This document shows positions 1-33,181 of a stretch of DNA of 33,181 nt, in pieces; position 1 is the first letter of the stretch; each line of letters starts with the position of its first letter. The translations under genes were made by a program, and so were the position numbers. A model generated the notes under the pieces. The model searched no databases. It was not told the origin of the DNA and was given only the letters and a program-made list of their open reading frames with translations. The DNA comes from Rhodococcus sp. IITR03 (GTDB lineage Bacteria; Actinomycetota; Actinomycetes; Mycobacteriales; Mycobacteriaceae), in the NCBI GenBank assembly GCA_001017865.1, contig LATQ01000001.1, positions 2,955,262-2,988,442 on the forward strand, written 5' to 3'.

Positions 1-557
1 TGCTCTTCGGCACCATCGTGTTCGCGACCTACGCCGGCATCTACTTCTGGTTCCCCAAGATGACCGGCAGGTTGATGGACGAGCAGCTCGGCCGCTGGCA
101 CTTCTGGCTGACCTTCATCGGCTTCCACACCACCTTCCTGGTGCAGCACTGGCTCGGTAACGAGGGCATGCCGCGTCGTTACGCCGACTACCTGCCCTCG
201 GACGGGTTCACCACCCTGAACACGATCTCCACCATCGGTGCGTTCATCGTCGGTGCCTCGACGCTGCCGTTCGTGTGGAACGTTTTCAAGAGCTACCGCT
301 ACGGCCAGGTCGTCACGGTCGACGACCCGTGGGGTTACGGCAACTCGCTCGAGTGGGCGACGACCTGCCCGCCGCCGCGGCACAACTTCTACGAGCTGCC
401 GCGGATCCGCTCGGAGCGTCCCGCCTTCGAGCTGCACTATCCCGACATGGTCGAGCGGATGCGTGCCGAGGCGCACGTGGGTCCGGGTAGCGACAAGCAC
501 GAGGTGAACGTGCTCGAAGGTGCCGACCGTACGCCGGGCGACATTCCCCGTGAGTGA
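1..557 (+). CDS. ctaD: Cytochrome c oxidase subunit I, C-terminal part (5' end outside window)
   Basis: This is the last ~184 residues of the haem-copper oxidase catalytic subunit of the aa3 terminal oxidase, which sits in the cytoplasmic membrane and reduces oxygen. The first complete codon is at 3 and no start is visible, so the gene runs in from outside the window. The family is shown by the late transmembrane segments with FWFPKMTGR, then [19 protein letters not shown] and [12 protein letters not shown], which are characteristic of actinobacterial CtaD. The tail [21 protein letters not shown] is the conserved end of the core domain. The haem and copper ligands lie upstream and cannot be checked. 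The frame is undisturbed to the TGA. The next gene begins 59 bases downstream and is functionally unrelated. Confidence 0.95.
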
Positions 558-615
558 TCGACCGGATAGCTCCGCGCATCGAACGAACCCCGCCGAAGGA
601 CGGAGTCGAGCGAAC

Positions 616-2176
616 ATGACCGCAGTCGAACCCGGCGGGGGCGTGCCCGCCGAGGTGGATGTCCTGATCGTCGGCGCCGGTATCTCCGGCATCGGCACGG
701 CCTACCACCTGAAGACGAAGCGACCGGGGACGAGCTTCGCGATCGTCGAGGCTCGCGACGCGCTCGGCGGCACATGGGACCTGTTCCGATATCCCGGTGT
801 GCGCTCCGACTCCGACCTGCACACCTCGGGTACGAGTTCAAGCCGTGGCGGAAGAAGCACGCGTATGCCGGAGGTAGCGAGATCCTCGGCTATCTCCACG
901 AGGCGGTGGACGAACACGGACTGCGTCCTTACCTGCACTTCGGGTACCGCGTCGTCAGCGCGTCCTTCTCGTCCGACACCGGCAGGTGGACGGTCACGCT
1001 CCTGCGCACGAGCGACGACACCACACTCACGGTGACCTGCTCGTTCTTCTTCTCCGCGACCGGCTACTACGACTACGACGAGGGGTACAGCCCGGAGTTC
1101 GAGGGCAGCGACGACTTCCGCGGCACGATCGTCCATCCCCAGCACTGGCCCGAGGATCTCGACTGTGCAGGCAAGCGCGTCGTCGTCATCGGCAGTGGCG
1201 CCACTGCGGTGACGCTCATTCCCGCGCTGGCCGGGGTCGCCGAACACGTGACGATGCTGCAGCGCTCCCCGTCCTACGTCCTGGGATGGCCGAAGGAGAA
1301 CAAGGTCGCCAATGCGCTGCGACGCGCACTCCCGACGTCAGCGGCCGACCGCGCCGTCCGCTCCCTGAGCATCCGTCTGCTACACGAGATGTACCGGACG
1401 AGCCGACGGGCGCCGAACCTCTTCCGCCGGCTGCTGCGTCTGCGGATGAACAGTGTGCTGCCCGACGACTATCCCGTCGACGTGCACTTCAACCCCTCCT
1501 ACGACCCGTGGGATCAACGCCTGTGCGTCGCGACCGACAGCGATCTCTTCCACGCCATCGCCACCGGCGAGGCGTCGGTGGTCACCGATCGGATCGCCCG
1601 GTTCACACCCACGGGGATCGCCCTCGAATCGGGGCGTGAGATCGAGGCCGACGTCATCGTCACCGCGACCGGCCTGAAGCTGGTGCCGTTCGGGAGGATC
1701 GACGTCGACGTCGACGGCGTCCCGGTCGACTGGCACGAGTGCATCACCTACAAGGCGACGATGCTCACCGGCGTGCCGAACTTCGCCTTCGCGTTCGGTT
1801 ACACCAACTCGTCGTGGACCCTCAAGGTCGACCTCACCGGCCATCATCTGTGCCGGTTGCTCGACCACATGGACGACCAGGCTACGACATCGTCACCCCG
1901 GTCTGCGACGACCCCGCGGTCGGCGGCGGACCGTTCTGGGACCTCACGTCGAACTATCTCCGGCGCTCGGCCGACGTGTTCCCCACGTCCGGGGAGGACG
2001 GCCCCTGGTCGATGGAGCAGAACTACTATCTCGACCGCAGACGACTGCGCCGCGAACCGGTCGACGATCCCGCCCTGCGTTTCACGCGGGTGGCCGAGAC
2101 GGCGGGGTCATCGAGCCCAGCAGGTCGCCGGGAACCCCCACCACGAGTGCCCGGGCCGCGCTCGTCACTGCCGTAA
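616..2176 (+). CDS. FAD-dependent Baeyer-Villiger monooxygenase, EthA-like (two apparent frameshifts)
   Basis: NADPH/FAD monooxygenase expected to insert oxygen next to ketones or oxidise sulfides and thioamides in the cytoplasm. From ATG 616 the protein opens with a Rossmann motif (G20-x-G22-x-x-G25 in VGAGISG), then [17 protein letters not shown], typical of EthA-type enzymes. The BVMO fingerprint FxGxxxHxxxWP is present as [15 protein letters not shown] (about 1120-1155), followed by the NADPH-binding [10 protein letters not shown]. Reading needs single-base deletions near 829 (DLHT to LGYEF) and 1880 (MDD to GYDIV). The end, YNYL-type text with [14 protein letters not shown], matches the family; residues after about 2095 do not look conserved and overlap the convergent TetR gene, so the true stop may be earlier. 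M. tuberculosis ethA is paired with divergent ethR; here the nearby TetR is convergent. Confidence 0.85.
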
Positions 2177-2758
2177 CGTCGCTGACACCGAGAACCGTCA
2201 GCGACGCCGTCGCCAGCGCCTCGGGTAGCCCGGCGTCGACATCACCGTCGTCGGCCCGCATGCCGATAACCGATTCGACGATCCGGAACGGCAGATGGGT
2301 GCGAGGATCGCCGTCGCCGACGATCTGCGCCGCCAGGATCCGGTAACGCTCCATCAGTTGCCGACGTTCCTCCCGGAAACGATCGAACGGTTCGGTGCGA
2401 AGCTCCGGAAGGTGGTAGAGCGCACCGAGATTCCATCTGCCGCGGACAACTGGGCCGTGTCGAACCAGGCGAGCGCACACAGACGCATCTCGGGTGGCAG
2501 CGTGGGGTCGAGATTGTCGTCGAAGTCGAGGGTCGGTTCGACGGTGTCCTCGAGCAACGCGACGAGGATGTCGTTCTTCGTCGCGAAGTGGTTGTACAGC
2601 GATGCCTGCCGGATCCCCACTGCTTCGGCGATCGTCCGTGTCGACGTGGGGGAGAACCCGCGGGTGGTGAACAGCGTCCGCGGCGGCGAGGATCTCGGCG
2701 CGCGCGGTCGGTCCGGGCCGTCGCGGCGCGTGGAGACGGGGGCGTCCTGGTCCTGCAT
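2082..2758 (-). CDS. TetR-family transcriptional regulator (frameshifted)
   Basis: DNA-binding repressor of the TetR type. The start ATG at 2758 follows a good ribosome site (GGAGAGG). The N-terminal helix-turn-helix is clear: RAEILAAADA, then LFTTRGFSPTSTRTIAEAVG and ASLYNHFATKNDIL. The C-terminal ligand domain contains ALYHLPELRTEPFDRF and ends in [11 protein letters not shown]. Reading needs missing bases near 2700, near 2685 (two) and near 2450, where TCCCGC has become TCCGC. The gene points away from the DUF1989 operon at 2940, with two palindromes in the 181-base gap, so it most likely controls that operon and itself. Its 3' end overlaps the convergent monooxygenase by 95 bases as read; one of the two stops is probably wrong because of a missed base. 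Ligand unknown. Confidence 0.8.
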
Positions 2759-2822
2759 GGGTCACCTCTCCACTGTGACACGACGAAAGGCACTGCAGCA
2801 CCACGGTCTTCGCGCGTGAAGT

Positions 2823-2841
2823 TTTCGTCACACGGACGAAA
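2823..2841. promoter_or_regulatory. Inverted repeat, candidate TetR operator
   Basis: TTTCGTCACACGGACGAAA has perfect 7-base arms around a 5-base spacer and lies in the divergent gap, 65 bases in front of the TetR start. Size and place suit a TetR operator for autoregulation and control of the operon at 2940. Function is inferred from position only. Confidence 0.45.
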
Positions 2842-2895
2842 CACACGTCACGGACTCGTTACGCCGTGGACATTCCCCGAAGATGCGCGGTCGGA

Positions 2896-2915
2896 AAACT
2901 GTCGATCGACAGTTT
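2896..2915. promoter_or_regulatory. Perfect 20-bp palindrome upstream of the DUF1989 operon
   Basis: AAACTGTCGATCGACAGTTT is a perfect palindrome with its centre about 35 bases before the ATG at 2940. It could be an operator near the transcription start, or form a hairpin in the leader just ahead of the ribosome site (GGAG at 2932). It differs from the repeat at 2823, so two regulators or two modes of control are possible. Confidence 0.5.
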
Positions 2916-2939
2916 CCCCGGACCGCCGATCGGAGCACC

Positions 2940-3786
2940 ATGACCGAGACCCTCGCGACCGCCACCACGCACGCTGCTCGCGCCCATGCCCGAGCGCAGG
3001 CAGGAACCGTCACCGACGCCATGCCGATCGTCCCGGCATCGTCGTGGCCGGCTCCGCCCAGCGGTCGCGCAGCGTCGATGACCTGGGCCGAGACCGTCCC
3101 CGGTGGCCGCTACACCAGCAAAGTCCTCGCCCGCGGCACCCGCCTGCGCCTGCGGGACGTCCACGGCACCGCCTGCGCCAACATCCTGCTGTTCCGCGCC
3201 GACGCCCCGCACGAGCGGCTCAACGTCGCCGACACGGTGAAGGTGCCGTGGCAGGCCTATCTCGGTGTCGGGCACCCACTGCTCTCCGATCAGGCCGCGT
3301 CCTCGCCACGATCGTCGCCGACACCTCCGGACGCCACGACGCGCTGTGCGGCACCACTCATGTCGCGGGGAACACTGCGAAATACGGTGAGGGATCGCTT
3401 CATTCGAGCTCTCCTGCGGGTCGCGAACTGTTCACGGTCGCCGCCGCCAAGCACGACCTGCAGCCGCGCGACCTGCCGCCCTCGCTGTCCTTCTTCCACG
3501 GTGTCCGCGTCGAGGAGGACGGCAGCCTCGTCAGCACCGGCAACGCCGGTCCCAGCGCTGTCGTCGACCTGTTGATCCACCTGCCGGTCATCGCGCTGAT
3601 CGCCAACACTGCACACCCGCTCGACCCGAACCCCGAGTTCACGACCGGCAGCCTCGAAGTCCTCGCCTGGCGGTCGCCCGGCGAACTGAACTCGCTGCCG
3701 AACACCGACCCGAGTACCAGCGCGCCGTGCTCAACACCGATGACGCCTGGGCCGCCGCCACGTCCGAAACGGAGATCCGCCGATGA
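2940..3786 (+). CDS. DUF1989 protein, UAAP1 type; carboxyguanidine deiminase-like subunit (two apparent frameshifts)
   Basis: First gene of the operon. DUF1989 proteins come in pairs beside urea/guanidine carboxylases; characterised pairs (CgdA/CgdB) deiminate carboxyguanidine to allophanate. This one has the UAAP1 features: TWAETVPGGRYTSKVLARG, LRLRDVHGTACANILLFRAD, the LSDQGRVLATIV segment that corresponds to SDMGRVL in relatives, then SGRHDALCG and DLPPSLSFFHGV. Start ATG 2940 follows GGAG at 2932. Bases are missing near 3296 (GGGCC read as GGCC) and near 3710 (ND-type end restored as [15 protein letters not shown]). The corrected frame stops with TGA at 3784-3786, overlapping the next ATG as ATGA, which implies translational coupling. 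The substrate here is inferred from the family, not shown. Confidence 0.8.
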
Positions 3787-4432
3787 CCATCACCGCCGAC
3801 ACCGCAGACCTCGCCCTCGTTCCCGGTCGCGTCGTCCTCGACGAGATCGTCGGACTCCGCGGCCGTGGTCGGCCGTCGTCGCCGCCGGCGACGTCCTCAC
3901 CATCGTCGACCTGCACGGCAACCAGGCCGTCGACACCCTCGTCTACGACGCGGCCGATCACACCCGCCGCTACAGCGCCGCCGCCACCGTCTCCGCCCAG
4001 CAGAACCTCTTCCTCTCCACCGGTTCGGTGCTGCGCGACGCCGACGGTGAGCCGCTGATGACGCTCGTCGCCGACGAGGTGGGCAACCACGACACCGTCG
4101 GCGGCGCCTGCTCTCAGGAGTCCAACACCCTCCGCTACGGGCACCACACCAAGCACCAGCACGCCTGCGTCGAGAACTTCCTCATCGAAGGCGCCAAGTG
4201 GGGACTGGGCAAGCGCGATCTCGTCTCCAACATCAACTTCTTCATGAACGTGCCGGTCGAGGCCGACGGCACCCTCGGCATCGTCGACGGCCTGTCCGCC
4301 CCCGGCAAGCGACTCGCGATCCGCGCCGAGCGCGACGTGCTCGTCCTCGTCTCCAACTGTCCCCAGATCAACAACCCGTGCAACGGTTTCGACCCCACGC
4401 CGGTCCGCATGATCGTCACCCGCGGGGAATGA
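3783..4432 (+). CDS. DUF1989 protein, UAAP2 type; carboxyguanidine deiminase-like subunit (one apparent frameshift)
   Basis: Partner of the preceding DUF1989 protein. The family signature is very strong: [61 protein letters not shown], and the end [19 protein letters not shown]. The conserved cysteines and histidine ([22 protein letters not shown]) are likely metal or active-site residues. One base is missing near 3865 (GGCCCGTGG read as GGCCGTGG). The start overlaps the upstream stop by four bases and the next gene begins 7 bases after the stop. With UAAP1 it most likely forms a heteromeric deiminase acting on a carboxylated guanidine or similar compound, feeding the urea/allophanate route. 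No allophanate hydrolase is in the window. Confidence 0.85.
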
Positions 4433-4439
4433 GGTAGCC

Positions 4440-6406
4440 ATGACCACGAAGATCACCGTCGAACGTCCCGGAATGCTCACGACCGTCCAGGACTATCCCG
4501 GACGCACCGGTTACTGGCAGATCGGTGTGCCGCCGTCCGGGCCCATGGACGACCTGTCGTTCCGCCTCGGCAACGTCGCCTCGGCAACGACGAGGGTGCT
4601 CCCGGCCTCGAGACCACCATGGCCGGCCCCGCCCTGCGGTTCACGGAGGAGACCGAGGTGTGCGTGACGGGTGCACCCGTCACCGTGCGCGTCGACGGAG
4701 TCGCCGTCCCGCAGTGGCGCCCGGTCACCGTCCCGGCGGGCGGCCTGCTCGACGTCGGAGCTGTCTCCGGACCGGGGTTGCGCGTCTACGTCCTCGTTCG
4801 CGGTGGTCTCGACGTCCCCGAATTCCTCGGCAGCGCATCGACCTTCACGCTCGGCACGTTCGGCGGTCACGAGGGTCGCACACTGCGCGAAGGTGACGTC
4901 CTCGTCGTCGGGGAGAACGCTCCCGACGCGAGCGCCCCGGTCCCCTCCGAGCACGTGCCCGCACTGAGCACGCGGTGGGAGATCGCGGTCACCGAAGGTC
5001 CGCACGGCGCACCGGAATTCTTCACCCGCGCCGACATCGACGCCTCTACGCCACCGATTACGAGGTGCACTTCAACTCCGACCGCACCGGCGTGCGGCTC
5101 ATCGGCCCCAAACCCGAATGGGCGCGCACCGACGGCGGTGAAGCGGGCCTACATCCGTCGAACATCCACGACAACGCCTATTCCGTCGGCGCACTCGACT
5201 TCACCGGCGACACCCCGATCCTGCTCGGTCCCGACGGTCCCAGCCTCGGCGGTTCGTGTGCCCGGTGACCGTCGTGGCCGCCGACCGCTGGAAGCTCGGC
5301 CAGCTCGCCCCCGGCAACACGGTCCGGTTCGTGCCCGTGAAGTCGCAGCACACCGCCTCCCGACGCGAACTCGGCGTCGCGCGTCGCGCTGGACTGTCGC
5401 TGGTCACCTCGGCCGGTGGCGACGGCGACGACGGGGTGCTCACCCGTCGTGACGGCCACACCGCCGTCACCTACCGCCGCAGCGGCGACGACAACGTCCT
5501 CGTCGAGTACGGCGACATGACCCTCGACCTGGCACTGCGGGCCCGCGTGCACGCGCTGCACCAGCGTCTCGAAGCAGACCGTCCCGCCGGTCTCCTCGAA
5601 CTCACCCCGGGCATCCGGTCACTGCAGGTCAAGGTCGACCCCGACGTCCTGTCCGTGCCGACCCTGCTCGGCCTGCTCGGCGAGGTCGAGGACACCATCG
5701 GCGACAGCGACGAACTCGAGGTCCCCAGCCGGCAGGTGCGACTCCCGCTGTCCTGGGACGACCCGGCGACCCGCGAGGCCATCCAGCGCTATATGCACGG
5801 CGTGCGCTCCGACGCCCCTGGTGCCCCTGGAACATCGAGTTCATCCGCCGCATGAACGGCCTCGACACCGTCGCCGACGTCTTCGACACCGTCTTCGCCG
5901 CCGACTACATGGTCCTCGGCCTCGGCGACGTCTACCTCGGCGCCCCGGTCGCGACGCCGCTCGACCCGCGGCACCGCCTCGTCACCACCAAGTACAACCC
6001 CGCCCGCACCTGGACCCCGGAGAACGCCGTGGGCATCGGCGGCGCCTACCTGTGCATCTACGGCATGGAAGGTCCCGGTGGCTACCAGTTCGTCGGCCGC
6101 ACCACCCAGGTGTGGAACCACCGGCACCCGCAGCCCGCCGGCCCGTTCGAGGACGGCACCCCGTGGCTGCTGCGCTTCTTCGACCGCATCTCGTGGTACC
6201 CCGTCGACCCCGACGAACTGCTCGACCTGCGAGCGGATCTCGCTGCGGGTCGCGGTGGGGGAGTGGAGATCACCGACGGCACCTTCTCCCTGGCCGAGCA
6301 CCGGAAGTTCCTCGCGGACAACGCTGCTTCGATCAGCGAGTTCCAGGCGACGCAGTCCGTCGCCTTCGGTCAGGAGCGCGCGCGGTGGAAGGCGAACGGC
6401 GTATGA
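4440..6406 (+). CDS. Free-standing carboxyltransferase (AHS2-AHS1) of the urea/guanidine carboxylase family (four apparent frameshifts)
   Basis: About 656 residues, matching the carboxyltransferase half of urea or guanidine carboxylase. Order: AHS2/KipA-like domain ([70 protein letters not shown]), then AHS1/KipI-like domain ([75 protein letters not shown]). The usual N-terminal ATP-grasp biotin carboxylase and C-terminal biotinyl domain are both absent: the protein starts directly with AHS2, 7 bases after the upstream stop, and ends after the AERERW-like helix ([12 protein letters not shown]). Bases are missing near 4584, 5045, 5252 and 5818. It must work with a separate biotin carboxylase/BCCP or have another role such as 5-oxoproline metabolism (PxpBC are homologous). 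The DUF1989 neighbours favour the guanidine/urea side. Confidence 0.82.
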
Positions 6407-7170
6407 CGGTCGCCGAACGGATCCGTCCGGTGGGAACCCGGTTCGAGCGAACACTGTTGGCTCGGCCGGGAGCCATCCCGGACACCACCACCCGCGTCAC
6501 GTGGCTGCAGGGTCAGCGGTTGTACTGCGACCTGCGACGACCGGCGACACTACCGACGGTGACGGCATCTGCCCTCGCCGAGATGGAGATCGACGACCTC
6601 GTCGCTCTCGCGAGCCAGGACGGATTCGCCGGCCGGCTGCTCGACAGCAGCGACCATGTCGAATGGGAACGGGCCGTGTCGTTCCATCCGCTCGGACCGA
6701 CGCCCGATGCCGGCACCCTGTCGGCCCTCGACACCGACACGCTCGTCGAACACGGTGTGTTCGAGGAGTACACCGAGCACTGGCGCATCGTGGATATCTC
6801 GCCCGACATCGAGGAGTATCTCCTCGAGGACGTCGAGACCGGGGCTACCGCAGTGCTCGTGCGGGTCGCAGAGTACTTCGCGTTCGGGCGTGGTCGCGAT
6901 CGTGCGATCGGATCCGAACCGCTGGTCGAGCAGATCCTCGGCGCAGCGACGGTGTCGGATGCCCGAGCGTTGCTGGACTGCGAGATCGCGGTGGGCCGCA
7001 TCGAGGACGACCGGTGGACCATCGCCGCATCGACCCTTCCGTACCGAGCCGGACGTAATCTTCATCCCGCCTTCGGTCACGAGATCCGTACCCGAGACAC
7101 AGCATTCGACGGAACGCCCGTCACCCGGCGATGGCGTTCGGTCGACCCGACCCCGAGGAGCGACGCATGA
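6403..7170 (+). CDS. Unrecognised conserved-looking operon protein, 255 aa
   Basis: Intact frame coupled at both ends by ATGA overlaps (with the carboxyltransferase at 6403 and the oxygenase at 7167), so it is a real member of the operon. I do not recognise the family. There is no signal peptide, no membrane segment and no biotinyl motif. The sequence is rich in short hydrophobic stretches alternating with charged ones ([61 protein letters not shown]), which suggests a mainly beta, possibly lipocalin- or barrel-like fold with conserved Trp residues. That is a guess from pattern only. A small-molecule-binding or chaperone role for the pathway intermediate would fit its place. Confidence 0.7.
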
Positions 7171-8197
7171 CGTTCACGAGCATTCCCGTCGTCGATGTGC
7201 ATGCACTGGTGTCCGGCGATGAAACCGGACGCGACGCCGTCGTCGCCGAACTCGGCGCGCCGCACGGGAGGTCGGCTTCGCGCAGATCGTCGGACACGGT
7301 GTCGATCCCATCCTCGTCGGCGGATTGAAGGACGCGGCCGAACGCTTCTTCGCTCTTCCCGACAAAGCGAAAATGGATGTGTACATCGGCAATTCCACGA
7401 ACCACCGCGGCTATGTGCCGCCCGGTGAGGAAGTGTTCGCCGGTGCCACGCCGGACCACAAGGAAGCGTTCGACCTGTCGATCGACCTTCCCTCCGATCA
7501 TCCCGAATATGTCGCCGGCAATCCGCTGCTCGGCCCGAACCAGTGGCCCGACCTGCCGGACTTCGACAAGCCCGCGAATGCATACTACGAAGCCGTCTTC
7601 GCTCTGGGTCGTGTGTTGTTGCGCGCCTTCGCCGAAACGCTCGGCGAGCCGGCGGATCGGTTCGACCGCTATGTGACCACGCCGCCTGCTCAACTTCGAA
7701 TGATCCACTATCCCTACGATCCCGACGCCTCGGACCGTCCCGGCATCGGTGCCCACACCGACTACGAGGTGTTCACTCTTCTGCTCCCAACGGCACCGGG
7801 ACTCGAGGTCCTCAACGCCGACGGCGACTGGATCGACGTGCCCTACCGCGACGATGCCTTCGTCCTGAATATCGGTGACCTGCTGGAGATCTGGACCAAC
7901 GGAGTATTTACAGCGACGTCACATCGGGTGCGTAAGGTTGCCGAGGAACGTTACTCGTTCCCCTTGTTCTTCAACGTCGACCACGACACCCGGGTCGAGC
8001 CGCTGGAGAGGTTCGTCGACGCCGACGGACCGCGCTACGGCGGAGTCACTGCCGGCGAGCACCTGTTCGCCCAGACGGCCCAGAGCTTCACCTATCTCCG
8101 CAAGCGGCTCGCCGCGGGCGAGATCACCCTTCCCGACAATGCACGCCCCCTCTACTCGCTCGGACGCGAAGCCCAACGCAGCGCTCCTGCCGTCTGA
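7167..8197 (+). CDS. Isopenicillin N synthase-like Fe(II)/2-oxoglutarate-dependent oxygenase (one apparent frameshift)
   Basis: Non-haem iron oxygenase of the IPNS/DIOX type. N-terminal PVVDVHAL and GFAQIVGHGV are the typical DIOX_N motifs. The facial triad is visible as H-x-D in GAHTDYE (about residue 195) and the distal His in ATSHRV (about 251), followed by R-x-S in RYSFPLFF (about 261), which binds 2-oxoglutarate. One base is missing near 7257. Start ATG 7167 overlaps the upstream stop. Substrate unknown. Relatives in plants and bacteria (2-ODD-C23 enzymes, ethylene-forming enzyme) hydroxylate guanidino amino acids so that guanidine is released. Placed beside DUF1989 and carboxyltransferase genes, such a role here is attractive but only inferred. 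Confidence 0.85.
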
Positions 8198-8218
8198 CCT
8201 TCTCCATACGGAGCTGCC

Positions 8219-9697
8219 ATGATCATCACCGGTGTCGCCGTGTGCCTCGTCGTACTTCTCGGGGCCGGCTTCTATTCCACCCGCAAGGTCCGCGGACAAG
8301 CCGGGAACTTCCTTCTCGCAGGTCGCTCGCTCGGTGCTCCTGTCCTTGCCGTCCTGCTCATGTCGCAGGTCATCGATTCCAACGCGACCCTCGGTTCCGC
8401 CGACCTCGCGGCCGGATTCGGATTCTGGGCCGGAGCGGCGATGCCGCTGGGTGTCGCGCTGAGCGTGCTGCTCGTCGGAGTGTTCTTCGCGAAGCGCCTA
8501 CGCGCGACGGGTGTCGTGACCCTGCCCGAGTTCTTCGCGCGTCGCTTCGGACGCGGTACCGAGATCACCGCCTCGGTCCTCACAGTCGGGAGCTTCGGCA
8601 TCCTCCTCGCCGGCAACCTCGTCGCCCTCGGCTACCTGCTCCAGTACTTCCTCGGCCTGAACTACACGGCCGCGGTGCTGGTGATCATCCCGTTCGTGCT
8701 CGCCTACACCATGGCCGGTGGCATGTTCGCCAGCGTCTACACCGGTCTCGTGCAGTTCGCCGTCATGGCGGTCGGCATCGTCTCGCTCCTCGCCTGGACG
8801 GCCTTCGGGCCCGGCTTCACGCACGGCGAGGGCCTGGGCATCGGCGATATCGGTCAGCTCACCGATCCGGCGCAGGGGGCCGCGATCAACTGGGCGACCA
8901 TCACCGCCCTCGGTCTCGGCAACCTCGTCGCCATCGACTTGATGCAGCGCGTCTTCTCCGCCAAGTCCCCGGCCGCTGCCCAGCGTGCCTGTTTCGGTGC
9001 GGCGACCGGCATCCTCGTCCTGTGCGTGCCGCTGTCCTTCGTGGCCCTCGCTGCGGTGTCCATCGTCGGCGACACGGCGGGTGCGCCGATCCTCTACGTC
9101 CTGCTCGGTGAGTACACCCCGAAGGTGCTGTCGATCCTGGTGCTGTCCGGTCTGGTGACGGCCTCGCTGACCACCATCAGCGGCGTGCTGCTGTCCACCG
9201 CAACGGTTCTGGTGCGCAACGTCTTCCGGGTCGGCGGCGAGAACGCCGCGATGTCGTCGGACGTCATGAAGGCCACCCGCCTGCTCATGCTCCCGATGGC
9301 CGCCTTCGGTGCCCTTGTCGCCCTGCGGGTCCCGCAGACCGGCATCCTGCTCACCCTCACCTTCGACCTGCTGCTCGCCTCGCTGGTCGTGCCGTTCATC
9401 CTCGGACTGTTCTGGTCGCGCGGTGACGGTCGCGCCGTGGCCGCCGCAGCGATCGCCGGCATCACGGTGCGCGCCGGCTTCTTCGTCCTCACCCCGACGA
9501 TCTACGGCGTCGACAACACCCTGCTGTACATCCCGAACTCTCTGGTCACTTCGAGCGTCGACGGCTGGACGACCTTCCTCGGCTTCCTGGTCTCGCTGGT
9601 CGCATACGTGACCGTCGCGCTGGTGCGCCGTCCGGTCCCGACGATCACGGTGCCGGAACCCGTCGTCGTCCCCGCGAAGCAGCCGGTCGCGGTGTAG
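8219..9697 (+). CDS. Sodium:solute symporter (SSS family)
   Basis: Intact 492-residue integral membrane transporter, last gene of the operon. ATG 8219 follows GGAG at 8210. About 13 hydrophobic segments run through the protein, starting with VAVCLVVLLGAGFYSTRK. SSS hallmarks are NFLLAGRSLG after the first helix, then PEFFARRFGRG, GMFASVYTGLVQF, and NLVAIDLMQRVFSAKSP with the sodium-site helix ITALGLGNLVA. A long glycine/alanine-rich C-terminal half ends in a proline/valine tail. The family brings in sugars, amino acids, urea, purines and similar solutes with sodium. From its operon it probably imports the nitrogen compound processed by the upstream enzymes. The TAG stop is the first base triplet of a palindromic repeat. 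Confidence 0.9.
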   Translation: MIITGVAVCLVVLLGAGFYSTRKVRGQAGNFLLAGRSLGAPVLAVLLMSQVIDSNATLGSADLAAGFGFWAGAAMPLGVALSVLLVGVFFAKRLRATGVVTLPEFFARRFGRGTEITASVLTVGSFGILLAGNLVALGYLLQYFLGLNYTAAVLVIIPFVLAYTMAGGMFASVYTGLVQFAVMAVGIVSLLAWTAFGPGFTHGEGLGIGDIGQLTDPAQGAAINWATITALGLGNLVAIDLMQRVFSAKSPAAAQRACFGAATGILVLCVPLSFVALAAVSIVGDTAGAPILYVLLGEYTPKVLSILVLSGLVTASLTTISGVLLSTATVLVRNVFRVGGENAAMSSDVMKATRLLMLPMAAFGALVALRVPQTGILLTLTFDLLLASLVVPFILGLFWSRGDGRAVAAAAIAGITVRAGFFVLTPTIYGVDNTLLYIPNSLVTSSVDGWTTFLGFLVSLVAYVTVALVRRPVPTITVPEPVVVPAKQPVAV

Positions 9698-9766
9698 TCC
9701 GCACGCCGAACCGGGGCTTGCTACCGCAACACGCGGGGCGAGCCCCGGTTCATCGCGTCAGCTTCG
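9695..9766. repeat. Palindromic repeat family A, copy 1
   Basis: Begins at the TAG stop of the symporter gene and extends past the TGA stop of the convergent DUF559 gene (9750-9752). Perfect 11-base arms GAACCGGGGCT (9708-9718) and AGCCCCGGTTC (9741-9751) enclose a 22-base loop. Over 72 bases it differs from copy 3 (17326-17397) at about 8 positions. It probably acts as a bidirectional terminator or 3'-end stabiliser; there is no U-tract. Confidence 0.8.
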
Positions 9767-10642
9767 CAGCGCGACGCGCAGCCTGCCGGAGTCTCTCCGC
9801 CACGACGTCGAACCGCTCCAATTCCGCCCAGGTCCAGCGCACCACTTCGTAGCCTGCGTCGCGGATCGCGTCCTGCCGGAGCTTCTCGTCGAACACATCG
9901 CGCGGATCGGAATACTTGATCCGCCCGTCGAACTCGCCGACGACGCCGTTCTCCCAGAAGAAGTCGACGCGGTAGCGTCGCCCGTTTCCGCCCACGATCT
10001 CGTACTGGAGGATCGGTCGCGGCAGTCCTGCTTCCGCAATGCGTAGACGCGACAGCGATTCGCCCGCACTCTCGCTGCGACCGTCCAGGAACGGCACCAC
10101 CGTGCGGGCGCGGGCGAGTCCGTGGCGAGTGCGGGCATCGACCAGCTCGCGTGAAACCTGTTCACGCATTCCGGGATGCAGACGAAGCGCGGAATCACCG
10201 GCAATGACGGCCTGCTCCTTCGGGAGCGTGCGTGCAAGGTCGACGACGGTCCGTGCGACCGAGGTGACGGACACTCCGTCGACGACCGCCACGTCACCGA
10301 GTTCGGTCGGATGCACATGGATCTGAGAAGTGACGCGACCGCGCCGCGTAGCGGGCCGGGAGATGTGGACGAGATCGAGCGGGACATCCCAGAGTTCGAG
10401 GCCGTGCAGGGCTGCAGCGACGTGTGGCTGAGTGCTTCTTCGGGGCCGAGGGTCGCTCCGACATGTCGGGCACGGACACGGTGGACGCCAACCGGCCCGA
10501 GGGCGTCGACGTCGCAACGGTGCAGATAGCAGCCGCGCCCGACCCGTACGAGTGCGCCGGTGCGAACGGCAGTGCGGATGTCGGTGTCCGAGAGACCCGC
10601 GACGGTGAGCGAGGTGTTGGTGAGGATGTTCGGATCTGTCAC
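9750..10642 (-). CDS. DUF559 / AbiEi-like N-domain protein, putative PD-(D/E)xK nuclease, copy 1 (one apparent frameshift)
   Basis: About 297 residues. The N-terminal third resembles the winged-helix domain of AbiEi-type antitoxins (GLSDTDIRTAVRTG, LVRVGRGCYLHRCDV); the middle carries VTSVARTVVDLARTLP and the C-terminal domain is DUF559, a Vsr-like nuclease fold. Likely catalytic residues: D in RYRVDFFW, E and D in VVGEFDG, K in IKYSD, then EVVRWTWAEL. Start GTG 10642 is chosen as the first start in frame with the N-domain, behind a weak AGGA. One base is missing near 10425 (SHT to VAAALHGL). The TGA stop lies in the right arm of repeat A1 and a second repeat (A2) stands 112 bases upstream. 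No toxin partner gene is present. A paralogue is at 25104. Function unproven. Confidence 0.75.
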
Positions 10643-10753
10643 GACGACGATCCTGCGCGGGACGACACCCACCGAACCCGCCACGACCTCCCGATCCGGC
10701 GCACCTGTGATCGATCGTGGGGTTGGGGACAAACCGGAGTTCGAAGGGCGTCG

Positions 10754-10818
10754 ACGCGCCGAACCGAGGTTCGCGCGTGCTACAGCGGCGGCGAATCCCG
10801 GTTCGGCGCGTTTTTCTA
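10754..10818. repeat. Palindromic repeat family A, copy 2
   Basis: Perfect 13-base arms ACGCGCCGAACCG (10754-10766) and CGGTTCGGCGCGT (10799-10811). Read on the minus strand it begins at the TAG stop (10816-10818) of the monooxygenase gene, as copies 1 and 3 begin at TAG stops. The stem matches copy 3 but the loop has diverged. A run of five T at 10811-10815 lies on the wrong side to act as a U-tract for the minus-strand gene. Confidence 0.75.
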
Positions 10819-11127
10819 CTTCTCGAAGACGATGTCCTCGATGAGCGTGTGCTGCTCCACCGCGGAGGGTGCCTGCATGCCCGGCGCCTGGTCGTCCGAG
10901 TGCGACGCCTTGAACGAGTCCGAACGCAGCCATGCGAGGAAGTCGTCCTTGGAATCGAACTCCATGGTGGACACATAGGGCAGGCCGTCGGCTGCGGGAC
11001 GCATCAGCGTCGTGCGGTTGAGGCCCGGCACTCCGTCGAGCGTCGAACGCATGCTCTCGACGAAGACCTTTTCGAATGCTTCGGTGGTGTCGGCAGGAAC
11101 GTCGATGCGGTTGGTGATGACGTACAC
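10816..11127 (-). CDS. Antibiotic-biosynthesis-monooxygenase-fold protein, MhuD/IsdG-like haem monooxygenase
   Basis: Intact 103-residue ABM-fold protein (NRIDVPADTTEAFEKVF, VPGLNRTTLMRP, YVSTMEFDSKDDFLAWL). The residues that define haem-degrading members fall in the right places compared with mycobacterial MhuD (N7, W66, H75): here N6, W66 and H76. It therefore probably binds and opens haem to release iron in the cytoplasm. The start is GTG 11127 behind AAAGGG. It is on the same strand as the ABC/MFS operon but has an 87-base gap and a TATAAT hexamer of its own, so it may be separately transcribed. The alternative is a general small quinone-type monooxygenase, as the ABM fold is broad. Confidence 0.72.
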   Translation of the reverse strand: MYVITNRIDVPADTTEAFEKVFVESMRSTLDGVPGLNRTTLMRPAADGLPYVSTMEFDSKDDFLAWLRSDSFKASHSDDQAPGMQAPSAVEQHTLIEDIVFEK

Positions 11128-11172
11128 GGTGACCCTTTCTGAGAAGTCGTGGCGGACCCGGGAGCCTCGGAA

Positions 11173-11178
11173 ATTATA
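11173..11178 (-). promoter_or_regulatory. Candidate -10 element (TATAAT) for the MhuD-like gene
   Basis: A perfect TATAAT on the minus strand, within a short AT-rich patch of very GC-rich DNA, 45 bases before the GTG at 11127. No convincing -35 hexamer is seen at normal spacing. Confidence 0.4.
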
Positions 11179-11214
11179 ACGACACCCTGTCGAGAACCTG
11201 CGGTCCGTGCCCGC

Positions 11215-12935
11215 TCACGATGCGCGGACCGGTGAAGCCACCCCGACCGACATCTCCCAGAACTGCGCGTAGCGACCGCCGCGACGCACCAGTTCGTCGT
11301 GGGTTCCCTGCTCGACGATCCGTCCCCGGTCCAGGAACACGATCCGGTCGGCGTCGCGCACGGTGTGCAACCGATGCGCGACCATCAGCACCGTCCGTCC
11401 CGCAGTGAGTCGTTCCAATCCGGCGCGGACGACCGCCTCGTTCTCCGGGTCCAGGGCGGACGTCGTCTCGTCCAGCAGGACGATCGGCGCATCCTTGAGC
11501 AGCGCTCGCGCGATCGACACCCGCTGCCGTTCCCCACCGGACAACATCGCGCCGCCTTCACCGACCGCGACGACCAGCCGTCGGGGAGGCGTTCGATCAC
11601 CTCGTCCAGTCCCGCGGCGGCGCCGGCGGCGCGCACCTTGTCGTCGGTCGCATCCGGACGTCCGAGTCGCACGTTCTCCTCGAGGGTCCCCTCGAACAGG
11701 TAGACGTCCTGGAAGACCACTGCGATCTGCGACATCAGCACGTCGGTCGCGATGTCCCGCACATCCACACCGCCGATGCGCACGGAGCCCGCATCCACGT
11801 CGTGGAACCGTGCGAGCAGTTGCAGCAGCGTGCTCTTCCCGGCGCCGGACGGCCCGACCACCGCGAACCGCCGGCCCTGCGGCACCGCCAGCGACAACCC
11901 GTCGATCACCGCGCGACCGTCCCGACGGAAGACCACCGAGTCGAACTCGATGTCGTGACCCTGCGGTCGCATCGGACGAGCGGCTCGGGGAGGGGAGGGG
12001 TGCTCAGGAAGGCGTCCAGTCGGGTCAGTTCGCCGCGGGCGGCGCGCAGCTTCCCGCCGATCTCCGACAGTGACAACAGCGGTTCGGCGCAACAGCCTGC
12101 GAGGACGACGAGTGCCAGCATGTCCGGCACTGCGAGGTCCCCGCCGATCGCGAGATAGGTGCCCAGCGCCAGAAGGGCGGTGAACGCCGTCTGCACGGTC
12201 ACCGTCGTAGCGACCATTCCCGGCACGGCTGCGATCGTCGATCGTCGCGATGCGCGCCGGATACCGTCGAGAGAGTCGTCGAGCAGCCGGAAACGTTCGG
12301 CGGTTCGTCCGCCTGCACGCAGAACGGGCTGCGCCTGGAGGTATTCGACGACGCGAGCGGTGGCCTCGTGATCGCGTGCGGCCCGTTCGGCATCGGTCGC
12401 CGCGGTGGCGCGTGCCGACACAGCTGCACCGCCGTCACCACGGGGATCGCGGCAGCGGCCGCCAGACCCATCCGCAGGTCGTAGGCGGTTATCACCACCA
12501 CGATGGTCAGCGGGGTCAGGCACGCCGAGACGAACGGCGCGAGCATGTGGCGATCACGCTCATCGATTGCAGGACACCGCGACTCGCCGTCGCCGACAGT
12601 TCGCCGACCCGGTCGGCGCGATACCAGCCGAGCGGCAACCGTACGAGTTGGTCGCCCAGTCGGTGATAGACGCCGCGCAGCAGGGAGGTACCGACGCGGA
12701 AGCCCGACAGGTCGCTGACGTAGCGCAGCACCGCGTAGACGGCGACCGACGCTCCGAATCCGATCAGCCAGGGTCCGATGTCCGAGGGGGTGTCCCCGAA
12801 CAGGATGCGCAGCACCGGGACGAGGAAGGCGTACGACAACCCCTCGGCGATCGCGCATCCCACCATGAGCGCAAGAGTCCGGCGCAGCGGGCCGGCGTGT
12901 TCGCGTCCGAGTGTGCGGAACAGTGTGGTGATCAT
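11215..12935 (-). CDS. ABC exporter-type permease/ATPase, second half-transporter (four apparent frameshifts)
   Basis: Fused membrane and nucleotide-binding half-transporter of the MsbA/IrtB/YbtQ type, about 575 residues when restored. The membrane part includes [37 protein letters not shown] and [17 protein letters not shown]. The ATPase has Walker [11 protein letters not shown]-loop VVFQDVYLF, signature LSGGERQR, Walker B IVLLDETT and H-loop VAHR, so both catalysis and binding residues are intact. Missing bases lie near 12550, 12420, 11970 and 11570. The start overlaps the stop of the upstream ABC gene as ATGA (12932-12935), so the two form a heterodimer. Yersiniabactin/mycobactin-type (IrtAB-like) transport or drug export are the main options; the MhuD-like neighbour tilts to iron. 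Confidence 0.82.
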
Positions 12936-14699
12936 CGTGCTCTGCTTCCTTGCAGGTCGGAACCGACGGATGGGTACAGGGAGCCATTACGGACGAGAAC
13001 GTCCTCCGGTGATCCCTGTTCGACGATTGCCCCGTCCTCGAGAACCACGACCGTGTCCGCCCCGGTGATCGTCTCCGAGCGGTGCGTGACGGTCAGGATG
13101 GTCCGGTTGCCGCGCAGACGGGCGAGGGCGGCGTGGATCGCACCTTCGGTCCGGGGATCGGCGAAGGCCGTCGCCTCGTCGAGCACCAGCACCGGTGCAT
13201 CGGTGAGCAGTGCCCGAGCGAGCGACAGGCGTTGTCTCTCCCCGCCGGACAGTTCGACCTCCTCGCCGAGGATCGTGTCGTATCCGTGGGGCAGTTCGAC
13301 GATCCGTTCGTGGATGTCGGCCGCAACGGCTGCGCGGACCACGTCGTCGCGGTCGGCGTGGGGCACGGCCAGGGCGATGTTGTCGGCGATCGACGCGCGC
13401 AGCAGGCGAACGTCCTGGAAGACACACGAGATCGTGCGGTAGAGCGTCCTGCTTCCGACCTCCCGCAGGTCGACGCCACCGAGGGTGATCGTGCCGTGGG
13501 TCGGGTCGAAGAAGCGCAGCAACAGTTTCGCCAGGGTGGACTTCCCGCTGCCGGACGGACCCACCAGCGCGGTGACCGTCCCCGGTTCCAGGTCAGGTCG
13601 ATGCCCCGGAGGACCTCGTGCGCATCCGGATAGCCGAACCGGACGTCGTGCAGGTCGATCCGGTGCCCGGTCGGCGTAACCGGCCGCTCGGGTTCCGGCA
13701 CCGGTGGCACGTCCAGCACCTCCCGGATCCGCTCGACGGCGCGCCGGGCGGCCAGGATGTCGTCGAATCCGTGGCCCAACGCCGCGATCGGGCGGTCAGC
13801 CCCACGCCGAGGAGCACGAAGGCAGCAGATCCGCCGCGGGCATACTGCCGCCCGTGATCAGGATGGAACCGCCGATCAACACGGTCAGGAGCACGAACGG
13901 CGGTGAGAGGGCGAGTTGCATTCCCGCTGCCACGCCGGACACGCCGCGGACCCATCGGGTGAAGGTCGAGACGAAATCGTCTGCCGCCGAGACGAATCTG
14001 TTCCGGGACCGGCGGGCGTTCCCGAAGACCTTCACGACCGAGATGCCGTTCACGAATTCGACGACCACATCGGCGATGCGTCCCATCGCTTCGTCGAACT
14101 CCTCCTGCTCCCGGCGTCGGTCGCCGTGGACAGCAGGGGAACCAGCGACATGGCCAGGACGATCGGGATCATGGTGATCAGCGTCAGCCGCCAGTCGACG
14201 GTGAACAGGTAGACCGCCGACACGGCCGGAACGAGGAAGGCGTTGACCATCTCGCCGGGCGTGTGCGCGATGAACGGGTGCACGGCGGAGACGTCGTCGC
14301 CGACGACCTTCGCGAGTTCGCCGGTCCGGCGGCGGGAGAACCAGCCGATCGGGACCCGGCCGAGGTGACGTGCGAGTTCGCGGCGGAACGCCAACTGCAC
14401 GGAGCCGTCGAGGCCGTGTGCGAGTCCGGATCCGATCGATGTCAGGACGAGCCGGGCGAAGAGTCCGAGTGCGCCGACAGCGACGGCGGTCCACGCGCGG
14501 GACTGGTCGACCGGTCCGGCGCGAGGAGGGTTCGGCCGACCTCGGCGACGGCGAGAAGTGGAACGAGACCCGCGATACCGCCCGCGGCCTGTAGGGCAAC
14601 GCTCGCGGTGAACCTGCCGACGAACGGCCGTAGCAGCGACGACAGTGTTCGCCGCGATGCCGAGTCCCTTTCGGAGAAGGATGTTTCGGTGGATGTCAT
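12932..14699 (-). CDS. ABC exporter-type permease/ATPase, first half-transporter (five apparent frameshifts)
   Basis: Partner half-transporter, about 590 residues when restored. N-terminal SSLLRPFVGRFTASVALQAAGG, then RELARHLGRVPIGWFSRRRTGELAKVVGDDV, an exporter coupling-helix region, and EFVNGISVVKVFGN. ATPase motifs: Walker A GPSGSGKST, Q-loop CVFQDVRLL, signature [16 protein letters not shown], Walker B VLVLDEAT and H-loop THR. There is no siderophore-interacting (SIP) domain in front, unlike mycobacterial IrtA. Missing bases lie near 14520, 14110, 13825, 13780 and 13590. ATG 14699 overlaps the stop of the MFS gene. Genes upstream suggest co-regulation by the TetR protein at 16696. Substrate unknown: siderophore or drug. 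Confidence 0.82.
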
Positions 14700-16140
14700 G
14701 ATGTCCGCGCTTTCGTCGGTCTTCGGTTCGGGCGACGTCGCCGGTAGGCTCGGCGGGCGCGCCGGTCCGGGGGAGAACGGTGAATGCGATCACGGCAGCG
14801 ACGACGAGAAGCACTGCACCGAAGGCGAATCCGAGTGCGTAGCCACTGTTCATGCTCTCGGGCGTCGCGAGCGTACCGATGCGGTGGTGTGCAGCGGTAC
14901 CGAGAACGGCGAGTCCGAGCGACGCGCCGATCTGCCGCGACGTGTTGAGAAGTCCGGAGGCCGTGCCCATCTCGTGTGTGGCCACCCCCGAAGTTGCGAC
15001 CGATACCACCGGACCGAGGCAGAGTCCGAAACCGATGCCGACGACGACGGCCGGTCCCAGAACGTCGGTGACGAACGATCCGTCGGCGCTGATCAGACCG
15101 AACCATGCGAACCCGGACGCGCTGACGAGTCCACCGGCCACGAGGAGTGTGCGTGCTGCCACGCGGTAGCCGAGCTTGACGGCGACCACCGATCCGGCGA
15201 TCACGCCCACGGCCACCGGCAGGGTCATCAACCCCGTGGCGGCCGGGCTGTTGCCGAGCACCTGCTGCAGATACAGCGAGACGAAATAGAACGCCGACCC
15301 GATGGTGGCGCCCACCAGCAGGTTGAAGGCGTTCGCCCCGCTCACCGACCGATTGGTGAAGAGGCCGAGCGGGATCAACGGGTCGCGGCGGGTGGTCCGC
15401 TCGACGTGGACGAACACCACCAGGAGGGCGATCGCCGCGGCGAGGGTGACCAGCGTGATCGTCGAGGTCCACCCGTGATGGTCGGTGCGTACGAGTGCGA
15501 ACACCAGGGCTGTCGTTCCTGCGGTGCCGAGAATCGCGCCGAGCACGTCCGGGCGACCGCGCCGCGCGGGTACTCCGTCGGCTCCCACGCCCAGACAGGT
15601 CAGTGCGAGTGCTGCAGCCGCCATGGGCACGTTGACGAACATGACCCACCGCCACCCGGCGTATTCGGTGAGGACGCCGCCGAGGACGAGACCGAAGGCG
15701 GCACCTCCGGCGTTCATGGCGCTCCATATCCCGAAGGCACGGACCCTGGCGCGACCCTCGGAGAAGGTCGACGACAGCAGTGCCAACGCGGCCGGCGCGA
15801 GGGCCGCAGCCCCGACACCCTGCATCGCTCGTGCGGCGACGAGGTGGCCGGGTACCGCAGCGAACCCGCCGAGCAGCGAGGCGAGGCCGAACACGCCCAG
15901 TCCTACGAGGAGAGTGCGCTTGTGCCCGTAGAGATCGGCCGCGCGTCCTCCGAGGAGGAGCAGACCGCCGAAGAACAGTGCGTAGGCGTGGATCACCCAC
16001 GTCGCGCCCACCGGATCGAAGTGCAACCCCTCGGTGATCCGGGGGAGTCCGATGTTCGCAACGGACAGATCCAGCGACACCATGAACTGCACCGTTGCGA
16101 CGGCTGCAAGGGTGTATCCGGGCCTCGTTGCGTCAGTCAT
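14696..16140 (-). CDS. MFS exporter, DHA2 (EmrB/QacA-like) family
   Basis: Proton-driven export protein of about 480 residues and roughly 14 membrane segments. Family marks are the first helix QFMVSLDLSVANIGLPRI, motif A GGRAADLYGHKRTLLVG, motif C-like GLVLGGVLTEYAGWRWVMFVNVP and the inner-loop RTTRRDPLIPLGLFTNR. The start ATG 16140 overlaps the stop of the small membrane gene by 8 bases. The frame stays open beyond the natural end into the ABC gene. One missing base near 14720 would restore a TGA at 14696 overlapping the ABC start as ATGA, in keeping with all other junctions here. It probably exports the drug or siderophore handled by the ABC pair, under TetR control. Confidence 0.87.
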
Positions 16141-16456
16141 GCCGGTCGGCCCTTTCGGTCGGGGGCAGGACCCAGGCGGCCATGACCGCGGTGATCCCCG
16201 GCAGCAGTGGGATCACCAGCAGGGTGACGCCCAGCCACAGCGGGACGATCGGGTCGTAGTGTTCGCCCGCGTATCCGACGTCGAACAGCAGCACGCACGT
16301 TCCGACCACGAACAGTGTCGTCACCACCGCGCGGACTGCGACGTCCTTCTTCGCGCTCCACAGCGCGCCGAGCCAACCGGCCAGGCCGAGGACGCCCACG
16401 ATCACGAGGTACCCGGCGATCGCGTTCCGGTCGAGGTTCACATTGTCGGTCCCCAT
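16133..16456 (-). CDS. Small integral membrane protein, 107 aa
   Basis: Start ATG 16456 (MGTDNVN) overlaps the 3' end of the small ORF upstream. Three hydrophobic segments are visible (AGYLVIVGVLGLAGWLGALW, AVVTTLFVVGTCVLLFDVG, PLWLGVTLLVIPLLPGITAVMAAW) with a charged tail RADRHD. I do not recognise a family. It is embedded in the exporter operon, overlapping the MFS start, so it is probably an accessory membrane subunit or scaffold of the efflux system. A longer frame reaching 16546 is open but the overlap arrangement and composition favour 16456. Confidence 0.65.
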   Translation of the reverse strand: MGTDNVNLDRNAIAGYLVIVGVLGLAGWLGALWSAKKDVAVRAVVTTLFVVGTCVLLFDVGYAGEHYDPIVPLWLGVTLLVIPLLPGITAVMAAWVLPPTERADRHD

Positions 16457-16617
16457 TCGGGATATGCGTTCTGTACGTGTTGTTCGATCGATCCGATCAT
16501 CCACACGTCCAGCAGTGGGAGTGCGATGCAGAGGATCTGCAGGCACGCGCCGATCGTGAGGGCCTGGACAAGGTTGGGCCGGCGTTTCGTCGTACGAATT
16601 TCGGTATGGACGGTCAT
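16438..16617 (-). CDS. Small single-span membrane protein, 59 aa, first gene of the exporter operon
   Basis: ATG 16617 is preceded by a strong GAGAGGAG ribosome site (16623-16630). The product begins MTVHTEIRTTKRRPNLVQ, then has one hydrophobic helix (ALTIGACLQILCIALPLLDVW) and ends HVQNAYPEWGPTM. The TGA at 16438-16440 overlaps the start of the 107-residue gene by 19 bases. The basic N-terminus before the helix suggests an inside-to-outside orientation. No known family recognised. It sits directly behind the TetR operators and is therefore the promoter-proximal gene; it may be an accessory peptide of the transporter. Confidence 0.65.
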   Translation of the reverse strand: MTVHTEIRTTKRRPNLVQALTIGACLQILCIALPLLDVWMIGSIEQHVQNAYPEWGPTM

Positions 16618-16629
16618 GCCGGACTCCTC

Positions 16630-16644
16630 TCTTACGGTGTATGA
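16630..16644. promoter_or_regulatory. Candidate TetR operator, imperfect copy
   Basis: TCTTACGGTGTATGA matches the perfect palindrome at 16664-16678 at 13 of 15 positions, 34 bases away on the exporter-operon side, overlapping the ribosome-site region of the 59-residue gene. Confidence 0.6.
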
Positions 16645-16663
16645 CTTACGTCGGCGATGCTAG

Positions 16664-16678
16664 TCTTACGGCGTAAGA
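16664..16678. promoter_or_regulatory. Candidate TetR operator, perfect copy
   Basis: TCTTACGGCGTAAGA, 7-base arms around one base, in the divergent gap 18 bases before the GTG of the TetR gene. Two related sites in tandem between regulator and exporter operon point to repression of both by the TetR protein. Confidence 0.7.
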
Positions 16679-16695
16679 GTGGTCAAGGAGGTTTC

Positions 16696-17328
16696 GTGGG
16701 ACCGACGCGCGCACAAGGTCGACATGCCGGGCTGACCCGGCAACAGGTGCTACATGCAGCGGTGCAGATGGTCGACCGGGACGGTGCGGCCGCGCTGTCG
16801 ATGCGGAAGCTGGCACGTGAGCTGGACGTGGAGGCGATGACGCTGTACCACCACGTGAAGAACAAACAGGGACTCGAGGACGCCATCGTCCAGTACGTGA
16901 TGGACGAAGCGTTCACCGGAGCCGAAACCGATGCTCCGTGGCGGACGGTTCTCGAGGGTTACGGCCGGGCCTTCCATCGTGGCCTGCTCGCGCACCCGGG
17001 GGCGGTGCCGTTCTTCGCGTCCCGTCCGGCGATCACCCCGGGCAATGTCGTGCACCTGGAGAAGATGCTCCGGGTGTTGCGGGACGCCGGATTCGCACCG
17101 CAGGATGCGCTTCTCGTGATCCAGACACTGGCCGCCGTCGTCCTCGGTCAGCACAGCGCGCCGCCGGCAGACGACGGCGATCCGGGTATCGATACCGAAG
17201 CCCTCGCCGAGTTCCCGCTGTTCGTCGAAGCGATGGGGTCCGGTGCGCCGTCCGTGGAGTCGCGGGTGGAGTTCGCGCTGCAGGCGTTCATCGCAGGGCT
17301 GAAGGAACCGAGCGGCGCCGCAATATAG
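16696..17328 (+). CDS. TetR-family regulator of the exporter operon
   Basis: Intact, 210 residues. GTG 16696 is chosen because a near-perfect ribosome site (AAGGAGG, 16685-16691) precedes it. The N-terminal HTH reads GLTRQQVLHAAVQMVDRDG, ALSMRKLARELDVEAMTLYHHVKNK, the LYHHV form being typical of TetR/ActII-like repressors of efflux pumps. The C-terminal ligand-binding part (FHRGLLAHPGAVPFFASRP, LRDAGFAPQDALLVIQTLA) matches the TetR_C class. It is divergent from the two small membrane genes, MFS and ABC genes, with two operator-like repeats in the gap. It likely represses them and itself until an exported compound binds. The TAG stop begins repeat A3. Confidence 0.9.
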   Translation: MGPTRAQGRHAGLTRQQVLHAAVQMVDRDGAAALSMRKLARELDVEAMTLYHHVKNKQGLEDAIVQYVMDEAFTGAETDAPWRTVLEGYGRAFHRGLLAHPGAVPFFASRPAITPGNVVHLEKMLRVLRDAGFAPQDALLVIQTLAAVVLGQHSAPPADDGDPGIDTEALAEFPLFVEAMGSGAPSVESRVEFALQAFIAGLKEPSGAAI

Positions 17329-17397
17329 TTCGCGCGCCGAACCGGGGTTCGCTACCGCAACACGCGGGGCGAGCTCCGGTTCGGCGCGTCGGCTTCG
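17326..17397. repeat. Palindromic repeat family A, copy 3
   Basis: Starts at the TAG stop of the TetR gene. Perfect 13-base arms CGCGCCGAACCGG (17333-17345) and CCGGTTCGGCGCG (17376-17388). The loop contains GCTACCGCAACACGCGG, identical to copy 1. It lies between convergent genes (TetR and lipase). The rest of the gap to 17463 shows nothing further. Confidence 0.8.
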
Positions 17398-17463
17398 TGA
17401 CGTGGCCACACTCGGCACAGAGTTGTCTGGGATGGGAACCGCGACGTAAGAGGATCGAACGGC

Positions 17464-18489
17464 TCAGGCGCCGGGGCGACTCGCGACCACAGCGTCCTTG
17501 GTTGTGGGATTGCTGATCGTCGGATCCGGGCTCCAGCCGAGGATCGGCGGCACGAAGACGCACTCCAGCGGCCCTGCCGAACTCGGGTCGAGCGCGTCGA
17601 GGACGAACCATGCCGCGTTCGGATCGTTGACGATGCCGGCATGCTCGACGAAGTCGTTCGCACAGTGGTCCTGCAGCACGATGTTCGTCGCGTTGGGTGC
17701 CTCGTGGTAGCACTGGTGTACGGGAGGACGATCTCCTCGTAGCGGGTCATGATGTTCGTGTACGTCACCTCGTCGGCATAGATGCCCGCCTCCTGGATCG
17801 TGTGGATCCAGTCCGATCCGGCAAGAACCTGCGGGCACGCACCGCATCCGAGGAAGTGGACGAGATTCTCCACGTCCTGCCGCACACCGACGTGCTCGAA
17901 CAGTTCGAACGACGCCGCGAGCAGGAAGGCGTGGCTGCCCTCGTAGACCGGTCCGAGCGAGACGTAGTCGTCGACCTTCTCGTTGCCGCCGAGGAACTTC
18001 ACGTACCAGACGGGCATCAGGGTGCCCTGCGAGTGACCGACGAGGTCGACCTTCTCCGCACCGGTCGCGGCAAGGACTTCGTCGACGAACTCGGAGAGTT
18101 GCTGTGCGCTGTCCTCCATCGGCAGCAGCCCGCCGACGGAACTCAACGGCCAGGGGAGGTCGGCGTGGTTGCCGTAAGTGAGGGCGAAGACGCAGTAGCC
18201 TCGTTCGCGAGGAGAGGTCCGAGATACGACCAGTTGTTGTGACGGTTGAGCACCGTGCCGTGGACGAGCACGACGGGATCCGGGTGTTCCTCCGACGGGA
18301 CGCAGTCCCAGTCGTTCGTGCCGACCGCGCTTCCGTTCGGGTCGCCGAACTCGTGGGCGAAGCGTCCAGGAACGTCTTTCCGACGGGCAGGGGAGGAGCG
18401 GGCTCCTCCGCGGCTGCCGTTCCCGCCCCGACCACAGTGAAGGCGACCGCGAGTGCCGCGGCGGCCCATGAACGTATCTGCATTCCCAT
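17464..18489 (-). CDS. Secreted triacylglycerol lipase/esterase, alpha/beta hydrolase (three apparent frameshifts)
   Basis: Exported lipase of about 342 residues. N-terminal signal peptide: MGMQIRSW, hydrophobic [19 protein letters not shown], then [11 protein letters not shown], cleavage expected after the AAA. The core has the oxyanion motif VVLVHGT and [10 protein letters not shown], then the nucleophile elbow [15 protein letters not shown] (Ser in GHSQG), a cysteine-bearing segment [16 protein letters not shown], and the catalytic-His region [21 protein letters not shown]. This is the Rhodococcus/Streptomyces lipase type (LipA/EstA-like). Missing bases lie near 18370, 18190 and 17700. The MarR gene stands upstream on the same strand, about 30 bases away, so the two may be co-transcribed. 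Confidence 0.82.
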
Positions 18490-18519
18490 CCCCCCGAAGT
18501 ATGTGGATGGGCAAGGAAG

Positions 18520-19041
18520 TTAACAGAAATTCTCCCCGCTGGGGAGTGCGTTTCCCGCGCGGGGTCGGGACCGCGTCAGCCTCGGTGTCCTCCGGGGAGC
18601 GGGCGGCTTCCACTGCGGCAGTCATGGAGCCGAGGAATTCCCGCACGACGTCCAATTGCGGCTCGGAGAAGGACTCGAGCGCGGCGGAGGCCCGGGCGAA
18701 GAGCGGGCCGAAGAAATCCCAACCGAGTTTCTCGGCGGCCGGGGTCACGCGCAGGATCACGCGTCGCCGGTCGTCGCTGTCGCGATCCCGCCTCACGTGG
18801 CCGGCCCGTTCGAGCCTGTCGACGAGTGCGGTGACCGATGCCGTGTTGAGCGCAGGTGCTCGGCGAGCCAGCCGGGTGTCGCGATCTCCCCGGCCCGCTC
18901 CCGGTCGAGAAGTCCGATCAGTGCTCGCAGATCGGTGGGGTGCAGCGCGTGTTTCTGTGCGAATTCGGCGCCGAGCAGATCGAGTTGCACCGTGAGCGCG
19001 CGCAACCGGTGGATCATGTCGAGTCTGCCGTCGTCCGTCAT
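18520..19041 (-). CDS. MarR-family transcriptional regulator (frameshifted, 3' end uncertain)
   Basis: Winged-helix regulator. Start ATG 19041 gives [19 protein letters not shown]; recognition region [31 protein letters not shown], then after a missing base near 18850 [19 protein letters not shown] and [20 protein letters not shown], the classic MarR wing (D-x-R-R). A further helix [18 protein letters not shown] follows. The frame as read runs on into the lipase gene. The TAA at 18520-18522 is the likely real stop (about 173 residues) if further bases were lost in the C/G-rich stretch near 18550. Divergent from the hydrolase at 19120 with a perfect palindrome between, so self-regulation and control of that gene are likely. 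Confidence 0.8.
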
Positions 19042-19081
19042 GTCACCTCCGCCTCTCGACAGACTCTACTCGCCCACCTAG

Positions 19082-19100
19082 TATCTCGATCATCGAGATA
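19082..19100. promoter_or_regulatory. Perfect 19-bp palindrome, candidate MarR operator
   Basis: TATCTCGATCATCGAGATA, 9-base arms around one base, in the 78-base gap between the divergent MarR and hydrolase genes, 20 bases before ATG 19120. Size and symmetry are those of MarR sites. Confidence 0.75.
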
Positions 19101-19119
19101 TTCGACGGTGGAGGTTCCG

Positions 19120-20035
19120 ATGCTCCGGTCACCACGCAGATCGTTCGACGAGTCCGACGAGGGCCGCGCCTTCCACGCCGCGTACGACGCACTTCTCGCG
19201 AAATGGCCGCACGGCACCGTGATCCACGATCTCGACTCCCGTTTCGGCACCACCCGCGTCACCGAGTACGGCCCGCCCGGCGCACCGCCGGTCCTGCTCC
19301 TCCCGGGCGCGGCGCCACGTCGATGGTCTGGTTCGCCAACGCCGCGGCACTGGGGGAGGCTCACCGGCTACTGGCCGTCGACATCATCGGCGACGTCGGA
19401 CGCAGCGTCACCGGCGGTGATCCCGTCCGCAGCGTCGACGATCTGCTCGAATGGCTCGGCTCCGTCGCCGATGCCCTCGGAGTGACGCGGTGTGCGGTCG
19501 TCGGTCACTCGTACGGCGCGATGATCGCGCTCGCGGCAGCCGTTCGCGCATCCCACCGGGTCGACCGCTCGTGCTGCTCGATCCCAACTCGTGCTTCGCC
19601 GGGATGCGGCCCGGATACCTCCTGCGGGCGCTTCCCGTCCTCCTGCGGCCCACGGCCGCCCGCGAACGGGCATTTCTCGGGTGGGAAACCCGAGGGGCAC
19701 AACTCGATCCCGACTGGATCACCTTGATGGCGCTCGGCGCGGAGCATTTCCCGACCGCGAAGACGATCGTGCCCCGGCGGCCGTCACCCGAAGAGCTTGG
19801 GCGGTGCACGGCCGAGACCACGGTGGTGCTCGCGCCGTTCGGGCGCGTCCACGACCCCGACGAGGTGGGCCGCGCAGCGCGGAAGGCGCTCCCGTCCTGC
19901 CGGGTCGTCACCCTCACCGCCGGTACCCATCACACCCTGCCGATGTCCCCGAGCGACGAGATCGACACCGTGCTACGGGATGCGCTGGGGACCGGTGCTC
20001 CCGCCGATCGGAATCGTGATCCAGATCACCGATGA
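19120..20035 (+). CDS. Alpha/beta hydrolase (two apparent frameshifts)
   Basis: Cytoplasmic alpha/beta hydrolase, about 306 residues. ATG 19120 follows GGAGG at 19110. Features: FGTTRVTEYGPPGAPPVLLLPGA (oxyanion strand), SMVWFANAAAL, then HRLLAVDIIGDVGRS, the nucleophile elbow CAVVGHSYGAMIALAAA, and the late catalytic histidine in LTAGTHHTLPM. An acid residue is expected in FGRVHDPDEVG. Missing bases lie near 19315 (GGGCGCGGC region) and near 19560. No signal peptide or membrane segment. The MarR partner and shared palindrome suggest induction by its substrate, possibly an ester or a phenolic compound. Substrate unknown. Confidence 0.8.
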
Positions 20036-20197
20036 ATGTCGGATTGTTCGTTTCCGCAGGTCACCACGTAGTAACGGACTGTTCGCCGCAGGTTCGGGGT
20101 CTCGATGTGAGCCGGAAGTCGTGGAGCCGTAGAAACACACTCGCTACGGTTGAAGGCGACGAAGTGCCCCGAAACGGGCGAATGGAAGTGAGAGATC

Positions 20198-21116
20198 ATG
20201 GGCAGTTCTCCGGCCCCTGAGCGAATTGCCGAATACCCCAGACCTTCGCACACGCTGCTCCATCTCACCGACACCCATCTCGTCGGTGGAGACGAACTCC
20301 TCTACGGCACCGTCGACGCCGACACCCGCCTCGCTGATCCTCGACGACATCCGTGCCTCCCGGGTCCGACCCGACGCCCTGGTGTTCACCGGCGACCTCG
20401 CCGATCGCGGCCAGCCCGATGCCTACCGCAAGCTCCGCGGACTCGTCGAACCACTGGCCGCAGCACTCGACGCCGAGATCGTGTGGGCGATGGGCAACCA
20501 CGACGACCGCGCGACCTTCCGTGAAGAGCTGCTCGACGAAGCGCCCCTCGGCGCACCGATCGACGCCGTCCACGCCGTGGGCGGACTTCGGATCGTCAGC
20601 CTCGACACCTCGGTCCCGGGCCACCACCACGGTGAGGTGACCGACGACCAGCTCGCCTGGCTGGCCGACGAACTCGCGACACCCTCGCCTTTCGGTACCG
20701 TTCTCGCACTGCATCATCCGCCCGTGCCGAGCGTGTTCGACATGGCCGTCCTCGTCGAACTGCGCGACCAGGCCGGTCTGGCCGAAGTACTGCGCGGCAC
20801 CGATGTCCGCGCCATCCTCGGCGGTCATCTGCACTACTCGACCTCGGCCACGTTCGCGGGCATCCCGGTGTCCGTCGCCTCGTCGACCTGCTACACGCAG
20901 GACCTGAACGTCCCGGTCGGTTCGCAGCGCGGGCACGACGGCGCGCAGGGTTTCAACCTCGTGCACGTCTATCCCGACACGATCGTGCACTCCGTGGTGC
21001 CCAGCGGAAGCTACGCCACCGCCGGGCAACCCCACACGGCCGAGGACGCGGCGCGGTGTCTGGCCGAGGCCGGCATCCGCATCCCCGAGAACCCCGACCT
21101 CACCGTTCGGATCTAG
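20198..21116 (+). CDS. cpdA: Class III cyclic-nucleotide phosphodiesterase / metallophosphoesterase (CpdA, Rv0805-like; frameshifted)
   Basis: Dinuclear-metal phosphoesterase, about 306 residues, expected to hydrolyse 3',5'-cAMP. All metal motifs are present in order: D25-x-H27 (DTHLVGG), GDLADRG, GNHD, the His in ALHHPP, and GGHLHYST. The C-terminal part ([26 protein letters not shown]) matches the mycobacterial Rv0805 protein. Start ATG 20198 sits after GTGAGAG. Two bases appear to be missing near 20335, restoring [18 protein letters not shown]. The gene is convergent with a Stealth gene and overlaps it by 17 bases; in M. tuberculosis Rv0805 and Rv0806c stand in the same order. The 162 bases in front (20036-20197) show no clear element. 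Confidence 0.87.
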
Positions 21117-22715
21117 CCGACGTCCGGTCGGCCCGGGTGGTCGGTCTCCCAGGCGCCGGAATCGGGTAGTACCGCTCCAGGAACTGCGTGACCTTCGCGG
21201 TGCGCAGCTCCAGGTCGACCTCGGGCGTGCTGCCGTCGTTGAGGCAGAACAGGTCGAGATTGCGACGCGCCAGGATCGTGTCCAGATGTCGCAGACCGGA
21301 CTTCACGGTGGTGTCGACGTACTCCACCTTCGCCGTGGTCTGCTGCACCGCGCGGCCGGTCAGCAGCGTGTAGTAGTGGTAGAAGGAGTTCGTCACCGAG
21401 ATGTTGTCTGCCGCCCGGAACGGGCTCGCCGCCGTCGCAGCGAACTCGTCCGCGAACTCGCGTTCCATCTCCGCCATGATCGACCTGCGCAACGGGACCG
21501 GCGTGTGTTCGAGGTGCCGAGTGATGGTGACCCCGAAGCGATCCTGCAGGAGCTTGCGGTTCATGCGGGCGGAGTTCTCGAATCCGCTGCGCGACGGGTC
21601 GTTCCGGCCGAGCCCGATCCGCACGTCGCACTCGATGAACTTGCTGACACCCCCGCCGGAGAAGAACAGGCTCGGGCTCACCCGGCGACCGAAGAACATG
21701 TCGTCGTTCGAATACAGGAAGTGCTCGGACAGCCCCGGGATGTGGTGCAGTTGCGACTCGACCGCCATCGAGTTGTAGGTGGGCAGCGCCGACGGGTCGG
21801 CGAAGAACTCCTCGCTCCGCACGAACGTCACACGCGGGTCGTCGGCGAGCCACGCCGGTCGCGGCGAGTCGGTGGCGACGAAGATCCGCCGCACCCACGG
21901 CGCGTACATGTGGACCGAACGCAGGGCGTACTTGAGTTCGTTGATCTGCCGGTAGCGCGCCGGCGAGTCGTCGCCTTCGCCGACGACGTAGTTCTGCATC
22001 AGCTTCGCGCGCTTGGCCTGGAACGACTTCGACGACCCGTCCACCCACGAGAACACGAGGTCGATCTCGAACGGGATGTCGCCGGGGTGGCGGTCGAACA
22101 TGCCTCGATCGTGGGCCACAGCTGTCCGTACCGCTCGACCGTCGTGCGGCGCATCTCGTCGCGCAGGGCGACCGTGCGGGTGAGGGCGTTCGGGCGAGGC
22201 ATGATCACCTCGTCGTCGGTGTAGGTCCACAGTTCGATGTCCACACCGTTCGACGCGCCGTACCGCATCCCGCTGGTCAGTTCGACGCGCGGGCGGAACA
22301 GCCGGAACACACGGTCCTTCCTGTCGCGTGAGAGCCGTCCGTCCGACACCGGGACCGGGCGTCGCTTCGAGCCGACGGCCTTCGAGTAGAACGGCTCGTC
22401 GGCGCACCCCTCGGCGAGCGCGGCACGCAGCCTCTTCCGATCGGCGCGGTCGATCGCCAGGATCGGGCGGTCGCTGTCGTCGCGCACGAGCAGGTAGTCG
22501 ATGTGCGCCCGATCGAGGACGCGGCGCAGGAACAGCACGTCCTCGATCTGCGCTTCGTCGGGCGTCGTGGTAGTGATCGGGATGGCGTAGCGATCCTCGA
22601 ACCACACCACTTCCTGGTGTTTCGCCGGCCCGCGGACCGTGGAGCGGCCGAGGGGAGGAGCGTCTCCGAACTGCGGAGAAAGGGAGACGTAGGGAGCGTT
22701 GTGGGTGGCCGGCAT
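21100..22715 (-). CDS. cpsY: Stealth-family sugar-phosphate transferase (CpsY-like; one apparent frameshift)
   Basis: Stealth proteins are hexose-1-phosphoryl transferases that build phosphate-linked surface polysaccharides. About 538 residues. The N-terminal actinobacterial extension has [23 protein letters not shown]1 is [15 protein letters not shown]2 is [21 protein letters not shown] with [15 protein letters not shown]3 contains [14 protein letters not shown]; the late region with [12 protein letters not shown] and [14 protein letters not shown] fits CR4. One base is missing near 22100 (GAGGGC read as GAGGC). ATG 22715 follows AAAGGAG at some distance. A TAAAAT hexamer (minus strand, 22759-22764) may be its -10. 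It is the probable Rv0806c counterpart next to the phosphodiesterase. Confidence 0.88.
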
Positions 22716-22871
22716 GTGCGTCGGAATCTCCTTTCACGAGTCGGGGACGAGAACGATCATTTTAACGTCGATCTGAGCTAAGTTCTCGCGTAGGCGATGT
22801 GACGATCCTGTGAACGCCGACCCTGCCGGCTCTCGAAGGCCGAACCGGTGCCGTGTAGCCTGTCCGCAGGA

Positions 22872-22950
22872 CTCGACACGGGGTGCCGGAAACGGCTGAG
22901 AGAACACCCGTCGAACCTGATCTCGATTATGCGAGCGAAGGGATGCCGAG
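22872..22950 (+). promoter_or_regulatory. TPP (thiamine pyrophosphate) riboswitch
   Basis: All conserved parts of the THI box are present. P1 arms CTCG (22872-22875) and CGAG (22947-22950); GGGGTGCC; the pyrimidine-sensing CTGAGA (22895-22900) in the P3 side; ACCCGT closing P2; and the pyrophosphate-side helix ACCTGATCTCG, TATGCGAG, followed by the diagnostic GCGAAGGGA (22934-22942). It lies 65 bases before the SDR start on the plus strand and reads into it. By the family rule, binding of TPP turns expression of the downstream genes off. Confidence 0.95.
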
Positions 22951-22986
22951 CCGGCGCCGGGCCACAGGTCTGTCGCCCTCACGCAC

Positions 22987-23006
22987 CCTTCCCCACACAG
23001 GGAAGG
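22987..23006 (+). promoter_or_regulatory. Shine-Dalgarno-masking hairpin downstream of the TPP riboswitch
   Basis: Perfect 7-base arms CCTTCCC (22987-22993) and GGGAAGG (23000-23006) with a CACACA loop. The right arm contains the likely ribosome site GGAAGG, 8 bases before ATG 23015. This suits a translation-initiation expression platform. There is no U-tract, so transcription termination is unlikely. Confidence 0.7.
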
Positions 23007-23014
23007 CACAGAAG

Positions 23015-23779
23015 ATGTCATTGCAGAACCAGGTCGTCCTCGTCACCGGCGCCGGTCGCGGCCTCGGCCACTCCATCGCGCAGGCGTTCGCCGACGAAGG
23101 AGCCGCCGTCGTCCTCGACTACCGGCGCAGCGGCGAGGGTGCCCACGAACTGGCCGCCAAGATCGGACCCGAACGGGCGGTCGCGCTGAAGGCCGATGTC
23201 ACCGACCGCGCCGACGTCGAATCGCTGTTCACCCGGGCCCGCGAGCACTTCGGACGTCCCGTCACCACGGTCGTCAACAACGCCCTGCCCGACTTCTCGT
23301 TCAACGGCGACGCCCGGCCCAAGGCCGACGAGATCGGATACGACCGGTTCGGAGCCCAGTTCGACGGCGTCATCGGCGGCGCGGTCAACGTCATCCAGGC
23401 AGCGCTGCCCGGCATGCGGGAAACCGGCGGTGGCAGCATCGTCAACATCGGCACCAACCTGTTCCAGCATCCCGTCGTCCCGTACCACGACTACACCGCC
23501 GCGAAGGCCGCGCTGCTGTCGCTGACCCGCACCTTCGCCGCCGACCTCGGCCCCGACGGGATCCGCGTCAACATGGTCTCCGGGGGTCTGTTGCGCACCA
23601 CCGACGCGTCGTCGGCGACACCCGAAGCGGTGTTCGATCTCATCGCGTCGTCGACGCCGCTGCGGAAGGTCACCACGCCCGAGGACTTCGCGGCCGCGGT
23701 GCTGTTCTTCGCCTCCGACTGGTCGCGAGCCGTCACCGGACAGAACCTGGTGGTCGACGGGGGACTGGTGATGAACTGA
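23015..23779 (+). CDS. Short-chain dehydrogenase/reductase under TPP riboswitch control
   Basis: Intact 254-residue classical SDR, NAD(P)-dependent. The Rossmann motif is TGAGRGLG (T11-G18), VVNNALP replaces the usual NNAG, and the catalytic pair is Y160-x-x-x-K164 (DYTAAK). The Ser normally 13 residues before the Tyr is Thr147 (NIGTNLF), an uncommon but possibly working change. The C-terminus FFASDWSRAVTGQNLVVDGG is typical. ATG 23015 is chosen because the ribosome site lies in the hairpin at 22987-23006. The stop overlaps the next start as TGATG. With the flavin monooxygenase it probably forms a two-step oxidation route for a thiamine-related or sulfur-containing heterocycle; this is inferred from the riboswitch. 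Confidence 0.9.
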   Translation: MSLQNQVVLVTGAGRGLGHSIAQAFADEGAAVVLDYRRSGEGAHELAAKIGPERAVALKADVTDRADVESLFTRAREHFGRPVTTVVNNALPDFSFNGDARPKADEIGYDRFGAQFDGVIGGAVNVIQAALPGMRETGGGSIVNIGTNLFQHPVVPYHDYTAAKAALLSLTRTFAADLGPDGIRVNMVSGGLLRTTDASSATPEAVFDLIASSTPLRKVTTPEDFAAAVLFFASDWSRAVTGQNLVVDGGLVMN

Positions 23780-25083
23780 TGGCCGGACCACGCACTCTTC
23801 ACCTCAACGCCTTCCTCTACGGCGTCGGACATCACTCGTCGGCGTGGCGGCATTCCGGTTCCGCGGCCGAACGCGTCGGCGACATCACGTATTTCGAGGA
23901 ACTCGCCCGTACCGCCGAACGGGGATGCCTCGACGCGGTGTTCTTCGCCGACGGTCACAGTGTCAACCCGAAGTACACGGCAGGCACCACGTGGTTCCTC
24001 GAACCGCTCACCGCACTGTCGGCGATGGCACGCGCGACCGAGCACATCGGTCTCGTCACCACCGTCTCCGCGAGCTTCTTCACGCCCTTCCACGCCGCCC
24101 GGATGCTCGCCTCGCTCGACCACATCAGCGGGGGACGGGTGGGCGCAAACATCGTCACCTCGATGTTCGACGAGGAAGCATGCAACCATGGATTCGACTC
24201 CCTGCCACCGCACGCCGAACGGTACGCGCGGGCAGAGGAATTCATCGAGGTGCTCTACGCGCTGTGGGATTCGTGGGACGACGGCGGTGTCCTCGTCGAC
24301 CGGGCGGGCGGCAGGTTCCTCGATTCCGACGCGATCCGTCCGATCCATCACCAGGGCAAGCACTTCCGTGTCGACGGTCCGCTGACCGTGCCGCGGTGCC
24401 CGCAGGGTCGTCCGGTGCTGTTCCAGGCGGGAGCGTCGGAGACCGGGCGCAACCTGGCGGCTCGCCATGCCGAGGCCGTCTACTCCGTCGCGTGGGACAT
24501 GACCGCGGCGCTCGAGTACGCCACCGACCTGCGCGCGCGGATCGCCGCGGCCGACAGAGATCCCGGTACGGTCGCCATCCTGCCCGGACTCGTCACCTAC
24601 GTCGGTCGCACCGAAGAGGAGGCGTGGGCGAAGAAGGCGGAACTCGATGCCCTCCTCGACATCGATGCCGCCATCACCCAGCTCGGCGTCTTCACCGGTC
24701 AGGACTACACCGGCCACGACCTCGACGCGCCGGTCGCCGACCTGCCACCCATCGAGGAGTTCAGCGGGCCGCAGGGGCGCTACGCGACGGTGCAGCGCAT
24801 CATCGAGACCCGCCGCCCCACCCTGCGCGAACTGCTCGGTTACCTCGCCGCGGGCGGTGGTCACGCGACCATGATCGGCACCCCCGAGTCTGTCGCCGAC
24901 AGCATCGAGGAATGGTTCACCGCGGGCGCCTGCGACGGCTTCAACCTCATGTGCCCCGCCTATCCGGATTCCCTCGACGACTTCGTCGACCTCGTCGTCC
25001 CGGAACTGCAGCGTCGTGGCCTGTTCCGGACCGAATACCCCGGCTCGACCCTGCGCGACTCGCTCGGTCTGAAGGCGCTGTAG
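23779..25083 (+). CDS. LLM-class FMN-dependent monooxygenase, NtaA/SnaA/DszA family, under TPP riboswitch control
   Basis: Intact 434 residues, the normal length of the family. It uses reduced FMN supplied by a separate reductase. Marks include LHLNAFLYGVGHHSSAWRH, YFEELARTAERGCLDAVFFAD, TWFLEPLTALSAMARATEHIGL, DHISGGRVGANIVTS, RYARAEEFIEVLYALWDSW, HHQGKHFRVDGPL and GRPVLFQAGASETGRNLAARHAE. Members open sulfur and nitrogen heterocycles or cleave C-N bonds (dibenzothiophene sulfone, nitrilotriacetate, EDTA). Coupled to the SDR by TGATG and hence to the riboswitch. A thiamine, thiazole or pyrimidine breakdown product is a reasonable substrate guess. No flavin reductase gene is adjacent. The TAG stop opens repeat B1. 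Confidence 0.9.
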   Translation: MAGPRTLHLNAFLYGVGHHSSAWRHSGSAAERVGDITYFEELARTAERGCLDAVFFADGHSVNPKYTAGTTWFLEPLTALSAMARATEHIGLVTTVSASFFTPFHAARMLASLDHISGGRVGANIVTSMFDEEACNHGFDSLPPHAERYARAEEFIEVLYALWDSWDDGGVLVDRAGGRFLDSDAIRPIHHQGKHFRVDGPLTVPRCPQGRPVLFQAGASETGRNLAARHAEAVYSVAWDMTAALEYATDLRARIAAADRDPGTVAILPGLVTYVGRTEEEAWAKKAELDALLDIDAAITQLGVFTGQDYTGHDLDAPVADLPPIEEFSGPQGRYATVQRIIETRRPTLRELLGYLAAGGGHATMIGTPESVADSIEEWFTAGACDGFNLMCPAYPDSLDDFVDLVVPELQRRGLFRTEYPGSTLRDSLGLKAL

Positions 25084-25148
25084 CGGAGAAGAGCGCGAAT
25101 CGGTCATCGGAGCGGGTTGTAGCGCGCGCCGATGACCGTTTCGCGCTC
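25081..25148. repeat. Palindromic repeat family B, copy 1
   Basis: Long inverted repeat with 20-base arms at 25091-25110 and 25129-25148 that pair with one mismatch (core CGGTCATCGG / CCGATGACCG) around an 18-base loop. It begins just after the TAG of the flavin monooxygenase and carries the TGA stop (25104-25106) of the convergent DUF559 gene. A related copy is at 33098-33151. Confidence 0.8.
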
Positions 25149-26059
25149 CTGAGCAGCCCGACGCGCCTGCTGTCGGCGACGTGCACGCTCGAACCGATCG
25201 ACGACGACGTGGAATCGCGACAGCTCCGCCCAGTTCCAGCGGATCATCTCCAGCCCAAGATCCCGCAACGCATCCTCGCGCTCCTTCTCGGCGAGCAGGT
25301 GGTGGCGCTCGGTGTACTTTCCGGCGCCGTCGAACTCGCCGACGATGCCCAGTTCACGCCACAGGAAGTCCACGCGGTAGCAGCGTCCGTCGCGGACGAC
25401 GATCTCCTGCTGCAGGTCGGGCATCGGTAGACCCGCCTCGATCATGTGCAGCCGCGACAGCGACTCCCCGACACTCTCGCTCCGACCGTCGATGAGGCGC
25501 GCCACCGACTCCGCCGCGACGATCCCGGTCCTACCGCGACACGCAGTAAGGATCCGGGGCAGCTCGAGACGCGCCGTCGGATCCGCGCGCAACGCCGAAT
25601 CGCCGATGACGAGAGCACGCGGACGCGACAGCGTGCGTGCGACGTCGACGACGGTACGAGCGAGCGACGTGACGCGCAGACCGTCCACCTCGACGACGTC
25701 GCCGTCCAGGTCGGAGGTGTGGATGTGCAGGTCGTCGCTCACCCGGCAGCTGCGCAGCGGCGGCGCGTGACGTGGATCCGTCCCAGCGGCGCGTCCCACA
25801 CGTCGAGGCCGTGGACGACCGCGGCCGTCACATGGCTGAGCGCCTCGTCGGCGTCGAGATGCGAGCCGACGAGGCGTGCCCGGGCGAGGTGAACTCCGAC
25901 GGGACCCAGGGCCTCGACGTCCTCCCGTGTCATGTACGTGCCGCGAGCGATCCTGACGAGCTCGCCGTGCCGGAGTCGTGTGCGCACCGCACGATCCGAG
26001 ATGCCGGCCTCGGCGAGCATCGCCCTCGTCCACACCTGTCGGGTCATGGGACCGATCAT
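25104..26059 (-). CDS. DUF559 / AbiEi-like N-domain protein, putative PD-(D/E)xK nuclease, copy 2 (one apparent frameshift)
   Basis: Paralogue of the protein at 9750, about 318 residues. N-terminal winged-helix-like part WTRAMLAEAGISDRAVRTRL, LVRIARGTYMTREDVEALGPVG; middle DEALSHVTAAVVHGLDVW, DGLRVTSLARTVVDVARTL; C-terminal DUF559 with D in CYRVDFLW, E and D in IVGEFDG, K in GKYTE, then LEMIRWNWAELSRFHVV. One base is missing near 25750. Start ATG 26059 or in-frame ATG 26047 (MTRQVW); neither has a strong ribosome site. The last ~15 residues (ERETVIGARYNPLR) and stop are encoded by repeat B1. Convergent with the flavin monooxygenase. No toxin partner beside it. Function unproven; nuclease activity is a family inference. 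Confidence 0.75.
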
Positions 26060-26180
26060 GGGGCACGGCCGGACCCGTTCCGGGGCAGTCGCACTCCGAT
26101 CGGCTCGATCTGTGGAGAACTCGAATGCCTGTGGACAACCACGTGATCCGGACGTGCCTGTCCACCGGCGGTCGGTACGA

Positions 26181-27463
26181 TCAGCCTCCCGGCGTCGGCG
26201 CGGGTGTGCTCTCCTCCGCTCCGGGAGCCCGTGCCGGGTCGCCCGGCGGCTGGTAACTGGAACCGTAGAAGATCGGCAGGATGCCCTTGACGAGGGTCAA
26301 TGCCGAACCTTCGCCGGACGGCACCGTCGACAGGTTCGTGGCGATGACGATCGTCAGGTCGGTCTCCGGGTCGTGGCCCATGAAGGTCATGAAGCCCGGA
26401 AGCTGACCGTCGTGTCCGAGCAATGGACCGAACTGTGCCATGCCGAGGCCGTAGCCCGCGGTTCCCCCGCCCACCGACTGCACGCTGTCGAGCCGGGCCT
26501 GCTGCATCTGCTCGTCGAGCAGACCACCACCGACCAGCGCCTTCACGTAGGTGGTCATGTCGTCGACGGTAGAGATGGCGGCGCCCGCCGTCCACGCCCA
26601 GGATGGATTGTCGTCGGTCACGTCGTTCGGCTTCAACGTCCCCGCGACCGCGGCGGCCTGCTCGTCCTCCGGCAGCGCGAAGGTATCGATGGTGGAGACA
26701 TTGGTGCCGAACATGTAGCCCTGCGGATGTGGGTCGGGGATCGAAGCATCGTCGATTGCGGGGAACGAGGTGTTCCCCAGCCCGAGCGGAACGAAGATGC
26801 GCTCGTCGAACGCCTCCGCGACCGGCATGCCCGTCAGTTGCTCGATGACGAGTCCGAGCAGCACCGTATTGGTGTTGCTGTATTCGAACTGCTCTCCGGG
26901 CGGGAAGTTCACGGGCTGGGAGAACGCGATCTGCAGCAGCTCCTCCTGCGTCCACGCCTTCTCGGGTTCGCGGTCCAGCGTCGCGTTGAACTCCGGATCG
27001 AAGGTGTAGCTGTACAGGCCGCTCCGCATCTCGCGAGCTGCGCGATGGTGATCGTGTCGCCGTTCGGGACGCCGTCGATGTACTTCGAGATCGGGTCGTC
27101 GAGCGACAGGCGACCGTCCTGCACCAGCTGCAGGACGGCGGTTACGGTCATTGTCTTCGTATTGCTCCCGATCCGGAAATGATCGTCGGCGGAGATCGGG
27201 TCGTCGGCGTCGATGGTGGAGGTGCCGAACGTGCCGGTCCAGTCACCGCGGTCGGGGGAGCTGATCTGGAGCACTGCGCCGGGAATGGCATTGTCGCGCA
27301 TCAACTGCTCGACGGTCGACTCCAGCTCGGCCACGTACTCGGGCTGGGCCTGATCGGAGGAGGGCGGGGATGGCGCGGACTCTGGCTCGGCGGTGTCGGA
27401 ACTGCACGCCGACGCGGTCAGTACGGCCACCGCCACGAGCGAGGCTGCGAGTGTCTTCATCAA
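26181..27463 (-). CDS. Serine hydrolase lipoprotein, beta-lactamase / D-Ala-D-Ala carboxypeptidase fold (one apparent frameshift)
   Basis: Cell-surface penicillin-binding-like hydrolase of about 428 residues. The N-terminus is a lipoprotein signal (MMKTLAASLVAVAVLTASAC, lipid-bearing Cys20), then a Ser/Pro-rich linker. The catalytic motifs are S100-x-x-K103 (GSNTK), Tyr in YSNTN and H-x-G in LGHDGQLPGF, as in class C beta-lactamases and the EstB/DD-peptidase group. The C-terminal tail is Pro/Ala-rich (PGDPARAPGAEESTPAP). One base is missing near 27035 (QLA to MRSGLYSY). Divergent from the alcohol dehydrogenase. Peptidase or esterase activity fits; true antibiotic resistance is not implied. 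Confidence 0.85.
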
Positions 27464-27472
27464 TCGTCTGCT

Positions 27473-27494
27473 TTCGGGGATCGGGGTCCCCGAA
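27473..27494. promoter_or_regulatory. Inverted repeat upstream of the serine hydrolase
   Basis: TTCGGGGA (27473-27480) and TCCCCGAA (27487-27494) pair perfectly around 6 bases, starting 10 bases before the ATG at 27463. It could be an operator or a leader hairpin in the mRNA. Confidence 0.35.
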
Positions 27495-27546
27495 GAACAG
27501 GGGACTCTGTGATGTTGTCACGAATTCGGACATTTCCCGCTGGCGA

Positions 27547-27561
27547 GGTGAATATTTCACC
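27547..27561. promoter_or_regulatory. Inverted repeat in the divergent gap before the alcohol dehydrogenase
   Basis: GGTGAATATTTCACC, 6-base arms around TAT, midway in the 173-base gap between the divergent hydrolase and dehydrogenase genes, 76 bases before ATG 27637. AT-rich centre in GC-rich DNA. Operator function is a guess. Confidence 0.35.
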
Positions 27562-27636
27562 CTCCGATCGATTCCGATCGCAGTGTCCCTCATGTCATCC
27601 TGGAACAGGACCGAATCCGCGTTCGGAGGTCGAATC

Positions 27637-28681
27637 ATGAAGGCACTGGTGTTCCACGGGCCGGGGAAACGATCGTGGGAGGACGTTCCCGACGCGACGA
27701 TCCAGGACAGTACCGATGCGTGGTGCGCGTCGACGCCGTCACCATCTGCGGCACCGACCTGCACATCCTCGGAGGTGACGTACCCGAGGTGACCGACGGA
27801 CGGATCCTCGGTCACGAGGCCGTCGGCACCGTGGTCGAGGTGGGCGACGGAGTGCAGACACTCGCGCCCGGCGACCGCGTACTGGTCTCGTGTGTCACCG
27901 CATGCGGCACATGCCGGTTCTGCCGCGAGAGCCGCTACGGGCAATGCCTCGGGGGCGGCGGCTGGATCCTCGGACACCTGATCGACGGCACCCAGGCCGA
28001 ACTGGTCCGAGTTCCGTACGCCGACAATTCGACCCACCGGATTCCCGATGGGGTGAGCGACGAACAGATGCTCATGCTCGCCGACATCCTGCCCACCTCC
28101 TACGAGGTCGGCGTTCTCAACGGCTGTCTCCGGCCGGCGGACGTCGTCGTCATCATCGGTGCCGGCCCCATCGGGCTTGCTGCCATCCTCGCCGCACGAC
28201 TGTTCAGTCCGAGCCGCATCGTCGCCGTCGACCTCGCCGACAGCCGCCTCGAGGCAGCGAAGGCGTTCGGGGCGAACGTCGTGGTCAACAGCGGTCGCGA
28301 CGACGTGGCCGCGGTCGTCCGTGATCTCACCGGAGGCTCGGAGCCGACGTCACGATGGAGGCCGTCGGATATCCGGAGACGTTCGAACAGGCGGTCGCGC
28401 TCGCTCGCCCGTGCGGGCACGTCGCCAACATCGGTGTGCACGGCAAGCCCGCGACGCTGCACCTCGAGGACATCTGGATCAAGAACCTGACGATCACCAC
28501 CGGCCTCGTCGACACCTATTCGACGCCTACCCTCATCGGTCTCGTGAGCAGCGGTCAGCTCGACACGTCACCGATGATCACGCACCGGTTCGCGCTCGAC
28601 GAGTTCGAACAGGCCTACGACGTGTTCTCCCGCGCCGGCGAAACCGGTGCGTTGAAGGTGCTCCTCACCGCCGGTTCGTGA
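27637..28681 (+). CDS. Zinc-dependent alcohol dehydrogenase, MDR family (two apparent frameshifts)
   Basis: NAD(P)-dependent medium-chain dehydrogenase of about 349 residues. Catalytic zinc ligands C38 (TICGTD) and H60-E61 (LGHEAVG); structural zinc cysteines C90, C93, C96 and C104 in CVTACGTCRFCRESRYGQC; coenzyme-binding GAGPIGLAA with the following IVAVDLADSR whose Asp favours NAD. ATG 27637 follows GGAGG at 27626. Missing bases lie near 27715 (TDAVV) and 28345 (GADVTMEAVG). The end ETGALKVLLTAG is typical. It resembles the alcohol dehydrogenase/threonine-dehydrogenase-like group that oxidises small secondary alcohols. Convergent with the GH3 gene. Confidence 0.88.
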
Positions 28682-28693
28682 CCGGCCCTGCAC

Positions 28694-30921
28694 TCACTTC
28701 TGCGGGTTGACCACATCGAGAAGTTGCTGGATCTGCTCCGGGTCGACCCCCGGAGCGAATCCGGCGAGACGACCGAGCGGCATCGACGCCGCCATCTTCA
28801 GGACGCTCTCGTCGATCCCGACGTCGCCACCCATCGAACCGAACGCCTGCAGGACGATCTCGGCGGCCTCGGGGTTCTGGAACAGTTCTCCGAGAGACGA
28901 TTCCATCGTCAGCGGAATCCGCACCGCGTCGCCCTCCACGTCGACGGTGAGCGTCTGCCGGATGTCGCGACTCGATGCGCCGATCTCGATGCTGTACGTG
29001 CCACCTTCGACCACCCAGGAATCGACGCGGGTGTCCCAGTAGGCGAGGTCGTCGCGTCGCACATGCACGGCGACCCGCTGCGATTCACCGGGATCCAGAC
29101 GGACCTTGGTGAATCCCTTCAACTCTCGCGACGCCCGCGCGACCGAGGAGTCGGGCACACCGACGTAGACCTGCACGACCTCGGCACCCGCGCGCTTACC
29201 GGTGTTGGTGACGGTGACGTGCACCGTGAGATCACCGTCGGATTGCACTGTCGCATCGGCATATTCGAACGTCGTGTACGACAGGCCGTGACCGAACGGG
29301 AACGAGACGTCGAGGCGACGCGCGTCGTACGAGCGGTATCCGACGAACAGCCCTTCGCCGTACCGCACGTGGCCGTGCTCGCCCGGGAAGTTCGTGTGTG
29401 CCGGGGTGTCCTCGAGACGGATCGGGACGGTCTCTGCGAGTCGCCCACTCGGATTCACCTGCCCGTAGAGCACGTCGGCGACCGCACCGCCACCGGCCTG
29501 CCCGAGCAACCACCCTTCGATGATCGCAGGAACACGGTGGGCGAAGCCGCTCAACCGCACGACGCCACCGTTCGACAACACGACGACGACGTTCGGGTTC
29601 GCCACCAGCACCCCGTCGAGCAGTGCGACCTGGCTGTGCGGGAGTTCGAGATCGTCACGGTCGAAGCCCTCGGATTCGAGTTCGGCAGGCACACCCAGGA
29701 AGACGACCGCGATCTCCGCCTTTCCGGCGAGCGCGACTGCTTCCTCGACGAGTGCGGCCGAGTCCGATCCGTCGAGTGCATATCCGGCAGCGAAGGGCAC
29801 GTTGCGGCCGGACAATGAGCGCATCTCGTCGAGCGCGTTGTCGAGGCGCGTCGGTTCGATGCGCGACGAGCCGGCGCCTGGTAGCGCGGAGTGCGGGCGA
29901 GTTCGCCGATCACCGCGACGTTCGCATCGGCGGAGAGGGGGAGCAGGTCGTTCTCGTTGCGGAGCAGGACGATGCTCTGGCCGGCCACCTCGCGGGCGAA
30001 GGCATGGTGGGCGTCGGGGTCGAAGGTCGCATCGGGATCGGCCGCAGCGACGGCCTTCTGCACCAGTTCGATCACTCGTGAAGCCGCCTGGTCGAGCACC
30101 GACTCGTCGACCGTTCCCGCCCGGACGGCCGCGACGATTTCGGCATCCGTACGACCACCCGTCGACGGCATCTCGAGATCCAGCCCGGCCGCGAGGGACG
30201 CCACGCGGTCGTCGACGGCACCCCAATCGCTCACGACCAGACCCTCGAAGCCCCACTCGTCGCGCAGGACGTCGGTGAGCAACCACGGGTTCCGGGAGGA
30301 GAACACGCCGTTGATGCGGTTGTACGAGCACATCACCGTCCACGGCTGCGCGTCGCGCACGACCCGCTCGAAGGCACGCAGGTAGATCTCTCGCAACGGC
30401 CGTGGGTCGATGTCGGCGGAGACCCGCATCCGGTCGGTCTCCTGATTGTTCGCCGCGAAGTGCTTCAGCGACGCACCGACACCCTGTGACTGCACGCCGC
30501 GCACGAGCGCCGCGCCCAGGACGCCGGAGAGCAGCGGATCCTCCGACAGGTACTCGAAGTTCCGCCCGCACAGCGGGGAGCGCTTGATGTTGATGCCGGG
30601 CCCGAGCAGTACGGCGACCTGCAGCGCCTTGGCTTCCGCGCCCAGCGCTGCGCCGACCTGTTCGACCAGCTCCGGATCGAAGGAACACCCCAGCGCGACG
30701 GCGGGCGGGAAGCAGGTCGCCGGAACGGACGAGTTCAAGCCGAGATGATCGCCCGCCGCGGTCTGCTTGCGCACACCGTGCGGCCCGTCGGTGAGCATGA
30801 TCGAGGGAATGTCCGCGCGCGGAACGGGTTCGGTATGCCAGAAGTCGAGGCCGCTCATGAGCGACGCCTTCTGCTCGACGGTCAGTTGCGCCATGATCTC
30901 GACGGGTGAGCGGTCGGTCAT
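28694..30921 (-). CDS. Glycoside hydrolase family 3 beta-glucosidase (one apparent frameshift)
   Basis: About 743 residues, no signal peptide, so probably cytoplasmic. The start ATG 30921 (MTDRSPVEIMAQLT) follows AAGGAGCAGC. GH3 N-domain: LTDGPHGVRKQ, LLGPGINIKRSPLCGRNFEY, KHFAANNQE, and the nucleophile Asp232 in GLVVSDWGA. GH3 C-domain: SIVLLRNENDLLPL and AIIEGWLLGQAGGGAVADVL, with GRLAETVP and RYGEGLFVGYRSYD. A fibronectin-III-like domain follows (TVTNTGKRAGAEVVQVYV, RELKGFTKV). One base is missing near 29880. It releases glucose from beta-glucosides or cello-oligosaccharides. No transporter gene is adjacent. Confidence 0.9.
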
Positions 30922-31133
30922 GCTGCTCCTTCGGACGGGTCGGTCCGCTGCACCATAACCCTCGGGGAAGACGGACGACATCGGTGACGTCGAAGAAGGC
31001 GTCACAGCGGAGGGCGGTTTCGATCCTGTCGGTAGGAAGGTTGAGAATGTCCGATCGTGGTGGTTCTCGTCGGGGGACGAAGCGATCGGAGGAGTACGTG
31101 ATCGAAGTGCACGCGTCCGCGGAGGGGGCCGTG

Positions 31134-32901
31134 ATGTTGCCCCGCGACCATCGGTGGGTGGTGGTCGACGTCGAGACCTCGGGGGTGCGTCCCAACGCTC
31201 ACCGGGTGCTGAGCGTGGCGGCTCTCGTATTGCGCGAGGACGGGTCCGTGGAGCGGGAGTTCTCGACCCTCGTCGACCCCGGCTGCGATCCGGGACCGGT
31301 GCACGTCCACAACCTCACACGGGAGCGCCTCGCCGGGTCACCGCGATTCGAGGACATCGCCGGTGAACTGGCCGGAATCCTCGACGGCGCCACGATCGTC
31401 GCCCACAACGCCTCGTTCGACTACGGATTCCTCGACGCAGAGTTCCGTCGGGCCGGCACGTCGCTCCCGGCCGAGCATCGCCTGTGCACGCTCGCGTTGT
31501 CGCGCCGACTCGAACTCGACGTCCCCAACTACCGGCTTGCCACCCTTGCGCAGCACTGGCAGGTCCAGCAGCTGCAGGAGCACGACGCCTACGACGACGC
31601 GCGCGTCCTGTCCGAGATCTTCCTGCGAAGCGCCGCGATGGCCGACAACCTGCAGTTGCCGCTACCCGTCGTCAACTGCCGCAGTCGCAAGTCGGTGTAT
31701 CCCGCCTCCGTCCCGCGGGTGGCGTGCCAGTGGAAGAACCCGGGTCGGCTCGGCGACGACGGCCTCGTCCAGGGCATGAAGGTCGTGATCAGCGGTTCCA
31801 CCGTCACCCCGCGGGTCGCGCTCGCGAACCGGCTGACCGAGGCCGGACTCGACGTGATGAACAATGCCAGCAAGCAGACCAGCGTCGTGGTGTGCAACGA
31901 CCCCACGGTGCAGACCGCCAAGGTCCGCAAGGCGATGGCCGAGAGCATCCCTGTGATCAGCGAGCAGCAGCTCGAGGATCTCCTGACGCGGGTGCGGCCG
32001 GGTGAACCGAAGGTGGGCGACGGGTCGTCGACATCATTCCGCCGCCGGAACCGCAGGTCGCGGTGCGCCCCCGGTCCGGCCGCTGGCCGCGCAGAAGCCC
32101 AAGCTGTGGACCGGACGCAAGGTGCTGCTGCTCGGTGGCACGCACCTGCAGGCGGTCATGATGCGCTCGCGTCTCACCCAGCTCGGTGCTCGTCCGGCCC
32201 TCAACTTCACGGCCGCTGTCACCGACGTGCTCGTGCTCGACGGGGGAGAGGCCGACAAGCGGATGGCGCGGGTCGCGGCGCGGGAGCTGCCCGTCCTCCT
32301 GCCCGACGACGTCGATGCCGCGGTGGAGAAGGGCATCGTGCCCCCACACATGCGTGTGGAGTCGTGGCTGACGGCGCCGGTGCTGTCGCGCGGCGAGGTG
32401 ATCGACCTGCCGACCGACAGCCACCGCTGGGCGGTGAACGTCGCATGGAAGGCCGAGACGGCCGGCGACGAGTTCGACCTCGACGTCGTGGCCTTCCTGC
32501 TCGGCGCCGACGAAAAAGTCGACACCGACGACGATTTCGTCTTCTACAACAACCCGCTCTACGACGACGGCGTCGTCGAACTGACCATCGACGGTTCGAG
32601 CGAGCACTGCATCCGCGTCGACCTCGCGGAGCTTCCCACCGAATGCGAACGCATCGCCATCGCCGCGGCCATCGACGGCAACCGCACCTTCGGCGAACTC
32701 GGCGCGGTGTCGGTCGGAGTCGACAGCGACAGCGGAACCGCCGCGACGTTCGTGCTCGACGCCGGCACCACCGAACGCACCATGGTCCTCGCCGAGATCT
32801 ACCGCCGCGCCGGCAAATGGCGGCTGCGCGCGGTGGGGCAGGGGTACGACGACGACCTCGCGGCCCTCGCACGCCGATACGGGGTGGATGTCGACGACTG
32901 A
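31134..32901 (+). CDS. DEDDh 3'-5' exonuclease - two BRCT-like domains - TerD fusion protein (two apparent frameshifts)
   Basis: About 590 residues in four parts. (1) DnaQ-like exonuclease: D12-x-E14 in VVVDVETSG, H and D in HNASFDYGFL, and H..D in EHDAYDDARVL. (2) BRCT-like: GMKVVISGSTVTPRVALANRL to PVISEQQLEDLL. (3) A second BRCT-like unit: GRKVLLLGGTHLQAVMMRSRL to LPVLLPDDVDAAV. (4) TerD: DSHRWAVNVAWKAETAGDEFDLDVVAFLL, calcium-site DTDDDFVFYNN, IRVDLAELPTECERIAIAAAIDG, and GKWRLRAVGQGYDDDL. Start ATG 31134 is 8 bases after GGAGG; GTG 31131 or GTG 31098 are alternatives. Bases are missing near 32022 and near 32077 (a run of C). Probably a genome-maintenance or stress protein linking nucleic-acid trimming with TerD-type calcium response. 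No ter operon neighbours. Confidence 0.85.
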
Positions 32902-32906
32902 CTTCT

Positions 32907-32933
32907 GCTCCGCTGTCGGGTTCGGTGTCGGTG
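32907..32933. repeat. Direct repeat C, copy 1
   Basis: A 27-base segment beginning GCTCCGCTGTCGGG, found again at 33150-33176 with 3 differences. It starts 6 bases after the exonuclease-TerD stop. The two copies flank about 216 bases holding the palindromes at 32954 and 33098. Confidence 0.7.
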
Positions 32934-32953
32934 CTTGGGGCACCTTCTCAATG

Positions 32954-33021
32954 CATCCGCTCGCGAAATTGCTATCTGCACCTGCCGTAACCGTAGCGAA
33001 TGACGAACCTGCGAGCGGATG
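32954..33021. repeat. Long inverted repeat
   Basis: Perfect 11-base arms CATCCGCTCGC (32954-32964) and GCGAGCGGATG (33011-33021) around 46 bases with a weaker inner pairing (ATTGCTA with TAGCGAAT). No coding frame is convincing here. It could be a terminator or part of a small non-coding mobile element. Confidence 0.6.
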
Positions 33022-33097
33022 GAAGTCGAATCAGCTGCGCCCCTTGCCTATTCGGCCCCGATCGATTGTCGGCCGACACCAACACAACTGCTCGAAC

Positions 33098-33151
33098 GCG
33101 CGAAATGGTCATCGGTGCGCGTTATTGCGCGCTCTGATGACCATTTCCCGC
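33098..33151. repeat. Palindromic repeat family B, copy 2
   Basis: Arms 33098-33113 and 33136-33151 pair with one mismatch (core ATGGTCATC / GATGACCAT). Related to repeat B1 at 25091-25148 in arms, spacing and loop (GCGCGTTATTGCGCGC). Read on the minus strand, it would give a tail EREMVIRARNNAHR and a TGA at 33109-33111, like the C-terminus of the DUF559 protein at 25104. Confidence 0.7.
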
Positions 33152-33176
33152 TCCGCTGTCGGGGTCGGTGGCGGCG
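33150..33176. repeat. Direct repeat C, copy 2
   Basis: Matches 32907-32933 at 24 of 27 positions and overlaps the right arm of repeat B2 by two bases. The unit may continue past the window edge. Confidence 0.65.
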
Positions 33177-33181
33177 AGTTG

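Follow-up and report, generated by a model that had tools for sequence, protein, structure and literature searches.

A TPP riboswitch-linked pair of SDR and flavin monooxygenase genes as a probable thiamine-salvage module

In a stretch of 33,181 nucleotides from Rhodococcus sp. IITR03 (hereafter the window), a TPP riboswitch stands in front of two overlapping genes, one for an SDR-family oxidoreductase and one for an LLM-class flavin monooxygenase. We propose that this pair is, very probably, a TPP-repressed thiamine-salvage module. Such a role is the most likely one because in some relatives the pair or its SDR lies within or beside thiM-thiE-thiD, or has a YkoEDC-like transporter near. As far as the literature searched shows, what is new here is a TPP-controlled salvage module with enzymes previously unassigned to it.

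The first-pass annotation had described a complete TPP riboswitch before an SDR and an NtaA/DszA-type LLM monooxygenase, and the profile scores confirm all three elements (Table 1). The aptamer is the sole Rfam match at gathering score in the whole window (cmscan); the start given for it earlier, 22872, falls three bases inside it. Both the curated score and the TGxxxGxG and YxxxK motifs place the first protein in the classical SDR PRK08642 group. Its program-listed reading frame begins at GTG 22883, within the aptamer; we take ATG 23015 instead, because an SD is present there and the product fits the family length. One base is shared between the stop of the SDR and the start of the LLM (TGATG). 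The second protein shares the fold of solved TIGR03860 members, and we regard it as an NtaA/DmoA-type monooxygenase with predicted FMNH2- and O2-dependent oxygenation. In public records the only names given to the two enzymes are "3-oxoacyl-ACP reductase" and "LLM class flavin-dependent oxidoreductase". The locus is flanked by genes for a Stealth-domain protein (21100-22737) and a beta-lactamase-family protein (26181-27029), neither of which, as annotated, has an evident thiamine tie. In relatives the flanking genes are kept within genera at most; aptamer, SDR and LLM remain together.

Table 1. Features of the riboswitch-SDR-LLM locus, in window coordinates
Feature	Position	Strand	Basis
TPP riboswitch aptamer (THI element)	22869-22960	+	RF00059 (cmscan), 64.7 bits against a gathering score of 54.3, E 1e-10, complete model (positions 1-105)
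SDR-family oxidoreductase, 254 aa	23015-23779	+	NF006393 (profile search), 423.7 bits against a cut-off of 292; TGAGRGLG and YTAAK motifs
LLM-class FMN-dependent monooxygenase, NtaA/DmoA family, 434 aa	23779-25083	+	TIGR03860, 533.4 bits against a curated cut-off of 279.7, residues 9-427 matched
Possible promoter -10 element TAGCCT	22856-22861	+	By eye
Aptamer 3' strand GAAGGG, anti-SD partner in the predicted ligand-free fold	22937-22942	+	Minimum-energy fold of 22869-23030
Anti-SD strand, common to two mutually exclusive pairings	22986-22993	+	Predicted folds
SD-like GGGAAGG, inferred to lie under the anti-SD hairpin with the aptamer folded	23000-23006	+	Fold of 22961-23017

The pair had been expected to be conserved behind the riboswitch, and at nearly all relative loci scanned with Rfam it is this pair that follows the aptamer. 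Scanning species genomes yielded 25 relative loci, some of them only partial matches. Identity is mostly 82-94% in Rhodococcus, 68-72% in Arthrobacter and Paeniglutamicibacter, 64-66% in Nocardiopsis and 46% in one Paenibacillus. An aptamer precedes the SDR-LLM pair, or in L043 only the LLM directly, at 19 of the 20 loci scanned with Rfam; the Paenibacillus locus is the single exception. A covariance model built in this analysis was used as well. Among the other five of the scan it found the aptamer in L033, L047 and the truncated L054, and no aptamer in L052 and L055, which hold pieces of the LLM only. With the same model, four overlapping sets gave an aptamer by the LLM at 38 of 38 full-length clade loci, 26 of 27, 29 of 30 and 39 of 40. 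The misses in these sets are L099, where the pair is present with no aptamer, and L121, near a contig end. In a further set, all 11 SDR or pair loci have an aptamer. None of 14 Rhodococcus LLM paralogues of 46-51% identity has one.

A tree was built from 118 distinct sequences of the LLM (matches with stops or fewer than 390 aligned residues left out), and in it every aptamer-bearing sequence falls into one clade of 103 (support 0.84, midpoint root). An aptamer lies upstream of 101 of them (100 by pattern, L061 by the model), the other two being L121 and L099; the 15 sequences outside, namely the 14 Rhodococcus paralogues and the Paenibacillus protein, have none. The TPP-linked clade stands apart from 15 unlinked relatives, in a tree that lacks the solved TIGR03860 members. 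Twenty positions, W72, M129, H137 and G360 among them, are at least 95% conserved in the clade and common to at most 10% of these relatives. The association is occasionally loosened: the LLM occurs without the SDR in L043, L082-L084 and L091, and the SDR without a strong LLM in genomes G664 and G728. Judged from these sequences, linkage of aptamer and pair is strong.

Within the window's family (Mycobacteriaceae in the GTDB sense) the LLM was found at E up to 1e-160 in 38 of 201 genomes, and 52 of 197 Micrococcaceae genomes have it. The unit is not common: among 394 genomes drawn from across the class, 6 carry the LLM at E up to 1e-170. The arrangement recurs in three phyla. Aptamer, SDR and LLM stand together on plasmids of Pseudochrobactrum (Alphaproteobacteria; LLM 57%, aptamer 70 bits), Mesobacillus foraminis (Bacillota; LLM 50%, aptamer 82 bits) and Rhodococcus sp. 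DMU1. These three were hand-chosen among 728 plasmid records that matched the LLM to some extent. The protein search matches listed include two proteins of Halomonas (67% and 65%).

Predicted folds suggest that the leader is a translational OFF switch, and we grade this anatomy as good. In the isolated platform (22961-23017), a predicted hairpin of 22987-22993 with 23000-23006 covers the SD. In the minimum-energy fold of the whole ligand-free leader (22869-23030), 22937-22942 pairs with 22986-22991 instead and leaves the SD largely free. The two predicted pairings are mutually exclusive. When TPP is present, the folded aptamer would let the anti-SD strand cover the ribosome site of the SDR, and translation would be low; when TPP is absent, the 3' strand of the aptamer would capture the anti-SD strand, and the SDR together with the overlapping LLM could be made. 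Platforms that sequester the SD are known for many TPP switches, and the window leader is predicted to be alike. Single-leader folds of the window give modest z values (-1.1 and -1.3). A broader comparison started from 187 leaders, of which 157 had a clear start and an aptamer motif; 77 of these were distinct and 72 were used after removal of odd spacing. Across the 72, pairing of the aptamer 3' strand with the anti-SD strand beats shuffles that preserve base composition only (mean z -2.3, 75% below -1), and in 46 of 68 leaders the local fold pairs at least 75% of an SD-like core. The window's own group is weak in this duplex test, with z about -0.3 to -0.8 (L006, -0.3). By eye, a TAxxxT-like hexamer occurs in other leaders at about the same place as the possible -10 element.

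The salvage setting suggested in the first-pass annotation is borne out by some relatives, in which the SDR or the SDR-LLM pair is in or next to thiM-thiE-thiD or YkoEDC-like transporter genes. We inspected the flanks of 51 Micrococcaceae loci: 34 chosen by their LLM (L140-L173), nine from the 25-locus scan (L035-L041, L049, L053) and eight picked because they have an SDR but no strong match to the LLM (L209-L216). The genes thiM, thiE and thiD are in or beside the pair or its SDR in six of the 51, and a YkoEDC-like transporter is near in four. In L155, aptamer-SDR-ThiM-ThiE-ThiD follows an aptamer-LLM unit two genes upstream, and the SDR is 62.7% identical to that of the window. L214 reads aptamer-ThiM-ThiE-ThiD-SDR-LLM, all pointing the same way; in that assembly the reading frame of the LLM is broken. 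In L146 and L168, aptamer-SDR-LLM is succeeded by aptamer-ThiD-MFS-ThiM-ThiE (Pfam was run on L168; L146 was assigned by its 67-76% match to L168). In L209 and L210, aptamer-SDR diverges from aptamer-ThiM-ThiE-ThiD. YkoEDC-like transporters lie near the pair behind aptamers of 41-49 bits (own model) in L161, L162 and L170; in L147 one lies behind the LLM, with aptamer-ThiD upstream. An operon or regulon shared with thiD, thiM, thiE or precursor transport was therefore found, in Micrococcaceae loci, and we grade the salvage setting as strong. In Mycobacteriaceae loci the only thi or transporter neighbour was a partial ThiD-like match in L091, as seen with Micrococcaceae-derived queries, which may miss other thi genes.

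The majority of loci have no thi neighbour. Together with the fact that several TIGR03860 enzymes serve sulfur acquisition or pollutant breakdown, this would suit an indirect role, in which the two enzymes would provide sulfur or clear away a toxic by-product in thiamine shortage, be under TPP control for that reason, and make no thiamine precursor. Membership of a thiM-thiE-thiD operon in L155 and L214, and adjoining thi genes in L146, L168, L209 and L210, speak against it, and we regard such a role as quite unlikely.

We counted ThiC, ThiG, ThiM and TenA in relatives. In the window's family, ThiC is present in 147 of 201 genomes, once as a broken piece. It is missing from 25 of 38 LLM-bearing genomes vs 30 of 163 others (odds ratio 8.5, p 3e-8; G467, whose piece of ThiC has a stop, scored as lacking it). 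This strong raw signal would be expected if the pair bypassed ThiC by making HMP or HMP phosphate anew from another metabolite. It did not survive shuffling within genera (p 0.19), nor did it recur in Micrococcaceae, where ThiC is missing in 35 of 52 genomes with the LLM vs 83 of 145 without (p 0.25; Micrococcaceae were counted both including and excluding the broken pieces in G634, G668 and G680). Elsewhere, ThiC is present in 10 of 16 distinct hosts. The ThiC of G727, which is split in two, scored as present. Rhodococcus ruber ZM07 is described as a verified thiamine auxotroph (PMC7758286), and R. ruber NBRC 15591 carries the pair; no ThiC match was found in what we read as the assembly of the latter (G008). 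Hence the pair seems not to make HMP from nothing. Since many hosts have ThiC and an R. ruber strain is auxotrophic, we conclude that the pair is not replacing ThiC, and a bypass is very improbable. According to two further sources, R. equi has lost thiC and requires thiamine (PMC2947987; PMC11893733). In a THF-degrading community, thiamine altered expression of ZM07, in passages of the source that do not name the genes of the pair (PMC10269752).

TenA was sought in 80 hand-picked genomes, in which losses cluster by lineage and the outcome depends on the threshold. A strong TenA (E up to 1e-15) is missing in 13 of 56 genomes with the LLM vs 0 of 21 without (p 0.015); at the Pfam cut-off, which counts a weak half-length paralogue in six, the comparison becomes 7 of 56 vs 0 of 21 (p 0.18). 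Replacement of TenA is for these reasons retained as weak support only. Eight of the 38 LLM-bearing genomes of the window's family lack a strong TenA; six of the eight are the window's nearest relatives, which keep the weak half-length paralogue over the Pfam cut-off. A strong TenA is also missing in 5 of 18 LLM-bearing Micrococcaceae and in both SDR-thiMED genomes (G664, G728); G621 has TenA. No TENA_THI-4 match over the Pfam cut-off was found in 9 of the 80 genomes, all of them with the LLM or the SDR. TenA is present in most hosts tested, so the pair does not simply stand in for TenA. Four TPP aptamers were found in the nearest genome (G001); they precede the pair, thiO with thiG behind it, thiC (on a 423-kb contig) and an NMT1/THI5-type ABC importer. 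A precursor-type importer combined with no full TenA would fit a pair that handles imported pyrimidine.

Which half of thiamine the enzymes act on is a separate question. On the thiazole side, the LLM would apply C-S chemistry to a modified or oxidised thiazole or to an S-alkyl or thiol form of thiamine, the SDR would restore the hydroxyethyl alcohol, and ThiM would phosphorylate the thiazole. The best-scoring solved relatives by sequence are YtnJ/CmoJ, then NtaA and BdsA; CmoJ and BdsA cut C-S bonds, CmoJ, DszA and BdsA set a precedent for C-S chemistry on their own substrates, and ThiM is directly behind the SDR in L155. The occurrence of ThiM also looks favourable at first sight (29 of 38 LLM-bearing vs 39 of 163 other genomes of the window's family, counting only matches stronger than about 1e-25, which is stricter than the Pfam cut-off), but within genera this association is gone (p 0.92). 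ThiM is absent in 9 of the 38 LLM-bearing Mycobacteriaceae, so release of thiazole is not needed everywhere. ThiG, which makes thiazole phosphate, is present in 200 of 201 genomes of the family, and thiazole should therefore rarely be short. We consider a thiazole-side route unlikely and, from family chemistry and gene content alone, favour the pyrimidine side.

On the pyrimidine side, the LLM would receive reduced FMN from a general reductase and oxidise the CH2 group that links the aminopyrimidine to a nitrogen. Candidate substrates are aminomethylpyrimidine, damaged thiamine or thiamine, and the step would release 4-amino-5-formyl-2-methylpyrimidine. The SDR would reduce this aldehyde to HMP, which ThiD would phosphorylate; any thiazole set free as well could be returned to thiamine phosphate by ThiM and ThiE. 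NtaA, EmoA and RcaE attack C-N bonds. In CmoJ, which is solved and a close relative, the alkyl group is described as leaving in the form of an aldehyde, with the oxygen taken from O2 (PMC10863075), and RutA, DszA and HcbA1 work through a flavin N5-oxide (PMC7662398). Profile score and fold place the LLM in the same family as YtnJ/CmoJ, NtaA, EmoA, BdsA, DmoA, HcbA1 and the riboflavin lyase RcaE. The proposed sequence of CH2-N oxidation to the pyrimidine aldehyde and reduction to HMP is tentative. Somewhat more tentative still is the idea that the LLM is an oxidative thiamine-splitting enzyme, which would split off the pyrimidine, in aldehyde form, from thiamine or from its breakdown products for the SDR to convert to HMP. 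Taken as a whole, a salvage operon switched off by TPP with pyrimidine-aldehyde chemistry is a reasonably probable explanation and the best we can offer. The first-pass annotation had imagined a salvage route that oxidises damaged thiamine, one of its fragments or a foreign precursor. This is supported in part, namely in the predicted control by TPP, in the conserved place of the pair after the aptamer and in the salvage setting; the substrates named here are candidates.

Several known systems are comparable. The window aptamer is of the same family as those of described TPP regulons and above the gathering score; it would differ by controlling an SDR and an LLM monooxygenase. In a 2013 survey, TPP regulons consist of biosynthesis and transport genes, and the main text of this source contains none of the words oxidoreductase, dehydrogenase and monooxygenase (PMC3766115). 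Like the TenA/YlmB salvage of base-degraded thiamine, the pair would serve to obtain HMP from a thiamine breakdown product; by the families matched, the two systems show no homology, and hydrolysis there is set against the oxidative and reductive steps proposed here. Paenibacillus thiaminolyticus is described as having a TPP-controlled thiaminase I locus with thiM, thiD and thiE, proposed for salvage (PMC5627462). The likeness lies in this TPP-controlled joining with the same three genes; thiaminase I is extracellular and unrelated, whereas here a monooxygenase of intracellular type and an SDR occupy its place. The statement that no pathway with this pair had been described agrees with our search, since no description of an SDR-LLM pair in a thiamine context was found in the open-licence PMC literature, itself a part of the whole. 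The 2002 THI-element survey by Rodionov and others may have included "oarX", a gene of SDR type, in its THI-linked set; if so, the SDR half was noticed before. No bacterial paper stood among the matches listed for that name in open-licence PMC.

Taken together, the arrangement points to an undescribed recovery of vitamin B1 or its pieces. Salvage of this vitamin is usually told by means of ThiM, ThiD, ThiE, TenA, YlmB and transporters, and through riboswitch and operons the SDR and the LLM join this list. A monooxygenase clade without a known substrate thereby receives a concrete, assayable substrate class. If the proposed splitting of thiamine is true, then an oxygen-dependent recovery of HMP, shut off by TPP, would exist beside TenA in three phyla. 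Salvage by the pair could explain how thiamine-requiring soil actinobacteria use the breakdown products of vitamin B1.

Within the clade that holds all aptamer-linked LLM sequences, a single clear exception was found: at locus L099 (genome G501) no TPP aptamer was detectable at the SDR-LLM pair. Two aptamers in tandem, with a spacing of about 200 bases, precede one pair in Rhodococcus ruber NBRC 15591, and at the Micrococcaceae locus L211 an additional aptamer lies about 4 kb away from the SDR-LLM locus. In two other Micrococcaceae (L209, L210) a TPP aptamer is followed by a lone SDR, divergent from an aptamer-thiM-thiE-thiD group, and their genomes contain no strong LLM match. The LLM is present in pieces only in R. 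xishaensis (L052), R. aetherivorans (L055) and Nocardiopsis kunsanensis (L054), in the last of these with aptamer and SDR. The direct upstream neighbour of the window riboswitch is a gene for a Stealth protein, on the opposite strand.

In the genome nearest to the window (G001), ThiC is preceded by its own TPP aptamer, both residing on a separate replicon-sized contig of 423 kb (L103, G001:C2); in contrast, close relatives that carry the pair lack ThiC. The same genome harbors ThiXYZ-like genes for an NMT1/THI5-domain binding protein and an ABC transporter behind a TPP aptamer (L101).

Positions of TPP aptamers and neighboring genes in the window and at loci of relatives
Feature	Location	Positions	Strand
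Protein with Stealth regions CR1-CR4	window	21100-22737	-
First tandem TPP aptamer (R. ruber NBRC 15591)	L031	5795-5889	
Second tandem TPP aptamer (R. ruber NBRC 15591)	L031	6090-6182	
Additional TPP aptamer	L211	8970-9071	
TPP aptamer before NMT1/THI5-domain protein	L101 (G001)	9825-9921	-
TPP aptamer, ThiD, thymidylate-synthase-like gene	L147	9645-12617	-
Carbon-nitrogen hydrolase gene	L165	4026-4853	
Carbon-nitrogen hydrolase gene	L170	8735-9577	

At the Micrococcaceae locus L147, ThiD and a gene resembling thymidylate synthase lie close to the pair together with a TPP aptamer, a group that calls to mind bacimethrin-type clusters. In two Micrococcaceae (L165, L170) the pair is adjoined by carbon-nitrogen hydrolase genes, 70% alike, whose products might perform an amidase step on formylaminopyrimidine.
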